Origin: Bacteroidales bacterium
Lineage (GTDB): Bacteria; Bacteroidota; Bacteroidia; Bacteroidales; UBA10428
DNA: 64,000 nucleotides
Direction: 5' to 3'
Assembly (NCBI GenBank): GCA_016930375.1
Contig: JAFGGU010000032.1
Span: 1-64,000 of the forward strand
A program made the translations under genes and the position numbers. Positions within the stretch are counted from its first letter, which is position 1. Each line of letters starts with the position of its first letter. The notes beneath the pieces were generated by a model. It searched no databases and was not told the DNA's origin. It was given only the letters and a program-made list of their open reading frames with translations. Shown here in pieces: positions 1 to 64,000 of this stretch.

Positions 1-71
1 CTCCTCAATTGTATCATCTTTATTACAGCATGTTAAAGAACTTCAGTAACTTCCTTAACTTCACGGCACAA

Positions 72-138
72 GCAAAGACGCAAAGACTCCAAAAAATGCA
101 TTTCCATAATAAAATTCTTAGCGACTTTGCGGCTTAGC
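72..138. repeat. Imperfect inverted repeat, REP-like
   Basis: Two 18-bp arms (72-89 and 121-138) match at 14 of 18 positions when one is reversed and complemented, and enclose a 31-bp AT-rich loop. The arms are built from AAAG/CGC words of a kind common in Bacteroidota intergenic DNA. It lies just past the 3' end of the leftward transglutaminase-like gene and could fold in its mRNA. No T-run follows on the minus strand, so it is not a standard intrinsic terminator. Confidence 0.4.
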
Positions 139-148
139 GAGAAATTTT

Positions 149-1690
149 CTACAATTTAAATACCGGCGCTTCCTCATCCCCCTTCCTCGCCGGGGAAAAG
201 ATTTCAACCCAGCCCGGGTTATCTTCCCGCACGATCCAGCCCTGCGTCCCGATATCCAGCCTGTGCAGCTTATTCAGGTCATTTGACCCGCTTATTGCAT
301 CCAGAATCACTTCCCTGCCGTCGATCTCCGCGACTGCAATCACATGATTGAACTGTCCCTTTACCGGGTACATTTTTTCGGGCATGCCCCTGTCGGATGT
401 CCTGATCAGCAGCGGATGAGCCATGATACCGGCTGTGCGAAGGAGATTCACCAGCATCAGGTTGATCTCCGCCGAAGAACCAGCCTGATTTTTAACGAAA
501 TCTTTAAAATCCTGGCTGGCATATAGACTGAATTCCCCGTTCCATTTGAAGTTTTTCCTGACAAAGTCAAATAAAGCCTCCATGCTCTCCGGCTTGCTTT
601 TGCTGCCTTTTGTAATACTGTCGATAAGCCGGGTTTCGCTGAAATTCTTCATCAGGTACATGCCAAACCGGTCATGATCCAGCAATTCTTCATTAAATTC
701 CGTCCAGGTATTTAGCTTGAACTGCACATAGCCGACGATGGCCATCGGGTCGTTCATAAGCTCATACTGGCTCCTGGTATCATAATTCTTATGCGTGGTG
801 AGAACCAGGGGCCGGAATGTCCTGGGAAGATTTCCGGCAGATTCAAACAAGTCAAAGCGCACCTGCGGGTAAAAAGCTGTGACAGGCTGACCGTCTGAGC
901 CCTTAGCCAATCCGGGCAGATTTCGCATGACGATTTTCTTCTTCATATTGTTGGCAGCCCATACTTTATACCTGTTTTCAGCAGTGGCATACAGCAAATC
1001 CTTATTCCGGGCCAGTTCGTTGCGGCGTTTTCGCGCCCTGGTGGAATAGAGCCATTGCAGTTTCTCCCCATACACAACTTCTTCATCAGCCGCCAGTTGC
1101 CGGTTATTCTCAAAAGTCACCAGGTACACAAAGGGCATGGGTATCTGGAACCGCAATTCACTCCACAGGGTTGGGATTTCACGCTGAAAATACCAGTTGT
1201 CCAGCTTTTCAAAGTCGAGTGATGCCACGGTATACCGATATTCAATAATAGCACCGGGTTTTACTTCGGGAAAGGTAAATTTCTTTTTGCTCCACTGGTC
1301 ATTGATCTTAATATCTTCTACCTGGTTTGTATTCACTTTGTAGGCCACCTCATGGCCATTTTCCATTACCAGTGTCTGGGCCTGCAGGGTGATGAAATCA
1401 TCATGCCTGTACCTGGTCTGATACGGAATTTCAACGGATGCGTATTCCAGGCCCGATGTGCTGAGGATTTTCATGCGGATGTGCCGCGTATAAAAGGTAC
1501 GGTTGCTGATTTCTATATGGCCATAATCGCACAGCACGATGGCCGGCGCCTGGGCATCACCGCCCTGTGGAAGAACAGTGAACTCCTTTGGAGAAACCTT
1601 ACCCCAGCGGACCGGTAGTTTTTCCCCGAATCCGGCCAGGACCGGTACCGATGAAATTATCATCAGCAGGGTGAAATATATGTTTTTCAT
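149..1690 (-). CDS. DUF3857 / transglutaminase-like exported protein
   Basis: Predicted exported protein of about 513 residues. The ATG at 1690 is preferred because it begins directly with a signal peptide (MKNIYF then a hydrophobic stretch ending VLAG); the upstream in-frame TTG at 1726 would put charged residues before it. The N-terminal half resembles DUF3857, a beta-rich domain usually paired with transglutaminase cores. The C-terminal part has the transglutaminase layout, but where the catalytic cysteine is expected the motif reads GSSAEIN, so Ser406 sits at the cysteine position. The His (FNHVIA) and Asp (LDAISG) of the triad remain. It is therefore probably a non-catalytic, substrate-binding or structural relative. 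The substrate is unknown. No operon partner is seen. Confidence 0.8.
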   Translation of the reverse strand: MKNIYFTLLMIISSVPVLAGFGEKLPVRWGKVSPKEFTVLPQGGDAQAPAIVLCDYGHIEISNRTFYTRHIRMKILSTSGLEYASVEIPYQTRYRHDDFITLQAQTLVMENGHEVAYKVNTNQVEDIKINDQWSKKKFTFPEVKPGAIIEYRYTVASLDFEKLDNWYFQREIPTLWSELRFQIPMPFVYLVTFENNRQLAADEEVVYGEKLQWLYSTRARKRRNELARNKDLLYATAENRYKVWAANNMKKKIVMRNLPGLAKGSDGQPVTAFYPQVRFDLFESAGNLPRTFRPLVLTTHKNYDTRSQYELMNDPMAIVGYVQFKLNTWTEFNEELLDHDRFGMYLMKNFSETRLIDSITKGSKSKPESMEALFDFVRKNFKWNGEFSLYASQDFKDFVKNQAGSSAEINLMLVNLLRTAGIMAHPLLIRTSDRGMPEKMYPVKGQFNHVIAVAEIDGREVILDAISGSNDLNKLHRLDIGTQGWIVREDNPGWVEIFSPARKGDEEAPVFKL

Positions 1691-1746
1691 GAGGGGCTGT
1701 TTTTGGATTACAATGGATTTGGACAATTTCTATGCCAAAGCAAGTA

Positions 1747-1767
1747 ATGAGTGATGAGTGATGAGTG
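1747..1767. repeat. Short tandem repeat, 3 x ATGAGTG
   Basis: Three perfect 7-bp units followed by a GT-rich tail up to about 1795. It lies between the divergent starts of the transglutaminase-like gene and the small L,D-transpeptidase. A copy-number change is possible here by slippage, but no function is evident. Confidence 0.6.
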
Positions 1768-1893
1768 GGTGTGTGTTTGGGGCGTTGGGTGTGTTATGCA
1801 ACAAATTCATAAAAAAATAATAAGTTGACTTACCATTCAAACAAAATAATGTATTTTTAAATCCATCAATATTTCTACTAAACCGGCTGAATT

Positions 1894-2634
1894 TTGAAAG
1901 CGACCTGGTTAACACTTATACTTCTTTTTATTACTTCCCTGATACATCCGGGACACTGGCCGGGGCAGCCTGATCTGGATCAGAACCCGGGCAGGGATGC
2001 CTTTTTTAACTCCGTCAGCCAGGTTTACGAGTCACTCCGTGAACCCGACCTGAGCCTGGAAGCTTTTCAGAATGCCATGCTGGGTTACAGGTCGCTCTGT
2101 TCAAACGGCCTGGTTATGAATGACAGTGTCATTACCATTATCGATTACAGCCGGCCTTCATCGGAAGACCGTTTCTTTGTGATCAGCCTGAAGCAAAATA
2201 AGGTAATTTACAAAACCCTCGTGGCGCATGGCCGCAACTCTGGAGAACTTTATGCCAGCCGTTTTTCCAACAGGACCCAGTCGCACCAGAGCGCTTTGGG
2301 ATTTTACATAACCGGAAACCCTTACCAGGGAGGACAGGGTTATTCGATGATGCTTACAGGCGTTGACACAGGCTATAACGACCATGCCCGGGTCAGATCG
2401 ATTGTCGTTCATGGCGCCAGCTATGCAACACATCAATACGTGCAGGAATACGGCAGGTTGGGCCGTAGCTTTGGATGCCCGGCCCTGCCTCCCCGGCTGA
2501 ATGATGAAATCATCAATTGCATTAAAGAAGGCTCTGTACTTTTCAGCTATTATCCTGATGAACTTTATCTGAACGGATCCCCTGTTCTGGGTTCGATTCC
2601 CCGCGAAGGGACTGCGTCAGATTCCATCTTTTAA
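1894..2634 (+). CDS. Murein L,D-transpeptidase catalytic domain family protein
   Basis: Secreted protein of 246 residues starting at TTG (MKATWLTLILLF signal peptide); no in-frame ATG lies nearby. The core carries the YkuD-like signature: VVHGAS around residue 170 supplies the histidine and GRSFGCPAL around residue 197 supplies the serine-glycine-cysteine catalytic motif. Enzymes of this fold cross-link or trim peptidoglycan through the cysteine in the periplasm. This compact subtype without a peptidoglycan-binding domain is often annotated as a hypothetical or L,D-transpeptidase-like protein. Its TAA stop overlaps the stop of the next, leftward L,D-transpeptidase, so two cell-wall enzymes of different subtype converge tail to tail. 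Confidence 0.85.
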   Translation: MKATWLTLILLFITSLIHPGHWPGQPDLDQNPGRDAFFNSVSQVYESLREPDLSLEAFQNAMLGYRSLCSNGLVMNDSVITIIDYSRPSSEDRFFVISLKQNKVIYKTLVAHGRNSGELYASRFSNRTQSHQSALGFYITGNPYQGGQGYSMMLTGVDTGYNDHARVRSIVVHGASYATHQYVQEYGRLGRSFGCPALPPRLNDEIINCIKEGSVLFSYYPDELYLNGSPVLGSIPREGTASDSIF

Positions 2635-4271
2635 ATACCCATCCATGGTGTGAATTCTTCCATTTCCTTTTTATCGATGCCATAAATGTCCTTGTAAAAG
2701 TATACATTGCCTGTTTCGTCTGCTTCACAGGTGATGTACCGGATGTGTAGGGATAACCTGCCCTTGATATTGACATCGTAATGGCGGCCGCTCCGGATCA
2801 GGTTGTTGATGTCGGTGGTATCGGTATTGATTTCACGAATTATATAACCTGCAAGTCTTTCGGGATCCTTAACCCGGATACAGCCGTGTGAAAAGGCGCG
2901 TATATCTTTGTTAAACAACGCTTTGCTGGGCGTATCGTGCAGGTATATAGCATAAGGATTTGAAAAGAGGAATTTGACCTTGCCCAGTGAATTGTCAGAT
3001 CCCCGGTTCTGTCTGAAAGTATAATTAAAATTGTCTGCGGACAATTCAGCCATATTGATGGAGGATTCACTGACGGGCTGGTAGTTTTCATCCAGGATCC
3101 GGAACCCGTTTCTTTTCAGGTAACCTGAATCGGCTTTGATTTTCGGCAACATCTCGTTCATGGCTATTTTTTTAGGAACATACCACACCGGGTTGGTGAT
3201 AATGGTTACCATGGTGCCGGTCAGCCTGGGAGTTGGCGATGAGGGATGGCCGACTACAACACGGAAGGTATCAACGAGCTTATTGTGATTGAATATTTTA
3301 AGCCGGTAGGCAGGTATGTTCACATAGAGCAACGCCGAATCCGGAGTTCCCTGTTTCCTTAGCCTGTCGAGGTTAAGCGCCAGTTTCTTATACCTGTACA
3401 TTGAGCTCTGTCCCAGGGCTTCAATTGTATTGATACCAGGTTTGCCGTCGGGATTGAGACCGTGGTAACGCTGAAACTCCATTAAAGCAGCGGTAAGATC
3501 CTTCTCATGACTATTTTTCCCGAAGTATCCGGAAGCGGTGAGTATCTCTTTGATTTGTTTCCGGAGCAGGGTTGAATCTTCCACCGGGTAGCTGATCGTG
3601 GTCCGCTGGTCGGTAAGGGGATTGGTGCGCAGGTATTTTTCAGTGGCCTTTTGAAGCCGGGCGTATTCTATGAACCGCGGTTGAAGTGACAACACGCTCA
3701 TCTGAATATTTCCATGCCGGATGCCCTCATGAAGGACCGAAGGCAGTTCGGTAAACCAGTCCTGTGAAAACAGCGCCGAATCCACCGGTATATAACCTGT
3801 ATGGAGATGGACCATAAAACCGAGCAGGGCATCCGTCATCAGCAATTCGAACTCGGTCTTGCGTGTCATGACTTCGTCTTCCCGGGTATGGCTTACTATG
3901 GCCTGCTGCAATTCTCTCAGGGCCGGCATGTGGTAATGCGAGGGTTCCAGTCCGTATTCCCTTGCCTGACCGATGAGTTCTAAAAGATTATCGGCTCTTT
4001 TGCAAATGCCCCTGGCATGTGTCCAAACTGGTTTGTTCCCATCCAGCAGGTAAAAATTCCTGACGCTCTCAAAAAGCATCATTTTTTCCCCGTGGATCAT
4101 GGGCTCGTTAAAAACTGCGAAGTCACTCAGGGTGTTTCCGAGCGAATCGATGCCTGCCGGCGTTAAGTATTCAAATCCCAAATCATTCTGTTTCTTCGGG
4201 CTTTGCAAATAACTGGTGCTTAACAGCAGAATTAACGCCAGCGGAAAAATCGGGAAGAAAGGTCTTAACAT
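2631..4271 (-). CDS. L,D-transpeptidase, YcbB/LdtD-like
   Basis: 546-residue protein with an N-terminal membrane or signal segment (FPIFPLALILLL), an LdtD-type scaffold domain, a peptidoglycan-binding-like region (LMEFQRYHGLNPDGKPG, about 265-285) and a YkuD catalytic domain at about 310-480. The catalytic motif is FSHGCIRV near residue 465, preceded by YLHDTP with the conserved histidine. YcbB-type enzymes make 3-3 cross-links in peptidoglycan in the periplasm. Length and domain order fit that family. The start at 4271 is an ATG followed at once by the hydrophobic segment. The gene converges on the smaller transpeptidase with overlapping stop codons in a TTAA site. Confidence 0.9.
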   Translation of the reverse strand: MLRPFFPIFPLALILLLSTSYLQSPKKQNDLGFEYLTPAGIDSLGNTLSDFAVFNEPMIHGEKMMLFESVRNFYLLDGNKPVWTHARGICKRADNLLELIGQAREYGLEPSHYHMPALRELQQAIVSHTREDEVMTRKTEFELLMTDALLGFMVHLHTGYIPVDSALFSQDWFTELPSVLHEGIRHGNIQMSVLSLQPRFIEYARLQKATEKYLRTNPLTDQRTTISYPVEDSTLLRKQIKEILTASGYFGKNSHEKDLTAALMEFQRYHGLNPDGKPGINTIEALGQSSMYRYKKLALNLDRLRKQGTPDSALLYVNIPAYRLKIFNHNKLVDTFRVVVGHPSSPTPRLTGTMVTIITNPVWYVPKKIAMNEMLPKIKADSGYLKRNGFRILDENYQPVSESSINMAELSADNFNYTFRQNRGSDNSLGKVKFLFSNPYAIYLHDTPSKALFNKDIRAFSHGCIRVKDPERLAGYIIREINTDTTDINNLIRSGRHYDVNIKGRLSLHIRYITCEADETGNVYFYKDIYGIDKKEMEEFTPWMGI

Positions 4272-4364
4272 GATTCCAAGTGTTGGTTTCTGCCTGTGTA
4301 TACGACAGTCCCCATACGGAATCCATTTTATTTACACCAACACGGAACGGGATTTGATGAAATG

Positions 4365-4399
4365 AAAAAAAACGTAGAGACGCATTGCATGCGTCTCTA
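4365..4399 (-). terminator. Intrinsic terminator formed by a REP-like palindrome
   Basis: An 11-bp perfect stem (4375-4385 with 4389-4399) closes a 3-nt loop. On the minus strand it is followed after two bases by eight T residues (A-run 4365-4372 on the plus strand). It sits 31 bp past the stop of the leftward TapB-like gene, so it fits an intrinsic terminator for it. The stem word TAGAGACGCAT belongs to a type of palindrome I recall as widespread in bacterial intergenic DNA, so it may be a dispersed repeat put to use as a terminator. Confidence 0.7.
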
Positions 4400-4430
4400 T
4401 AATAAGATTAATCGATTATGTGTCAGATAT

Positions 4431-5120
4431 TTACTTTTTCAGCGCCGTTAACACATTCGACCCCAGCAGTTTTCCATCGGAACTGTAGGTTTCACTTTTA
4501 ACCATACCCACGCCTTTCGCATACCATTCCACACCCTTGCTTTTCATGTTCATCATCATTTTCATGGCTACGTCGTAGGATATCTTATAGCATTCGAAGG
4601 TGCCTGCCGGAGTGGTAATGCTTTCAACAGCATCTACCTTCCTGTTGGAGATGTTCATGGTAATATTCATGATGGTCATGCCTCCGCTTGAGAAGGACAT
4701 TTTCATGTCCCCGTTCTTCAGAACATCTCCGGCTTTCATGGATGCAGGAATCTCCAGGGCGCCTCCTTCCATTTTCATTTCCATGTCCTTATATGCTTCC
4801 ATGGATTCCTGGCTCATGAAGTTCTTCATATCGATGTAATACACGCCTCCTTCACACCTGGCTTTCAATTCGATGGACCCAAGGCTCTTCCCCTTTGCAT
4901 CAAAGCTTTCTGCAGCCACTGTAACTTCAGTGGAACCTGCCGATTTTTTGATGCTGGTGATCTTTTGAATGCTGGATCCGGTTAATCCTCCCTTTTTATC
5001 ATATTGCTTGTACTCCAGCTGCGCATTTTCCATGTCGGGGTAATACATGGGACAATCCTGTGCAAGGATTCCTCCAAAAAAAATACTGCATACCATGCAG
5101 CTTGTTAAAATTCTTTTCAT
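4431..5120 (-). CDS. Secreted TapB/DUF3108-like protein
   Basis: Predicted 229-residue exported protein. The start at 5120 is chosen because it begins with MKRILTSCMVC and a signal peptide ending near GGILAQ; the in-frame codon at 5156 would add 12 residues before it and would lie upstream of the likely promoter at 5144-5151. The mature part begins DCPMYYPDMENAQLEYK and forms a series of beta strands rich in Met and Lys, resembling the DUF3108/TapB group of periplasmic beta-barrel-like proteins in Bacteroidota. There are no catalytic motifs. It stands alone, with a hairpin terminator downstream. Its role is unknown; binding of a lipid or polymer is only a guess from fold. Confidence 0.7.
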   Translation of the reverse strand: MKRILTSCMVCSIFFGGILAQDCPMYYPDMENAQLEYKQYDKKGGLTGSSIQKITSIKKSAGSTEVTVAAESFDAKGKSLGSIELKARCEGGVYYIDMKNFMSQESMEAYKDMEMKMEGGALEIPASMKAGDVLKNGDMKMSFSSGGMTIMNITMNISNRKVDAVESITTPAGTFECYKISYDVAMKMMMNMKSKGVEWYAKGVGMVKSETYSSDGKLLGSNVLTALKK

Positions 5121-5143
5121 GATAGGTTGAGATAAAGTTTTAT

Positions 5144-5151
5144 CAAAACTA
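5144..5151 (-). promoter_or_regulatory. Candidate -7 box for the TapB-like gene
   Basis: The minus strand reads TAGTTTTG, an exact match to the Bacteroidetes -7 consensus TAnnTTTG, 23 bp upstream of the ATG at 5120. I see no good TTTG at the -33 position, so this is half a promoter. Confidence 0.4.
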
Positions 5152-5259
5152 ACCAATTTATTTCAGGATCGGCATGATGTTTATCGGTAATTTGGACTGA
5201 AATTTGTGCACGTTGTGCTAACTTTCCATGCATAATAAATCAGGTCAAATCACCAAACC

Positions 5260-6879
5260 ATGAAACGAATTACCCTTATTGCCGCGGCTTTCATGCTGGG
5301 TTTCCCGTTGAAAGCATCCGATCCCCAGGAGGTTACCTCACAGATCAAAGATGTCACGGTTTTCCTGCGGGGCGCGCAGGTGACGCGACAGGCGAAGATA
5401 GCACTGCAAAAAGGAACTACAACGCTTGCTTTCCGTGAACTGCCTCTTCATATTGATCCACAAAGCATACAGGCAAGGGGTGAAGGAAATTTTGTGATCC
5501 TGTCGCTCCTGCACCAGGTGAATTATCTTACCAGTCAGCGTAAAAATGCGGAGGTGAAAATCCTTCAGGATTCGCTCAGGTATTATGAGGAACAGCTCGC
5601 CTATACCGGCAGCATGCAGTCCGTTATGAAAAGCGAGGAAGAGCTGCTTCTTGCCAACCGCAGCATCGGGGGTGATGAAAAAGGGGTGATCATGAGTGAA
5701 CTTAAAACCGCTGCTGATTTCTTCAGGGCCAGGCTTACGGAGATCAAGAAAGAACAGCTCAAGCTCACCCGGGAGACAACCCGGCTGAATGAAAGAATCG
5801 AGAAAATACGCAGCCAGCTGAATTTAATGAGCGCCGGATTGAACAAACCCACCTCGGAAATCCTTGTGAATGTCACCTGCAATGAAAATGTGACGGCCAA
5901 CCTGTGGCTCACCTATGCGGTTACCGAAGCCGGATGGGCACCGGCATACGATGTCAGGGCCAAAGACGTCCTGAATCCGGTGCAACTGGTGTACAATGCC
6001 CGGGTTACGCAAAATACGGGCGAAGACTGGGACAAAGTCGCGATAAAGCTGTCCACTGCCAATCCGCAGCAACGCGGTGATAAGCCCGACCTGCAGCCCT
6101 GGTATCTTGATTTTGAGCAAGATTACCGGGCCTTAAGTGAATACAACGTGGCCAGACCAGGTACGACCAAGAAAGCAGCCTATGCTGCCCCGATGGTAGC
6201 TGAAGATGCAGCCGAGTTGAAAATGGAGGAGGCCGTAACCGCCGCAACGTACACTGAAATCACCGAAGGCCAGACCAACCTGGAATTCAACATCAAGATA
6301 CCCTATGACATACCATCGGATAACAAACAGTACACCATCAATATACAGGACAATACCCTGCCTGCCACCTATGAATATTACTGCATCCCCAAACTAGACC
6401 GGGAGGCTTTTTTGGTAGCGCATATCACAGGCTGGGAGAATTTCAACCTGTTATCCGGTGAAATCAACTTGTTTTTCGAAGGAACCTATGTGGGGAAATC
6501 CTACCTGAACGTCCGGAACACGAATGATACCCTGGACCTGTCGCTCGGCCGCGACAAAGGCATTGTGGTCACCCGTGTCAAGATGAAAGATTTCACCGAA
6601 CAAAAAACGGTCGGTAGCAATAAAAGAGAAACAAGGGCCTGGGAAATAACCATCCGGAACAACAAAAGGCAGGCTGTTGCTCTTCATCTGGAAGATCAGC
6701 TGCCTGTATCGATGAATAAAGATATACAGGTTGAACCGATGGAATATACAGGGGGCAAGTACAATCAGGAGACCGGACGCATTATCTGGAGATTCCGCAT
6801 GGAACCTTCGGCCGAAAAGAAGATGAGGGTGTCATTTGCCGTTAAGTACCCCAAGGATCAGAGGGTATTTATCGACTGA
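5260..6879 (+). CDS. DUF4139 domain protein, mucoidy inhibitor MuiA family
   Basis: 539 residues with a signal peptide (MKRITLIAAAFMLGF). The N-terminal part (about 28-125) is a DUF4140-like domain recognised by VTVFLRGAQVTRQAK and the following HIDPQSI segment. A long charged coiled coil follows (about 95-195), then the DUF4139 beta-rich domain (about 210-539), which contains AGWAPAYDVRA and TGEDW, typical of MuiA relatives. The family was first linked to loss of mucoidy in enteric bacteria; the molecular activity is unknown. The ATG at 5260 gives a clean signal peptide. It faces the nitroreductase tail to tail with an 8-bp gap. Assignment is by sequence pattern; function is open. Confidence 0.85.
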   Translation: MKRITLIAAAFMLGFPLKASDPQEVTSQIKDVTVFLRGAQVTRQAKIALQKGTTTLAFRELPLHIDPQSIQARGEGNFVILSLLHQVNYLTSQRKNAEVKILQDSLRYYEEQLAYTGSMQSVMKSEEELLLANRSIGGDEKGVIMSELKTAADFFRARLTEIKKEQLKLTRETTRLNERIEKIRSQLNLMSAGLNKPTSEILVNVTCNENVTANLWLTYAVTEAGWAPAYDVRAKDVLNPVQLVYNARVTQNTGEDWDKVAIKLSTANPQQRGDKPDLQPWYLDFEQDYRALSEYNVARPGTTKKAAYAAPMVAEDAAELKMEEAVTAATYTEITEGQTNLEFNIKIPYDIPSDNKQYTINIQDNTLPATYEYYCIPKLDREAFLVAHITGWENFNLLSGEINLFFEGTYVGKSYLNVRNTNDTLDLSLGRDKGIVVTRVKMKDFTEQKTVGSNKRETRAWEITIRNNKRQAVALHLEDQLPVSMNKDIQVEPMEYTGGKYNQETGRIIWRFRMEPSAEKKMRVSFAVKYPKDQRVFID

Positions 6880-6887
6880 TTCCTGGT

Positions 6888-7505
6888 TTATTCAATGATT
6901 TCCATTGAATCCGCCAGGTTGGGTTTTATCTTGGGTTTATGTTCTGAACGGGGTTTTCCGATAACGACAAATGCAAGCATCCTTTCAGGAGCCTTAATCT
7001 TAAGCATTTTCTCGAGTTCCTCACGCGCAAACATGGCGCCGCTAAGCCAGCAAGCTCCATAACCCATATCAACGGCAGCCAGCAGGATATTTTGTATGCT
7101 CGCGCCTGCGCTCTGAATGTCGGGATGATTTCTGATCTCATTAATGACATCATGTGAAATTTCAACGGCGCTTTCAAGAACAGTCTCGTAGGGCTTGGTA
7201 ACCAGAATAAGCACTACGGGAGCATCTTTAAAAAAGGTGGAGAACCAGGTGACCTGTTTCTTCACATTGCCTGCAGCAATGGATTTCGATGAAGGCAGTT
7301 CCTCAATTTTCTGGGCAACAACATCAGCCATATTATTCAGGAGGTCATTGTTCATGATGGCGATATACCTCCAGGGCTGAAAATTATTTACACTGGGGGC
7401 CAAACCGGCCAGCCTTACCATTTCCCTTATATCGCTCAGAGGAATTTTTTCATCACTGAAAATCCTCACGCTGGTGCGTGCTTCAATAGCTGCTTTAAGT
7501 TCCAT
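6888..7505 (-). CDS. Nitroreductase family protein
   Basis: 205-residue flavoprotein of the nitroreductase fold, expected to bind FMN and use NAD(P)H to reduce nitro compounds, quinones or related substrates in the cytoplasm. The FMN-binding N-terminal motif is ARTSVRIFSDEKIP, followed by APSVNNFQPWRY, and the C-terminal half has GYGACWLSG. The start at 7505 is chosen because MELKAAIEARTSVR matches the usual family N-terminus and length; the longer frame from 7631 begins with unrelated hydrophobic sequence and would overlap the CheR gene. The true substrate cannot be told from sequence. Confidence 0.88.
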   Translation of the reverse strand: MELKAAIEARTSVRIFSDEKIPLSDIREMVRLAGLAPSVNNFQPWRYIAIMNNDLLNNMADVVAQKIEELPSSKSIAAGNVKKQVTWFSTFFKDAPVVLILVTKPYETVLESAVEISHDVINEIRNHPDIQSAGASIQNILLAAVDMGYGACWLSGAMFAREELEKMLKIKAPERMLAFVVIGKPRSEHKPKIKPNLADSMEIIE

Positions 7506-7647
7506 AGACTTAATATTTTCATCTAAAGTAAAATATTTTTCAATAAAAATGAAACCCGCGGCGGAAATATTGGTAGACAAGTATACACTTTGACAAAAAA
7601 ATAGAAAACGTATTGAAATCGAAGTGTACAAATCGGGGTGTGTTGTT

Positions 7648-8487
7648 ATGATGGTGACGGACCAGGATTATCAGCTTTTTGTATTTGCCTTAAAGAATTC
7701 TTCCAAATATGACTTCAGCCAATACTCTGAAAAGTCATTGAAGCGTAGGATATTAAAGGTATTGACTGATCATTCCATGAACATCACCAGCCTGGTTTCC
7801 CGCATCAAAAATGACCCTGAATTTGTTGAAAGCATCGTAAAAGAAATCACTGTCAACACCACTGAGCTTTTCCGTGATCCCCAGGTTTGGCAGACCATAC
7901 GCTTTACCATCCTTCCCCGCTTCAAGAACAATTCCGTTATCAATATCTGGCACGCAGGCTGTTCCACAGGACAGGAAGTATATTCCATGCTGATCCTTTT
8001 AAATGAGTTGGATATGCTTGACAAGGCCAAGGTGTATGCCACGGATATCAACACCGATGTTATGGATATAGCCCGGCAGGGAGAATACAAATACCGGTTT
8101 AACCTGGCTTACCTTGATAATTTTGACAAGGTGATCAAGGAAAATCCTTACAATTACGAGGAATACAATGATGTTCCCTATGAAAAGTATTTCAAGCTGG
8201 ATAAAGCCAACGATACGATCAAAATGCTTCCTTTTCTCAGGGAGAAAGCCGTTTTCAAAAAGCATGACCTGGTTACCGAAAACAACACGCTGTATGTTAA
8301 GTTTGACCTGATCCTGTGCCGGAATGTGATCATTTATTTTAATTATAACCTGCAGTGCAGGGTATTTGACCTTTTTCATCAGAATCTTTACGATTCCGGG
8401 TGTCTGATCATGGGAATGCATGAGACCATCCTGGGACCTCCGGCTTCCCGGTATCAAAAAAAAGGACATGCATACTTTAAAAATTGA
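7648..8487 (+). CDS. cheR: CheR-type protein-glutamate methyltransferase
   Basis: About 279 residues, starting at the ATG at 7648 or the adjacent ATG at 7651. The N-terminal helical CheR domain contains YDFSQYSEKSLKRRI and NTTELFRDP. The SAM-binding domain has motif I HAGCSTGQEVYS, the ribose-binding acidic motif YATDIN and CRNVIIYFN, all in the expected order. CheR enzymes transfer methyl groups from SAM to glutamates on coiled-coil receptors. It opens a block of signalling genes on the plus strand that continues to 21025. There is no receptor-docking TPR extension. No CheA, CheW or CheY gene is present in the window, so the methylation target must be something other than a classical local receptor. 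Confidence 0.92.
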   Translation: MMVTDQDYQLFVFALKNSSKYDFSQYSEKSLKRRILKVLTDHSMNITSLVSRIKNDPEFVESIVKEITVNTTELFRDPQVWQTIRFTILPRFKNNSVINIWHAGCSTGQEVYSMLILLNELDMLDKAKVYATDINTDVMDIARQGEYKYRFNLAYLDNFDKVIKENPYNYEEYNDVPYEKYFKLDKANDTIKMLPFLREKAVFKKHDLVTENNTLYVKFDLILCRNVIIYFNYNLQCRVFDLFHQNLYDSGCLIMGMHETILGPPASRYQKKGHAYFKN

Positions 8488-8506
8488 GTCAGTTACGATA
8501 TATTTG
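8476..8506 (+). promoter_or_regulatory. Candidate promoter for the HAMP-GAF-PAS sensor
   Basis: TTTA, a 19-bp spacer, then TATATTTG, which matches the -7 consensus TAnnTTTG exactly; the -33 box differs at one base. It starts inside the last codons of the CheR gene and lies 43 bp before the sensor ATG. It would allow the signalling block to be transcribed apart from the first CheR. Confidence 0.45.
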
Positions 8507-8549
8507 ATTAATTTGATAACCAAAAGATTATTTTTCTAAACAAGGAAAA

Positions 8550-10718
8550 ATGGAAAAAAAAGCCCACATAGCTGCCCTGAACAATAAAATCCTTCTGGGC
8601 CTATGGTTTGTCCTGTTTGCAATCGTGGTTCTCTTTGTTAACTGGTTATTCTCCAAACCTTTAAAGCAAGACGATGCGGTTATCAGTCAATTGGCTGCCA
8701 CCGACCGGCAGATTACACGTCTGAAAGCGCTGCATGCTGAATATATTTTGAACTTTGACAAAGGAGATTATCTTTTCATCTCGCCTGAAAATGTTACGGA
8801 GACAGAGGCAAAATCAGTAATCAACTCCGTAAAACAGGATCTGCAATACTATGCTTCGGTCAGCTATCTCCGCAGAAAGCCTGACATGATGAATCGCCTC
8901 GATGAATTATCCGGTTCACTTGCCGGTTTTGAAAATAATCTCAATGATTTCTTCCTGGTATACAGGGAACGGGGTAATTCAAAAAGCGGTCTCGTATCAC
9001 GCTGGAGGGAGTTGAGCAACCGGATGCTGAATGTAACCAATCCGCCTTCTTCTGATGCATTGAATAAACTGAACCTGATCAGGCGGTCAGAATCCGATTA
9101 CCTGTTGGCGCGTGATCCCCTGGTCCTGGAAAACATTTCCATGCTTTGCGAAGAGTTGCGCGGTGAAATTATGCCCGAAGAGGGAGGAATTGATCTCGCC
9201 GATCTGGATGCCTACATCTCTTTGACCGGAAGTCTTCTGGCACTTGACAAACGAATAGGCAGTGCAGAGACCAATGGCATCCTTGCCAATCTGACACGTT
9301 CCCTGAAAGAATTACCGGTCGTTTTTGAGAATACACAAAACCTGATCCGGGAATCCGGCACAAAAATCCGGTTTTGGTGGACCATTGCACGCCTTCTCGT
9401 GCTGGTACTCATTATTGCCGGATGCATTTACTTTGTTCTCGGCATAGTCGGGAGGCAGGTTTTTCTTCCCCTGAAACGGCTTGGTGGTTTCGCACAGAAA
9501 CTGGCACAAGGAGAATTGCCCGAAGAAAAAGTGATGCCCGGGAAAGTCCCCGAGATGATAGTCCTGCAGAAAAATTTGGGAAAACATGTATTGGGACTGC
9601 ACGACAAAGTAGACTTTACCCGATCGATGAACGAGAAAAGAAATGATGCCCGTCTCACCCTGGCAGGCGAAAATGATGTTCTGGGTAAGGAATTGCTTGT
9701 GCTGCAGCAACAAATACTTGAAACTGCAGAACTGCAATTGAAAAATGAGGAGGAAAACCTCAGAAGACGATACATCAATGAAGGTTTGGCCAAATTTGGT
9801 GATATCCTCAGGTCAAAAAGCAATGACATTCATGCCCTGGGCGATGCTTTCATCCGCGAGATCGTAAAATACCTGAATGCCATCCAGGGTGGATTCTTTC
9901 TGTTTGATGATACGGAGAAATCCGCTCCTGTTCTGAACCTGGTATCCGCTTTTGCTTACAACCGCAAAAAATACCTGCAGACGTCGATCGCCTATGGCGA
10001 AGGACTGGTTGGAACCTGCGCCAGGGAAAAGCAGTTTATCAATCTTACGGAGATCCCTCCGGGATACATCAGCATCACATCAGGTTTGGGAGATACCCTT
10101 CCTGATAACCTGTTGCTCATTCCGGTGCTTCAAGAAAATGAACTGATTGGCGTGCTTGAAATCGCTTCCTTGCATAAATACAAGGAACATGAAATTGAGT
10201 TTGCCCAGGAAGTAGCCCATAGTCTTGGATCAACCATTGTCAATACACGTAACAACCAGCGTACTTCCGATCTTCTGACAAAATCACAACAGCAGGCACT
10301 TGAAATGGCAGAGCAGGAGGAAGAGATGCGCCAGAATATGGAGGAATTAAAAGCCACCCAGGAGGAATCAAGCCGGCGTGAAGAGGAATTCAAGGGAATT
10401 GCCGATGCCATTGAAAGAGCGCTGTTCATCGTTGAATATGATCTTGACGGACGTATCAGGCATGTAAATGAGCGGTTGTGCATTTTCACCGGGTACACGT
10501 ACGAAGAGGTCATCGGACATACCCATCAGGAAATTTTTGAAGGCAGCCTGGCCCCTGATAAGCAGTTCTGGGAAGATGTTCAGCTCAATACAAATTATTT
10601 ATGCACCGAACAGATTAAAATCGGACAAAGCACGATCCGTTTAAAAGAACATTTCACCATTGTTCAAAACAAGGATGGTATCACTGTGAAATACATCAAT
10701 TTTGCTACAGATGACTGA
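8550..10718 (+). CDS. Membrane sensor with HAMP, GAF and PAS domains, no kinase
   Basis: 722-residue inner-membrane protein. A transmembrane helix at about 15-36 and another at about 274-298 bracket a helical periplasmic sensor of about 235 residues. A HAMP linker follows (about 299-350, LPLKRLGGFAQKLAQGE), then coiled coil, a GAF domain (about 425-565), a second coiled coil (about 565-612) and a C-terminal PAS domain (about 615-722) ending without any kinase, cyclase or MCP module. The second coil carries E598-E599-L-K-A-T, which fits the receptor methylation consensus EExxA(S/T). The last bases overlap the start of the second CheR by 8 bp, pointing to translational coupling. I infer it is a CheR/CheB-modified receptor that signals by protein contact. 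Confidence 0.85.
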   Translation: MEKKAHIAALNNKILLGLWFVLFAIVVLFVNWLFSKPLKQDDAVISQLAATDRQITRLKALHAEYILNFDKGDYLFISPENVTETEAKSVINSVKQDLQYYASVSYLRRKPDMMNRLDELSGSLAGFENNLNDFFLVYRERGNSKSGLVSRWRELSNRMLNVTNPPSSDALNKLNLIRRSESDYLLARDPLVLENISMLCEELRGEIMPEEGGIDLADLDAYISLTGSLLALDKRIGSAETNGILANLTRSLKELPVVFENTQNLIRESGTKIRFWWTIARLLVLVLIIAGCIYFVLGIVGRQVFLPLKRLGGFAQKLAQGELPEEKVMPGKVPEMIVLQKNLGKHVLGLHDKVDFTRSMNEKRNDARLTLAGENDVLGKELLVLQQQILETAELQLKNEEENLRRRYINEGLAKFGDILRSKSNDIHALGDAFIREIVKYLNAIQGGFFLFDDTEKSAPVLNLVSAFAYNRKKYLQTSIAYGEGLVGTCAREKQFINLTEIPPGYISITSGLGDTLPDNLLLIPVLQENELIGVLEIASLHKYKEHEIEFAQEVAHSLGSTIVNTRNNQRTSDLLTKSQQQALEMAEQEEEMRQNMEELKATQEESSRREEEFKGIADAIERALFIVEYDLDGRIRHVNERLCIFTGYTYEEVIGHTHQEIFEGSLAPDKQFWEDVQLNTNYLCTEQIKIGQSTIRLKEHFTIVQNKDGITVKYINFATDD

Positions 10719-11541
10719 ACTGGGAATAGTTGACATACGGGAGATCATCAGGACAGTCAAATCGGTTCACGACTATGATTTTTCCAATTATGCGCTGACC
10801 TCATTAAAACAAAGGTTGGAGCGGGTGATGAACAATTACGGCATGGCTTCTGCCGATAGTCTGATTAAAAAGATCACCCATGAACCTGCTTTTTTTGATG
10901 TCTTCCTTTATGAAATATCTGTTTCTTCCACCGAGATGTTCAGGGATCCTTCGCTCTGGCGATGGCTCAGAGAGGTATACTTTCCCGAAGCCCTGGATAA
11001 AAATATCGGAAAATTCAAAATTTGGCTTCCCGACTGTGTCTCAGGAGGAGAGTTGTATTCCCTGGCCATACTGATGAGTGAAATGGGATTGACAGATAAA
11101 GTTCAGATCACGGCGACTTACATCAGCGATAAAGTGTTGGAAATTTTGAAGAATGGTTCTTACGATACGAAGAAACTCGAGGTATCCGAAGAAAACTACA
11201 AACGGGCCAACGGCGCCAGGGAATTATCAGCCTATTACAGGACTGATAAAACAGGCATAGTAAGGAATACCTCACTACTGGCAAACGTTGAATTAAGGAA
11301 ACTAAATATTAACTTTGATAATGCGCCCCAAAACATGAAGCTGATCCTTTTCAGAAACCACCTGATATATTATAATCCAACGCAGCAGGAAAAAGTATTG
11401 CAGATGTTGCACAGATCTTTGTCAGTTTCGGGGCATCTCGTGCTTGGCATCCGGGAAAGGATTTCGGGAATTAGCGCGAGCCGCGAATTTGAAATTATCA
11501 ATGAGACTGAGAGTGTATACCGAAAAAGAATTTTGAACTGA
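10711..11541 (+). CDS. Degenerate CheR paralogue
   Basis: 276 residues from the ATG at 10711, which overlaps the sensor stop by 8 bp. The N-terminal CheR domain is well kept (YDFSNYALTSLKQRL, SSTEMFRDP). The catalytic domain has lost key SAM contacts when set beside the first CheR: motif I reads PDCVSGGELYS instead of AGCSTGQEVYS, the ribose-binding TDIN has become TYIS with loss of the aspartate, and CRNVIIYF has become FRNHLIYY. I infer a non-catalytic adaptor or a regulator that binds the same coiled-coil targets as CheR without methylating them. A weakly active enzyme is possible. CheB starts 4 bp downstream. Confidence 0.85.
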   Translation: MTELGIVDIREIIRTVKSVHDYDFSNYALTSLKQRLERVMNNYGMASADSLIKKITHEPAFFDVFLYEISVSSTEMFRDPSLWRWLREVYFPEALDKNIGKFKIWLPDCVSGGELYSLAILMSEMGLTDKVQITATYISDKVLEILKNGSYDTKKLEVSEENYKRANGARELSAYYRTDKTGIVRNTSLLANVELRKLNINFDNAPQNMKLILFRNHLIYYNPTQQEKVLQMLHRSLSVSGHLVLGIRERISGISASREFEIINETESVYRKRILN

Positions 11542-11545
11542 ATCC

Positions 11546-12106
11546 ATGAATTGTAAAGCAGTCATAATAGGCGGATCTGCCGGAAGCTTCCAGGTTGTCA
11601 CCAAAATCCTGAATTCATTGCCCAGGACTTTTCCTGTTCCTGTGTTATTATGCCTGCACCGTCTTAAACATGTCCGTTCCGGATTTGTGGAAGCCCTTTC
11701 CCTGAAATCCAACATACCGGTGGAGGAGCCCTATGATAAGGAACTTCTTAAACCCGGCAGGGCTTATCTGGCCCCTGCCAATTACCATATGTACGTTGAA
11801 CTTGCCAATCGCATAGCGCTTTCAACCGAGGATACAGTGAATCATTCCAGGCCTTCGATCGATTTGTCGTTTGTAACTGCAGCCAATGCATACCGGGAAA
11901 AGCTTATCGGGGTGATTCTGTCAGGTGCAAATAAAGACGGCGCCTATGGGCTTAAGAAAGTTCATGATAACGGGGGCATTGCCATTGTTCAGGATCCCAA
12001 TGAATGCGAGGTGAAAACAATGACACAATCTGCCCTGCAACTTACAAAGGTGGATTTCGTATATAGCACAGACCAAATCATTAGCTACTTACAAAAACTG
12101 AGATGA
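11546..12106 (+). CDS. cheB: Stand-alone CheB methylesterase domain
   Basis: 186 residues consisting only of the CheB esterase domain, without the N-terminal receiver found in classical CheB. The serine is in IIGGSAGSFQ, the histidine in LLCLHRLKH and the aspartate in SGANKDGAYG, so the catalytic triad is complete. CheB removes methyl groups from, or deamidates, receptor glutamyl/glutaminyl sites in the cytoplasm. Lacking a receiver, it cannot be switched by CheA phosphotransfer. Gaps to both neighbours are 4 bp, so it is in one operon with the degenerate CheR and the membrane GAF protein. Together with the first CheR it completes a methylation cycle. Confidence 0.92.
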   Translation: MNCKAVIIGGSAGSFQVVTKILNSLPRTFPVPVLLCLHRLKHVRSGFVEALSLKSNIPVEEPYDKELLKPGRAYLAPANYHMYVELANRIALSTEDTVNHSRPSIDLSFVTAANAYREKLIGVILSGANKDGAYGLKKVHDNGGIAIVQDPNECEVKTMTQSALQLTKVDFVYSTDQIISYLQKLR

Positions 12107-12110
12107 TCCA

Positions 12111-12899
12111 ATGACCAACCTGGGTAAATATAGAAAACTGAGCTATATAGCCATAGCTGTCATGGTTGTGACCATGCTGCTTTCATTTGCGGCGTTGTGG
12201 AATTCTTTGCTCACCAGCGACGCAAAAAATGAAGGCTGGGTGATCCTTTTCTTCCTGCTGGCGTTTTTATCAGGAGTTTTTCTGTTTTTCCTGGCTTATA
12301 AGTCTACCGATGCTCCTGAACTTGAAAACATTAAAAAGACCTCCTTTGAAGCAGGCAAGAAAGAGATTCTCCAGGAAATTGAAAAAAGAAACCAGGAAGT
12401 AGAAAAAGAGAAAATTGAAGAGGAAGACATTGACAAGTCTACGGAAGGTATTCTGGCCGGATTAAAAGGCATCAGAACAGAAACCGGTTTATGCAATAAA
12501 GTTCTGACCAATCTTGCCAATCAGCTTGGATTCGTTCAGGGCATTTTTTACGTGAAGGAAACCGGAGGGGAGCTTTTTAACGCTGCAGGCGACTATGCAC
12601 TCACCGGTATGAAGCCCAAATCTTTCAAGGCAGGTGAAAATCTTCCCGGACAGGTGGCAGTCCATAAAGCCCCGGTGACTGTTTACGATATACCGGAGGA
12701 ATACTTCAGCATTTCTTCAGGCCTGGGAAGCTCAAAACCCCGCTTTTTAATACTGGCGCCTGTGCTTTTCAAAGAGGAATGTGTTGCCGTGCTTGAACTG
12801 GCATCTTTTAAAAAGCCGGATGAATTAACCATCAAGGTTTTAAATAAAATATCATCAGAACTGGGAATCCGATTAAACAAATTTGCTGTTGCCTCATAA
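12111..12899 (+). CDS. Membrane-anchored GAF domain protein
   Basis: 262 residues. Two transmembrane helices (about 11-31 and 43-63) are followed by a highly charged Glu/Lys coiled coil (about 75-115) and a single GAF domain (about 120-260). The GAF domain shares IPEEYFSISSGLG with the GAF domains of the upstream sensor and the downstream phosphatase, which suggests the same ligand or partner. There is no output domain, so it may form mixed oligomers with those two proteins or act as a membrane tether. It begins 4 bp after CheB and ends 3 bp before the phosphatase gene. Its specific job is unknown. Confidence 0.8.
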   Translation: MTNLGKYRKLSYIAIAVMVVTMLLSFAALWNSLLTSDAKNEGWVILFFLLAFLSGVFLFFLAYKSTDAPELENIKKTSFEAGKKEILQEIEKRNQEVEKEKIEEEDIDKSTEGILAGLKGIRTETGLCNKVLTNLANQLGFVQGIFYVKETGGELFNAAGDYALTGMKPKSFKAGENLPGQVAVHKAPVTVYDIPEEYFSISSGLGSSKPRFLILAPVLFKEECVAVLELASFKKPDELTIKVLNKISSELGIRLNKFAVAS

Positions 12900-12902
12900 T
12901 CC

Positions 12903-15524
12903 ATGAACGAAGAAAAGAAATACAACATCCTTCAGGATGTCATTAAGACAGAGACGTTCATAACGGCCCTGGTGACAGGTTTGGTATTCATGCTGGCTGC
13001 CTGGATCATTGAGTTTTTACGCAACCATGTAATGATCACCCTCGCCGGCATAGGTGAAATACACCGTATGAGTCCCCTGCTCTATGTATTTGATCTTCTT
13101 CCCCTCTTCTTCATTCTTGCAGTATTCCTGCTTGACCGGCGCCGGGTAAAAGACAAAATCGCATTCACATCCCGGTTGAATGAAGGTGAATCGCGCATGA
13201 ATGCCATGGCCGATTTTGCAAAACAAATCGGGGAAGGAAATTATCATTCTCAACTGACGATTTCCACGGATCAGGATATGCTTGCCCAGTCACTCCAGCT
13301 CATGCGGGACAACCTGCTGCAGAATTTCAGGAAAGAAACAGCGCAAAACTGGATTGCCGAAGGAAAGGAAACCATCTCGGATATCCTGCGCCAGCATAAC
13401 AAAATAGAGGAATTGTCGGTTAAGGTGATACAAACCCTGGTTACTTATACCCGACTGATCCAGGGGGCCCTGTATATTTACGATGAAGAAAAGAAAATCC
13501 TGGCTACGGCAGCAACTTACGCCTATAACCGCCGGAAATACGACACTGCGGAATACAAGCTCGGGTATGGCCTTATCGGGCAATGTGCCTATGAGATGGA
13601 TTATATATACCGGACAGAAATTCCGGATGATTATGTTACCATTTCCTCCGGTATCCTGGGCGATCAGAAACCCCGGAGCCTGCTGTTGATCCCGCTCATT
13701 ACCGATGAGAAATTACAGGGTGTTATGGAATTTGCCTCCCTGGAAAACCAGATCCCCGCCCTCACCATCGAACTGATAAAAGAACTGGGCGAGATCATTG
13801 CAAGGACATTCTTCAACCTGAAGAACAACCAGCGAACAGAAAAATTACTTCACGAATCCCAGCTGATGACGCTTGAATTGCAGGAGAATGAGGAAGAGCT
13901 GCGTCAGAATGCTGAAGAAATGAGGGCAACCCAGGAGGAGCTTAAAAAATCAAATGAGCACCTTGAAAAGCAGATCCAGGAAGTTGAGAATGCGCAGAAA
14001 AGACAATACTCCCTGCTGGAAAATGCATCAGAGATCATTGCCATTTATGATGAAAACATGGTGATGAAATACGAAAGTCCTTCGGTCATCAAAATTCTGG
14101 GTTTCACACCCGAAGAAATGATGAGCGGAAAGGACATCGACCGGCTCACCCGCAAAGGCGAAACCGGTATGCGGAACATGTTCAAGCAGTTGCTGGCCAA
14201 TCCTTCTGAACCGGTCACCATTCAGTATACTTACATGAAAAAGAACGGGCAGAAGATTTTCCTGGAAGCTACCGGCCGGAACCTGCTCAGCGATGCCGCT
14301 ATTGAAGGCATCATCATCAATTCGACCGATATTACCGAACGCAAGCGTGCCGAGCGTGAAGAAAGGCTTAAGAGCAAAATGCAGGCTCTTTCTGAAAACT
14401 CTCTTGACCTGATTATCAGGTTAAGCACCGTGGGCCAGTTTTTCTATGCGAATCCCATGGTCCGCAACTTCATGGACATTGACCCCAAAGATCTTATCAA
14501 TAAAACGCTCAGTGAGATATCCGTTTCCGAAGTCCTGCACAGCTACTTCAAACAGACCATTGATACCATTAAAGCATACCCGAATAAGACATCCGCTGAG
14601 ATCACCGTGCCTGCCAAAATTGACGGAGTACAGACTGACAGGATCATGAGTTTCGCAGCCATCCCCGAATTCAATGAAAATGAGCTGGAAACCATTTTGT
14701 TTGTCGGACATGATATAACGGAAGCCAAGCAAATTGAACTCGAAATTCAGGATAAGAACCGGAAGATCGAAGATTCGATCAATTATGCACAGCGTATTCA
14801 GAGTTCCATCCTGCCTGATATCCGTGCCGTCCGTGAATACCTGCCCAAATCGTTCATTTACTATAAACCCAGGGATGTGGTCAGCGGTGACTTCCCCTGG
14901 TTCTTTACCCGTGGTCATGATATTTATATTGCGGTTGTGGATTGCACAGGACACGGCGTGCCCGGCGCGTTGCTCTCTTTTGTGGGCTATTTCCTCCTGA
15001 ACAATATTGTTGACCGCGATCGAAAAATGTCGGCGGCGGAAGTCTGCGATCTGCTGCACTTTGGCGTCAGAAAGACCCTGAAGCAGGACAGCGAGGAAGC
15101 TGAAGCCCGCGACGGTATGGATATTGCCTTCTGCAAGGTGAACCATCTGGAAAAGGAAATTCAGTATGCCGGTGCGCACAGGCCGCTTTACCTGCTCCGG
15201 GGTGAAGAACTGATCGAATACAAAGGCGACAGGAAAGCCATCGGAGGCATTCCTCACCGTAAAAAAGAAGAAGAGAATTTCACCAATTATGCCATAAAAT
15301 ACAAACGGGGTGATAAATTCTTCTTTTTCTCCGACGGACTGCCCGACCAGCTGGGTGGGCCCGAAGATAAAAAGTATTCGCCCAAACGCATACGTGACCT
15401 GATCCTGGAAAACAAGAACCTTCCCATTGAGAAGTACAGCAACCTGTTTGCAGAAGACTTTGAACTATGGAAAGGAGAAGGAAAACAAATAGATGATGTT
15501 TTATTGATCGGAATTGAATTTTAG
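12903..15524 (+). CDS. Membrane GAF-PAS-PAS-SpoIIE (PP2C) phosphatase
   Basis: 873 residues. Two N-terminal transmembrane helices (about 22-40 and 60-80) precede a short linker, a GAF domain (about 170-305), coiled coil (about 310-370), two PAS domains (about 372-485 and 490-625) and a SpoIIE/PP2C serine-threonine phosphatase (about 640-873). Metal and active-site motifs are present: VSGDF, VDCTGHGVPGAL, DGMDIAF, FFSDGLPDQ and QIDDVLLIG. The usual GDFYWF reads GDFPWF, a small oddity. The coil carries E338-E339-M-R-A-T like the upstream sensor. With SiaB- and SiaC-type genes next, it takes the place of SiaA, the phosphatase that dephosphorylates SiaC. Partner specificity is inferred from gene order. 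Confidence 0.9.
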   Translation: MNEEKKYNILQDVIKTETFITALVTGLVFMLAAWIIEFLRNHVMITLAGIGEIHRMSPLLYVFDLLPLFFILAVFLLDRRRVKDKIAFTSRLNEGESRMNAMADFAKQIGEGNYHSQLTISTDQDMLAQSLQLMRDNLLQNFRKETAQNWIAEGKETISDILRQHNKIEELSVKVIQTLVTYTRLIQGALYIYDEEKKILATAATYAYNRRKYDTAEYKLGYGLIGQCAYEMDYIYRTEIPDDYVTISSGILGDQKPRSLLLIPLITDEKLQGVMEFASLENQIPALTIELIKELGEIIARTFFNLKNNQRTEKLLHESQLMTLELQENEEELRQNAEEMRATQEELKKSNEHLEKQIQEVENAQKRQYSLLENASEIIAIYDENMVMKYESPSVIKILGFTPEEMMSGKDIDRLTRKGETGMRNMFKQLLANPSEPVTIQYTYMKKNGQKIFLEATGRNLLSDAAIEGIIINSTDITERKRAEREERLKSKMQALSENSLDLIIRLSTVGQFFYANPMVRNFMDIDPKDLINKTLSEISVSEVLHSYFKQTIDTIKAYPNKTSAEITVPAKIDGVQTDRIMSFAAIPEFNENELETILFVGHDITEAKQIELEIQDKNRKIEDSINYAQRIQSSILPDIRAVREYLPKSFIYYKPRDVVSGDFPWFFTRGHDIYIAVVDCTGHGVPGALLSFVGYFLLNNIVDRDRKMSAAEVCDLLHFGVRKTLKQDSEEAEARDGMDIAFCKVNHLEKEIQYAGAHRPLYLLRGEELIEYKGDRKAIGGIPHRKKEEENFTNYAIKYKRGDKFFFFSDGLPDQLGGPEDKKYSPKRIRDLILENKNLPIEKYSNLFAEDFELWKGEGKQIDDVLLIGIEF

Positions 15525-15550
15525 TAATATTGTAATTAAATAAATAATCT

Positions 15551-16132
15551 ATGGATAATAAAAAAGATGTGAAAGGTTTCCTTGAATTTGTATATGAGTT
15601 TTACAAATCCATGAAAGCCCATGAAATTACCTTGGTGTACGAAGGTGAAATAACCCACCAGATCACAAAGGCATTTACATCTCTCACTGAATCGAACATG
15701 TCCAAAGAAGATGAGCCAAACTCGGTACAGCGTAAGGTGTTTCATGTAATGGTGGAATGTTTGCAGAATATCAGCAAGCATGCCGATGATTTTACCTCCA
15801 ATGATTACCTTTTTTCCGGGAGAGGGATCTTCCTGGTAAGCAAGGGGGAGAACGAATACAGCGTTACCACCGGAAATGCCGTTGAAAATGATAAAATTGA
15901 GTATCTTACCGAATTGCTTGAGAACATCAACCGAATGGACAAAGAAGAACTCAAAGAATTGTACAAGAGGCAGATGAAGGAAGGCCGGCTTTCTGAAAAA
16001 GGAGGCGCCGGACTGGGTTTTATTGATATCAAAAGAAAAACCAATAAGGAGCTTGAATATCATTTCCTTCCCATTTCTGATGATACCTCATTTTTTCTGC
16101 TGACTTCAACCATTTCAAGATCTGACAATTAA
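15551..16132 (+). CDS. SiaB family protein kinase (DUF6272)
   Basis: 193 residues of a GHKL-fold kinase. The N-box lies at V68-E69-C70-L71-Q72-N73 followed by ISKHA, and the G-box is GGAGLGF at about 151-157, so ATP binding looks intact. In Pseudomonas aeruginosa SiaB phosphorylates SiaC on a threonine; it is a serine/threonine-type kinase of the anti-sigma-factor class rather than a histidine kinase. It sits 26 bp after the SpoIIE phosphatase and 16 bp before the SiaC-type gene, which is the expected order phosphatase-kinase-substrate. A related but degraded copy lies at 35303-35833. Confidence 0.88.
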   Translation: MDNKKDVKGFLEFVYEFYKSMKAHEITLVYEGEITHQITKAFTSLTESNMSKEDEPNSVQRKVFHVMVECLQNISKHADDFTSNDYLFSGRGIFLVSKGENEYSVTTGNAVENDKIEYLTELLENINRMDKEELKELYKRQMKEGRLSEKGGAGLGFIDIKRKTNKELEYHFLPISDDTSFFLLTSTISRSDN

Positions 16133-16148
16133 AATAATATAGTAACAT

Positions 16149-16523
16149 ATGGAAACAATAAAGATTCAAGGAACAGAGGATACCCCTAAAATAATACTTG
16201 ATGCCGGGAACGATATCATGGAGATTAGCGGCCGTTCTTTGCCCGAAGATGTCAGTTCATTCTATGAGCCGGTATTGAACTGGCTGAACGAATATGCCGA
16301 GAATCCCAAAAAGAAAACAGTCTTCAATTTCAAACTTACCTATTTCAATACAGCATCGTCAAAACTCCTGCTCGACATCCTCATGAAACTGGAAGAGATG
16401 CACGAGAAAGGACAGGATGTTGTGATCAGATGGCATTTCCCCGAAGATGACGAGGACATGGCCGAAGCAGGTGAAGAATATGCTGAGATAGTTGATGTTC
16501 CTTTTGAACAGGTGCCTTATTGA
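16149..16523 (+). CDS. SiaC family regulatory phosphoprotein (DUF1987)
   Basis: 124 residues, the normal length for SiaC. The motif YFNTASSKLLLDIL places a threonine at residue 68, the same number as the threonine that SiaB phosphorylates in P. aeruginosa SiaC. Unphosphorylated SiaC there binds and activates the diguanylate cyclase SiaD. Here no cyclase follows; 12 bp downstream starts a TerB/ABC transporter gene. I infer that the phosphorylation state of this protein controls the transporter, or a cyclase encoded elsewhere. The acidic stretch PEDDEDMAEAGEEYAE near the C-terminus may be part of the binding surface. Confidence 0.9.
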   Translation: METIKIQGTEDTPKIILDAGNDIMEISGRSLPEDVSSFYEPVLNWLNEYAENPKKKTVFNFKLTYFNTASSKLLLDILMKLEEMHEKGQDVVIRWHFPEDDEDMAEAGEEYAEIVDVPFEQVPY

Positions 16524-16535
16524 TATCTTGCCTGA

Positions 16536-19500
16536 ATGAGTGAGGAGATCCTAAAAGCGCTGATGCAACTGTTTGCAATTATTGCAAAACAGGATGAAGG
16601 CGTGGAAACCACCCAGGTGGAATACGTCAAAAATTTCCTGCAACAGCAGCTTAATGATGAGGAGGTGAAGGAATATTTCCTGCTTTTCAGGCAATATAGC
16701 GGCCTGGAAAATGCAGAGAACAATACGGAAAATGACGAAGAAAAAAACACACGCAAGCTCACCTCGGTAAGGGACTCCGTAAGGATACTGGGCTTGTGCA
16801 AAAAAATCAACAAGACCCTTACACAAAAACAAAAAGTAGTTGTTTTAGTCAGGCTTTTCGAAATTGTAAATGCCGACCGAAAGTTCACTGATCAGAGGAT
16901 GCAGATCATCAACACCGTTGGCGACGTATTTAAAGTTGAAAAAGAAGAGTTTGCCAGCATCGAATCTTTTGTGATCAGCAACGAAGTTGATCAATTGGAT
17001 GATGGCAATATTCTAATAATCAACGATAAGCAGGAATCTCTGCGGTCCGCAAAGAAAATTGTCACCAAACATCTTCAGGCCAATATTTTTGTTCTGAAGA
17101 TCAATAGCGTTGATCTTTACTTCTTAAAATATACCGGTAATGAGGACTTGTTCCTGAACGGATTACCTGTACGCAATGACCGTATCTATCTTTTTGCCAG
17201 CGGCAGTACCGTTAAACTCCCCAAATCAGCCCCGATTTATTACAGTGATGTCGTGGCTCATTTCATGGCTGATACCGTTAGCAGCCAGATATCCTATATT
17301 GCCCGGGACCTGGAATACAAGTTCCCCAACGGCAATATCGGGATAAAAGATATCAGTTTCTCGGAACTGCATGGTCGCCTGATCGGTATCATGGGCGCAA
17401 GCGGAGCAGGTAAAACAACCCTGCTGAACATGCTTTGCGGCATTGAACCGCCCTCCATGGGCGAAGTGCTCATTAACGGCATTGACCTGCACAAAAACAG
17501 GGAAAAACTGGAGGGCGTAATTGGCCTGGTGCCGCAGGATGACCTGCTGATTGAAGAGCTCACGGTTTACCAGAATCTGTATTACAACGCCAAACTCTGC
17601 TTCAAAGATAAAACCGAAGAGGAAATCGATGGTCTGGTCAGCAAAACCCTTCAGAACCTGGGGCTTTATGACCGAAAGGACCTGAAGGTTGGCTCTCCGC
17701 TTAAGAAAATGATCAGCGGTGGCCAGCGTAAAAGACTAAACATAGCCCTTGAGCTGATCAGGGAACCTTCCATATTATTCATTGATGAGCCGACATCCGG
17801 ACTTTCATCGCGGGATTCGGAAAATGTGATGGACCTGCTGCGTGAGCTTGCGCTGAAAGGCAAACTCATTTTCGTGGTTATCCATCAGCCCTCATCGGAG
17901 ATTTACAAGATGTTTGATAAAATGATCATCCTGGACACGGGAGGTTATATGATCTATTACGGCAACCCGGTGGAAGCCGTAATGTATTTCAAGCGTCTTG
18001 ATGCACAGATTAACAGTGAAGTCGGGGAATGCCCCACTTGTGGAAATGTTAATCCGGAACTGATCTTCAACATCATTGAGGCCAAAGTTGTGGATGAATT
18101 CGGTAATTACACCGATGCGCGAAAAGTGACTCCGCAGCAATGGGAAGAACATTTCAAGGAACAGGTCTCTTACAGCGAGTTGAAACCGGGAGAGGATTCA
18201 CCTCCGAAAAACCTGAAAATACCCGGCTGGCTGAGCCAGTTGGGAATATTTACCATCCGTGACTTCCTGTCGAAAATCAGCAACAGGCAATATGTAGCCC
18301 TGAGCCTTCTCGAAGCTCCCATCCTGGGTTTCATCCTGTCGTCCATCATACGGTATATCGAGGATCCGGATTCCGGGAAGTATGTTTTCAGACTGAATGA
18401 GAACATTCCGATTTTCATTTTTATGGCGCTGATCGTTGCACTGTTTCTCGGGCTCACCGTAAGCGCGGAGGAGATCTTCCGGGACCGGAAAATCCTTAAG
18501 CGTGAACGATTTCTTAACCTCAGCCGCTCCAGCTACCTGGTTTCCAAAATTATCATCCTGTTTTCGATTTCGGCCATACAGGCCTTTCTGTTCGTTGTGG
18601 TTGCCAACCGTTTCCTGGGCATACGCGATATGGGCTTTGCCTACTGGATCGCCCTGTTTTCAACGGCAGCCTTTGCCAATATGCTCGGACTGAATATTTC
18701 AGCTTCCTTCAATTCCGCCGTCACCATCTATATCCTGATCCCCCTTGTCATGATTCCCATGATGATCCTGAGCGGGGCCATGTTCAGCTTTGACAAATTA
18801 AACCGCTATGTGAGCCGGGTGGACAAAGTTCCGGTAATCGCCGAGATGATGGTGACCAAATGGTCCTATGAGGCTCTGATGGTGCATCAGTACAAGGATA
18901 ACAAATTCATGAAGAATAAGCTTTATGACATTGAAAAAGAAGAAAGTCAAAGTGATTTCAAAAAAGTATACTGGCTTCCCGAATTGTTTGAACGCCTGGA
19001 ACGAATCAAAAATGAAGTTGAAAACGTTAGTACTGTTAATATGTCTGCCAACGATCTCCTGGTCGTTGCCAACGAAATCATGAAGGAATCCGCCACCAAT
19101 CCGAATGTTCCCGCTTTTGAAAACACCGATGAACTGAAGCCGGGAAAATTCAGTAAACAAACAGCGGAAAGGGCTTTCGAGTATCTGTCGGCACTCGACA
19201 AATATTACGGAGATAAGTTCCAGCGCATCAGCAAGCAGAAGGAGAACTATTTTAACTATTACCTTGACAGGGATCCCGATGCCTATAACCAGCTGAGAGA
19301 CAGATACAACAATGAGGGAGTCTCCGATATCCTGCGTAAAGTATACGAGAAAAACAAGATCCTGGAATTTGACCATCAGCTGGTGCAGCATTATGACCCG
19401 ATTTACCAGGATCCCTTTGTAAAGAACCTCGCCACACTACGCACCCACTTCTATTCGCCGGTGAAGCCATTTCTGGGTAAAACCTTTGACACCTTCTGGT

Positions 19501-19610
19501 ACAATATAATTGTGATATGGTTATTGACAGCACTCTTTTATCTGGCATTGTATTATGAGTGGCTCAGGAAACTCATAGATTTGTCACAACGTTTTCAAAA
19601 GAAAAGTTGA
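16536..19610 (+). CDS. TerB-like / ABCG-type transporter fusion
   Basis: 1024 residues. The N-terminus (about 1-150) is helical and resembles the tellurite-resistance TerB fold (VVLVRLFEIVNADRKFTDQRM). Residues about 155-245 form a small beta-rich domain that could be FHA-like (EDLFLNGLPVRNDRIYLF). The ABC ATPase (about 255-480) has Walker A GASGAGKTT at 287, signature ISGGQRKRL and Walker B ILFIDEPTSGL, followed by HQPSSEI as in ABCG proteins. Five or so membrane helices follow (about 585-760), then a soluble insertion of about 200 residues and a last helix near 990-1010. Domain order fits ABCG half-transporters. The substrate is unknown; position after SiaC suggests it is the regulated output. 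Confidence 0.85.
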   Translation: MSEEILKALMQLFAIIAKQDEGVETTQVEYVKNFLQQQLNDEEVKEYFLLFRQYSGLENAENNTENDEEKNTRKLTSVRDSVRILGLCKKINKTLTQKQKVVVLVRLFEIVNADRKFTDQRMQIINTVGDVFKVEKEEFASIESFVISNEVDQLDDGNILIINDKQESLRSAKKIVTKHLQANIFVLKINSVDLYFLKYTGNEDLFLNGLPVRNDRIYLFASGSTVKLPKSAPIYYSDVVAHFMADTVSSQISYIARDLEYKFPNGNIGIKDISFSELHGRLIGIMGASGAGKTTLLNMLCGIEPPSMGEVLINGIDLHKNREKLEGVIGLVPQDDLLIEELTVYQNLYYNAKLCFKDKTEEEIDGLVSKTLQNLGLYDRKDLKVGSPLKKMISGGQRKRLNIALELIREPSILFIDEPTSGLSSRDSENVMDLLRELALKGKLIFVVIHQPSSEIYKMFDKMIILDTGGYMIYYGNPVEAVMYFKRLDAQINSEVGECPTCGNVNPELIFNIIEAKVVDEFGNYTDARKVTPQQWEEHFKEQVSYSELKPGEDSPPKNLKIPGWLSQLGIFTIRDFLSKISNRQYVALSLLEAPILGFILSSIIRYIEDPDSGKYVFRLNENIPIFIFMALIVALFLGLTVSAEEIFRDRKILKRERFLNLSRSSYLVSKIIILFSISAIQAFLFVVVANRFLGIRDMGFAYWIALFSTAAFANMLGLNISASFNSAVTIYILIPLVMIPMMILSGAMFSFDKLNRYVSRVDKVPVIAEMMVTKWSYEALMVHQYKDNKFMKNKLYDIEKEESQSDFKKVYWLPELFERLERIKNEVENVSTVNMSANDLLVVANEIMKESATNPNVPAFENTDELKPGKFSKQTAERAFEYLSALDKYYGDKFQRISKQKENYFNYYLDRDPDAYNQLRDRYNNEGVSDILRKVYEKNKILEFDHQLVQHYDPIYQDPFVKNLATLRTHFYSPVKPFLGKTFDTFWYNIIVIWLLTALFYLALYYEWLRKLIDLSQRFQKKS

Positions 19611-19627
19611 ATTTGATCATAATATTA

Positions 19628-19658
19628 TTTTTATTCATTTAATCAATCGTTATTTTTG
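19628..19658 (+). promoter_or_regulatory. Candidate promoter for the lipoprotein gene
   Basis: TTTT, a 19-bp spacer and TATTTTTG, an exact -7 match, end 24 bp before the ATG at 19683. It suggests that the lipoprotein and secreted protein genes can be transcribed apart from the transporter. Confidence 0.45.
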
Positions 19659-19682
19659 TTGAACAAAATCAAACTATGGATT

Positions 19683-20582
19683 ATGCGCAAAGCAATTGTA
19701 TATCTTCTAGTTTTACTGGCTGCAGCTGCAGGTTCCTGTAAATCAGGCGGACAAGGTAAGGATTCCGGCGAAATTCCAGATTCTGTCCTCAACCAGGGGA
19801 TTGAAATATCGGAAGATGTCATGCAGGACATTGTGCAGAACATTTCTTCTCCCGTTGAAATGGCAGCCATGATCAAGGATCTTGGCGTTCCCTACTCGAA
19901 CAGGTATATTTCCCCTACTGACCGAGTAGGAAATTTAACCACCAGTTTCCAGCAGGCGCTGAACCTGGGCATTTATGCCGCAGATCTGGGTTATTTGAAT
20001 ATGAACAACAAGACTTCGGCTGTAATTGATTACCTGACATCCATCAAGAGTTTGTCCGATGCCATCAAGGTGGGACAGTTTTTTGATTTCACCACCCTGA
20101 AGCGACTCGCCACAAACAGCAAGAATCTCGATTCACTGATGTATATTTCAGTGCACAGCTTCAACGAAATGGATAAGTATCTGCATGCGAATAACCGTAC
20201 CAACCTCAGCGCGCTGATGGTTACCGGTGTTTGGATCGAAGGACTTTATCTCGGCACGCAGGTCTACAAGATCACGCCCAGTCAAATGCTGGCCGAACGC
20301 ATTGGGGAACAGAAACTCACCCTGGATCAGCTGATGCTGATTCTTGAAAATTACAAACAGGACAAGCAGTATGCCAAATTGCTGGATGACCTGCAGTTAC
20401 TGAAAGATCTGTTTAAAACAGTCAATATTCGTATTGAAAAGGGCGAACCCGAGATGATCGAAGAGAATGGCATGCTTACCATCGTTCAGAACGATAAAAG
20501 TATCGTTGAGATTTCTCCTGAACAATTGACTGCTATCATTGCCACAACCGAGCAGGTCCGTAACAGCTTAATAAGCCTTTGA
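19683..20582 (+). CDS. Uncharacterised lipoprotein at the end of the signalling block
   Basis: 299 residues starting at the ATG at 19683; the in-frame TTG codons from 19656 lie inside the candidate promoter. The signal peptide ends in AAAAGSC, a lipobox, followed by a Gly/Ser/Lys-rich stretch typical of Bacteroidota surface-exposed or outer-membrane lipoproteins. The mature part is mostly helical with no recognised domain. It starts 72 bp after the transporter and is followed after 2 bp by a small secreted protein, so the three may work together. I do not recognise the family and give no function. Confidence 0.8.
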   Translation: MRKAIVYLLVLLAAAAGSCKSGGQGKDSGEIPDSVLNQGIEISEDVMQDIVQNISSPVEMAAMIKDLGVPYSNRYISPTDRVGNLTTSFQQALNLGIYAADLGYLNMNNKTSAVIDYLTSIKSLSDAIKVGQFFDFTTLKRLATNSKNLDSLMYISVHSFNEMDKYLHANNRTNLSALMVTGVWIEGLYLGTQVYKITPSQMLAERIGEQKLTLDQLMLILENYKQDKQYAKLLDDLQLLKDLFKTVNIRIEKGEPEMIEENGMLTIVQNDKSIVEISPEQLTAIIATTEQVRNSLISL

Positions 20583-20584
20583 TT

Positions 20585-21025
20585 ATGAAGAAATTCATCC
20601 TCATATTAGCAGTCTTTACATTCGTTTGCTCTGATTTCCTTCAGGCTCAGGATGTATCACAATTGACAGCCCAATGCGCGGCCAATGCAGGCGACGTAAT
20701 GTACCTGAAAGATTTTGTGGTGAAACTCGACCAGGGAACTCCGGGAGGAGCGCCTCCCACAGCGAGGTTTGCACTGCTTCTGAGCAAGAATGTTGTTTAC
20801 CGCTTCTCCATCTGTTCCGCACCGAATTCCGAAGGGGAGGCCGTGCTTCAGTTATTTGACATGAATACCCTGCTTGGGAGTACTTTCATCACTGCAACCG
20901 GCAAGGATTTCCCGTTCTTTGACTTCAAATGTCAGAAAACCGGCGTATATCATGTATTTATTTCTTTCAAAGAGGGCAAAGCCGGTGACGGTGTGGGGAT
21001 CATGTCTTACGTGAAGAAGCTCTAA
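20585..21025 (+). CDS. Small secreted protein, unknown
   Basis: 146 residues from the ATG at 20585; the TTG at 20579 is in frame but overlaps the previous stop. A signal peptide ends near FLQAQ. The mature protein of about 125 residues has three cysteines and alternating hydrophobic positions suggesting a beta sandwich (YRFSICSAP, GVYHVFISFKEG). No known domain is recognised. It lies 2 bp after the lipoprotein gene, so the two are very likely co-translated. Its stop codon overlaps the stop of the leftward DUF6427 gene. Confidence 0.75.
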   Translation: MKKFILILAVFTFVCSDFLQAQDVSQLTAQCAANAGDVMYLKDFVVKLDQGTPGGAPPTARFALLLSKNVVYRFSICSAPNSEGEAVLQLFDMNTLLGSTFITATGKDFPFFDFKCQKTGVYHVFISFKEGKAGDGVGIMSYVKKL

Positions 21026-21990
21026 AACCTCTGCCAGAGCAGGAGTAAAAGGAACAGTCCGAAGAAAATTTCATTGTACCAGGTAAACGGGCATTTCGCA
21101 AAATAGTACGAGAAAAGGTAGGCCAACGGTATGGCTGTATAATATACCATCCCGACGCCGGCTCCACGGATCACCCAAAAAATCAATACTGATAAAAGGA
21201 ATAAAAGCAGGGATACCAGGAAGAATTTCCGGGCATGGATCTTCATTTTGTTCAATGCTTCTGCCATGAAATAACTGCTGAAAAGCATAAATACCAGCAC
21301 ATAGATCCAATTGACAATCTGACTGAGCTTGAAATGCTGCTCCGTTTTTTTCAGTGACTCAGACATATCATTGAAATAAGTCGCGAAGGACAAGTCAGCA
21401 AGATAATAAACAGATACCAGGAAGATATAAGGGATCGCAAGCCCCAGGAAGGCGAAGGCCCATTCACGCCATATAAATGGCCGGAGGATGGACATGCCTG
21501 CCAGTAAAAAAAGAAAGAAAACAAGGGAAGGAAAATACACCATGCTGGCCAGGGCTATCAGCATACCGGCATCCATAAAATGGATGGAGATTCCCTCGGT
21601 TTTGTAGGCGCTGAATATCCGGAATAATAACACGATCAGAATGGTTGAAGCAACAAGCGCCGGGGTAAGCTGGTGCAGTTGTGTCATGCCAATCACGATC
21701 AGGGCATAAAAAAAGGACGGAAGCTGCGTACGTACCGGAATGAAAATATGAATGGTGTTGAGCTGCACCAGAAGATAGGCATTAACCGCCACAAGTATCA
21801 TGGCCAGTACTGAAGCAATAATCCTGAAGTCGCGGTTAAAGGCAATGATCCACCTGCCCATCGGAATTCCTGAAGATTCGGGCACAGCAGGAGCGATTGA
21901 CGGAAACAAAGACGGAATCCAATACACTACGGGCAGCAGTGAGATGAATAACAGAATACTGATCCGGTTGCTGTTGAAATACTTTAACAA
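21022..21990 (-). CDS. DUF6427 polytopic membrane protein
   Basis: 322 residues with about eight to ten hydrophobic helices covering almost the whole length. The N-terminus MLKYFNSNRISILLF is typical of the DUF6427 family, found almost only in Bacteroidota. The start is TTG at 21990; no in-frame ATG is close. The motif SILRPFIWREWAFAF in the middle is a family hallmark. No enzymatic residues are evident. It lies 26 bp downstream of trxA on the same strand and may be co-transcribed. Function unknown. Confidence 0.8.
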   Translation of the reverse strand: MLKYFNSNRISILLFISLLPVVYWIPSLFPSIAPAVPESSGIPMGRWIIAFNRDFRIIASVLAMILVAVNAYLLVQLNTIHIFIPVRTQLPSFFYALIVIGMTQLHQLTPALVASTILIVLLFRIFSAYKTEGISIHFMDAGMLIALASMVYFPSLVFFLFLLAGMSILRPFIWREWAFAFLGLAIPYIFLVSVYYLADLSFATYFNDMSESLKKTEQHFKLSQIVNWIYVLVFMLFSSYFMAEALNKMKIHARKFFLVSLLLFLLSVLIFWVIRGAGVGMVYYTAIPLAYLFSYYFAKCPFTWYNEIFFGLFLLLLLWQRF

Positions 21991-22016
21991 AATGTTCAGG
22001 TTTAATGCAAGCCTGA

Positions 22017-22334
22017 TTACAAGAGGGCTTCAACTTTATTTACAAGATTGCCTTTGGGCACTGCGCCCACTTGTTTGTCTGCTACCTGGCCGTTTTTAAA
22101 GAAAAGAACTGTCGGAATATTCCTGATCCCGTATTTGAAAGAAACACCCGGGTTCGCATCAACATCGAGTTTCCCCACAATTACCCTGTCCTTGTAATCT
22201 TCCGCTATCTCATTCACAATGGGACCGATAACCCTGCAAGGGCCGCACCATTCAGCCCAAAAGTCAACCAGTACAGGTTTGTCAGCTTTGAGCACAATTT
22301 CATCAAAATTTGCATCAGTCAGAATAACAGCCAT
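22017..22334 (-). CDS. trxA: Thioredoxin
   Basis: 105 residues of the classical thioredoxin fold with active site WAEWCGPCR and the cis-proline segment IRNIPTVLFF. It reduces protein disulfides in the cytoplasm and is itself reduced by thioredoxin reductase, which is not in this window. No signal peptide is present. It starts 81 bp downstream of dnaE on the same strand and precedes the DUF6427 gene. All expected residues are intact. Confidence 0.97.
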   Translation of the reverse strand: MAVILTDANFDEIVLKADKPVLVDFWAEWCGPCRVIGPIVNEIAEDYKDRVIVGKLDVDANPGVSFKYGIRNIPTVLFFKNGQVADKQVGAVPKGNLVNKVEALL

Positions 22335-22415
22335 CTTAAAAAGGTTTTGATAATGATTATAATCGTTTATAATGAATCGCTAAGTTACAAAATGCACATG
22401 AACAAAAAGCAGCAA

Positions 22416-25400
22416 TTAGTATAGTTTGAATTCTATTTCGTGGTTATTCGACAGAAATTCGATCAGCTCGTCTGAGAGGGCAACTCTTTGGGTCCGGCAG
22501 AACATATCCACGCTTATATTCTCCGCCGGATCAACTATCTGAACTCTCAGGTTCGAATTGCCTGTATTTTTTTGTGTAAATCGTGCCAGATGTTCCGTTA
22601 ATTTTTCCGTGATCATATCCACCGAAAGTTTTATCTGGATATTTTGCACCAACTCATCACGAACTGAACTTAGCATGTAGATGTTCTTGATTTTCAATTC
22701 AAGTTCCGGATTATTTTTCCAGGTGTTCTCTGCAATCATACCTTTGATCAACAGCGAGTAACCCTCATAAAGATACTTTCTGTAGTTTTCGTAATCCTTA
22801 TTAAACAGGGTCATGGAAAAAGTATCCGTATAATCCTCTATCGTAAAAGATCCATAAGGCTTGCCATTTTTTGTGGTGGCATGTTTCACCGTGGTAATCA
22901 TGCCCGCTATTGCAATTTCTTTCCCCCGGAGTTGTTCCAGGTCCCTGAGCTCGGCAAGCGTCACATTGCAAAACTGGCTCATCTCAAGTTTGAAATTGTC
23001 AAGCGGGTGGGAGGATAAATATATCCCGATCACTTCCTTTTCTTTATTGAGCTTAACAAGCGGTGGCCATTCAAGTGATTGGGCAGGCCTGGGCTTGATC
23101 ACTTCAATGGCGTTCACGCCTCCGAACAGCGTGGGAGCGCTATTCGACTGGCCCTGCATTCTGTTTCCATACCTTATCAGCTGCTCAGTAAAGCCCAGGG
23201 TTCCATCCTCATTGTCAAAGAACTGGTGGCGCTGGATTTCCCTGAAGCTATCAAAGCCGCCTGCCATGGCCAGTGCTTCCAGGCAACGCTTATTAACGGT
23301 ATTCAGGTTGACCCTTTCCACCACATCATAAATATCCCGGAACAGTCCGTCCTTGTTTCTGACCATGATAATATGCTCAACAGCTGACTCGCCCACGCCC
23401 TTAATGGCTGCCAGGCCAAACCGGATATGTCCCTGGGCATTTACCGTAAAGCGCGCCATACTCTCGTTAACATCAGGGACCAGCACTTTTATACCCATCC
23501 GCCGGCATTCATCCATAAAGAATCCAATCTTTTTGATATCGTTCAGGTTCCTGCTCAGTACAGCTGCCATGAACTCCGCCGGGTAATGCGCCTTCAGGTA
23601 AGCCGTTTGGTAAGATATCAATGCATAACAGGTGGAATGTGATTTATTGAATGCATAATGTGCAAATGATTCCCAGTCCTTCCAAATCTTGCCGACCGTC
23701 CTGGGATCATGCCCGTTACGGATACAGCCTTCTTCAAATTTCAGGCGAAGTTCATTCATCATGGTAATGGCCTTCTTACCCATGGCTTTTCGCAGGGAGT
23801 CTGCCATTCCCTTTGAAAAACCGGCAAGGAGCTGTGATAAAAGCATAACCTGTTCCTGGTAGACAGTAATTCCGTAGGTGTCTTTCAGGTACGCCTCCAT
23901 ATCAGGAATGTCATATACGATTTCCTCCTTCCCATGCTTACGGCTGATATAACTGGGGATATACTCCATGGGGCCGGGCCTGTAAAGGGCATTCATGGCG
24001 ATCAGGTCCTCAAACCGGTTTGGTTTCAAAGCCTTGAGGTACTTTTTCATCCCCTCCGATTCAAACTGGAATAATCCTGTAGTTTCTCCCCGGCTGTAAA
24101 GTTCATACGTTTTGGCATCATCCATGGGAAGGTGATCGATATCCAACTCGATCTGCCTGGATAACCTGACATTATCAATGGTATCTTTGATGATGGACAG
24201 CGTTTTTAATCCCAGGAAGTCCATTTTCAACATGCCTACCGGTTCCATGTGCGAACCTTCAAACTGGGTAACATTTAGTTCGGCATCCTTATTCCGGCAA
24301 ATGGGTATGTATTCTTCCAGGTTGTCTTTGCCAATGATAATGCCACATGCATGAACACCGGTTTGCCTTACCGAACCTTCCAGAACCTCTGCATATTTCA
24401 GGGTGCTGGCAATTAATTTATTGTCACTGTTTCTTTCTGCCAGTAAAGCCGGCACCTTTTCGTAGGAATCTTTAAAACTGGTGCCCGGCATTTCAGGAAT
24501 CATTTTGGCCAGCCTGTCCGCTTCAGAGAGCTCCAGCTTCTGCACCCTGGCAACATCCCGGATCGCCATCTTGGGAGCCATGGTGCCAAATGTGATGACA
24601 TGCGCAACCCGTTCCTTTCCATATTTCTTAACTACATACTGCAATACCTTTTCCCGGCCATCCTCGTCAAAATCAATGTCAATATCCGGCATGGATATGC
24701 GGTCGGGGTTCAGAAAACGCTCGAACAGCAGGTCATATTTTATAGGATCGATATCCGTAATTCTCAGGCAGTAGGCTACAACCGATCCTGCCGCCGATCC
24801 TCTTCCCGGGCCCACGGATACGCCCATTTCGCGCGCGGCCCTGATTACATCCCACACAATGAGGAAGTAACCCGGGAAGCCCATTTTGTTGATCGTCTCG
24901 AGCTCAAAATCGATCCTTTCCCTGATGATTTCATCCATCTCGGGGTAACGCCGGGCAGCTCCTGCCAAAGTCAGTGACCTTAAATACTCCTGGGCATCGG
25001 TGAAGCCTTCCGGAATTGGAAAATCCGGCATGACCGGTTCACTGTTGAGCTCATACTGCTCAACCTTCGACACGATCTCATTGGTATTGGCAATAACAGT
25101 GGGCAAATCGGAAAACAACCGCTTCATCTCATCCTGCGTCTTCAGCCATTCCTGCCTGGTATAACGCAGGCGATTGGGATCATCCACATCCTTCCCGGTA
25201 CTGATGCATAAAAGCCTGTCGTGCGCAGGAGCGTCCTCCTCATTGATGAAGTGAACATCATTGGTTGCGATGCATTTTATTCCGGATTCTGATGCGAGGT
25301 TGAGGAGTTGGTTATTTACAAAAACCTGGTTTTCATATACCTCCCTGTCGATTTGCGGATCCCCTGAAGGATGACGTTGCAACTCAAGGTAAAAATCACT

Positions 25401-26639
25401 GCCGAATATTTCCCTGTAATCCGTTATGGCTTTCCGCGCTGCTTCAATCCCCTCGTGCCGCAGCAACCAGGGTATTTCACCATGCAAACAGGCTGATGAT
25501 GCCATGAGACCTTCATGATACTTTTTCAACAACTCCTTGTCAACCCGCGGCCGGTAATAAAACCCTTCGGTCCATCCATAGGAGACAAGCTTGATCAGAT
25601 TTTTATAACCTTGTTTGTTCTTTGCCAGGAGCACCAGGTGAAATCCTCCGCCATCCAGTTTATCGGATTTTTCATGACGCGAACGGCGGGCAACATATAC
25701 CTCGCATCCCAGTATGGGTTTTATCCCCTGCTTTTTCGCTTCGTTATGAAACTCTTTCGCGCCGAACATGTTCCCATGATCGGTAATGGCAAGAGCTTCC
25801 ATCTTATCGAGTTTGGCCTTTTCAATCAGGTGCTTTATAACCGCAGCGCCGTCCAGGATAGAGTATTGGGTATGGACGTGCAGGTGGGTAAAAAGCTGGG
25901 ATCCTGCAGCGGTTTCAGCTACGGCCCCGACTTCTTCTACAGGCGCGCTGACCGGGGAGGAAGCAAAATTGGACCGGATTGAGATCTGAAAAGGAGGAAG
26001 GATGTCCGGATGGATTGATCTGAATTCCTGCAACAGGTCCGGATCGATATTCAGCCTTTTGGCACTTATAATCCCCCGGCGCAACAATTCAAAAAAACAC
26101 CTCGCGGTTGCTGCCACATCCGCGGCAGCATTATGCGCCTCAGCGAATCCTTCCCCAAATAAACACTTATAGAGTTCCGGAAGAGCAGGCCATTTGAATT
26201 TTCCACCCTTGCCTCCGGGTATCGCACAAAAATCTGTGGATTCTTCCTTGGTGCAAATGTGGGTGATTTCATGCAGCCTCGAAGGAATGTTACTCCGTAC
26301 ATATTCAGCTCCCAGAATGCTGAGATCAAAAGACACGTTGTGTCCGACCACAACTTCAGTCCTTTCCAGATCTCCGGCAAATTCGATAAGCACAGTTTCG
26401 AGGTCACTTCCCTCAGCCAAAGCCTTTTCTGTGGATATTCCATGCACCACCTCAGCCGCTTGCGGGATGGTATACCCCTGGGGCTTGATGATGTAACTCT
26501 TGTCAAAGATTAACCTTCCGGTTTTGTCATGGTATTCCCAGGCCAGTTGCACCATTCTGGGCCAATTGCCTGTATCGGTGACCGGTGCATTATAATTGGC
26601 GGGTAACCCGGTGGTTTCGGTATCAAAAATCAAATACAT
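22416..26639 (-). CDS. dnaE: DNA polymerase III alpha subunit fused to an N-terminal proofreading exonuclease
   Basis: 1407 residues, longer than a plain DnaE because of an N-terminal DnaQ-like 3'-5' exonuclease (about 1-185; IFDTETTGLP, VGHNVSFDL, AHNAAADVAAT). A PHP domain follows (about 245-450; HLHVHTQYSILDGA, ITDHGNMFG). The polymerase core has GPGRGSAAGS and the catalytic aspartates in MPDIDIDFDE starting at residue 650. The fingers, a helix-hairpin-helix region and an OB domain (IAIAGMITTVKH) complete the C-terminus. It replicates the chromosome as part of the holoenzyme. The exonuclease fusion is common in Bacteroidota and removes the need for a separate epsilon subunit on this chain. 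Confidence 0.97.
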   Translation of the reverse strand: MYLIFDTETTGLPANYNAPVTDTGNWPRMVQLAWEYHDKTGRLIFDKSYIIKPQGYTIPQAAEVVHGISTEKALAEGSDLETVLIEFAGDLERTEVVVGHNVSFDLSILGAEYVRSNIPSRLHEITHICTKEESTDFCAIPGGKGGKFKWPALPELYKCLFGEGFAEAHNAAADVAATARCFFELLRRGIISAKRLNIDPDLLQEFRSIHPDILPPFQISIRSNFASSPVSAPVEEVGAVAETAAGSQLFTHLHVHTQYSILDGAAVIKHLIEKAKLDKMEALAITDHGNMFGAKEFHNEAKKQGIKPILGCEVYVARRSRHEKSDKLDGGGFHLVLLAKNKQGYKNLIKLVSYGWTEGFYYRPRVDKELLKKYHEGLMASSACLHGEIPWLLRHEGIEAARKAITDYREIFGSDFYLELQRHPSGDPQIDREVYENQVFVNNQLLNLASESGIKCIATNDVHFINEEDAPAHDRLLCISTGKDVDDPNRLRYTRQEWLKTQDEMKRLFSDLPTVIANTNEIVSKVEQYELNSEPVMPDFPIPEGFTDAQEYLRSLTLAGAARRYPEMDEIIRERIDFELETINKMGFPGYFLIVWDVIRAAREMGVSVGPGRGSAAGSVVAYCLRITDIDPIKYDLLFERFLNPDRISMPDIDIDFDEDGREKVLQYVVKKYGKERVAHVITFGTMAPKMAIRDVARVQKLELSEADRLAKMIPEMPGTSFKDSYEKVPALLAERNSDNKLIASTLKYAEVLEGSVRQTGVHACGIIIGKDNLEEYIPICRNKDAELNVTQFEGSHMEPVGMLKMDFLGLKTLSIIKDTIDNVRLSRQIELDIDHLPMDDAKTYELYSRGETTGLFQFESEGMKKYLKALKPNRFEDLIAMNALYRPGPMEYIPSYISRKHGKEEIVYDIPDMEAYLKDTYGITVYQEQVMLLSQLLAGFSKGMADSLRKAMGKKAITMMNELRLKFEEGCIRNGHDPRTVGKIWKDWESFAHYAFNKSHSTCYALISYQTAYLKAHYPAEFMAAVLSRNLNDIKKIGFFMDECRRMGIKVLVPDVNESMARFTVNAQGHIRFGLAAIKGVGESAVEHIIMVRNKDGLFRDIYDVVERVNLNTVNKRCLEALAMAGGFDSFREIQRHQFFDNEDGTLGFTEQLIRYGNRMQGQSNSAPTLFGGVNAIEVIKPRPAQSLEWPPLVKLNKEKEVIGIYLSSHPLDNFKLEMSQFCNVTLAELRDLEQLRGKEIAIAGMITTVKHATTKNGKPYGSFTIEDYTDTFSMTLFNKDYENYRKYLYEGYSLLIKGMIAENTWKNNPELELKIKNIYMLSSVRDELVQNIQIKLSVDMITEKLTEHLARFTQKNTGNSNLRVQIVDPAENISVDMFCRTQRVALSDELIEFLSNNHEIEFKLY

Positions 26640-26708
26640 GCAGTAAAAGTAAGGCAGATTACTGCACTTTCATACCGCTGTTAATAAAAATGGATAAATC
26701 CGGAATCC

Positions 26709-27251
26709 TTATAGGGTCGCTGGATTCTCTTTCATCAACAGCAGCTCTTCGATCTGCTGTATGAAGAGGTCCCTGGTGGCTTCCGGTGAATTGGCAATCC
26801 CTGATGATATGGTAGGCTTGCCTTCCATGGGACAAAACAGAAATGTAGGGATGCTCTGAACCCCAAATACTGCTGCCAATTCCTGCTCCGCGTCGACATC
26901 CACTTTGTAAATATTGATTTGACCGGCATATTGTTTGGCCAGATCCTCAAGGATGGGAGAAGTGATCCTGCAAGGAGCGCACCAGTCCGCATAGAAATCA
27001 ATCAGACATGGCTTTTCTCCCTTAAACACCCAGTTCTCCGTATTTTTTTCATAATCCATCACGAGCCTCAGAAAGTCAGCTTTGCCGATATGCACCGGCG
27101 ACTGACCGGAGACATTGTCCCCGACCCGGGCAACCTGTTCGCTATTGGCAGTGACTTCGGCCTTGACTTCTTCCGTCTTTGCCGGTTGCCCGTTACAGCT
27201 TATTGCTGACATCACAAGGATTCCTGCCAGCCAGTACCATGATTTCTTCAT
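26709..27251 (-). CDS. Exported thioredoxin-like lipoprotein
   Basis: 180 residues. The signal peptide ends SAISCNG, giving a lipobox-like cysteine, then a Glu/Lys/Thr-rich linker to about residue 50. The thioredoxin domain has FYADWCAPCR as active site and GVQSIPTFLF with the cis-proline. It should face the periplasm and act in disulfide reduction or exchange. The short insert before the active site (MDYEKNTENWVFKG) is normal for this group. It is leftward and ends 70 bp before the dnaE start. The partner or substrate is not visible from context. Confidence 0.85.
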   Translation of the reverse strand: MKKSWYWLAGILVMSAISCNGQPAKTEEVKAEVTANSEQVARVGDNVSGQSPVHIGKADFLRLVMDYEKNTENWVFKGEKPCLIDFYADWCAPCRITSPILEDLAKQYAGQINIYKVDVDAEQELAAVFGVQSIPTFLFCPMEGKPTISSGIANSPEATRDLFIQQIEELLLMKENPATL

Positions 27252-27272
27252 TGTAATAGGTTAAATTAATTA

Positions 27273-27306
27273 ATATGTATTTATCTACATATTTATATTT
27301 TTCAAA
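27273..27306 (-). promoter_or_regulatory. Candidate promoter with a 7-bp inverted repeat
   Basis: The minus strand has TTTG (27303-27306 on the plus strand), a 19-bp spacer and TAAATACA (27276-27283), upstream of the thioredoxin-like lipoprotein. The -7 box matches TAnnTTTG only in part. A 7-bp inverted repeat (27273-27279 and 27286-27292) straddles the -7 region and could be an operator. Confidence 0.3.
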
Positions 27307-27328
27307 TATCATGCCAGTATTCCGAAAA

Positions 27329-28018
27329 TCACTTGTCTGAAATTTTGTCATATTTCATGCTTTCCGAAAATAATTTTTTCAGGCGAAAATAAGTACTTTT
27401 TTCCGTGATCTCCGGCTCTATGACATCCAGGAGGATCATGTTGACCAGTAATTTTTCCGCCTGCAACCGGTTTGTCCGTGCTATTTTCATGAAACGTGAC
27501 AAGGTGATGCTTTCATTTTCTGCCAGATAATCCAGCAGAATTTTTTCTTCGCGGCCAAATTTCAGCCAGACTCCCTTTTTGCCTTCGTTTTTCCAGACAT
27601 TTACCAGGATGCGGCTGGCCTGGATATTCTGGTCCGCTACCCGCACATACGCCATCCACTCCCCTGCCTCGTTCTTCGCATAATGCGGCCGCTTATGGCT
27701 GGCAGGTATCTCAACTTCGAGGACACATCGTCCTTCCACCACCCATTTCTTCAGATTAAACGGCACAGCAGGTTTGCAGAATAAATGCGCCCCCGACTCG
27801 GCCATATAGGCTTCCTCTTCACTCCGGACTCCACTGATCTTTCCGTTGTCCTTAACGCCTATCAATAATTTTCCACCCCGGGTATTGGCAAATGCAGAAA
27901 AAGTGCGCGCAATTTTTTTGGCATCGCTGATTTCGAACTTGAAGTCCAGTTGCTGGTTTTCTCCCGATCGGATAAGGTTTTTTATATACTGCTCAGCATC
28001 CTTTAAGTCAGTCTTCAT
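27329..28018 (-). CDS. AlbA_2 / Schlafen-type putative DNA-binding protein
   Basis: 229 residues. The N-terminal AlbA_2 domain (about 8-125) has the family signature: SGENQQLDFKFEIS, then FSAFANTRGGKLLIGVKDNG. A middle segment (HKRPHYAKNEAGEWMAYVRV) is also typical. The C-terminal part (about 150-215) looks like a winged helix (ILLDYLAENESITLSRFMKIA). Such proteins are thought to bind nucleic acids and regulate transcription, but no catalytic activity can be claimed. It is alone, with a -7 box match upstream. The bacterial family has also been seen near defence genes; nothing of that sort is next to it here. Confidence 0.82.
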   Translation of the reverse strand: MKTDLKDAEQYIKNLIRSGENQQLDFKFEISDAKKIARTFSAFANTRGGKLLIGVKDNGKISGVRSEEEAYMAESGAHLFCKPAVPFNLKKWVVEGRCVLEVEIPASHKRPHYAKNEAGEWMAYVRVADQNIQASRILVNVWKNEGKKGVWLKFGREEKILLDYLAENESITLSRFMKIARTNRLQAEKLLVNMILLDVIEPEITEKSTYFRLKKLFSESMKYDKISDK

Positions 28019-28052
28019 AACCGGGATTGTTTAAAAATATTCACTCCAATTG

Positions 28053-28060
28053 CAAAATTA
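28053..28060 (-). promoter_or_regulatory. Candidate -7 box for the AlbA_2 gene
   Basis: The minus strand reads TAATTTTG, an exact match to TAnnTTTG, 34 bp before the ATG at 28018. No clear -33 TTTG is found at the right distance. Confidence 0.35.
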
Positions 28061-28140
28061 GCGTATTTTGTAAATAATTTCCCCCGTCGTTTGAATCAAT
28101 CCGATGCAATATTCCGTATTAGCGTATAAGTCAAAGGATC

Positions 28141-29874
28141 ATGAAAAAGCACTTATTTATGAACGATATGAAAACAAGGATGTTGTTTCTCCTGGTATTG
28201 TCAGGTTTGTTTCTTCCTTTGTCCGGGATCATTGATATTTCAGCGCAGACAACTGACAAAAAGGCGCTTTATGTAGAACACATGAAGAAAGCGAATGGCT
28301 ATTATACCGCTAAAAATTATGCTGCGGCTATGTTTGAATACGAAAAAGCTTCGGACCTGATGCCTGATGAAGAGGAACCAAAACTCAGAATGCAGAGTAT
28401 TGAAGCCATGCTGGGTGAAAAGGAGCTGGCTGAAGTAAAACGGAAAGTTGAACTTGCCAAAAAGCAGGAAAAGGAACAATTGAGCAAAGCCGCGGCGGGC
28501 AAGACCACTGAAACAAAAATTGAACCTGCCAGAGTGGATCAGTTCATCCGTGAACGACAGGCAGAAAGTAAAAGAGACAGCCTGCGGAGAGTCATCTTTG
28601 ATACATTTGCCGCCGAATTGAAGCAGGTTGAAAAGGGCAACGATATGCCTGCGAGATCAGTTGTTTACAGGAAAATCGCAGAGGCATTCAGAAAGGTGAG
28701 GGATGAAGAAATTGCCATCAACTATTACCAAAAAGCCCTGGAAATCGAAGAAAAATTCGGACAGCAGAAGGATATCTCAACGGTTTATGAAGATATTGCT
28801 GATACCTATTACAATTCCGGAGATTTCCAGAATTCCATCAGCAGTTATGAGAAATCACTCACGCTGAAAGAAAAATCAGGTGACAAGGCCGGCGCTTCGC
28901 AAGTCCTTTCGAATATTGCCAACGTTTATGAGACCACGTACGATTATAAAAACGCCATTGAATATTACAACAAGTCCGCCGAAATAAAAGACAGTATCAG
29001 GGATGAATCAGGACTGAAAGATGTGATGGATGACCTGGGCGATGTTTATTACAAGCAAAAGGTACTCACCAGTTCCATTCTTTCCTATGAGAAAACCGTC
29101 AATATCATTCAGAAGCTAAATATGAAGGAAGCCCTGGGTCCGGTTTACAACAAGCTGGGGGTTGCACATTATGAAATGGGCAATTATACCGAAGCTGAAA
29201 AGTTTTTCAAGGAATCGAACAAGAACCTGGTTGAAAACGGTAACCGAAAGGAAGCATCCATGGCGCTGAACAATATCGGCAACCTCTTGTTTATAAACAA
29301 CAAATATGGTGATGCCATTACCTATTACGAGCGATCCCTGACTTACAAAAAGGAAGCAGACTATGATTACGGGCAGGCTGTAACCTTATTTAACCTGGGC
29401 AATGCTTACCGCAGATCAGGCAATCAGGAAATGGCAATCGAAAGCTATGAAAAAAGCCGGAGAATAGCCGACAGTCTGAATGTGCCGGCATTGATGGCCA
29501 AGAATATCAAAGCCCTTGTGGTTTCTTATGAAGCCTTCAAGAATTTTGACAGGGCTTCTGAGCTGGAAGAGGAGCTGATCGCAATGAACCAGACTTCCAT
29601 TAGCATAGAAATTCCGGTTTCTGAAAACGAAATGGATCTTGAACTTCAGAAAACGCAGGAAATTCTGTCCAAATTGAATGAAGAGGCTTTGAAAAGAAAG
29701 GATTTAATTGAATCCGAAGCCGGCAATAAAATGACCGATATGTACATCAATAACCTGAACAGTCAGTATATTAAAGAACAAGGCAAAACGAGATTGCTGG
29801 TTATCCTGTCTTCCGCACTTGGTGTACTTTTGTTGGGAATTTTGATCCTTTATCTGAAAAGGAAGAAGAAGTAG
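28141..29874 (+). CDS. TPR-repeat membrane protein
   Basis: 577 residues; the ATG at 28168 (MKTRMLFLLVLSGLF) would give a cleaner signal peptide than 28141. After an initial TPR (about 41-72), a charged coiled segment (about 85-145) leads to some eight tetratricopeptide repeats (about 170-465), many reading like AISYYEKAL or SISSYEKSL. A Glu/Lys coiled coil (about 495-545) and one C-terminal transmembrane helix (about 551-571) ending KRKKK follow. The layout is that of the sensor half of Bacteroidota TPR histidine kinases, but there is no kinase domain. It probably sits in the periplasm anchored by its C-terminus and scaffolds protein contacts. The tRNA gene begins at the base after its stop. 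Confidence 0.82.
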   Translation: MKKHLFMNDMKTRMLFLLVLSGLFLPLSGIIDISAQTTDKKALYVEHMKKANGYYTAKNYAAAMFEYEKASDLMPDEEEPKLRMQSIEAMLGEKELAEVKRKVELAKKQEKEQLSKAAAGKTTETKIEPARVDQFIRERQAESKRDSLRRVIFDTFAAELKQVEKGNDMPARSVVYRKIAEAFRKVRDEEIAINYYQKALEIEEKFGQQKDISTVYEDIADTYYNSGDFQNSISSYEKSLTLKEKSGDKAGASQVLSNIANVYETTYDYKNAIEYYNKSAEIKDSIRDESGLKDVMDDLGDVYYKQKVLTSSILSYEKTVNIIQKLNMKEALGPVYNKLGVAHYEMGNYTEAEKFFKESNKNLVENGNRKEASMALNNIGNLLFINNKYGDAITYYERSLTYKKEADYDYGQAVTLFNLGNAYRRSGNQEMAIESYEKSRRIADSLNVPALMAKNIKALVVSYEAFKNFDRASELEEELIAMNQTSISIEIPVSENEMDLELQKTQEILSKLNEEALKRKDLIESEAGNKMTDMYINNLNSQYIKEQGKTRLLVILSSALGVLLLGILILYLKRKKK

Positions 29875-29948
29875 TGGAGAATAGGGGAGTCGAACCCCTG
29901 ACCTATTGCATGCCATGCAATCGCTCTAGCCAACTGAGCTAATTCCCC
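29875..29948 (-). tRNA. tRNA-Ala (anticodon GGC)
   Basis: 74 bases, reading from 29948 leftward, fold into a full cloverleaf. The acceptor stem GGGGAAT pairs with ATTCTCC including one G-T pair; the D arm has GCTC/GAGC; the anticodon stem ATTGC/GCAAT encloses ATGGCAT with anticodon GGC; the T arm is AGGGG-TTCGACT-CCCCT; the discriminator is A. CCA is not encoded. It abuts the stop codon of the TPR gene on the other strand with no gap. Confidence 0.97.
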
Positions 29949-29979
29949 GACTAGTGTGTGGGTGTGAGTGTGAGCGAGG

Positions 29980-30011
29980 CAAAAGTATTAAATTAAAACT
30001 ATTCCGCCAAA
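29980..30011 (-). promoter_or_regulatory. Promoter of tRNA-Ala
   Basis: On the minus strand TTTG (30008-30011), a 20-bp spacer and TACTTTTG (29980-29987) match the Bacteroidetes -33/-7 consensus at every fixed position. It is 31 bp upstream of the tRNA 5' end, leaving room for a short leader that is GT/AC-rich. This is the clearest promoter in the window and supports the phylum assignment. Confidence 0.8.
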
Positions 30012-30040
30012 AATACGTATTGTTTTTGTACTAAACCACA

Positions 30041-31219
30041 ATGTTTATGAAAGCATACAACAGTTTTTTTCTGTCTGTTTTATTGCTGATCAGTTGTTCC
30101 TCTCCTGAGAAACTTCTTACTCAGGGTAATTATGATGCATTGATCGAAAAATCAGTCAAGAATCTGATCAAAAAACCAGATAGTGAAGAAGATGCCAACA
30201 TGTTGGATAAAGCCTACAAATTGGCCAATGACCGTGACCTGGAAAGAATTAAATACCTTAAAACAGAAGGCAATCCCAATACCTGGGATGAAATGCTGAG
30301 TCTATACAGCAACCTGAAAAACCGGCAGACTTCTGTCAGAAGGGTTTTGCCTTTGCATATTGGCGGACGCACGGTTCAATACAATTTCGTGGATTATGAT
30401 GCTGAAATTGTCGCCGCCAAAAGAAAAGCCGCCGAATACTTTCATGACCACGGGCTCAAGCTCATGGAGAACAAAACCAAGGAATCATACCGGCAGGCCT
30501 ATTACGAGCTGGTAAAAGCCAAAAATTATTCCGGGGATTCATACCCTAACCTCGATCAGGTAATCCAGGAAGCCAAATACCTGGGGATGAGCCGGGCGCT
30601 GATAAGCACCGTGAACCGTACCATCATCAATCTGCCGGCTGAATTCACCGATGGATTGGTTGCCGCAAATGCCACCCAGCTGAACAGCGAATGGGTTGAA
30701 TATTATACCCGCAAATCCGACTCAGACATTAAATACGACTATTATATCGACATCATACTCCAGGCCATCAATGTTTCGCCCGATCTGGTCCAGGACAAGG
30801 ACCTTATTGAAAAGAAAACCATTGAAAACGGCTTCGAATACGTGCTTGATGCAAAGGGCAATGTGATGAAGGATACTTCAGGAAACGATATTAAAATCAA
30901 AAAATACAAGGAAATCCAGTGCACCGTGATTGAATCCCATCAGATGAAGGATTGCAATATCACCGGTGAGATTGAATTCCATTCGGCCAATCCGCAATCA
31001 CTCCTAAAAAAACAACCCATCGCAGCCGGCACACATTTTGAATATATTTCAGCCCGCGCCATTGGGGATATGAATGCCCTGTCCCCCGAAAAGAAAAAGC
31101 TTGTGGATATCAAGCCAGTTCCTTTCCCCGACGACATCCAGATGATTCTTGACTGCACGGAAGCCCTGAAAAAATCAATCCACGATGTCCTCATTTACAA
31201 TAAAGGAACTGTTCAGTAA
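30041..31219 (+). CDS. Uncharacterised lipoprotein
   Basis: 392 residues starting at ATG 30041 or two codons later at 30047. The signal peptide ends LLLISCSSPE, a lipobox. The mature protein is mostly helical at first, with TPR-like segments (ALIEKSVKNLIKKPDSEEDANM, then AEYFHDHGLKLMENKT) and a more beta-rich C-terminal half (about 270-360). It resembles conserved Bacteroidales lipoproteins of unknown function. It ends 48 bp before hflX on the same strand, but no functional link is clear. Confidence 0.78.
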   Translation: MFMKAYNSFFLSVLLLISCSSPEKLLTQGNYDALIEKSVKNLIKKPDSEEDANMLDKAYKLANDRDLERIKYLKTEGNPNTWDEMLSLYSNLKNRQTSVRRVLPLHIGGRTVQYNFVDYDAEIVAAKRKAAEYFHDHGLKLMENKTKESYRQAYYELVKAKNYSGDSYPNLDQVIQEAKYLGMSRALISTVNRTIINLPAEFTDGLVAANATQLNSEWVEYYTRKSDSDIKYDYYIDIILQAINVSPDLVQDKDLIEKKTIENGFEYVLDAKGNVMKDTSGNDIKIKKYKEIQCTVIESHQMKDCNITGEIEFHSANPQSLLKKQPIAAGTHFEYISARAIGDMNALSPEKKKLVDIKPVPFPDDIQMILDCTEALKKSIHDVLIYNKGTVQ

Positions 31220-31267
31220 AAGAATTTTGCTTATTTTGCTCCCGCTGTAGCATGAAGAAATTTGCTC

Positions 31268-32458
31268 ATGGGAGAATTCATCTATTCATTTGATCCGGAA
31301 AAAGCTGTTCTCATCGGTGTTTCCAACAAGGATCAATCATTATCACAGGTTGAGGATTACCTGGATGAGCTTGCTTTTCTTGTTGAAACGGCAGGAGCTA
31401 TCCCCGTGCAACGATTTATTCAAAAGCTTGACAAACCCAATTCCAGTACCTATATCGGAAGTGGAAAGCTCGATGAAATCAAGCGATTTGTTAAAAACCA
31501 CAAGATTGATATCGCCGTTTTCGATGATGAACTATCTCCCAGCCAGATCCGGAATATTGAGCAGGAATTAGAGATCAGGGCATTGGATCGTACCAATCTC
31601 ATCCTCGATATTTTTGCCCACAGGGCAAAAACAGCTTATGCCAAAACACAGGTTGAACTTGCACAGTATGAATATCTTTTACCCAGGCTGGCCGGAATGT
31701 GGACCCACCTTGAACGGCAGCGGGGAGGAATTGGACTGAGAGGACCTGGTGAAACGGAGATAGAAACAGACCGGAGGATCATCCGCACCAAAATTGCGCT
31801 TTTAAAAGAAGAACTTAAAAAGATCGACCGGCAGATGATCACCCAACGGAAGAACCGGGGAAAACTGGTAAGAGTATCCCTGGTGGGCTATACCAATGTC
31901 GGGAAATCAACCCTCATGAATCTTCTCAGCAAATCAGACGTGTTTGCGGAAAATAAACTGTTTGCCACCCTGGATGCTACGGTCCGTAAGGTAGTGATCG
32001 GGAATCTTCCGTTCCTCCTTTCTGACACCGTGGGTTTTATCCGGAAACTTCCCCATCACCTGGTGGAATCATTCAAATCAACCCTCGATGAAGTCCGTGA
32101 GGCGGATCTTCTCATGCACGTAGTAGATATTTCACATCCCGGGTTTGAAGAGCAGATCGGTGTGGTAAACCAGACCCTGCAGGAAATCAATGCCGCCGAT
32201 AAACCCGTACTGGTTGTTTTTAACAAGACGGATGCTTATACGTATGTTAAAAAGGATGATGATGACCTGAGTCCGAAGGGCCGTGAAAATCTAACCCTCA
32301 CAGAACTTGAAAACAGCTGGATGGCCAAAAACAATTTTCCGTCCCTGTTCATTTCTGCGCTCAGGAAACAAAACATCGATGAACTGAAGAGGATGCTGTA
32401 TGAGAAAGTCCGGGAAATTCACATCACCCGGTATCCCTATGATAATTTCCTGTATTAA
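31268..32458 (+). CDS. hflX: GTPase HflX
   Basis: 396 residues from the ATG at 31268; an in-frame TTG lies at 31262. The N-terminal HflX domain (about 10-190) has GSGKLDEI and the glycine-rich RGGIGLRGPGETEIETDRR. A coiled linker leads to the G domain with G1 GYTNVGKST, G3 DTVGF and G4 NKTD. HflX binds the 50S subunit and splits stalled or hibernating ribosomes, often under stress. Length and motifs are normal. Its stop overlaps that of asd on the other strand. Confidence 0.96.
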   Translation: MGEFIYSFDPEKAVLIGVSNKDQSLSQVEDYLDELAFLVETAGAIPVQRFIQKLDKPNSSTYIGSGKLDEIKRFVKNHKIDIAVFDDELSPSQIRNIEQELEIRALDRTNLILDIFAHRAKTAYAKTQVELAQYEYLLPRLAGMWTHLERQRGGIGLRGPGETEIETDRRIIRTKIALLKEELKKIDRQMITQRKNRGKLVRVSLVGYTNVGKSTLMNLLSKSDVFAENKLFATLDATVRKVVIGNLPFLLSDTVGFIRKLPHHLVESFKSTLDEVREADLLMHVVDISHPGFEEQIGVVNQTLQEINAADKPVLVVFNKTDAYTYVKKDDDDLSPKGRENLTLTELENSWMAKNNFPSLFISALRKQNIDELKRMLYEKVREIHITRYPYDNFLY

Positions 32459-33444
32459 ATCAGTTTTTTTTCCACAAGGTATTCGGCTATCTGAATAGCA
32501 TTGGTGGCCGCGCCTTTGCGAAGGTTATCGGAAACCACCCACATATTGAGCGTTTTAGGCTGTGTTTCATCGCGACGTATCCTTCCGACAAATACCTCAT
32601 CCCGGTTGTGTGATACAATCGGCATCGGATAAATATTCCTTGCAGGTTCATCCATGACGATCACACCCGGGGAGTTCTCAAGGATCTTAAATACATCGGA
32701 CAATTCAAATTCCTTTTCAAATTCCACGTTCACCGCTTCGGAATGACCTCCAATAACAGGAATCCTGACGGTGGTTGCGGTTACCCTGATGGAATCATCC
32801 TCCATAATCTTCCTGGTTTCATTAACCATCTTCATCTCCTCCTTGGTATATCCATTGTCAAGGAAAACATCGATATGGGGAAGGGCATTCATGTCGATCT
32901 TATGCGGATAGGCCATTTCACCGGTTATACCCTTGCGTTCGTTCATCATCTGATCCACAGCCTTCTTCCCGGTTCCTGTGACCGACTGGTATGTTGATAC
33001 AACGATCCGCTTGATTTTATAGGCTTTGTGCAGTCCGACAAGGGCAACAACCATTTGTATGGTGGAACAATTGGGATTGGCAATAATCTTGTCGGTTTTT
33101 TCCAGTACATGCGCATTCACCTCCGGAACCACCAGCTTGATACCGGGTTCCATTCTCCATGCCGATGAATTGTCAACCACCGTTGTGCCAACCTCGGCAA
33201 ACCGGGGGGCCCACATTCTGGAGGTTCCCCCTCCGGCAGAAAAAACAGCAATAGGTGGTCTCCTGTCAATGGCCTCCTGCATGCCGATTACCGCATATTC
33301 ATCCCCTTTAAAAAGAACTTTTTTTCCGACTGACTTTTCAGATGCGACAGGTATAAACTCAGAAACCGGAAAATTTCGTTCTTCAAGAACCCGGATCATC
33401 TGGGTGCCTACCAATCCTGTAGCACCTACAACTGCAACTTTCAT
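32455..33444 (-). CDS. asd: Aspartate-semialdehyde dehydrogenase
   Basis: 329 residues. It reduces aspartyl-4-phosphate to aspartate semialdehyde with NADPH, the branch point to lysine/diaminopimelate, threonine and methionine. The nucleotide-binding motif is GATGLVGTQM at the N-terminus, the catalytic cysteine lies in NPNCSTIQM at about residue 127, and VIGGHSEAVNVEF carries the active-site histidine. It is intact. No lysine riboswitch fits in the 68-bp gap upstream. It shares a TTAA stop overlap with hflX. Confidence 0.96.
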   Translation of the reverse strand: MKVAVVGATGLVGTQMIRVLEERNFPVSEFIPVASEKSVGKKVLFKGDEYAVIGMQEAIDRRPPIAVFSAGGGTSRMWAPRFAEVGTTVVDNSSAWRMEPGIKLVVPEVNAHVLEKTDKIIANPNCSTIQMVVALVGLHKAYKIKRIVVSTYQSVTGTGKKAVDQMMNERKGITGEMAYPHKIDMNALPHIDVFLDNGYTKEEMKMVNETRKIMEDDSIRVTATTVRIPVIGGHSEAVNVEFEKEFELSDVFKILENSPGVIVMDEPARNIYPMPIVSHNRDEVFVGRIRRDETQPKTLNMWVVSDNLRKGAATNAIQIAEYLVEKKLI

Positions 33445-33512
33445 AATAACAAATTATTAATTTTACTATCTTGTGCATGCGTTAAGCGCAAAATTCGTAA
33501 AAAAAATGACTT

Positions 33513-35246
33513 ATGAAAATGTCGTTGTTGTTTTTTTCAGGGGTCATGTTATATGCAATTCCCCGGACGCAGGCCGTTGAACCTGCACAAGAGCCTGCTG
33601 TTCACCAGATTGTCATAACCGAGATCATGGCTGATCCCAATCCCTGCGTCATGCTGCCCGACGCTGAATACATTGAATTGTACAACCGGGGGTCCTCCGC
33701 AGTTGATCTGGAGGACTGGCAAATCGTGCTGGGCTCCCATAAAAAAGCACTTGCCGCAGCCAGGATGGACCCCGGAGAATATCTCATACTTTGTGACAGC
33801 GACCAGGAAAGTATGTTCCGGGCGTTCGGAAGGACATTGCCGGTGCAGAACATGCCTGCAGTGGTTAACACCGGACAGACCATTACCCTGAAATCTCCAG
33901 ATGGCGCAGTGATTCATACAGTCACTTTTTCAGACGGGTGGTATCAGACCCGGCAAAAGTCGGAAGGAGGGTGGTCCATCGAAATCATTGATCCGGATAA
34001 TCCCTGCGGCTATTCTGAAAACTGGTCCGAATCCCATGATAATCGCGGAGGAACTCCCGGTCAAAAGAATTCCGCGGATGGGAGCAGACCGGATTTATCG
34101 TCTCCTGTGTTGTTACGGGCGACACTCCCTTCTGATTCCTCGGTTTTGCTTCTTTTCAGCGAGAGGATGGACAGCTCGACCATCCTTTCTCCCTGGTTGT
34201 ATTCCGCTGACAAAGGCCTCATGCATCCATCCGCTGTGGTACCTGTCGGACCGGATTACAATGCTGTTCTGTTAAACTACCCGGGACGCTTTCAAACATC
34301 GGCCTCTTATTCGCTCACTGTATTAAACACCCTGAAAGACTGTGCCGGTAATACCCTGGCCCCAGATGCCGTGGTTCATTTCGCCGTTTCCGAAATGCCC
34401 GAAAAGGATGACATAGTCATCAACGAGATCCTGTTTAATGCCCGTACCGGCACTTCAGAATTCATTGAGCTCTATAACAGGTCATCCAAAGTCCTTAACC
34501 TGGAAAACCTGGCCATCGCGCTGGCGGATTTTCATTCAGGTGAAATAAGGCGTAAGGTTTCCCTGGGAAAATATCCCTGTTTATTGTTCCCGGGCAGCTA
34601 CGTTGTCATTACAGATTGTGCCATCAACCTTCCCGAAAACTGCATCCGGCAATATCCCGCCTCCATCGTTGAAATCAATGATCTGTTTGCCCTCCCCGAT
34701 GAAGAGGGCTTCCTGATTTTGTTCAATGATTTTTCCCGAACCATTGATGAAGGCCGCTATGCTGCCTCCATGCACACAGAATTTCTGCAGGATGCGGAAG
34801 GCGTTTCTCTTGAAAGAACTGACTTTGATAAGCCTTCCGGCACTCCGCAAAACTGGCATTCCGCCTCCACGGCATCCGGTTATTCAACGCCTTGCCGGAT
34901 GAATTCCCAGGCCATGCATGAAGACATCCCTCCGGCGGAAGTTATCCTGAGCCCTCAGGTTTTCTCCCCGGACAACGATGGGGTTGATGACCAGATGATC
35001 CTGCACATTCAAACGCATGAACCGGGATGTTCAGCATCCATCCTTATTTTTGACATGAACGGCAGGAAAATCAGGAACCTGACTTCCAGAATTCTGCTAG
35101 GGACTGATGAATACTTCACCTGGGACGGAATATCGGAAGAGCATGAGCCGGCTGACCCGGGCATATTCATCGTTTATCTTGAAATCTGCAGCCCGGTGGG
35201 AAAAGTGAAAAAAATTAAGAAAGTTGTTACTATAACAAGGAGATAG
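33513..35246 (+). CDS. Secreted lamin-tail domain protein with gliding-type C-terminal domain
   Basis: 577 residues with a signal peptide (MKMSLLFFSGVMLYAI). Two lamin-tail domains are visible, one at about 30-150 (IVITEIMADPNP, EYIELYNRGS) and one at about 305-430 (IVINEILFNAR, EFIELYNRSS). Between them is a bacterial Ig-like domain (about 195-295; LLFSERMDSST, DCAGNTLAPDA). The C-terminal 90 residues start VFSPDNDGVDDQ and resemble the gliding motility-associated (type B) T9SS signal. It is therefore expected on the cell surface. Such proteins are often linked to adhesins or nucleases; no catalytic domain is seen. Confidence 0.82.
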   Translation: MKMSLLFFSGVMLYAIPRTQAVEPAQEPAVHQIVITEIMADPNPCVMLPDAEYIELYNRGSSAVDLEDWQIVLGSHKKALAAARMDPGEYLILCDSDQESMFRAFGRTLPVQNMPAVVNTGQTITLKSPDGAVIHTVTFSDGWYQTRQKSEGGWSIEIIDPDNPCGYSENWSESHDNRGGTPGQKNSADGSRPDLSSPVLLRATLPSDSSVLLLFSERMDSSTILSPWLYSADKGLMHPSAVVPVGPDYNAVLLNYPGRFQTSASYSLTVLNTLKDCAGNTLAPDAVVHFAVSEMPEKDDIVINEILFNARTGTSEFIELYNRSSKVLNLENLAIALADFHSGEIRRKVSLGKYPCLLFPGSYVVITDCAINLPENCIRQYPASIVEINDLFALPDEEGFLILFNDFSRTIDEGRYAASMHTEFLQDAEGVSLERTDFDKPSGTPQNWHSASTASGYSTPCRMNSQAMHEDIPPAEVILSPQVFSPDNDGVDDQMILHIQTHEPGCSASILIFDMNGRKIRNLTSRILLGTDEYFTWDGISEEHEPADPGIFIVYLEICSPVGKVKKIKKVVTITRR

Positions 35247-35302
35247 TAACCTTTAAATCATTAATTTCATACTCCGAAAATTAACTGTTAAATAGCTTAT
35301 TC

Positions 35303-35833
35303 ATGTTCATTGCCAAAGAATACCAGGATAGATCCCTGCTCATATACCAGGGACTGTTCACAGTAAATCTGATTTCAATATTGGGTAACCACATCAGATT
35401 GCTCCCCGATCATGACTCCATTCTTCTGCAGCGGATCTTTAAAGTATTCATTGAACTTTCTCAGAATGTTTCCTATTATTCCCATGAAAACTCGGAGATT
35501 AAAGAAGGTGTATTTTGCGGCATTGGCTGGATCTCTGTTCAGGATCTGGATGATTTTTACAGAATCACCACCGGAAACAGCATCAAGCCCGAGCATGCTC
35601 CCAAACTGGAAACGTACTGCAAGGAAATCAACGCTATGGAGGAAGAGGCTTTGAAGACCCTGAAACGTAAAACGAGAGCCCAGGCCATGCTGAGGGATAT
35701 CAATGCGCAGATCGGGCTTATACAAACGGGTTTAATCAGCGGGAGTAAACTCGATTTTGATATTACTCCTGTTAATGAAACAACGCATTACTTCAGGATC
35801 TCAGCCACTGTAAACAAAGATTCCGATCAATAA
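35303..35833 (+). CDS. Orphan, degenerate SiaB-like protein (DUF6272)
   Basis: 176 residues aligning by eye with the SiaB-type kinase at 15551. The N-box is partly kept (FIELSQNVSYYS against MVECLQNISKHA), as is the following strand (YRITTGNSI against YSVTTGNAV). The glycine-rich G-box GGAGLGF is replaced by NAQIGLIQ, so ATP binding is doubtful. No SiaC or phosphatase gene is next to it. It may be a pseudokinase that binds SiaC or another substrate, or a family branch with its own nucleotide contacts. It ends 8 bp before the sdhB stop on the other strand. Confidence 0.75.
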   Translation: MFIAKEYQDRSLLIYQGLFTVNLISILGNHIRLLPDHDSILLQRIFKVFIELSQNVSYYSHENSEIKEGVFCGIGWISVQDLDDFYRITTGNSIKPEHAPKLETYCKEINAMEEEALKTLKRKTRAQAMLRDINAQIGLIQTGLISGSKLDFDITPVNETTHYFRISATVNKDSDQ

Positions 35834-35841
35834 AGCCGGGC

Positions 35842-36582
35842 CTAAAGAATTTTTGCCGACAGGTATTCCCTGTTAAGCCGCGCAATATGGGATATTGATA
35901 TTTGTTTCGGGCATTCAGCCTCACAAGCGCCTGTATTGGTGCAATTACCAAATCCAAGCTCATCCATTTTGGCAACCATTTTCAGTACCCGCTCTCTGGT
36001 CTCAACCTTTCCCTGTGGCAACATGGCGAATTGAGAAACTTTGGCCGCAACAAATAGCATGGCTGATGCATTTTTGCAGGCCGCCACGCAAGCTCCGCAA
36101 CCGATGCACGCAGCTGCATCCATGGCGGTTTCAGCATGAGCTCTCGGAACAGGTATTGTATTCGCATCGGGAACACCACCGGTGTTCACCGAAATGTATC
36201 CGCCCGCTGCCATGATCTTATCAAAACCCGACCGGTCCACCACCAGGTCTTTGATGACGGGAAACGGTCTGGCCCGCCAGGGTTCAACAACAATGGTATC
36301 GCCATCTTTGAATTTCCGCATATGCAACTGGCAGGCAGTAACGGCTGAGTCCGGCCCGTGCGGCCTACCGTTAATGTAGAGACTGCAGGCGCCGCAAATA
36401 CCTTCCCGGCAATCGTGGTCAAAACAAACCGGTTTCTCAAACTTATCAATCAGCTGCTGGTTCAGGATATCGAGCATCTCAAGGAAAGAGCAATCCGGTG
36501 ATATCCCGGCAACTTTATGGGTTTCAAAGCGGCCTTTTGCCGCTGCATTCTGCTGCCGCCATATTTTCAATGTAAAATCCAT
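35842..36582 (-). CDS. sdhB: Succinate dehydrogenase / fumarate reductase iron-sulfur subunit
   Basis: 246 residues. The N-terminal ferredoxin domain binds a [2Fe-2S] cluster through [12 protein letters not shown] and the earlier cysteine region; the C-terminal domain has [11 protein letters not shown] and CEAECPKQI for the [4Fe-4S] and [3Fe-4S] clusters. It passes electrons between the flavoprotein and the membrane quinone site. It starts 4 bp after sdhA ends, last in the order sdhC-sdhA-sdhB typical of Bacteroidota. Direction of the reaction (succinate oxidation or fumarate reduction) cannot be read from sequence. Confidence 0.96.
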
Positions 36583-36586
36583 AGCA

Positions 36587-38527
36587 CTAAATTTTGTAAT
36601 TGCGGGTTTGTACCTTGATGTTTTCGTAGTTCAGCGGCTCCCTATGTAATACGGGTTCTTTTCCGGTGCCGGTGTACTCCCATGCAGCCACGAACATGAA
36701 ATCGTTATCATTTCTGCTTGCCTCACCTTCGGGAGTCTGGAATTCCTCCCTGAAGTGTCCGCCGCATGATTCCTCACGTTGTAAAGCATCCCGCGCCATC
36801 AGTTCGCCGGTTTCAATGAAATCAGCCACCCGTGAAGCCTTTTCAAGCTCAGGATTCATCTCGTCAATACCTCCGGTAATTCTTATATCGGTCCAGAACT
36901 CCTCGCGAAGCGAGCTGAACTCTTTGATTGCCTTGTTCAGTCCTTCACTGTTACGCGCCATACCCACCATTTCCCACAACAGCAAGCCGAACTTCCGGTG
37001 CATGCGGTCAACCGATTGTTTCCCCTTTATTTGCATAAGCCGGTTTAGCCTTTCCCTGATCTGTCCCTCGGTTTCCAGGAATTCCCGCCCGTCAACCGGC
37101 ATGCGGGGTGTCATTATTTCCGCTGCCAGGTAATTCTGTATGGTATAAGGAAGTATGAAGTATCCGTCGGCCAGTCCCTGCATCAGGGCAGATGCCCCCA
37201 GCCGGTTGGCCCCGTGATCTGAAAAATTGCATTCCCCTATGGAAAACAAGCCCGGGATGGTGGTCATCAGTTCATAATCAACCCATAATCCACCCATGCA
37301 ATAATGGATGGCCGGGTAAATCATCATCGGCGTTTCATACGGGTTTTCATCCACGATCTTTTCATACATCTGGAAAAGGTTGCCATACCGCTCCTCGATC
37401 ACCTTTTTTCCCAGTCTCCCGATGGATTCTTCAAAGTCGAGATAAACTGCCAGTCCACTCCCTACGCCATATCCGGCATCACATCTTTCCTTGGCAGCCC
37501 GTGAAGCGACATCACGCGGAACCAGGTTGCCAAAGGCCGGGTAGCGTCTCTCAAGATAGTAATCGCGGTCTTCATTCGCAATATCCTTGGGTTTGACACG
37601 ACCGTTGCGGAGGGCTTCTGCGTCCTCTTTTTTCCGGGGCACCCATATTCTCCCGTCATTGCGAAGGCTTTCGCTCATCAGTGTGAGTTTCGACTGGTAA
37701 TCCCCGTGCACCGGGATGCAGGTGGGGTGGATCTGTACAAACGATGGATTGGCAAAAAGAGCACCCCGCTTGTATGCCTGCCATGCAGCGCTTCCGTTTG
37801 AGCCCATGGCTTTCGTTGACAGGTAAAAAGCCCTGCCATACCCGCCGGTGGCGATCACCACGGCATGGCCAAAGTGTCGTTCAATGTTTCCGGTCACCAG
37901 GTTGCGGGTTATGATGCCTCTTGCCTTTCCCTCCACCAGCACAATATCGAGCATTTCCGTTCGTGGATAAAGTTTTACCGTACCGGCATTCACCTGCCTC
38001 ATCATGGCACTGTATGCGCCAAGCAACAACTGTTGTCCCGTTTGACCCCTGGCATAAAAAGTTCGCGATACCTGTGCACCGCCGAAAGACCGGTTGTCAA
38101 GCAATCCTCCGTAGTCTCTTGCAAAAGGAACTCCTTGTGCCACACACTGATCGATGATGTTGCCGCTTACTTCGGCCAGCCTGTAAACATTGGCTTCCCG
38201 GGAACGATAATCTCCTCCTTTAATGGTATCATAATATAACCGGTATACGCTGTCACCATCATTGGGATAGTTTTTGGCCGCATTAATGCCTCCCTGCGCG
38301 GCAATGCTGTGGGCTCTCCGCGGACTGTCCTGGTAACAGAAGGCTTTGACATTAAATCCCAGCTCTCCGAGGCTGGCAGCTGCTGAGGCTCCTGCAAGTC
38401 CGGTTCCCACCACAATAATATCGAGCTTGCGTTTGTTTGCCGGATTAACCAGTTTCTGTCCGGCCTTATAATTATTCCACTTTTCGGCCATCGGACCTTC
38501 GGGAATGCGTGCGTTCAGCTTTGTCAT
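36587..38527 (-). CDS. sdhA: Succinate dehydrogenase / fumarate reductase flavoprotein subunit
   Basis: 646 residues with the FAD-binding motif [19 protein letters not shown] near residue 35, the covalent flavin histidine in [15 protein letters not shown], and the substrate and active-site segments [13 protein letters not shown] and [13 protein letters not shown]. It is the catalytic subunit of the b-type complex II that interconverts succinate and fumarate on the cytoplasmic face of the membrane. Length is usual for the Bacteroidota/Bacillus/epsilonproteobacterial type. It lies 18 bp after sdhC. Confidence 0.97.
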
Positions 38528-38545
38528 ATCAGAAAATTCAGATTC

Positions 38546-39217
38546 TTACATCCAGAAATAAACATATACAGGAATCAGGATAAATCCTGCCGTCACCAGA
38601 ACGGAGTATATTATCCCAATGGCTTTGATCAAAGGCGTGTAGGTTTTATGCTCAAGGCCCAGCGACTGGAAAGCCGACTGGAAACCATGCAACAAATGAA
38701 AAGACATGATCAGCAGGCAGATAATGTAAAAAACCGCATAACCTCCCAATTTGAACTTTTCAACCACCAAAATCCCCAGGTCATGATACTCTTTACCGTC
38801 ATAGATTACCAGGGGCACATCCCCGAAAAATTTGGCCTTTAAATAAAAATCGAAAAGATGCATAACCAGGAATATCCCGATTATTACAGCCGTATGGATC
38901 ATAAATTTTGAGAAAAAGGAAGTTTGCGAATAGTTTTCGATTCTGTACCTTTTGGGACGTGCCAGCCAGTTCTGCAACTGGAGCAACACTCCGTAAAACA
39001 TATGCAACAGAAAACCTCCGAACAGAACAACCTCCATCACCTTGATGATGACATTGGTTCCCATGAAATGTGCCGCTTTATTAAAGGTCTCCCGGCTGCC
39101 GGTAAAAATGAGGCTCAGGTTGATTCCCAGGTGCACCAAAAGGAAAATAATCAGGAAAAGCCCTGCTAGGGACATCAAGATTTTTTTTCCGATGGATGAG
39201 GTCAGGATATTGCTCAT
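38546..39217 (-). CDS. sdhC: Succinate dehydrogenase cytochrome b subunit
   Basis: 223 residues with five transmembrane helices, the one-subunit anchor of the b558 type binding two hemes. Candidate heme histidines lie in LLVHLGINL, KAAHFMGTN, GGFLLHMFYG, FMIHTAVIIGIFLVMHLF and FHLLHGFQSA. It anchors SdhAB and exchanges electrons with menaquinone. It is the first gene of the sdh operon. A candidate promoter and two palindromes lie in the 145-bp gap before the divergent aminopeptidase. Confidence 0.95.
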   Translation of the reverse strand: MSNILTSSIGKKILMSLAGLFLIIFLLVHLGINLSLIFTGSRETFNKAAHFMGTNVIIKVMEVVLFGGFLLHMFYGVLLQLQNWLARPKRYRIENYSQTSFFSKFMIHTAVIIGIFLVMHLFDFYLKAKFFGDVPLVIYDGKEYHDLGILVVEKFKLGGYAVFYIICLLIMSFHLLHGFQSAFQSLGLEHKTYTPLIKAIGIIYSVLVTAGFILIPVYVYFWM

Positions 39218-39265
39218 AAAACTAGGATTAAAGGCTTAAGAGGTAAAAAATTCAGTTAAGGATCC

Positions 39266-39298
39266 GGTAAATTTACCAGCTTCGGTTTATTTTTACAA
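39266..39298 (-). promoter_or_regulatory. Candidate sdh promoter overlapped by a 12-bp palindrome
   Basis: On the minus strand TTG (39296-39298), a 20-bp spacer and TAAATTTA (39268-39275) approximate the Bacteroidetes promoter with one mismatch in -7. The -7 box is the centre of the perfect palindrome GGTAAATTTACC (39266-39277), a plausible operator for a repressor of the sdh operon. Confidence 0.4.
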
Positions 39299-39312
39299 CA
39301 AATGAAATCCAA

Positions 39313-39329
39313 TTATCTAATTTAGATAA
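39313..39329. promoter_or_regulatory. Palindrome TTATCTAA-T-TTAGATAA
   Basis: A perfect 8-1-8 inverted repeat in the sdhC/aminopeptidase divergent gap, 33 bp before the aminopeptidase ATG. Size and symmetry fit a dimeric regulator site. It is too AT-rich and lacks a T-run for a terminator. Confidence 0.4.
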
Positions 39330-39362
39330 ATTATACATAGTATCACCTGAAATAATTCCTGT

Positions 39363-40661
39363 ATGAGTATGAAAGCCGTCATAATACCTGCATCTCTTTT
39401 TGAGAAGAACCGATCGAAAGTATCCCATTCCTTAAAAGACCATTCTTTGGCCATTTTTCATTCGAGCGATGAGATGAACCGCAGTGGGGATCAGTATTAC
39501 CCATACCGTCAGGATTCCGATCTGTTCTATCTTTGTGGTATTGAGCAGGAAAGGACGGTTCTTATCCTGGCTCCCGATCATCCCGATGAATCGCTGCGGG
39601 AGTTGCTGTTCATCAGAAGGCCGAATCAGAAGGTTGAAACGTGGGAAGGCCATAAATTTACCGCTGAAGAAGCCCAGGTGGTATCAGGGATCAGAACAGT
39701 GCGGTATGATGATGAAATGGATGCTTCCATGGCTGCCCTTTTTATGTTTACTGCGAACATTTATCTTAACCTGCCTGAATTGCCCAAATTCATTCCGGAG
39801 CTTCCCAACCGGAATCTTCGGCTTGCCCGGGAAATACAAAAGAAATTCCCTGCGCACAATTACGAGAGGCTTGCACCCATCATGCGTGAACTGCGCACAC
39901 ACAAATCAGAGGAAGAAATTGCCCTGATAAGAAATGCCTGTGATATAACGCGTGATGCCTTTTTAAGGGTTTTGAAAAATGTGAGACCTGGAATGGCCGA
40001 ATACGAAGTGGAAGCAGAAATAATCTATGAGTTCGTCAGGCAGGGAGCCCGCGGTCACGCCTATCAGCCCATCATTGCTTCAGGCATCAATGCCTGTGTA
40101 TTGCATTACAGTGCTAACAACAAAGTGTGTGCTGACGGCGAACTGCTCCTGATGGATTTTGGTGCCGAATATGCGAATTATGCCGCCGACTGCTCAAGGA
40201 CCATTCCTGTGAACGGAAAATTCACGCCCCGTCAAAAAGACCTATACAAAGCCGTACTCGACGTGTTCCGTTTCGCCACCGCCCTTATGAAACCAGGCAG
40301 CAGCATCAACAAGGTGCATCATGAAGTTTGCAGGCGGTTTGGCCATGAACATGTGAAACTGGGTCTGTATTCCGCTGAAGATCTGCAAAACCAGAGCCAG
40401 GAGCATCCGCTTTACCAGCAGTATTACATGCATGGCACATCCCACTTTTTAGGCCTTGATGTTCACGATGTGGGTGGAAAGGATACAGAATTCAGGCCGG
40501 GTATGGTGCTGACCTGTGAACCTGGCATTTATGTGCCTGCCGAGCAGACCGGGATCCGTCTGGAGAGCAATATACTGATCACGCGCGACGGGAATGTGGA
40601 TCTGATGAAGGATATTCCCCTTGAAATGGAAGATATTGAAAAACTAATGAATTATCAATAA
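39363..40661 (+). CDS. pepP: Xaa-Pro aminopeptidase (M24B), copy 1
   Basis: 432 residues. The N-terminal creatinase-like domain (about 1-160) is followed by the pita-bread metallopeptidase fold. Metal ligands are visible in LLMDFGAEYANYAADCSRT (two aspartates), HGTSHFLGLDVHD (histidine), LTCEPGIYVP and GIRLESNILIT (glutamates). It should remove N-terminal residues before proline in the cytoplasm using two Mn or similar ions. A second, distinct copy faces it 34 bp away. The two are related only in layout, so they may differ in peptide preference. Confidence 0.93.
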   Translation: MSMKAVIIPASLFEKNRSKVSHSLKDHSLAIFHSSDEMNRSGDQYYPYRQDSDLFYLCGIEQERTVLILAPDHPDESLRELLFIRRPNQKVETWEGHKFTAEEAQVVSGIRTVRYDDEMDASMAALFMFTANIYLNLPELPKFIPELPNRNLRLAREIQKKFPAHNYERLAPIMRELRTHKSEEEIALIRNACDITRDAFLRVLKNVRPGMAEYEVEAEIIYEFVRQGARGHAYQPIIASGINACVLHYSANNKVCADGELLLMDFGAEYANYAADCSRTIPVNGKFTPRQKDLYKAVLDVFRFATALMKPGSSINKVHHEVCRRFGHEHVKLGLYSAEDLQNQSQEHPLYQQYYMHGTSHFLGLDVHDVGGKDTEFRPGMVLTCEPGIYVPAEQTGIRLESNILITRDGNVDLMKDIPLEMEDIEKLMNYQ

Positions 40662-40662
40662 C

Positions 40663-40694
40663 ATCTGCACATTTGCACATCTGCACATCTGCAC
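40663..40694. repeat. Tandem repeat, 4 x 8 bp (ATCTGCAC)
   Basis: Four head-to-tail 8-bp units, the second with one change (ATTTGCAC), fill nearly all of the gap between the convergent aminopeptidase stops. It is too short for a CRISPR or a protein-coding repeat; slippage is the likely origin. Confidence 0.75.
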
Positions 40695-40695
40695 A

Positions 40696-42087
40696 TTACT
40701 TCCCCACTATCTTTTCCACTTCATCCATCTCCTTGGCAATGCCTTTGCCAATAATCCTGTATCCTTTGGCCGTTACCAGAATATTGTCTTCTATCCGTAT
40801 GCCTCCAAATCCACGGTACTTGTTGACCACCCTGTAATCGATGAAATCACGGTAACGTCCTTCGCTGTGCCATTTATCAATCAGAGGTTCAATAAAATAT
40901 ATGCCGGGTTCAACAGTCACTACATAACCTTCCTGAAGGCGTTTGGCCAGGCGCAAATAAGCCGTGCCAAACTGCTCTGACCGCCTGAATTCCTGATCGT
41001 ATCCGATATAGTCCTCTCCGATATCCTCCATATCGTGAACATCGAGGCCCATCATATGCCCGATACCATGCGGAAAGAACAATGCATGTGCTCCGTGGCG
41101 GACAGCATCTCCCGCATCACCCTTCATCAGTCCGAGTTCTTTTAGTCCCCTTGACAGGGCTGTTGCAGCTAGAAAATGAACTTCATAATAAGGCCTTCCC
41201 GGCTTTATCGCCTGTATAGCTTCCTGCTGTGCGTCCAGCACCAGCTTGTATATCTCTTTCTGCTGATTGCTGAATTTTCCTCCGACAGGGTAAGTTCTGG
41301 TGATATCTGTGGCGTACCTTCCCGGCGACTCAGCGCCGGCATCAACCAGGAGCAACTGTCCTTTCTTCAGCTCATTGCCATAATAATGATTGTGCAGTGT
41401 CTGTCCGTTTACCGTGCAGATTATCGGGTAGGCCATTCTGCAGTTTTTCGACAGAACAGTGCCTTCCAGTGCACCGGCCACCTGGTATTCAAAAGCTCCG
41501 GGCTTTATATTCTTTACAGCCTGACTGTATGCTTCCCGGGTCACTTCATTCATCGTATTCTCCATTTCCTCCACTTCAAAGGCATCCTTCAACGAACGCT
41601 GGGTGGCTACCGCTCTGATCATTGCTTCCGACGCATTCCGGTCCACTTCTTCATACTTCAGATTGTCATAATAGGCAAGTTGAAGTCTGCGCTGCTCACG
41701 ATAGGGAGGCAAGTAATGCACTTCCCGGTTATGTGCAATAACCCTGAAAACATCACCATCAAGTCTTTCCAGTGGTTTCACCTGGGTTATTCCAACCTTT
41801 GCTGCTTTTTCCTGCAAAGGTTCCTGGTTTCCAACCCATATGATATCTTCCAGGGAAGGATCACTTCCGTAAATCGTTTCACTTCCCATTTCGCAATCAA
41901 TCATTCCGGCCAACCCCGGCATATCAAGGCCAAAATAATACAGGAAGGTGCTGTCCTGCCTGAAAGGATAGTTGTTGGCTGCATAATTCATGGCGACCTC
42001 CTTGTTGCCAAGAAACAACATAACCCCCTTGCCCACAAGCTCTCTCAAACGCTTTCTTCTTTGAATATATACTTCAGATGGAAACAT
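40696..42087 (-). CDS. Xaa-Pro aminopeptidase (M24B), copy 2
   Basis: 463 residues, with N-terminal domain containing NYPFRQDSTFLYYFGLD and the same catalytic layout as copy 1: LLVDAGAESPGRYATDITRT, PHGIGHMMGLDVHD, VTVEPGIYFI and GGIRIEDNILV hold the metal ligands. It is longer than copy 1 through an insert before the last glutamate motif (KWHSEGRYRDFIDYRVVNK). Role as for other M24B aminopeptidases: N-terminal Xaa-Pro cleavage. An upstream TTG-N21-TAATTTTA (42113-42144) could be its promoter. Confidence 0.93.
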   Translation of the reverse strand: MFPSEVYIQRRKRLRELVGKGVMLFLGNKEVAMNYAANNYPFRQDSTFLYYFGLDMPGLAGMIDCEMGSETIYGSDPSLEDIIWVGNQEPLQEKAAKVGITQVKPLERLDGDVFRVIAHNREVHYLPPYREQRRLQLAYYDNLKYEEVDRNASEAMIRAVATQRSLKDAFEVEEMENTMNEVTREAYSQAVKNIKPGAFEYQVAGALEGTVLSKNCRMAYPIICTVNGQTLHNHYYGNELKKGQLLLVDAGAESPGRYATDITRTYPVGGKFSNQQKEIYKLVLDAQQEAIQAIKPGRPYYEVHFLAATALSRGLKELGLMKGDAGDAVRHGAHALFFPHGIGHMMGLDVHDMEDIGEDYIGYDQEFRRSEQFGTAYLRLAKRLQEGYVVTVEPGIYFIEPLIDKWHSEGRYRDFIDYRVVNKYRGFGGIRIEDNILVTAKGYRIIGKGIAKEMDEVEKIVGK

Positions 42088-42112
42088 AGCAATAGCTTTT
42101 AAGTATGAACAT

Positions 42113-42144
42113 TAAAATTATAACCTATTTTCCTTTAAACCCAA
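42113..42144 (-). promoter_or_regulatory. Candidate promoter of aminopeptidase copy 2
   Basis: Minus strand TTG (42142-42144), 21-bp spacer, TAATTTTA (42113-42120), one base from the -7 consensus and 25 bp before the ATG. Confidence 0.3.
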
Positions 42145-42239
42145 TAAATTCATCATATTTTGTTCGGGTTGCACAACCCCGCGAATGTCTTTACGTATAG
42201 TTAAATACAATTTCCTTCGCAATAATTCCAGAATTCATT

Positions 42240-42944
42240 ATGCCTTACAGAAGATTACCAAATACAGATCTGGCGAGGTTAAGAGCTCTCCGCATTGCCT
42301 ATGAGAAGGGCAAGGAGCTGCATCCTTTTAACCTGGCATTTTCTCAGGCTACGTATCAAAAGGTACTGTCAAATCTTCATGTCTTTGAAAAAATAGTTCA
42401 GGAAAGCCGCCAGGCTTTTAACAAACAGGTGGAAAAAAGCAAGGACTATGGCCGGTCACTGAAGAAAGTTAAACTCTACATGTCTCATTTTATCCAGGTC
42501 GTGAATATGGCCATTGCCAGAGGAGATCTTTCACCGGCTGATCGTGATTATTTCGGGTTTGGACGTGATCAGAGCAAAGTGCCTTCTTTCGGTACAGAGG
42601 CTGAAGTAATTCAGTGGGGCGAGAAACTGATCCAGGGAGAAACCCTGAGAATAAAGAAAGGCCTTACACCGGTTATGAATCCGACCATGGCCGTTGTGAA
42701 AGTAAGATATGAAGATTTCCTTGAAGCTTATAACTTCCAGAAGATACTTCAGAAAAACCTCCAGCGCAGTCAGGAAAAGCTGATTGAGCAAAGAAAAATT
42801 GTAGATGGCATTATTCTGTCGGTTTGGAATGAAGTAGAGGAAACTTACAAGGACCTGCCCGATGAAACCAGAAGACACCATGCTGCTATTTACGGCCTGG
42901 TATACTTTTACAGGAAAAGTGAACCCGGACGAACTGCCAAATGA
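42240..42944 (+). CDS. Hypothetical helical protein
   Basis: 234 residues, no signal peptide and no membrane helix. It is mostly helical, with charged coiled-coil stretches at about 40-90 and 160-200 (QKILQKNLQRSQEKLIEQRK). The N-terminus MPYRRLPNTDLARLRAL is basic. The C-terminal segment WNEVEETYKDLPDETRRHHAAIYG may be a short helical bundle. I do not recognise the family; it resembles conserved Bacteroidales proteins of unknown role. It converges on the CPBP gene with a 3-bp gap. Expression is suggested only by clean codon structure and length. Confidence 0.72.
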   Translation: MPYRRLPNTDLARLRALRIAYEKGKELHPFNLAFSQATYQKVLSNLHVFEKIVQESRQAFNKQVEKSKDYGRSLKKVKLYMSHFIQVVNMAIARGDLSPADRDYFGFGRDQSKVPSFGTEAEVIQWGEKLIQGETLRIKKGLTPVMNPTMAVVKVRYEDFLEAYNFQKILQKNLQRSQEKLIEQRKIVDGIILSVWNEVEETYKDLPDETRRHHAAIYGLVYFYRKSEPGRTAK

Positions 42945-42947
42945 TAC

Positions 42948-43904
42948 CTATAAGGGCAGCGGAGTTTTGGCCTGCCGCTCATGAAGGTAGATCATACCGA
43001 TTACTGCAGATGTTAAAAAGACGCTCAGGTAGAGCGCATAATGTCCGCCCTGCTCTGTGCCCAGTTTATCCATCATGGTGTCCCCCATGGGTTGGGAGGT
43101 AAAATGGTAATAAACAACAGCAATTCCGTTGTTGATCAAATGAGCCGCCACAGGCACCCAAATGGAAGAACTCCAGATCAGAAGATAACCAAAATACAGT
43201 CCCAGCAAAAACCGGGGAATGAACCCGTAAAACTGGAAATGAATAAAGCTGAAAATAAAAGCTGCCAGGATAATACCCGCATGATTGTTTTTTGTCCAGT
43301 CGATAAACAGTCTTTGCAGTACACCCCTAAAGAGAAACTCTTCACCAATTGCAGGTAAAATGGCTATCATCAAAAAATTTACGGCAAGATCCCCATAGGA
43401 ATTGCTTTCGAGGAAGAGGTCGGTGAGTTTACCCGCACTTTCCTCCAGGGTTTTCATTGCATTTTCAAGGCCACTCCATCCATCTGGCAGATCCAGCATG
43501 GCATTATAATAGGTCACGAAATTCATAAGCGGAACCGCAATGAATAAGGATACCAATACAAGCAGAAGGGTATAGGGAGAGGGCTTTCTGTCTGCCTTCA
43601 GGTATCTCGTTGTATTATCACTGAACAGCCAGGCTGCCAGCAGGGCCGGCAAAACAAACAGGAACACCGACTGCACGATCTGAAAGAATTTCACAATTGC
43701 AATATGATCCGTATCAGGATTTTCTATCAGTCCGTACAAGGTTCGCATGTCATGGCCAAACAAGGGTACTGCTAGCATAACAGCCGCTGCCGAACCCACG
43801 ATCAGAAAAAAAAGAACCATCATTAACAGCAACAGCAGTTTTGCCGGCACCGACATGTGCATGAAACTATGGCGGAGTGATAAAATGAATTCAGACATTT
43901 TCAT
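42948..43904 (-). CDS. CPBP family intramembrane metalloprotease
   Basis: 318 residues with about eight transmembrane helices. The CAAX/CPBP motif is complete: EEFLFRGVLQ (motif 1, the two glutamates and arginine), FIHFQFYG (motif 2 histidine) and HLINNGIA (motif 3 histidine and asparagine). Such proteases cleave within or next to membranes; substrates in Bacteroidota are unknown. An exact -7 box with a near-match -33 lies upstream and overlaps the divergent dusB promoter. Confidence 0.9.
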   Translation of the reverse strand: MKMSEFILSLRHSFMHMSVPAKLLLLLMMVLFFLIVGSAAAVMLAVPLFGHDMRTLYGLIENPDTDHIAIVKFFQIVQSVFLFVLPALLAAWLFSDNTTRYLKADRKPSPYTLLLVLVSLFIAVPLMNFVTYYNAMLDLPDGWSGLENAMKTLEESAGKLTDLFLESNSYGDLAVNFLMIAILPAIGEEFLFRGVLQRLFIDWTKNNHAGIILAAFIFSFIHFQFYGFIPRFLLGLYFGYLLIWSSSIWVPVAAHLINNGIAVVYYHFTSQPMGDTMMDKLGTEQGGHYALYLSVFLTSAVIGMIYLHERQAKTPLPL

Positions 43905-43920
43905 ACTTCAGCATATTGGG

Positions 43921-43951
43921 CAAAAGTAATAAATTTGCAGCCTGATTCTAA
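43921..43951 (-). promoter_or_regulatory. Candidate CPBP gene promoter
   Basis: Minus strand TTAG (43948-43951), 19-bp spacer, TACTTTTG (43921-43928), an exact -7 match, 16 bp before the CPBP ATG. It interleaves with the plus-strand dusB -7 box. Confidence 0.5.
43930..43937 (+). promoter_or_regulatory. Candidate -7 box for dusB
   Basis: TAAATTTG matches TAnnTTTG exactly and is one base away from the CPBP -7 box on the other strand. Because it covers the in-frame TTG at 43935, it argues for translation of dusB from the later TTG at 43956. The -33 region is weak. Confidence 0.4.
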
Positions 43952-43955
43952 GAAA

Positions 43956-44939
43956 TTGCTAACAATCGGCAACATACAGCTTCCCGACAAGTCCCTTTTC
44001 CTCGCGCCCATGGAGGATGTAACGGATCCTTCATTTCGCTTCATCTGCAAGCATTTTGGCGCCGATATGGTATATACCGAATTTATACCATCGGATGGCC
44101 TGATACGGGATGCCAAAAAAAGCCTGAAGAAACTTGAATTGTCAGATGATGAGCGACCTGTCGGTATTCAGTTATACGGCCACCTGATCAGCAGTATGGT
44201 TGAAGCAGCGCGGATGGCCGAGGAAGCAAAACCGGATCTCATTGACCTGAATTTTGGCTGTCCCGTCAGGAAGATTGCCAACCGTGGTGCCGGGGCCGGC
44301 ATGCTCTGCAACATACCCCTGATGGTGGAAATGACGCGCGCCATCGTGGATGCAGTCAGGCTGCCGGTAACAGTGAAAACAAGACTTGGCTGGGATGACA
44401 GCAGCAAAAATATAGTTGACATTGCTGAAAGGCTCCAGGATACAGGTATCAGCGCAATTACAATACATGGCCGTACCCGGGCGCAGCTTTACAAAGGAAA
44501 TGCCGACTGGACTCTTATCGGGCAGGTCAAAAACAATCCCAGAATGAGAATACCCGTTATCGGCAACGGGGATATTGTCACCCCCCAATCGGCCCTGGAA
44601 GCATTTGACCGCTATGGTGTGGATGGCATCATGATTGGCAGGGCTACTGTGGGTAAACCCTGGCTTTTTTCCGAAATCCGGCATTTTTTAAATACAGGGG
44701 AATTATTGCCTCCCATGACCCTGGCTGAAAAAGTAGGTCTCGCACGTTTACAATTCCGAAAATCACTGGAGGTTAAAGGAAACCCAAGAGGAATTTTCGA
44801 GATGCGCCGGCATTTTTCCAATTACTTTAAAGGTCTTCCCGATTTCCGGGAAATCAGAATGAAACTGGTGACTTCACTGGATATCGAAGAGATCGAAAAA
44901 CTGCTGGATCACATCCTGGTTACATATCAGCAGAGTTAG
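43956..44939 (+). CDS. dusB: tRNA dihydrouridine synthase B
   Basis: About 327 residues from TTG 43956 (alternative TTG 43935 adds seven). The later start is preferred because LLTIGNIQLPDKSLFLAPMEDVTD lines up with the usual DusB N-terminus and because a -7 box covers the earlier codon. The TIM-barrel FMN enzyme reduces uridines in the tRNA D loop using NADPH. The catalytic cysteine is in NFGCPVRKIANRGAGAGM and FMN contacts are in TVKTRLGW, TIHGRTR and GNGDI. The last 20 bp overlap the end of nadB on the opposite strand. Confidence 0.93.
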   Translation: MLTIGNIQLPDKSLFLAPMEDVTDPSFRFICKHFGADMVYTEFIPSDGLIRDAKKSLKKLELSDDERPVGIQLYGHLISSMVEAARMAEEAKPDLIDLNFGCPVRKIANRGAGAGMLCNIPLMVEMTRAIVDAVRLPVTVKTRLGWDDSSKNIVDIAERLQDTGISAITIHGRTRAQLYKGNADWTLIGQVKNNPRMRIPVIGNGDIVTPQSALEAFDRYGVDGIMIGRATVGKPWLFSEIRHFLNTGELLPPMTLAEKVGLARLQFRKSLEVKGNPRGIFEMRRHFSNYFKGLPDFREIRMKLVTSLDIEEIEKLLDHILVTYQQS

Positions 44940-46506
44940 CCGGATTTTTCGCCGGGTAATCGAGGGTATAGTGTAATCCCCGGCTTTCTTTCCTTTGCTG
45001 GGCAGCCTTAATGACCAGATATCCCGCATTGATCATATTCCGGAGCTCGCAAAGTTTCTGTGAAAGCTTTGACCTTACAAACAATTCCTCGGTTTCATTA
45101 AAAATAATCCACAGCCTCTCCATGGCTCTTTTTAACCTGATGTTTGATCTTACAATTCCGACATAATAGCTGAATATCTGCTGGACCTCCTTGTAATTCT
45201 GGGTGATCAGCACCATTTCCTCAGGATGTGTTGTGCCTTCATCGTTCCAAACAGGTATATTCTCCTGGATGGAATACTGCCTGAAGTTGTCCAGCGAATG
45301 TTTTGCAGCCCTGTCGGCATACACCATGGCCTCGAGAAGTGAGTTGCTGGCCAGCCGGTTTGCCCCATGAAGACCGGTGCTTGCGCATTCCCCCGCTGCA
45401 TACAGCCTCTGGATTGAACTGCATCCGTTCATGTCAACCCTTATCCCGCCGCACAGAAAATGAGCCGCCGGCACAACCGGGATCATATCTTTGGTAAAAT
45501 CAATACCCAGTGACTTGCATTTCTCATAGATATTGGGAAAACTTTGCCGGAGATCCTTTCCTTCCAGTTGTGTGGCGTCGAGAAAGACAAATTCATCCCC
45601 GCTGGTTTTCATTTCATTGTCAATAGCCCTTGCCACAATATCGCGTGGCGCCAATGAACCCCTCTGGTCATAGCGCATCATGAAATCCTCCCCCTTATGA
45701 TTCCGGAGAATGGCACCATGGCCCCGCATGGCCTCAGTGATCAGGAAAGAGGGCCTCTCTCCGGGATTGTACAGGGAGGTGGGATGGAACTGAACGAATT
45801 CCATGTTGTCGATGATCCCTTTGGCCCGGTATACCATGGCAATGCCATCGCCGGTGGCAATGAGCGGATTGGTGGTGGTATGGTAAAGATTACCGATACC
45901 GCCTGTGGCAAAGAGGGTAACCCGCGACAGAAACTTATGCATGGTCCCGGTCTTCAGATCCAGTGCATAAGCTCCGTAACACTGAATGTCCGGCGAATAT
46001 CTCTTTATAAGTTTCCCCAAATGATGCTGGGTGATGATTTCAATGGCGAAGTAATTTTCAAAAATCTCGATATTGGGGTGATTTTTAACAGCCGCGCTTA
46101 ACACCCTTTGGATCTCAAATCCCGTATTGTCTTTGTGATGATAGATCCTGTATTCTGAATGTCCCCCTTCACGTGCAAGATTGAATTCACCTGATTTTTC
46201 ACGGTCAAAATCTGCTCCCCATTTCAGCAGCTGCTGAATTTGCGCCGGACCCTCCCTGACAACCATTTCAACCACTTTCCTGTTGCAAAGCCCATCCCCT
46301 GCAACCAGGGTATCGTTGATGTGTTTTCCGAAATTGTCAACTTCACTCGACACCGCCGCTATCCCGCCCTGGGCATAACTTGTATTGGTGTCACTCAACG
46401 AGGCTTTGGTGATTACTGCCACTTTTCCGTGTTCAGCTACCTTGAGCGAATATGTCATCCCGGCAAGCCCCGATCCGATTACTAGAAAATCATAATGGTG
46501 GTCCAT
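44920..46506 (-). CDS. nadB: L-aspartate oxidase
   Basis: 528 residues from the ATG at 46506, which places FLVIGSGLAGMTYSL right after a short N-terminus; a longer frame to 46566 would cover the likely promoter. NadB is a flavoprotein related to SdhA that oxidises aspartate to iminoaspartate, the first step of NAD synthesis. Motifs seen are the FAD loop, TNTSYAQGGIAAV, FHPTSLYNPGE, APRDIVARAID and ECASTGLHGANRLASNSL. Partners nadA and nadC are not in the window. The 3' end overlaps dusB by 20 bp. Confidence 0.95.
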   Translation of the reverse strand: MDHHYDFLVIGSGLAGMTYSLKVAEHGKVAVITKASLSDTNTSYAQGGIAAVSSEVDNFGKHINDTLVAGDGLCNRKVVEMVVREGPAQIQQLLKWGADFDREKSGEFNLAREGGHSEYRIYHHKDNTGFEIQRVLSAAVKNHPNIEIFENYFAIEIITQHHLGKLIKRYSPDIQCYGAYALDLKTGTMHKFLSRVTLFATGGIGNLYHTTTNPLIATGDGIAMVYRAKGIIDNMEFVQFHPTSLYNPGERPSFLITEAMRGHGAILRNHKGEDFMMRYDQRGSLAPRDIVARAIDNEMKTSGDEFVFLDATQLEGKDLRQSFPNIYEKCKSLGIDFTKDMIPVVPAAHFLCGGIRVDMNGCSSIQRLYAAGECASTGLHGANRLASNSLLEAMVYADRAAKHSLDNFRQYSIQENIPVWNDEGTTHPEEMVLITQNYKEVQQIFSYYVGIVRSNIRLKRAMERLWIIFNETEELFVRSKLSQKLCELRNMINAGYLVIKAAQQRKESRGLHYTLDYPAKNPANSADM

Positions 46507-46529
46507 TTCGCAGCTTTTTTCACAACGAC

Positions 46530-46537
46530 CAAAATTA
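46530..46537 (-). promoter_or_regulatory. Candidate -7 box for nadB
   Basis: Minus strand TAATTTTG, exact match, 23 bp before the nadB ATG; -33 is weak. Confidence 0.4.
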
Positions 46538-46567
46538 ACAGAATTATCGGAATAAAGAATTTTCAAT

Positions 46568-46575
46568 TACATTTG
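46568..46575 (+). promoter_or_regulatory. Candidate -7 box for glyQS
   Basis: TACATTTG, exact match, 26 bp before the glyQS ATG. Its -33 region falls between the two divergent -7 boxes and is weak. No T-box leader fits in this gap. Confidence 0.4.
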
Positions 46576-46601
46576 TGCCCGTTATAGCAAACTGATACAC
46601 T

Positions 46602-48152
46602 ATGGTCCAGGAAGATCTCTTTAAAAAAATCATTGCCCACAGCAAGGAATACGGTTTCATTTTCCCGTCGAGTGAAATTTATGACGGCCTCAGCGCCGTT
46701 TATGATTATGGTCAGAACGGCGTGGAACTCAAGAACAACATCCGGAGATACTGGTGGGAAGCCATGGTAAAACTGAATGAAAACATCGTGGGCATTGATG
46801 CGGCAATCTTTATGCATCCGCGTACCTGGGAGGCTTCGGGACATGTTGCAGCTTTCAGTGATCCCCTGATCGACAACAAAGATTCGAAAAAGAGATACCG
46901 GGCTGATCAGCTTATTGAAGAACATCTCCAGAAGATTGAAGATAAAATCCAGAAAGAAGTTGACAAGGCCGCCCAGAAATTCGGAGCTTCCTTTGATGAA
47001 GGCAAATTTAAAAGCACCAGTCCGCGTGTCATTGAGAACCAGCAAAAGTACGATGCCGTTCATGCCCGATATATCAGGGCGCTTGAGAATGATGACCTGA
47101 AGGAATTGTACCAGATCATTATCGATTCGGAAATCGTATGTCCGGTATCCGGCACGAGAAACTGGACCGACGTGCGGAAGTTCAACCTCATGTTCAGCAC
47201 ACAACTGGGGTCGGTAAGTGAAGAGGCCAACACCATTTACCTCAGACCGGAAACCGCCCAGGGTATTTTCGTGAACTTCCTGAATGTACAGAAGACCGGC
47301 CGTATGAAGATCCCCTTTGGCATTGCTCAAACCGGAAAGGCCTTCCGCAACGAAATCGTGGCACGGCAGTTTATCCTGCGCATGCGTGAGTTTGAGCAAA
47401 TGGAAATGCAGTTCTTCATCAAGCCCGGTACCGAAATGGAATGGTATGCTTACTGGAAGGAAAAACGCATGAAATGGCATAAATCCATTGGCATGGGTGA
47501 TCACAAATACCGCTTCCATGATCATGATAAACTGGCGCATTATGCCAATGCCGCCTGTGATATTGAATTTGAGTTTCCGATCGGGTTCAAGGAAGTGGAA
47601 GGCATTCATTCACGCACCAATTTCGACCTTGGCAACCATGAAAAATACTCGGGTAAAAAAATCCAGTATTTCGACACGGAAGCCAATGAAGGATTTACAC
47701 CTTATGTAATTGAGACTTCCATTGGTCTGGATCGTATGTTTTTTACCGTTCTTTCCAACGCTTATGTTGAGGAAAAGGTTGAATGGGAAGGCAGCGCAAA
47801 AGAAGAACGCGTGGTATTGAAAATCCCCCCTGCCCTGGCACCTGTGCAACTGGCCATATTGCCCCTGACCAAAAAAGACAGCCTGCCGGAAAAAGCCCGG
47901 GAAATCATGGACAGGATGAAATACGATTTCAACTGTCAGTATGAAGAAAAAGACTCCATTGGCAAGCGTTACCGGCGCCAGGATGCCATTGGCACTCCTT
48001 TCTGCATAACCGTTGACCACGATACCCTGCAGGATAATACAGTAACCATCCGCTACCGGGATACCCTGCAGCAGGAAAGGGTGGTGATTGACCGCCTGCC
48101 GGAGATCATGGGAGATAAGGTGAGCCTGAAGGGACTGTTGAAGAGGTTATGA
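46602..48152 (+). CDS. glyQS: Glycine--tRNA ligase, single-chain dimeric type
   Basis: 516 residues of the class II, alpha-2 type. Motif 1 region includes SEIYDGLSAVYDYG, motif 2 is the GKAFRNEIVARQFILRMREFEQ segment, and motif 3 is ETSIGLDRMFF. The anticodon-binding domain spans about 400-516 (LAPVQLAILPL). It charges tRNA-Gly in the cytoplasm. It is divergent from nadB with a 95-bp gap and convergent with the aldo/keto reductase. Confidence 0.97.
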   Translation: MVQEDLFKKIIAHSKEYGFIFPSSEIYDGLSAVYDYGQNGVELKNNIRRYWWEAMVKLNENIVGIDAAIFMHPRTWEASGHVAAFSDPLIDNKDSKKRYRADQLIEEHLQKIEDKIQKEVDKAAQKFGASFDEGKFKSTSPRVIENQQKYDAVHARYIRALENDDLKELYQIIIDSEIVCPVSGTRNWTDVRKFNLMFSTQLGSVSEEANTIYLRPETAQGIFVNFLNVQKTGRMKIPFGIAQTGKAFRNEIVARQFILRMREFEQMEMQFFIKPGTEMEWYAYWKEKRMKWHKSIGMGDHKYRFHDHDKLAHYANAACDIEFEFPIGFKEVEGIHSRTNFDLGNHEKYSGKKIQYFDTEANEGFTPYVIETSIGLDRMFFTVLSNAYVEEKVEWEGSAKEERVVLKIPPALAPVQLAILPLTKKDSLPEKAREIMDRMKYDFNCQYEEKDSIGKRYRRQDAIGTPFCITVDHDTLQDNTVTIRYRDTLQQERVVIDRLPEIMGDKVSLKGLLKRL

Positions 48153-48161
48153 GGTAATGAA

Positions 48162-48177
48162 GTGATTAAGTAATCAC
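48162..48177. terminator. Hairpin between convergent genes
   Basis: GTGATTA-AG-TAATCAC is a perfect 7-bp inverted repeat; allowing two unpaired sites it extends outward through AGGTAAT (48152-48158) and ATCACCT (48181-48187 region). It lies midway between the glyQS and aldo/keto reductase stops and could serve both as a terminator hairpin, though there is no strong T-run. Confidence 0.4.
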
Positions 48178-48195
48178 CTAATCACCTTCTTCATC

Positions 48196-49695
48196 CTATT
48201 CCAGCCTAATCACTTCGCTCTCCGCTCTTCTTCCTGCAAAATCAATGGCTGCCACTGCATACTCATGTGTATCCCCGTCGGAAAGCTTGTCGATGAAGGT
48301 AAACGGAGTTTTACCGGTTTGCGGCCTGTGGGTCACTGAACTGATCTGATTCCCGTCTCTCCAGATTTCATAGGATTTAACAGGTGAATTGCCGGCAAAG
48401 GAGGTATCCCAGGATATATCCGCAAAGCGGTCATTTCCGGAAGTGCGCTGCCTGACAACCACATGAACGGGAGCCGTAAGACCCTTATCCGGCATCTGGA
48501 AATAATTGGTTTTCCCTTCTTTCACAGTTTGCGTCATTTTTTCAATGGCCTGGCGATCTGTTGAATTCATGCCGGTTGGCTCAACCTGCGCAGCGCTGAG
48601 ATTTTGTTCCAGCTGGCAAACGACAGGGTTGTCGCTGATCTGTCCAATTCCAATGATAGCCGTGTGCACGCCCGGCGTGGTAAGGGAATATTCCACCAGG
48701 GGCCGGCTGGGCAGGGCGGTACTACCAACAGTACGCACAACTTCCATGGGTCCGCGTGTCCAATGGGGTTCCTTGGAGTACATAGCCCCGTCCGCGAAAA
48801 CCTTCATGGCGATCACACCCATGTTTTTGGCTGCTGCCACCGGTATGACATTGTATTGCATATTGAAATTGAGCCTGTCATTTGTATTGATGGCAATCAG
48901 CATAGCATCCAGAAGATTGGTCTTATCGCGCTGGATCATCTCCACCATCACCGGGGGTGAATAATGTCCCGAGAAACCGATATGTCTGATCAGCTTTTCC
49001 TCTTTGGGATTGAGACCCGTAAGGTTGGTGCCATCCCTGTAATCGCGCAAAGCAGCCAGCGCCCCGATACTTTCGGCTTTTGGATCGGTGTCATATAATC
49101 CCTCATACAGGGCGTCCACTTCTTCCATGGTGTTGAGGTTATGGATCAACACCATATCGAGGTATGCCCCGGCAGGATAATTGCCCTGGTTGTCTCCGAA
49201 CATTTGAGACAGGCTTCTTTTCACGTCATCCACGGTAAATGAACCTTCCGCTCCGTTCGTGCGGCTGGATACACCCGGCGTGTTAACGCCGCCTTTGGCA
49301 TGGCGAAGATGCGTTTTGGTGGTCAGAAAAACAGACCGCCTTAGTTTTTCATTGTATCCCGCCCGGGAGGGACTGAGGCTGAGCTCCTGAAAGGCTTTGC
49401 CATAGTTAACCTGACTGGGACCGTATACGTTTGAGGTATCAAAGTAATTCACTCCTTTGCTGAAGGCTTTCAGAATGATTTTTACCGGGTCGATATCCTC
49501 GGGTGTCCATTGTATAGAAGCCTGACCACCTAATCCCAGTGTAGTGACTTCAAAACCAAGCTTTCCGAAAGTTCTTTTCATGGGTTTTACAACCCTGTTG
49601 GTCACAAAACCAAATCCGGGCATCAGGGCAATCCCGGCAGCAGCGGCTGCTGTGGTCTTAATGAAAACACGACGGCTTTTGTTTTGGTTATTCAT
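48196..49695 (-). CDS. Exported aldo/keto reductase with Tat signal and FN3-like tail
   Basis: 499 residues. The N-terminus KSRRVFIKTTAAAAAG followed by a hydrophobic stretch is a twin-arginine-like signal, suggesting export in folded form. The AKR barrel (about 38-385) keeps the catalytic tetrad: Asp and Tyr in YFDTSNVYG, Lys in LTTKTHLRH, His in MVLIHNLN. The C-terminal 90 residues (about 405-499) have the rhythm of a fibronectin type III domain (SWDTSFAGNSPVKSYEIW, HEYAVAAIDFAGRRAES). An exported AKR with an FN3-like tail is unusual. Substrate unknown. A promoter with an operator-like repeat lies upstream. Confidence 0.85.
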   Translation of the reverse strand: MNNQNKSRRVFIKTTAAAAAGIALMPGFGFVTNRVVKPMKRTFGKLGFEVTTLGLGGQASIQWTPEDIDPVKIILKAFSKGVNYFDTSNVYGPSQVNYGKAFQELSLSPSRAGYNEKLRRSVFLTTKTHLRHAKGGVNTPGVSSRTNGAEGSFTVDDVKRSLSQMFGDNQGNYPAGAYLDMVLIHNLNTMEEVDALYEGLYDTDPKAESIGALAALRDYRDGTNLTGLNPKEEKLIRHIGFSGHYSPPVMVEMIQRDKTNLLDAMLIAINTNDRLNFNMQYNVIPVAAAKNMGVIAMKVFADGAMYSKEPHWTRGPMEVVRTVGSTALPSRPLVEYSLTTPGVHTAIIGIGQISDNPVVCQLEQNLSAAQVEPTGMNSTDRQAIEKMTQTVKEGKTNYFQMPDKGLTAPVHVVVRQRTSGNDRFADISWDTSFAGNSPVKSYEIWRDGNQISSVTHRPQTGKTPFTFIDKLSDGDTHEYAVAAIDFAGRRAESEVIRLE

Positions 49696-49728
49696 GGCGC
49701 ATGTTGGTTTGATTTATTGTCATTAAAA

Positions 49729-49756
49729 CAAATGTAATTGCAAAATGGTTTGCAAT
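49729..49756 (-). promoter_or_regulatory. -7 box with adjoining 8-bp inverted repeat
   Basis: Minus strand TACATTTG (49729-49736) matches the -7 consensus, 33 bp before the reductase ATG. Directly next to it is the perfect inverted repeat ATTGCAAA-ATGG-TTTGCAAT (49737-49756), which fills the spacer where RNA polymerase would sit. This is a good place for a repressor site. Confidence 0.45.
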
Positions 49757-49784
49757 ATGGACCTGTTTTAAAAGTTCGGATTAA

Positions 49785-49800
49785 TTGTTGAATTCAACAA
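49785..49800. promoter_or_regulatory. 16-bp perfect palindrome
   Basis: TTGTTGAATTCAACAA reads the same on both strands. It lies in the 224-bp divergent gap between the exported reductase and the T9SS protein, 29 bp beyond the other inverted repeat. It may be a second regulator site. Confidence 0.4.
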
Positions 49801-49919
49801 CAGAATTTCCGGTTTTTTAGTTCAAACAAATGAAATATTATTTTCGTATACTCAGGAGATGCTTTTATCAATAATGTCTTTCGGAATTATCGAATAATTG
49901 ATAGATTGCAAAAAAAATC

Positions 49920-50399
49920 ATGCGTCTTAACCTCGTTACCGGCTATTTCGTTATTTTCACACTACTTTTTGAACTGCAATGCAGATCTCAGGAAGTGATC
50001 TGTTCTGCCGGGGATGTTTTTTCAAATTCCTCGGTACAGACGGAATGGTCGTTGGGTGAAGTTGCCATTGATACTTATTATGATGATGAGATCGTTCTTT
50101 CCCAGGGATTTCATCAACCTGTTATCTTGAAACAAACTGAAACAGATTTCGAAATTAAGGTCTATCCGAATCCTTATGATTTGAATCTATTTATTGAGAT
50201 TTCCCAACTTGAAAGTGAGCATATGTACGCGCGGATCTTTGATATCAGTGGAAAACTGATCTTCAATAAACCTGATTTATTGAATTTTAATAAAATAATA
50301 ACATCGGAAATGTCGGATGGCATTTACCTGTTACGCATATATGATTCTCAGTCCCACGTTCTTAAAACTGTTAAAATCGTAAAATTATTTCAGCCATGA
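49920..50399 (+). CDS. Small T9SS C-terminal domain protein
   Basis: 159 residues with a signal peptide (MRLNLVTGYFVIFTLLF). The short mature part contains VQTEWSLGEVAIDTYYDDEIVLSQGFHQP, a conserved stretch seen in front of T9SS domains, followed by the type A sorting domain (about 78-159; YPNPYDLNLFIEI, ARIFDISGKLIF, DGIYLLRI). Almost nothing remains as cargo between signal peptide and sorting domain, so it may be a minimal surface protein. It overlaps the next gene by 4 bp (ATGA). It appears more AT-rich than most neighbours. Confidence 0.82.
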   Translation: MRLNLVTGYFVIFTLLFELQCRSQEVICSAGDVFSNSSVQTEWSLGEVAIDTYYDDEIVLSQGFHQPVILKQTETDFEIKVYPNPYDLNLFIEISQLESEHMYARIFDISGKLIFNKPDLLNFNKIITSEMSDGIYLLRIYDSQSHVLKTVKIVKLFQP

Positions 50400-51337
50400 A
50401 AAGGTTCGCATTGTCGCTAATTTCTTTGCTATACTTTATATCCCTGTTTTCACAGGCGCCTCAAAGCTTCCGTTATCAGACGGCTGTGAGGAACAATTTA
50501 GGAGAACTGCTCGCTGATAAACCTGTGGGCCTGAAAATAAGCATACTAAAAAACAGCCCCACAGGTACTCTTGTCTTTTCCGAAACATTTAATTTGATAA
50601 CAAATTCCCTGGGGTTAATCAATCTGTCAGTGGGTACGGGTTCTCCGATATACGGATCCATTGTTGACATTGATTGGGGTGCAGGAGAGTACTATTTACG
50701 CATTGATGTTGACCGGAATGGAGGTTCCAACTATGAATTCCTCGGAACTTCACAGCTGCAGAGCGTTCCATATGCACTATATGCCGAAAAAGCAGGGAGC
50801 GGGGAAGTTCAGTCAGAATTATACTGGAAAAGAAACGGGGATAACCTTTACTATAATGATGGATACATTGGCATCGGAACTGAATTTCCAGATTTTAAAT
50901 TACATATTGCTGAAAATAATAACAAAGTCGTCATTGGATATCAGCCAGCCTATGATGGCCCTTTCATAAATTTATACAGCTCAACAACAGACCTGGCTGC
51001 TATGTTAGCTTTTGGTGTAGCCAAAATTGATTATGAGAAAAATGGAAATACGTTGGCATTGCAAGATTGGGCATATCTCTACGGGAATAATTTGAATGCA
51101 GGAATTTCAATTTTGCCCGATATGCAGTATGCCCCGCAAGGATTGTACATCAAAAGAGGAGGATTGATTGGAATTGGTACCTCATCCCCCACAGCAAAGT
51201 TAGAGATTGCCGACGGGGATATCTATATCAAAGATGTCGACAAGGGTATCATTATGACTTCCCCAAATGGTCAATGTTGGCGTGGAACCATCAATAACTC
51301 TGGAGTGCTTCAGTTTGCTGCCATACCCTGTCCGTAA
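50396..51337 (+). CDS. Secreted surface protein with tail-fibre-like repeats
   Basis: 313 residues with a signal peptide ending FSQAPQ. The N-terminal domain (about 22-135) starts FRYQTAVRNNLGELLADKPVGLKISIL, a segment common to Bacteroidota surface proteins, and ends SVPYALYAEKAG. Two motifs of the form GYIGIGTEFPDFKLHI and GLIGIGTSSPTAKLEI follow, the kind found in fibre proteins near peptidase-S74 chaperone domains, but no chaperone is present. It overlaps the T9SS protein gene by 4 bp, so the pair is probably co-translated and may form one surface structure. A terminator follows. Confidence 0.78.
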   Translation: MKRFALSLISLLYFISLFSQAPQSFRYQTAVRNNLGELLADKPVGLKISILKNSPTGTLVFSETFNLITNSLGLINLSVGTGSPIYGSIVDIDWGAGEYYLRIDVDRNGGSNYEFLGTSQLQSVPYALYAEKAGSGEVQSELYWKRNGDNLYYNDGYIGIGTEFPDFKLHIAENNNKVVIGYQPAYDGPFINLYSSTTDLAAMLAFGVAKIDYEKNGNTLALQDWAYLYGNNLNAGISILPDMQYAPQGLYIKRGGLIGIGTSSPTAKLEIADGDIYIKDVDKGIIMTSPNGQCWRGTINNSGVLQFAAIPCP

Positions 51338-51360
51338 AGTTTAGATAAAAAGCATTTCTT

Positions 51361-51392
51361 ACGCCATTGATTTTCAATTGATGGCGTTTTTT
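51361..51392 (+). terminator. Intrinsic terminator
   Basis: Stem ACGCCAT (51361-51367) pairs with ATGGCGT (51381-51387), extended inward by wobble pairs, and runs into six T residues. It ends the two-gene surface-protein operon and separates it from the polysaccharide cluster. Confidence 0.85.
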
Positions 51393-51432
51393 ATTTGTAA
51401 TTTTTCTATTATTGCTGCATATTATTTTGCCA

Positions 51433-52725
51433 ATGCCCAGGGTTTTGATTATAACCTATTACTGGCCCCCCAGTGGAGGTTCTGCAGTTTTGCGATGGCT
51501 GAAATTCGCCAAGTACCTCCGTGACTTTGGCTGGGAACCGGTAATATATACACCAGCCAATCCCGAACCCCAGGAGATCGACACTTCACTGCTCAAAGAT
51601 ATTCCTGAAAACATGGAGGTGATCAAATCCCCGATATGGGAACCTTACAATATCTATAAGCGGCTTACCGGGAAAAAGAAAGAAGACAGACTCGGAGTAG
51701 CCCTGATGTCGGATAAAAAGCAAGGCTTCGTCAGTAGATTATTGCTTTGGATCAGAAGCAATTTATTCATTCCCGATCCGCGGCGTTTTTGGGTTAGACC
51801 TTCCGTAAGGCTGTTAAGCAGATACCTTCACCTCCGTCCGGTTGATGTAATTGTAACCACAGGTCCGCCCCACAGCATGCATCTTATTGGCCTTGGACTC
51901 AAAAGAAGGTTGGGAATAAAGTGGGTGGCTGATTTCAGGGATCCCTGGACCAATATTGATTTTTACAGGGACCTGGCCTTGACCCGGTGGGCCGATTGCT
52001 GCCATAAAAGGCTTGAACGAAAAGTGCTTCATGGGGCTGACCGGGTCATTACCGTCAGTCCGGGCATGACCCGGGAATTTGCATCCATGGGGATCAGCAG
52101 GATCGCTACCATCACCAATGGCTTTGACGTTGTTCCGGCCTCATTGACAAAGCCTCTGCCGGAGAAATTCACCCTGTTGCATCTCGGCTCCATTCCCAAA
52201 TCACGGAATCCCGAAAACCTGTGGCAGGTACTTGCAGATCTGGTGGGGAAAAATCCCGGTTTTGCAGGAAAACTGCAGATTAAGCTGATCGGGAAAACGG
52301 ACAGGATCGTGCAGGAATCGATCGGACGTTATGATTTACAGGATTTTGTTTTATGTGAGGACTTTATACCCCATGAAAAAACCTTTCAAGAGCTCACTGA
52401 AGCGGCTGTGCTTCTTTTATTTATAAATAATACCCCAAATGCAGGAGGTATACTGACGAACAAATTCTTTGAGTACCTGTCCGCTCGCCGCCCAATTCTG
52501 GCTATTGGTCCCGTCGGCGGAGATGCATCCGTGATCCTGGGTGAAACAACGGCAGGGAAAATATTCGAATACACTGACACCATAGGATTGAAAAATCATT
52601 TATTAGACCTGTTTGGATTATATTCGCAAAAGAATTTGATCGCCGACAGCGGGGATATCGAAAGGTTTTCCCGGAAAAGCCTTACGGGGGAACTTGGCGC
52701 ACTTTTAACAAAACTCATCTCTTGA
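51433..52725 (+). CDS. Glycosyltransferase, GT4-like
   Basis: 430 residues from ATG 51433 (MPRVLIITYYWPPSGGSAV), with a GT-B two-domain fold. The N-terminal domain carries PPHSMHLIGLGLKRRLGIKWVADFRDPW, a signature of a GT4 subgroup in Bacteroidota capsule loci. The C-terminal donor domain has ITVSPGM and a late TNKFFEYLSARRPILAIG loop in place of the canonical EGFGLPxxE. It should add a sugar to the polysaccharide repeat at the cytoplasmic face. First gene of the cluster; the next gene overlaps by 4 bp. Confidence 0.87.
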   Translation: MPRVLIITYYWPPSGGSAVLRWLKFAKYLRDFGWEPVIYTPANPEPQEIDTSLLKDIPENMEVIKSPIWEPYNIYKRLTGKKKEDRLGVALMSDKKQGFVSRLLLWIRSNLFIPDPRRFWVRPSVRLLSRYLHLRPVDVIVTTGPPHSMHLIGLGLKRRLGIKWVADFRDPWTNIDFYRDLALTRWADCCHKRLERKVLHGADRVITVSPGMTREFASMGISRIATITNGFDVVPASLTKPLPEKFTLLHLGSIPKSRNPENLWQVLADLVGKNPGFAGKLQIKLIGKTDRIVQESIGRYDLQDFVLCEDFIPHEKTFQELTEAAVLLLFINNTPNAGGILTNKFFEYLSARRPILAIGPVGGDASVILGETTAGKIFEYTDTIGLKNHLLDLFGLYSQKNLIADSGDIERFSRKSLTGELGALLTKLIS

Positions 52726-53807
52726 AAAAGATTCTTACCGTAATAGGTGCCAGGCCGCAATTCATAAAAGCAGCCGCCGTCAGTAGGGCAATCCGCAAAT
52801 CCGGTGGTTTGCACGAAGTCATTGTGCACACCGGTCAGCACTTTGACAACAATATGTCCTCCGTTTTCTTCCAGGAGATGGATATCCCGGAACCAGATTA
52901 TCACCTGGAGATTAACAGCCTTTCACATGGCGCCATGACAGGCAGGATGATAGAAAGGACCGAGGAAGTGCTGTTGACTGAAAAACCTGAACTGGTTTTG
53001 GTTTACGGGGATACCAATTCCACGCTCGCCGGAGCACTGGCCGCCAAAAAACTTCATATTCAGGTCGCGCATGTGGAAGCAGGACTGAGGTCTTTCAATA
53101 TGGAAATGCCGGAAGAAATCAACAGGATACTTACTGACCGCATTTCAAATATCCTTTTCTGCCCCACTGAGATTGCCGTAAACAACCTTCAACGGGAGGG
53201 ATTTGATAGTTTTCCCTGCAGGATCATGCAGGTTGGGGACGTAATGTATGATGCCGCTCTGTTTTACGGGGCCATGTCGTCACAGCGCTCCGGTATACTG
53301 AACCGCTTATCCCTTGGCGAATACAATTATGTGCTTTGCACCATACACCGGCAGGAAAATACGGATAACCTCGAAAATCTGAAATCCATTGTTTCAGCTT
53401 TGAACGAGATTAGCAGCGAGATACCTGTTGTGCTGCCCCTGCATCCGAGGACAAATAAAATCCTTACCCGGAACAATATCAGACTGGCATTTCAGCCGAT
53501 CGATCCCGTCGGATATTTCGATATTGTTGAGTTGCTCAAAAACTGCAGCCTGGTTATCACGGACAGCGGAGGTATGCAAAAAGAAGCTTATTTTTTCCGG
53601 AAATACTGCATAACCCTTCGGGAAGAAACAGAATGGATTGAACTGGTAAATCATCATTTCAATCTTCTTGCAGGTTCCGATCCGGTTTTAATTAAAAAAG
53701 GATACCAATCCTACGGCGGAAAACTGATTTCTGATTTGATACCATTGTATGGCCAGGGTGATGCGGGTGACAGAATTGTCGACATACTTTTAAAAAGCCT
53801 TTCGTGA
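52722..53807 (+). CDS. wecB: UDP-N-acetylglucosamine 2-epimerase (non-hydrolysing)
   Basis: 361 residues starting at TTG 52722, whose codon overlaps the previous stop (TTGA). The family signature is complete: GARPQFIKAAA, HTGQHFDNNMS, VYGDTNSTLAGALAA, HVEAGLRSFNMEMPEEINR and DSGGMQKEAYF. It interconverts UDP-GlcNAc and UDP-ManNAc, supplying ManNAc-type sugars for the polysaccharide. The usual partner, UDP-ManNAc dehydrogenase, is not in view. Its stop overlaps the next start (GTGA). Confidence 0.95.
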   Translation: MKKILTVIGARPQFIKAAAVSRAIRKSGGLHEVIVHTGQHFDNNMSSVFFQEMDIPEPDYHLEINSLSHGAMTGRMIERTEEVLLTEKPELVLVYGDTNSTLAGALAAKKLHIQVAHVEAGLRSFNMEMPEEINRILTDRISNILFCPTEIAVNNLQREGFDSFPCRIMQVGDVMYDAALFYGAMSSQRSGILNRLSLGEYNYVLCTIHRQENTDNLENLKSIVSALNEISSEIPVVLPLHPRTNKILTRNNIRLAFQPIDPVGYFDIVELLKNCSLVITDSGGMQKEAYFFRKYCITLREETEWIELVNHHFNLLAGSDPVLIKKGYQSYGGKLISDLIPLYGQGDAGDRIVDILLKSLS

Positions 53808-54979
53808 AGATTTTAATGGTTCTCGATCGTGAGTTCCCTCCCGATATCCGGGTGGAAAATGAAATATCCGCCCTTTCACAGGCGGGACATGAAGTCCACA
53901 TTGCCTGCTACACCCGGAAAAACAAGCCGGAATATGAAAAAACAACCCGGGTTACCATTCACAGGAAACCCATCTCTCCATTGATATACAAATCGAGCGT
54001 GGCAAGCCTCACTCTTCCCGGTTATTTCTTGTTCTGGAAGCGATTTCTCAGAAAAATACTGGGCAATGAGCCGTTTGATGTACTGCATATCCATGATCTG
54101 CCGCTGATTGGCGTTGGAAGAAAATTAAAGAGAGTCTTTTCCCTGAAATTAATTGCTGACCTCCATGAAAACTGGCCTGCTTTTTTGGAAATTTCCAAAC
54201 ACACCAATACTCCGGCAGGAAAATTACTTTCTCCCATCTTTTTATGGCGCAGGTATGAGAAAAGGATTCTTCGATATGCAGATGCAATTATTGTTGTGGT
54301 GGATGAAGCAAAGGCCCGGCTTATCGGTCTGGGAATCCCTGCATCACGCATCTTTGTTGTTTCCAATACCATTAACCTCAGTGATGTTCAGTTGACCGAT
54401 CGTCCATACAACGGTGGCACCATGCTTTATTATGCAGGCGGCATCAACTTTCACCGGGGTTTGCAAAACGTCATTCTCGCCATGCACCGCTCGAGGAATA
54501 AACAAATCAGGTTGCGGATACTCGGTGAGGGCAGCTACAAGACTGAATTGGTAAAGCTTACAGAAAGCCTTTCTTTAAATGATCGCGTAATCTTTGAGGG
54601 CTACCAGCCTTTCCGGATAGTTATGGATATGCTTTCCGAATCGGATTTTGCCATAATTTCACATATTAAGACAGAACACACTGACTCCACCATACCGCAT
54701 AAACTCTTTCAGTACATGTATGCGCAAAAACCGGTAATTGCAAGTGACTGCCTTCCGATCAAAAGAATTCTGGAGGAGACAGGTTCAGGCCTGATATATC
54801 CATCCGATGACATTGATCGTCTGGCGACATTGCTTGACCGGCTGGGAACAACAGCATATAATGACATGGGCACCCATGGCCGAAAGGCTGTGATCGAAAA
54901 ATACAACTGGGAAAACGACAGCCGGGTACTGGCTGCAATTTACAGGGAATATTTACCGCAACAGGTTGTTAATCATTAA
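53804..54979 (+). CDS. Glycosyltransferase family 4
   Basis: 391 residues starting at GTG 53804, coupled to wecB by a 4-bp overlap. GT-B fold with N-terminal DREFPPDIRVENEISALSQAGHEV and HIHDLPL, and a C-terminal domain with LRILGEGSYK, VIFEGYQPF and HTDSTIPHKLFQYMYAQKPVIASD, where the sugar nucleotide binds. Homologues transfer hexoses or N-acetylated sugars in polysaccharide assembly. The exact donor is unknown. Confidence 0.9.
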   Translation: MKILMVLDREFPPDIRVENEISALSQAGHEVHIACYTRKNKPEYEKTTRVTIHRKPISPLIYKSSVASLTLPGYFLFWKRFLRKILGNEPFDVLHIHDLPLIGVGRKLKRVFSLKLIADLHENWPAFLEISKHTNTPAGKLLSPIFLWRRYEKRILRYADAIIVVVDEAKARLIGLGIPASRIFVVSNTINLSDVQLTDRPYNGGTMLYYAGGINFHRGLQNVILAMHRSRNKQIRLRILGEGSYKTELVKLTESLSLNDRVIFEGYQPFRIVMDMLSESDFAIISHIKTEHTDSTIPHKLFQYMYAQKPVIASDCLPIKRILEETGSGLIYPSDDIDRLATLLDRLGTTAYNDMGTHGRKAVIEKYNWENDSRVLAAIYREYLPQQVVNH

Positions 54980-54989
54980 GATTTAAACT

Positions 54990-57119
54990 ATGCTCCAGGC
55001 ATTAATACATAGAGGTTCAGTCAGGGCAGAAGAGGTTCCTGCACCGGTGGTTGGTAAAGGCAGGATTCTGATCCGGGTTATAAACAGCTGTATATCGGCA
55101 GGGACTGAAATGGCAGGCGTGTCCGCCACCGGAAAGTCACCGGTCAGAACCATGCTTGAACAGCCCGAAAAGATCAAAAAGATTTTAAATTTGCTCAAAT
55201 CCGAAGGCCTTTCGAAACTCATTAACCAGAACAAATTCATCAAAGAATCGGGACAACCCACAGGATATTCCGTGAGCGGGATGATCGTCGGAATTGGAGA
55301 AGATGTTGTAGGTTTTAAACCCGGCGATCGTGTGGCTGCTGCCGGAGGAGGTTTTGCTTACCATGCAGAATTCGTGGAAGTTCCTAAAAACCTCGTTGTG
55401 CCTGTTCCCGCAGGTGTTGATTACCGTGAGGCATCCACGGTTGCCATCGGAGCCATCGCGCTGCATGGCGTGAGACGGACCGACCTGGAAATTGGAGAAT
55501 TCTGTGTCGTAATCGGGGCAGGCATCCTGGGTCTCATGGCCGTTCAGATACTAAACAAAGCGGGTATACGGGTCATTGCAGTTGATATCAACCAGGATCG
55601 TCTCAGTATTGCTTCTGAAACAGGAGCCGAACTTGTCATTGATGCCTCTGCCGAAGATCCGGTTAAGGCCGTCGAGAATATTACAGGCGGCCATGGCGCA
55701 GATGCAGTGCTTTATGCCGCAGCAACATCCGACAGCAAACCTTTATCCCAGGCCTTCCAAATGTGCCGGCGGAAGGGGAAGGTGGTGCTCATGGGAGTAT
55801 CCGGAATGGAACTTAACCGGAAAGACCTGTATCCGGGAGAGCTTGATCTGCTGATTTCCACTTCTTATGGTCCGGGCCGTTATGACAAGGATTATGAAGA
55901 AGATGGAAAGGATTATCCTTACGGATACGTAAGGTGGACTGAAGGACGAAATTTTACGGAGTATTTGCGACTGCTGGAATCAGGAAAGATTCAAATAGAA
56001 CAGCTTATTCATAATGTGTATCCGATCGAAGAGGCAGAAAAGGCATTTGATTCCCTTAAGGACTCGCACAATAAGCCTTTGATAGTGCTGCTGGATTATG
56101 GCAAGCCGGATATTATTGCCTCGCTTCCGGTCAGCAGAAAACTGGATCTGAACCGAAATGCGCACATCAAGGAGGGACTTATCCGGGTAGGAATAATTGG
56201 CATTGGCAATTTTTCCCAGTCGGTTCACCTCCCCAACCTGAAAAAACTCAGTAATAAATATTTAATATACGCGCTGGCCAGCCAGTCGGGTGTAAAGGTC
56301 AAAAATGCGGGAACCTTTTATAATGCGCAGTATGTAACTACACAATACGATGAAATCATCAGCGACAGTAATATTGATCTGGTTATGATCTGCACAAGGC
56401 ATGGAAATCACGCTTCACTGGCCTTGAAAGCCCTGCAGGCAGGCAAACATGTATTTGTCGAGAAACCCCTGGCCACAAACGATGAGGACCTTAAAGCGCT
56501 TGAAGCGTACTTTGAAGCTCGCTCCGGTGATGCTCCGCTGTTAATGGTTGGTTTTAACCGAAGATTCAGTCCCTATATCCGTGAAATTAAAAAGCATACC
56601 GATAAGCGTGTAGGTCCCCTGCTTATCCATTATCGCATGAATGCCGGATTCCAGCCTGCGGATCACTGGACTCACAAGGATGGCGGAAGGATCATTGGTG
56701 AGGCCTGCCATATTATTGACCTGATGAATGCTTTGGTCAACAGCAAAGTAGGCAGCGTTCATTCGGAAAGCAGTTTTACCGGTAAAAGCAAATTCACACC
56801 TGATGATAATAAATCAATTCTAATTAAATACGAAGACGGTTCAATGGCCACGATCGAATACATTTCCATGGGCAGCAAGGAACTCTCTAAGGAATACATG
56901 GAGGTTCATTTTGATGAGAAATCAATCATACTCGATGATTACAAACAATTATCTTCACATGGATTCAAAATCCGTCCGATACGCTCAAAAGAAGGATTAA
57001 AAGGACATCTGGAAGAACTTGAAGTATTGTATGATTCATTGAAAGGAAATAAACCAGGATGGCCCGTTGATTTGGCTGCCCTGTCAGAAACAACCCGAAT
57101 CACTTTCAAGATAGCCTAA
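54990..57119 (+). CDS. Fused zinc-type alcohol dehydrogenase and Gfo/Idh/MocA oxidoreductase
   Basis: 709 residues. The N-terminal half (about 1-370) is an MDR-type dehydrogenase with GYSVSGMIVGIGEDVVGFKPGDRVA and the NAD-binding GAGILGLMAVQIL. The C-terminal half (about 390-709) is a Gfo/Idh/MocA enzyme with the nucleotide motif VGIIGIGNFSQSVHLPNL, EKPLATN and EACHIIDLMN. Two-domain proteins of this kind are found in exopolysaccharide loci, often beside heparinase-like genes; they probably oxidise or reduce a sugar nucleotide in two linked steps. The real substrate is unknown. Some catalytic zinc ligands of typical MDR enzymes are not evident, so the first half may be zinc-independent. Confidence 0.87.
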   Translation: MLQALIHRGSVRAEEVPAPVVGKGRILIRVINSCISAGTEMAGVSATGKSPVRTMLEQPEKIKKILNLLKSEGLSKLINQNKFIKESGQPTGYSVSGMIVGIGEDVVGFKPGDRVAAAGGGFAYHAEFVEVPKNLVVPVPAGVDYREASTVAIGAIALHGVRRTDLEIGEFCVVIGAGILGLMAVQILNKAGIRVIAVDINQDRLSIASETGAELVIDASAEDPVKAVENITGGHGADAVLYAAATSDSKPLSQAFQMCRRKGKVVLMGVSGMELNRKDLYPGELDLLISTSYGPGRYDKDYEEDGKDYPYGYVRWTEGRNFTEYLRLLESGKIQIEQLIHNVYPIEEAEKAFDSLKDSHNKPLIVLLDYGKPDIIASLPVSRKLDLNRNAHIKEGLIRVGIIGIGNFSQSVHLPNLKKLSNKYLIYALASQSGVKVKNAGTFYNAQYVTTQYDEIISDSNIDLVMICTRHGNHASLALKALQAGKHVFVEKPLATNDEDLKALEAYFEARSGDAPLLMVGFNRRFSPYIREIKKHTDKRVGPLLIHYRMNAGFQPADHWTHKDGGRIIGEACHIIDLMNALVNSKVGSVHSESSFTGKSKFTPDDNKSILIKYEDGSMATIEYISMGSKELSKEYMEVHFDEKSIILDDYKQLSSHGFKIRPIRSKEGLKGHLEELEVLYDSLKGNKPGWPVDLAALSETTRITFKIA

Positions 57120-57136
57120 AAATAGCTTTGCGATCC

Positions 57137-58018
57137 ATGTTTAAAACAGCATTTGTTATACTTCATTATGAGACACTTTCTGACACTGTTGAATGTGTGA
57201 ATTCCATTCTTTCTGTAAACAGATACCCTGAATGGCAAATTGTTGTTGTGGATAACGGATCTGTTAACCAATCCGGTCATACCCTGAAGGAAACCTATAA
57301 GGACAATGCCAGAATACATGTATTGCTCAATGGAGAAAACCTTGGATTTGCCCGGGGGAACAATGCGGGTTACCGATATGCCAAAGAAAAGCTACATGCA
57401 GATTTTATTATTGTCATAAATAATGATACCCTCCTGCGTCAACCTGATTTTATCGAGACCCTGCTGACCAGATACAACCGGAAAAAATTTGATATCCTGG
57501 GACCCGATATATTATCACTCAAAGACGGTTCACATCAGAATCCGCGGAAAGAAGTACTTGACAGTGTGCCGGTGGTTAAAAAGTACATTCGTTATTTTCG
57601 GGTGACTCTGCTTTTGAATTACCTGTTTATTGACAATTTCATCATCGGTATAAAGAAGTTTTTCATCCCGTCTTCCACGCTGCCAAGTGCCACCCAGGGG
57701 AAAATAAATCCGGATAACCTTGAAATGGAACAAGTGAAACTGCATGGCAGTGCCCTTGTGTTTTCCCCTGATTATTTAAAAAAATACGATGTTGCCTTCT
57801 ACCCAGAAACATTTCTGTATTGTGAAGAATCAATTCTGTTTTACTTTGTAAGAAAAGACAAGCTTACCACTGTATATTATCCGGCTCTCAGTATCGTTCA
57901 CAAAGAGGATGCCACCAGTGATTACCTTTACAAAAAGGCACGGCTGAAAAGAAGGTTTTACTTAAAAAACAATTTAAAATCAGCACGTGTTCTCCTGAAA
58001 TTATTAAAGAACTTATAA
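57137..58018 (+). CDS. Glycosyltransferase family 2
   Basis: 293 residues from ATG 57137; an in-frame TTG is at 57128. GT-A fold with FVILHYETLSDTVECV at the start, VVVDNGSVNQSG, NLGFARGNNAG and the metal-binding DxD-like INNDTLL. The C-terminal part has KLHGSALVFSPDYL and EESILFYF, typical of rhamnosyl- and related transferases. It adds a sugar at the cytoplasmic membrane. One base separates its stop from the next start. Confidence 0.92.
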   Translation: MFKTAFVILHYETLSDTVECVNSILSVNRYPEWQIVVVDNGSVNQSGHTLKETYKDNARIHVLLNGENLGFARGNNAGYRYAKEKLHADFIIVINNDTLLRQPDFIETLLTRYNRKKFDILGPDILSLKDGSHQNPRKEVLDSVPVVKKYIRYFRVTLLLNYLFIDNFIIGIKKFFIPSSTLPSATQGKINPDNLEMEQVKLHGSALVFSPDYLKKYDVAFYPETFLYCEESILFYFVRKDKLTTVYYPALSIVHKEDATSDYLYKKARLKRRFYLKNNLKSARVLLKLLKNL

Positions 58019-58019
58019 A

Positions 58020-58979
58020 ATGACTTGCAGAATTTGCGGTAATGAAAAGAACAACACAACTTACACAGGAAGGGAAATGTATTTCGGTTTCCGTGATACA
58101 TTTGAATACTTCCAGTGCGCAGTATGCGGTTGTCTACAAATTGCGGAATTTCCCGAAAACCTGTCAAAATACTATCCCAGGGAATATGGAGCTTACAAGT
58201 TGCATGAAAAGATTCATGAGAATAAATTTATCCGGTTTCTGAAAAGGAAGAAACTGGAGAATAGCCTTGGTATTAACAATAATCCTCTCGGCTTACTGCT
58301 GAATTTATTCATTGATAAAGGATTTGTCAGGTATCTTAAACCCACCCATATTACAATTGATTCAAGCATACTGGATGTGGGCACGGGCCATGGTTCGCGA
58401 CTCATAGGGCTGAAGAAGAAAGGTTTCAAAAACCTTACAGGTGTTGAGCCTTTTATCGATGAAGATATTGAATACGATATCGGTGTCAGGGTATATAAAA
58501 AGCAACTTTCTGAAGCAGAAGGACACTATGATATGGTAATGCTGAATCACTCTTTCGAGCATATGCCTGATCCGCTGGGGGCAATGAAGGATATATACCG
58601 GTTATTGAAAAACGATCGCACAGCTTTAGTTAGAATTCCTGTGGCGGATTCATATGGATGGGAAAAATACAGAACCAACTGGATGGCCATGGACCCTCCC
58701 AGGCATTTCTTTCTTCATACCAACAAAAGCATGAAAATCCTCGCTGAAAAATCAGGCTTTGTTATTACAGATGTAATTTATGATTCCAAGGATTTTCAAT
58801 ATGCCGCCAGTGAACAATGGGTAAGGGATATTCCTTTACAGGCACCTAACTCCTATTATCTCAACAGGAAACTTTCCTTTTTTACACGATCCGAACTGAG
58901 AAGATTTGCCAAAATGGCCAAAGAGCTCAACCGGACCAGGCGGGGGGATACAGCTTGCTTTTACCTTTATAAGAAATAA
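58020..58979 (+). CDS. SAM-dependent methyltransferase with N-terminal zinc motif
   Basis: 319 residues. The first 45 residues hold CRICG and CAVCGCLQ, likely a zinc ribbon. The Methyltransf_23-like domain has motif I ILDVGTGHGSRL at about residue 120, then NHSFEHMPDP and LKNDRTALVRIPV. It probably methylates a sugar or sugar nucleotide of the polysaccharide; the methyl acceptor is not known. The TAATG overlap with the next gene points to coupled translation. Confidence 0.88.
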   Translation: MTCRICGNEKNNTTYTGREMYFGFRDTFEYFQCAVCGCLQIAEFPENLSKYYPREYGAYKLHEKIHENKFIRFLKRKKLENSLGINNNPLGLLLNLFIDKGFVRYLKPTHITIDSSILDVGTGHGSRLIGLKKKGFKNLTGVEPFIDEDIEYDIGVRVYKKQLSEAEGHYDMVMLNHSFEHMPDPLGAMKDIYRLLKNDRTALVRIPVADSYGWEKYRTNWMAMDPPRHFFLHTNKSMKILAEKSGFVITDVIYDSKDFQYAASEQWVRDIPLQAPNSYYLNRKLSFFTRSELRRFAKMAKELNRTRRGDTACFYLYKK

Positions 58980-60199
58980 TGCGTGAAAGGATGGATAGTG
59001 AAGCACTGTCAAGTTTGCATTCTCTTGAAAAATGGATCGGTGAAAACGGATATGCCGGGTATGATCCCTATGATATTAAAGGAAATCACTATATATTGAC
59101 ACTTGCTGAAAAAGGTAACTATAGCTTTCCGTTCACCCTGCTGCGGGAGACCGTTTTTGAACTGTTCTATCATTTCCCCATGTTTTCAAGACGCACTCTG
59201 AAGATTAAACCGGCCATGAATGCCAAAGCAATGGGATTATTCGCATCTTCTTTCGCAGATCTTTACTTGTTGGAGAAAGATGATTCTTTTAAAATAAATT
59301 CATCCTTTTGCCTGAACTGGTTAAAGGATAACGGGTCGGAGACTCCCCTCGGTATCGCTTGGGGTTATCCTTTCGATTGGCAGTCGCGACAATTAATACC
59401 TGCAGGCACACCCAACGGCATTGTCACTACTGCTGCTGCAGATGCCTTCTGGAAACATTACAGGATTTTTAATGATCAGGAAGCGCTGGTGTTTTGCGCC
59501 AGGATTTGCGATTTTCTCAGCACCTTACCCGTTGATCCGGTTGCTCATGATCAGATCTGCTTTTCCTATACACCCCTTTTCATCAATCATGTGCATAATC
59601 TGAATCTTTTTGTTGCCGAGTTTCTGATCAAAACGGGGATGGAAACCGCCAATAACTCCTGGGTAGATCAGGGCAATAAGGCTGTCAATTACACCATCTC
59701 GAACCAGATGAAAAATGGTGCCTTTGACTATAACGGCCCTCCTGAAAAGCCCGGCAATCATATTGACAATTACCATACCGGCTTTGTGTTGCGTATGCTC
59801 TATTCCATCTGGAAGCTGACGGGCAGGAAGGATGTATATATCGCTCTCAACAAATGTTACCGTCATTATGTTAGTAACTTCTTTGAAAACAGGACAATAC
59901 CTAAACTGATGCCCGACAGAAAATACCGGATTGATATCCATGCCTGCGCTGAAAGCATCCATTGCCTGTCAGAACTGGCTGAAGATTTTCCTGAAGGACT
60001 TCCGCTGGCTGAAAATGTCCTGAATTGGACCATTCAGAATTTACAGGATAAAACTGGGTATTTTTATTACGGCATTCTGAAAAGCCGTTTCACCGGAATA
60101 CCATTCAAATCGAAAATACCTTATATTCGCTGGGGTCAGGCATGGATGCTCAGGGCCCTGACCAGTTACCTGATGGCTGTAAAATCTTCAAAAGCATAA
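58979..60199 (+). CDS. Uncharacterised toroid-like protein of the polysaccharide cluster
   Basis: 406 residues starting at ATG 58979 (a second ATG is at 58991), sharing one base with the methyltransferase stop. No signal peptide is seen, so it should be cytoplasmic. Repeated helical hairpins with aromatic-rich turns (WGYPFDWQS, NHVHNLNLFVAEFL, NYHTGFVLRMLYSIW, YIRWGQAWMLRALTSYL) suggest an (alpha/alpha)6 barrel as in six-hairpin glycosidases or epimerases. No catalytic acid pair can be assigned with confidence. Function unknown; it may act on lipid-linked or nucleotide sugars made by its neighbours. Confidence 0.78.
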   Translation: MRERMDSEALSSLHSLEKWIGENGYAGYDPYDIKGNHYILTLAEKGNYSFPFTLLRETVFELFYHFPMFSRRTLKIKPAMNAKAMGLFASSFADLYLLEKDDSFKINSSFCLNWLKDNGSETPLGIAWGYPFDWQSRQLIPAGTPNGIVTTAAADAFWKHYRIFNDQEALVFCARICDFLSTLPVDPVAHDQICFSYTPLFINHVHNLNLFVAEFLIKTGMETANNSWVDQGNKAVNYTISNQMKNGAFDYNGPPEKPGNHIDNYHTGFVLRMLYSIWKLTGRKDVYIALNKCYRHYVSNFFENRTIPKLMPDRKYRIDIHACAESIHCLSELAEDFPEGLPLAENVLNWTIQNLQDKTGYFYYGILKSRFTGIPFKSKIPYIRWGQAWMLRALTSYLMAVKSSKA

Positions 60200-60200
60200 T

Positions 60201-61703
60201 ATGCTCCCTGTACTGAAATCGACATTAAAGAATACCTTTATTTACAGCATCGGGACTTTTTCTTCCCGCTTGGCGGGATTTATCCTCATACCCTTATATA
60301 CAGCGCAATTTAGCGTGGAAGAATATGGTATGATGGGAATTATGGAAATCACCTCACAGGTATTGCTGGCTTTGCTCGGTTTTAGTTTGTACAATGCCTT
60401 TTTTCGGTGGTACTGGGACAAGAAATTTATTGCCAAACAAAAATCAATCCTGTTTACCATTCTTGTTTTTCTTATTTTTCAGATATCACTGTTTCTCATC
60501 CTGGTATTGTCTTTTCAGCAAGATCTATCCTATCTCCTCTTTGATTCGGACCGGAATTCCTACCTTATTCGGTTGCTGATCCTGGTAAGCGGACTCGAGG
60601 CTGTCGGGGTAGTGGTTTCCACCCTGCTGCGACTGAAAGAAAGAGCAGCATTTTATACATTGTTACAGGTTGTAAAGCTCATCATCAGCCTGTTGTCCAC
60701 CATTTATCTGATCGTATATCGCAACAGGAACATCGAGGCTGTTTATGAAGCCCAACTCATCGCCAATGTTGTGTACCTCCTCCTAATATTCAACGTATTG
60801 CGAAAGAACATCGAATTGAAGTTTGAATGGAAGATCCTCAAGGATATGCTTTCTTTCAGTCTTCCCCTCGTTCTGACTTCATTATCCGGAATTATTCTGA
60901 ACATAACGGACCGGTATACGCTGAGGTTTCTTGCGGATATGGCTGATGTAGGGGTTTATTCACTGGGTTTCAAGGTTGCCAATACCCTGCGGGTTTTTCT
61001 GATAGCCTCCGTTAATCTTGCCCTCCAACCCATCATTTTTAAAATGATGGATGAACCCGGCAATAAACGATTTTACGCCAAGGTGATGACCTATTTCACC
61101 TTTGGCCTGATGTTTTTTGTTTTGTTCTTTTCCCTGTACGCTCCTGAGATCATCAAGGTCATTTCCAAACAGAACGTGCAATACTGGAACGCCTGGAAAC
61201 TTGTACCTGTTCTTTCATTTTCCATGTTGTTCAGTATGCTGCGGGATGTTTCATATACCGGTTTGAATATTACCAAGAAAACAAAAATTATCGCTCTCCT
61301 GGTGATATCCGCCGCAATACTGAATATTCTTCTGAATCTGCTTTTCATACCGATCTGGGGTTTCTATGGGGCATCCGTGGCCACTGCAATATCCCAGGTT
61401 ATTTACTTCGTTGCAGTATACATAGTGGCCCAAAGATTCTATTCCATTCCCTATGAGATTAAAAAAATCATACTGATGATCTGTGTTGGCATCTTGCTTT
61501 TTACGGCAGGCCTGCTTGCCAATTCGTGGCCCCTGGCATTCAGGCTCGTCATTAAGTTAATTATAATCTCATCCTTTCCCTTCTTCCTGTATTGGTTCGG
61601 GTTTTATGAATCCATTGAACTGGAACGTCTCGGACAGTTCTGGCGGAAGTGGAGGAATCCGCTGGGATGGAGGAAAAACTTACGCAAATTAAAACTGAAT
61701 TAA
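60201..61703 (+). CDS. Oligosaccharide flippase (Wzx-like, MATE/MOP superfamily)
   Basis: 500 residues with about 12 to 14 membrane helices. The N-terminus NTFIYSIGTFSSRLAGFILIPLYT and GLEAVGVVVSTLLRLKERAAFY, and the mid-protein ITDRYTLRFLADMADVGVYSL, are typical of polysaccharide flippases. It should move the lipid-linked repeat unit across the inner membrane. The basic C-terminal tail (FWRKWRNPLGWRKNLRK) is cytoplasmic. It starts 1 bp after the toroid-like gene. No Wzy polymerase is evident in this window. Confidence 0.92.
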   Translation: MLPVLKSTLKNTFIYSIGTFSSRLAGFILIPLYTAQFSVEEYGMMGIMEITSQVLLALLGFSLYNAFFRWYWDKKFIAKQKSILFTILVFLIFQISLFLILVLSFQQDLSYLLFDSDRNSYLIRLLILVSGLEAVGVVVSTLLRLKERAAFYTLLQVVKLIISLLSTIYLIVYRNRNIEAVYEAQLIANVVYLLLIFNVLRKNIELKFEWKILKDMLSFSLPLVLTSLSGIILNITDRYTLRFLADMADVGVYSLGFKVANTLRVFLIASVNLALQPIIFKMMDEPGNKRFYAKVMTYFTFGLMFFVLFFSLYAPEIIKVISKQNVQYWNAWKLVPVLSFSMLFSMLRDVSYTGLNITKKTKIIALLVISAAILNILLNLLFIPIWGFYGASVATAISQVIYFVAVYIVAQRFYSIPYEIKKIILMICVGILLFTAGLLANSWPLAFRLVIKLIIISSFPFFLYWFGFYESIELERLGQFWRKWRNPLGWRKNLRKLKLN

Positions 61704-61743
61704 AGCAATTTAAATATCTTCGTTCCTCCTAATTATCCCGCTC

Positions 61744-64000
61744 ATGGAAAACAACAAAAAGGCATATCTTCAGTATATCATTCCGGTGATCCTGTTTTTC
61801 TTTATTTCCCTGGCCTATTTTATACCTGACGTACTGGAAGGGAAGAAGCTCAGTCAGCATGATATCGTTCAGTTCAAGGGGATGTCAAAAGAAATTGCCG
61901 ACCACCGTGAAAAATACGGGGAAGAGCCACTCTGGACGAACAGTATGTTTGGCGGTATGCCTGCTTACCTGGTTTCTACCCAGTACAAGGGCAATGTCTT
62001 CAAACAGGTTCATCGCCTGTTAACCCTTTACGATTTCAGGCCGGTGAGCTTCATCTTTCTTTATCTGACAGGTGCTTTTGTAGCCCTGCTTTTGTTTGGC
62101 GTTAATCCCTGGCTGAGTTTTGCAGGGGCCATTGCCTATGCCTTTTCTTCCTATTTCTTTGTCATCATTCAGGCGGGACATGTGTCCAAGGTCCTTGCTC
62201 TGGGCTATATGCCGCCCATAATCGCAGGTGTTTATGCGGCCTTCAGAGGAAAAGCCCTGCTGGGAAGTCTGGTTGCCGCTGTATTTCTCAGTTTACAGAT
62301 TCTGGTCAACCATCTCCAGATCACCTATTACACTTTCCTTTTCATTCTCATTCTGGGCATTTTCGAATTGGTACGTACCCTAAAAAACAATGCCTGGATG
62401 GATTTTCTGAAACCCCTGGCATTGCTTGTACTATTTGTTATTCTGGCCATCGGAGCAAATTTCTCAACACTTTACACAACCTACGAATACGGTAAATACT
62501 CCATCCGGGGAAAATCAGAGCTCTCAGTGAATGCTGAAAACAAAACTTCAGGCCTCGATAAAGATTATGCCACGCAGTGGAGTTATGGCACCGGGGAGAC
62601 CTTTACCCTGCTTATCCCTAATTTTAAAGGAGGCAGTTCAACAGGTTCCTTAAAAACAAGTTCTCACACCTATGACTATATTAAAAGCAATTACGGTCCT
62701 TCCGAGGCTAAAAAGTTCATCGGCAATGTACCCTTGTACTGGGGCACGCAACCAAGTACTGCGGGGCCTGTATACGTGGGCGCTGTAGTCGTTTTTCTTT
62801 TCATTCTGGGTATGTTTCTTGTTAAGGGACCGGTGAAGTGGTGGCTGTTTATAGTTACCCTGGTCTCTGTTCTTTTGTCATGGGGAAGTAATTTTCCCTT
62901 GCTGACCAATTTTATGCTTGATTATTTCCCGGGATACAACAAGTTCAGGACTGTGTCCATGATCCTGATCATGGCTGAATTTGCCATGCCATTGCTGGCC
63001 ATACTGGCTGTGAAGGAAATCATCACATCGGATATTCCCAGGAAGGAATTTCTGAAAGCGCTGAAGTATTCATTCTTCGGACTGGCCGCGCTAATTTTGC
63101 TTCTGATGCTTGTTTCCGGTTCCTTTGACATGACTTCCCGGTATGATGCGGAATTCCGTTCTCAGGGTCTGGATGCCATTGTGGATGCCATACAAAAAGA
63201 TCGCCTGGCCTTGTTGCGTTCAGATGCCTTCCGGTCGCTGGTGTTTATCTGCCTGACCGCCGCCCTGATTTATGCGGCATACCTGAAAAAGATAAAATTC
63301 AATGTCCTGATATTCTTGTTATCATTCCTCCTGCTGCTTGATATGTGGCCGGTGAATAAAAGGTACCTCAATAGCAAGGACTTCGTATCCAAAAAGGAGG
63401 ATAAAAATCCCTTTACAGCATCCACGGCCGATATGATAATCCTGGAAGATAAGGACGCGAATTTCAAGGTATTAAACCTCAGCGTAAGCGTGTTGCAGGA
63501 TGCAAGCACATCCTGGTTTCATAAATCTCTGGGTGGCTATCACGGGGCTAAAATGAGGCGTTACCAGGAACTCTTCGACCACAGTATACAAAATGAAATT
63601 TCTGGTTTATACAATACATTTCAGAAAAACCCGTCCCCCGCGGCCATCGACAGTACATTCGCCACGCTTGGAACGCTTAACATGCTGAATACACGCTATA
63701 TTATTTACAATCCGGAAGCCCCCCCGTTAGTAAACAAATACGAACAGGGCAATGCCTGGTTTGTGAATCAGGTCAGGACGGTTGCCAACGCCGATGAGGA
63801 GATTGCCGCTGTTGCCGATTTCGATCCCGGCTCGGAAGCCATTATGGATGTCCGCTTCAGTAAGGAGATTGAAGGTCTTCCATGGACACCCGACAGCACG
63901 GCAAAAATTTCTCTGAACGAATACCGGGCCAATTACCTGAAATACCACGCGGTCTCAACTTCGGAGCAACTTGCAGTCTTTTCGGAAATATTTTATGACA
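61744..64000 (+). CDS. YfhO-type polytopic membrane protein, truncated by the window
   Basis: Starts at ATG 61744 and stays open to the right edge, so 752 residues are seen and the C-terminus is missing. The first helix (YIIPVILFFFISLAYFIP) is followed by a periplasmic loop with LWTNSMFGGMPAYLVS and more than ten further helices. This fits the YfhO family of GT-C-like integral membrane proteins; in Gram-positive bacteria YfhO glycosylates teichoic acids. The large late soluble part (about 550-752) ends AVFSEIFYD, a family-conserved segment. Placed 40 bp after the flippase, it may decorate the polysaccharide on the periplasmic side. Confidence 0.88.
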   Translation, partial: MENNKKAYLQYIIPVILFFFISLAYFIPDVLEGKKLSQHDIVQFKGMSKEIADHREKYGEEPLWTNSMFGGMPAYLVSTQYKGNVFKQVHRLLTLYDFRPVSFIFLYLTGAFVALLLFGVNPWLSFAGAIAYAFSSYFFVIIQAGHVSKVLALGYMPPIIAGVYAAFRGKALLGSLVAAVFLSLQILVNHLQITYYTFLFILILGIFELVRTLKNNAWMDFLKPLALLVLFVILAIGANFSTLYTTYEYGKYSIRGKSELSVNAENKTSGLDKDYATQWSYGTGETFTLLIPNFKGGSSTGSLKTSSHTYDYIKSNYGPSEAKKFIGNVPLYWGTQPSTAGPVYVGAVVVFLFILGMFLVKGPVKWWLFIVTLVSVLLSWGSNFPLLTNFMLDYFPGYNKFRTVSMILIMAEFAMPLLAILAVKEIITSDIPRKEFLKALKYSFFGLAALILLLMLVSGSFDMTSRYDAEFRSQGLDAIVDAIQKDRLALLRSDAFRSLVFICLTAALIYAAYLKKIKFNVLIFLLSFLLLLDMWPVNKRYLNSKDFVSKKEDKNPFTASTADMIILEDKDANFKVLNLSVSVLQDASTSWFHKSLGGYHGAKMRRYQELFDHSIQNEISGLYNTFQKNPSPAAIDSTFATLGTLNMLNTRYIIYNPEAPPLVNKYEQGNAWFVNQVRTVANADEEIAAVADFDPGSEAIMDVRFSKEIEGLPWTPDSTAKISLNEYRANYLKYHAVSTSEQLAVFSEIFYD

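Follow-up and report, generated by a model that had tools for sequence, protein, structure and literature searches.

SiaABC, a phosphorylation switch of three proteins, is known from the control of Pseudomonas biofilms. In P. aeruginosa, SiaC canonically controls c-di-GMP via the cyclase SiaD (PMC8457831, PMC7647112). In the 64,000-nucleotide stretch of Bacteroidales DNA analysed here (the window), the initial annotation had read SiaB and SiaC genes followed by a transporter gene in place of SiaD, and had taken the gene order to suggest a new SiaC target. The question raised by this locus is what SiaC acts upon when its neighbour is not a cyclase.

Gene organization of the locus

The SiaB, SiaC and transporter open reading frames were recovered at the positions first assigned, the transporter standing in place of SiaD and all domain matches being above cut-off; the start of the transporter 12 bp behind SiaC was also confirmed. 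Beyond that first reading, a SiaA gene was located upstream, the stretch of the transporter from TerB to the ATPase was predicted to hold an FHA-like domain, and the transporter module was extended by two secreted proteins. The features are as follows.

7624..12899, + strand: CheR, HAMP-like/GAF/PAS, CheR, CheB and GAF genes, upstream (Pfam)
12903..15524, + strand: SiaA-type phosphatase, membrane-anchored, with GAF, two PAS and SpoIIE/PP2C (Pfam GAF_2, PAS, SpoIIE)
15551..16132, + strand: SiaB-family protein kinase (PF19788 and NF038262, both above cut-off)
16149..16523, + strand: SiaC-family STAS-like phosphoprotein (PF09345, above cut-off)
16233..16241, + strand: SiaC R29-S30-L31, changed relative to the SiaD-stalk-contacting positions of P. 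aeruginosa (contacts per PMC8457831)
16350..16352, + strand: SiaC T68 codon (phosphosite by alignment)
16536..19610, + strand: TerB/FHA-like/ABCG half-transporter, 1024 aa (Pfam TerB, ABC_tran, ABC2_membrane)
16536..16976, + strand: TerB domain of the transporter, residues 1-147 (PF05099, E=9.7e-8)
16755..16811, + strand: motif KLTSVRDSVRILGLCKKIN of the TerB domain, conserved, residues 74-92; candidate site for docking of SiaC
16998..17285, + strand: FHA-like beta-sandwich domain of the transporter, residues 155-250 (AF2 model, structural neighbours)
17295..17975, + strand: ABC ATPase domain of the transporter (PF00005, residues 271-421)
18237..18815, + strand: ABC-2 type membrane domain of the transporter (PF01061, residues 568-760)
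19656..20582, + strand: LP1, predicted lipoprotein accompanying the transporter (conserved neighbourhood)
20579..21025, + strand: SP2, small predicted secreted protein, kept after LP1, which it overlaps by 4 bp

The PP2C part of the SiaA-type protein matched the SiaA structure 6K4E (E=9.2e-35), and the alignment retained the catalytic Asp/Gly positions; the match to the NCBIfam SiaA equivalog was confined to this part and missed the cut-off (168 of 700 bits). The SiaB frame matched SiaB_fam_kinase NF038262 (E=7.7e-52, 175 bits, cut-off 85), missed the cut-off of the narrower SiaB equivalog NF038264 (84 of 225 bits), and aligned with SiaB of 6KKO, preserving the VxxExxQN motif. The SiaC frame scored 146.7 bits against PF09345 (cut-off 24.5) and 94 of 150 bits against the equivalog NF038265, whose cut-off it missed, and aligned ungapped with 6KKO/6KKP/7E6G/6K4F. 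The claim that T68 lies in the context of the P. aeruginosa phosphosite held in a gap-free alignment (YFNTASSK vs YLNTSSIK), and T68 was present in 75 of 75 transporter-adjacent SiaC proteins of the window's type. Since a gene for a SiaA-type PP2C phosphatase precedes SiaB, the whole SiaABC module is present, in the same order as in SiaABCD of P. aeruginosa and with the effector gene directly behind SiaC in both systems; the window differs in that its SiaA carries GAF and PAS domains and that a TerB/FHA-like/ABCG transporter takes the effector position held by a GGDEF cyclase in P. aeruginosa.

The transporter scored 32.8 bits against Pfam TerB (cut-off 24.4), and the TerB domain was helical in the AF2 model, with 2H5N and 2OU3 as structural neighbours. 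In a single chain, the ATPase domain precedes the ABC-2 membrane domain, as is the order in ABCG-type half-transporters, and the motifs GxSGxGKT, SGGQRKR, DEPTSG and HQPSS were invariant (Walker A, signature, Walker B and H-loop intact). In the window, SiaC and the transporter share one reading phase; they are nevertheless separated by two stops, and spacing and phase differ among relatives; the two are therefore not a fusion, and readthrough was rejected.

The genes at 7624..12899 are separated by gaps of 62, -17, 4, 4 and 3 bp, and their order is retained in many related loci; they probably provide the input to the operon, of which they would be part. Scanning the locus for promoters and terminators returned many weak matches. 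On the other side, each of the three transporter classes has LP1 beside the transporter, with SP2 conserved behind LP1, and neither matched a Pfam family. Such constant company might be taken to mean that SiaC acts on the transporter indirectly, via these secreted partners or via transcription. This is very unlikely, as LP1 and SP2 look exported, so that cytoplasmic SiaC cannot meet them, and a Pfam search revealed no DNA-binding protein encoded in the operon.

Association of SiaC with the transporter and distribution of GGDEF domains

Of 80 named Bacteroidota loci, 47 showed the SiaABC-transporter order, as did 30 loci drawn from related genomes and the window, and the arrangement of SiaBC with the transporter is far beyond chance. 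In a second paralogue pair, SiaB-SiaC adjoin the transporter in convergent orientation, so that adjacency is seen in a convergent as well as a co-directional gene order; a convergent pair cannot share one transcript, which weakens the notion of mere operon hitch-hiking. SiaC and the full-length transporter were also distributed identically, occurring in 39 of 60 related genomes (17 families) and both missing from the other 21 families, and in a phylum sample full-length transporters were found solely in SiaC-positive genomes. When the transporter did not adjoin SiaC, SiaC was encoded elsewhere in 24 of 25 genomes; the corresponding figure for the phylum sample was 8 of 148.

It could still be argued that SiaC is merely co-regulated with the transporter and acts on one of the GAF proteins, a histidine kinase or an unlinked target that it shares with the eight other SiaC paralogues, given that the window's genome has nine SiaC genes, most without a transporter neighbour, and that a cyclase or histidine kinase is the neighbour in other taxa. 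We regard this as unlikely, because the convergent pair stays together without a shared transcript, the presence and absence of SiaC and transporter match genome by genome, and the transporter-linked SiaC proteins form separate clades with their own contact residues.

No GGDEF domain was found in the window's genome assembly (85% complete). GGDEF was likewise missing from 38 of 39 SiaC-positive relatives and from 28 of the 30 named genomes that carry the operon, which makes 66 of 69 such genomes tested; the same search was positive in 8 of 14 control genomes, and sister-class genomes with a SiaC-cyclase pair had 8-9 GGDEF domains each. Therefore, c-di-GMP cannot be the usual output in these genomes, nearly all of which differ from P. 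aeruginosa in being without c-di-GMP synthesis. Control of c-di-GMP via a cyclase encoded elsewhere, although it would keep to the canonical function of SiaC (PMC8457831, PMC7647112), was rejected and is close to refuted, since GGDEF is missing from nearly all genomes concerned.

Contact residues of SiaC and candidate docking region of the transporter

In a sister class and in Proteobacteria, the gene behind SiaC encodes a diguanylate cyclase or a histidine kinase, both with the stalk of SiaD (L148, L150, L242, L243; L149, L237, L239; Azospirillum plasmid locus L245; Caballeronia locus L249). These loci resemble the window in that SiaB-SiaC are directly followed by the presumed target, whereas a stalk like that of SiaD (K[ILMV]x[KR][IL][SG]D..Q) is found in the target there and the window's transporter has at most a loosely similar TerB motif. 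Compared with the P. aeruginosa positions contacting the SiaD stalk, the window's SiaC carries D29R, Y31L, S69A, I71S, M75L, R103D and L107A, with Y65, N67 and T68 kept. D29 and Y31 contact SiaD in the crystal structure (PMC8457831). Residues 29/31 were [DEQ]/Y in all SiaC proteins adjoining a cyclase or kinase; in 95 of 95 SiaC proteins adjoining the transporter they were [RK]/[LIM]. The contrast follows partner type, though it is partly confounded with phylogeny.

The initial proposal of a new SiaC target is thus supported as a functional link, with the transporter as a plausible direct target, by co-occurrence, the two gene orders, the near-absence of GGDEF and the contact residues, and it is also backed by the contrast with the SiaC-cyclase and SiaC-kinase pairs elsewhere.

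Residues 74-92 of the transporter form a TerB motif that is near-invariant in SiaC-linked transporters, including S81, which is invariant; the motif was also retained in transporters whose SiaC is encoded elsewhere in the genome and was absent from ten transporters without adjacent SiaC. In the AF2 model, a low-confidence loop (residues 62-74) runs into a helix (78-94). When SiaC was joined to TerB-FHA through a 5-residue tether, with an alignment differing from that of the unjoined model, the construct gave a pTM of 0.76 and the confidence of the motif loop rose from 42/58 to 67/73. A SiaD stalk profile scored best at position 74 among 1006 positions of the transporter, but of 300 trials with column-shuffled profiles, 196 reached an equal score at some position and 27 did so locally; the stalk match is not significant by this test and is a hint at most.

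The domain following TerB offers another candidate. Of 50 VIA-align rows, 48 paired it with FHA domains at Z scores of 6-7.7, all Z being below 8 and the listing covering mainly residues 135-249, and Foldseek gave an E of about 0.015 at best. Neither list of structures identified the transporter. With an FHA-like fold predicted between TerB and the ATPase, it is conceivable that this domain reads phosphorylated T68, making phosphorylated SiaC the active form, as FHA I of Rv1747 reads pT237 of Rv2623; a phosphothreonine protein regulating an FHA-ABC transporter is thus on record (PMC5549992). Rv1747 of Mycobacterium tuberculosis is likewise an ABC half-transporter whose N-terminal region is of FHA type; it is encoded together with the Ser/Thr kinase PknF and controlled by a phosphothreonine protein (PMC5549992, PMC3908365); it differs in being without TerB and SiaC, in its Hanks-type kinase and in its genuine phosphothreonine-binding FHA domains. 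The GR and SxxH patterns for phosphothreonine binding were not seen among the conserved positions of the window's domain, and we therefore rank such a reader below TerB docking and consider it decidedly unlikely; the domain also lacks a Pfam match and is present in transporters without adjacent SiaC, and T68 is part of a folded STAS-like domain rather than of a flexible peptide.

Proposed switch and its implications

The functional link between SiaC and the transporter is well supported. On balance, we favour the reading that SiaABC is a partner-switching module in control of an ABC transporter of the exporter type, via docking of unphosphorylated SiaC on the TerB region. SiaA, as sensory phosphatase, and SiaB, as kinase, would determine whether SiaC is phosphorylated at T68. 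In its unphosphorylated state, SiaC would dock on the cytoplasmic N-terminal region of the transporter, most likely at the conserved TerB loop-helix junction (residues 74-92, with the motif KLTSVRDSV in a flexible loop), and may alter how the transporter dimer works or assembles, as it does with the SiaD stalk dimer; phosphorylation by SiaB would then release it. Direct binding, this docking site and the polarity are what we infer, as are the transported substrate and an activating, not inhibiting, effect.

RsbT/RsbU/RsbV-type and HsbA/BgrV switches similarly combine a kinase, a PP2C phosphatase and a STAS-like protein, with phosphorylation picking the partner. Their targets are anti-sigma factors or cyclases (PMC8457831), whereas the candidate target in the window is a transporter. 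A conserved, tightly coupled SiaABC module beside a transporter, not beside a c-di-GMP-making enzyme, suggests that the switch has been rewired from a c-di-GMP enzyme to transport across the cell membrane in many Bacteroidota unable to make c-di-GMP.

In the published literature searched, a link of SiaC with a transporter was not found, nor was anything relevant on TerB fused to ABC transporters in Bacteroidetes. DUF1987/SiaC proteins are so far known solely as cyclase activators, and a possible general role in modulating whichever proteins adjoin them has been suggested (PMC8457831); this wider role gains a concrete second target class, with a candidate docking region and specificity residues. 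Whether SiaC is a general, exchangeable output adaptor, its kinase/phosphatase/STAS-like core being fitted to cyclases, histidine kinases and, where Bacteroidota lack c-di-GMP, a TerB/FHA-like/ABCG transporter gated directly through docking on TerB that depends on threonine phosphorylation, seems to us evenly balanced. Such an adaptor would make an ABC transporter the target of a post-translational partner switch. If true, it would show how a phospho-switch swaps its outputs, would provide post-translational control for an ABC transporter, and would account for the presence of up to 21 SiaC genes in Bacteroidota genomes without GGDEF.

Gene order and signalling proteins of the operon

Positions 7624-21025 of the window are occupied by a single series of co-directional genes, with intergenic gaps of, in order, 62, -17, 4, 4, 3, 26, 16, 12, 45 and -4 bp. 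The series begins with genes for CheR, a HAMP-like/GAF/PAS protein, CheR, CheB and a GAF protein, and continues as listed.

Operon genes from SiaA onward and features of the transporter
12903-15524 (+), SiaA-type phosphatase
15551-16132 (+), SiaB-type kinase
16149-16523 (+), SiaC
16536-19610 (+), transporter: TerB, residues 8-142; ATPase, 271-421; ABC-2 membrane domain, 568-760
Transporter residues 74-92, KLTSVRDSVRILGLCKKIN, the TerB domain's most striking feature
19656-20582 (+), LP1, predicted lipoprotein
20579-21025 (+), SP2, small secreted protein

The initial annotation had described a SiaC gene followed 12 bp later by a TerB/ABCG-type transporter; its coordinates and gap agreed with the window ORFs, and the three transporter domains all scored above the Pfam cut-offs. 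Ungapped alignment with the crystallised P. aeruginosa SiaC likewise bore out T68 as the known phosphosite (PMC7647112). The gene upstream of SiaB, which that annotation had lacked, encodes a SiaA-type PP2C phosphatase (match to 6K4E, E=9.2e-35), and the SiaB-type kinase could be aligned to the SiaB chain of 6KKO. With SiaA-type, SiaB-type and SiaC genes identified, the module is therefore SiaABC, with the transporter at SiaD's place. SiaA, SiaB and SiaC are common to this system and SiaABCD, from which it is distinct because the SiaD gene and the SiaD-contact residues, both tested, were absent.

It was also noticed that two CheR genes, one CheB gene and genes for GAF proteins (7624-12899) lie inside the SiaABC operon, outside any chemotaxis cluster, the two MCP-signal domains of this genome being on a different contig; CheR/CheB methylation may be an input to SiaA. 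A second SiaB-family kinase gene with no adjoining SiaC (35303-35833; NF038262 above cut-off, PF19788) comes after the gene for a secreted 577-aa protein.

Distribution of the arrangement and of GGDEF domains

The order SiaA-SiaB-SiaC-transporter-LP1-SP2 was repeated in related genomes, mostly with CheR/CheB/GAF genes upstream. Across 84,980 species genomes, the scan yielded 80 named loci, which came wholly or almost wholly from Bacteroidota records (Bacteroidales, Marinilabiliaceae, Cytophagales and a few others); SiaC was directly upstream of and co-directional with the transporter in 47, and a further 6 were truncated by contig ends. A second transporter clade is convergent to a different SiaB-SiaC pair (n=20 SiaC of this type), and a third class has LP1 and no adjoining SiaC. 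Co-directional SiaC formed one clade (support 98/97) that held two extra members, one a contig-end case, convergent SiaC clustered together (89/90), and the transporter sequences were split in the same way. LP1 and SP2, both without a Pfam family, travel with the transporter in all three classes across differing gene orders.

Among 60 related genomes, SiaC and the transporter (E <= 1e-60) were each found in 39, the same genomes one by one, with 17 families having both and 21 neither, counts that are inflated by shared ancestry. SiaC was present in 8 of 148 genomes sampled across the phylum, including all 4 that had a full-length transporter, and where the transporter did not adjoin SiaC, 24 of 25 genomes had SiaC elsewhere. 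Chance linkage is unlikely, given the pairs in convergent orientation and the distribution across families.

No GGDEF domain was found in the window's genome (85% complete), and none in 38 of the 39 SiaC-positive relatives or in 28 of 30 named genomes carrying the operon; 8 of the 14 control genomes were positive by the same search, as were two sister-class genomes with 8-9 copies. The known SiaC output is therefore unavailable in these organisms. The window's genome has nine SiaC paralogues at nine places, compared with as many as 21 in relatives. Most are isolated genes, and at position 68 several carry Ser rather than Thr.

Effectors downstream of SiaC and the SiaC contact surface

Examination of loci from other genomes revealed that SiaC is followed by 1) a GGDEF cyclase whose stalk is SiaD-like in the sister class (L148, L150), 2) a histidine kinase, also with this stalk, in the same class (L149, L237, L239), 3) both a GGDEF cyclase and a histidine kinase, with stalks found, on an Azospirillum plasmid (L245), and 4) a GGDEF protein in Caballeronia. 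The gene after SiaC is thus an interchangeable effector. The SiaC-adjoining histidine kinases carry a SiaD-type stalk motif in the N-terminal helix, e.g. KITRISDSTQ, and a SiaC-controlled histidine kinase seems not to have been described in the literature searched.

Histidine kinases directly after SiaC
L149:9591-10655
L237:418-1482
L239:394-1437
L245:4908-5843

In the SiaC-SiaD crystal, the stalk is held by T68, N67 and S69, and D29 and Y31 contact stalk-helix residues (PMC8457831). At cyclase- or kinase-partner loci, position 29 of SiaC was always D, E or Q and position 31 always Y; in transporter-adjoining SiaC (n=95), position 29 was R in 94 and K in one, and position 31 was L, I or M. Further contact positions were changed (S69A, R103D, L107A), but some of them also occur in sister-class cyclase-linked SiaC, so only 29 and 31 discriminate. 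Y65, N67 and T68 were invariant across the transporter-linked sets. This pattern, partly confounded by phylogeny, is as expected of a retained phospho-switch with a re-tooled partner surface.

Transporter structure and a proposed switch

The Walker A, signature, Walker B and H-loop residues were invariant in 21 relatives. The AlphaFold2 model of transporter residues 1-250 (pLDDT 88.9, pTM 0.86) had a helical TerB part, similar in structural comparison to TerB-like 2H5N and 2OU3, and a beta-sandwich at 159-227, matched almost exclusively by FHA domains (Z 6-7.7; best Foldseek E against FHA domains 0.015). The second part is called FHA-like because the Z values are modest and Pfam recognised no FHA domain in the transporter. 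That this domain reads pT68 of SiaC is the main rival polarity, with a precedent in Rv1747/Rv2623 (PMC5549992), Rv1747 itself having a loose likeness to the architecture of this transporter; phosphothreonine-holding residues of FHA domains were not evident among the conserved positions, and we regard such reading as improbable.

We favour docking of unphosphorylated SiaC near the TerB motif KLTSVRDSVRILGLCKKIN, which is near-invariant in the co-directional class, is represented in the convergent class by KR(T/I)(S/G)xxSV(K/R)(I/V)L and is absent in ten transporters without adjoining SiaC. It starts in a loop (62-74) predicted to be disordered (pLDDT below 50) and continues into a helix. In a model of SiaC fused to TerB-FHA through the five residues between both frames in the window, pTM was 0.76 (about 0.6 expected, by rough reckoning, for randomly placed SiaC), and confidence of two ten-residue blocks around the motif rose from 42 and 58 to 67 and 73, a result that favours this site but is weakened by the tether, a different alignment and a model without control. 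A SiaD-type stalk profile placed the motif top of 1006 positions; likeness to the SiaD stalk was not established, since column-shuffled profiles did equally well somewhere in two thirds of the trials. Transporter paralogues lacking both the motif and an adjoining SiaC were noted at L037:8648-11812, L104, L105, L106, L107, L210, L218, L227 and L235.

DUF1987 proteins have been proposed in general to modulate adjoining proteins (PMC8457831), and no description of a transporter so modulated was found in the open-licence literature searched. The genes, their conservation, the co-occurrence and the absence of the usual target were observed; SiaC binding, its site, polarity and effect, and the transported substrate are what we infer. 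Most probably, SiaB would phosphorylate T68 and SiaA would dephosphorylate it, with GAF, PAS and perhaps the CheR/CheB pair as input to SiaA; unphosphorylated SiaC would dock on the transporter dimer at its TerB region, in the manner of SiaC on the two-fold SiaD stalk, and alter transporter activity, and phosphorylated SiaC would release.
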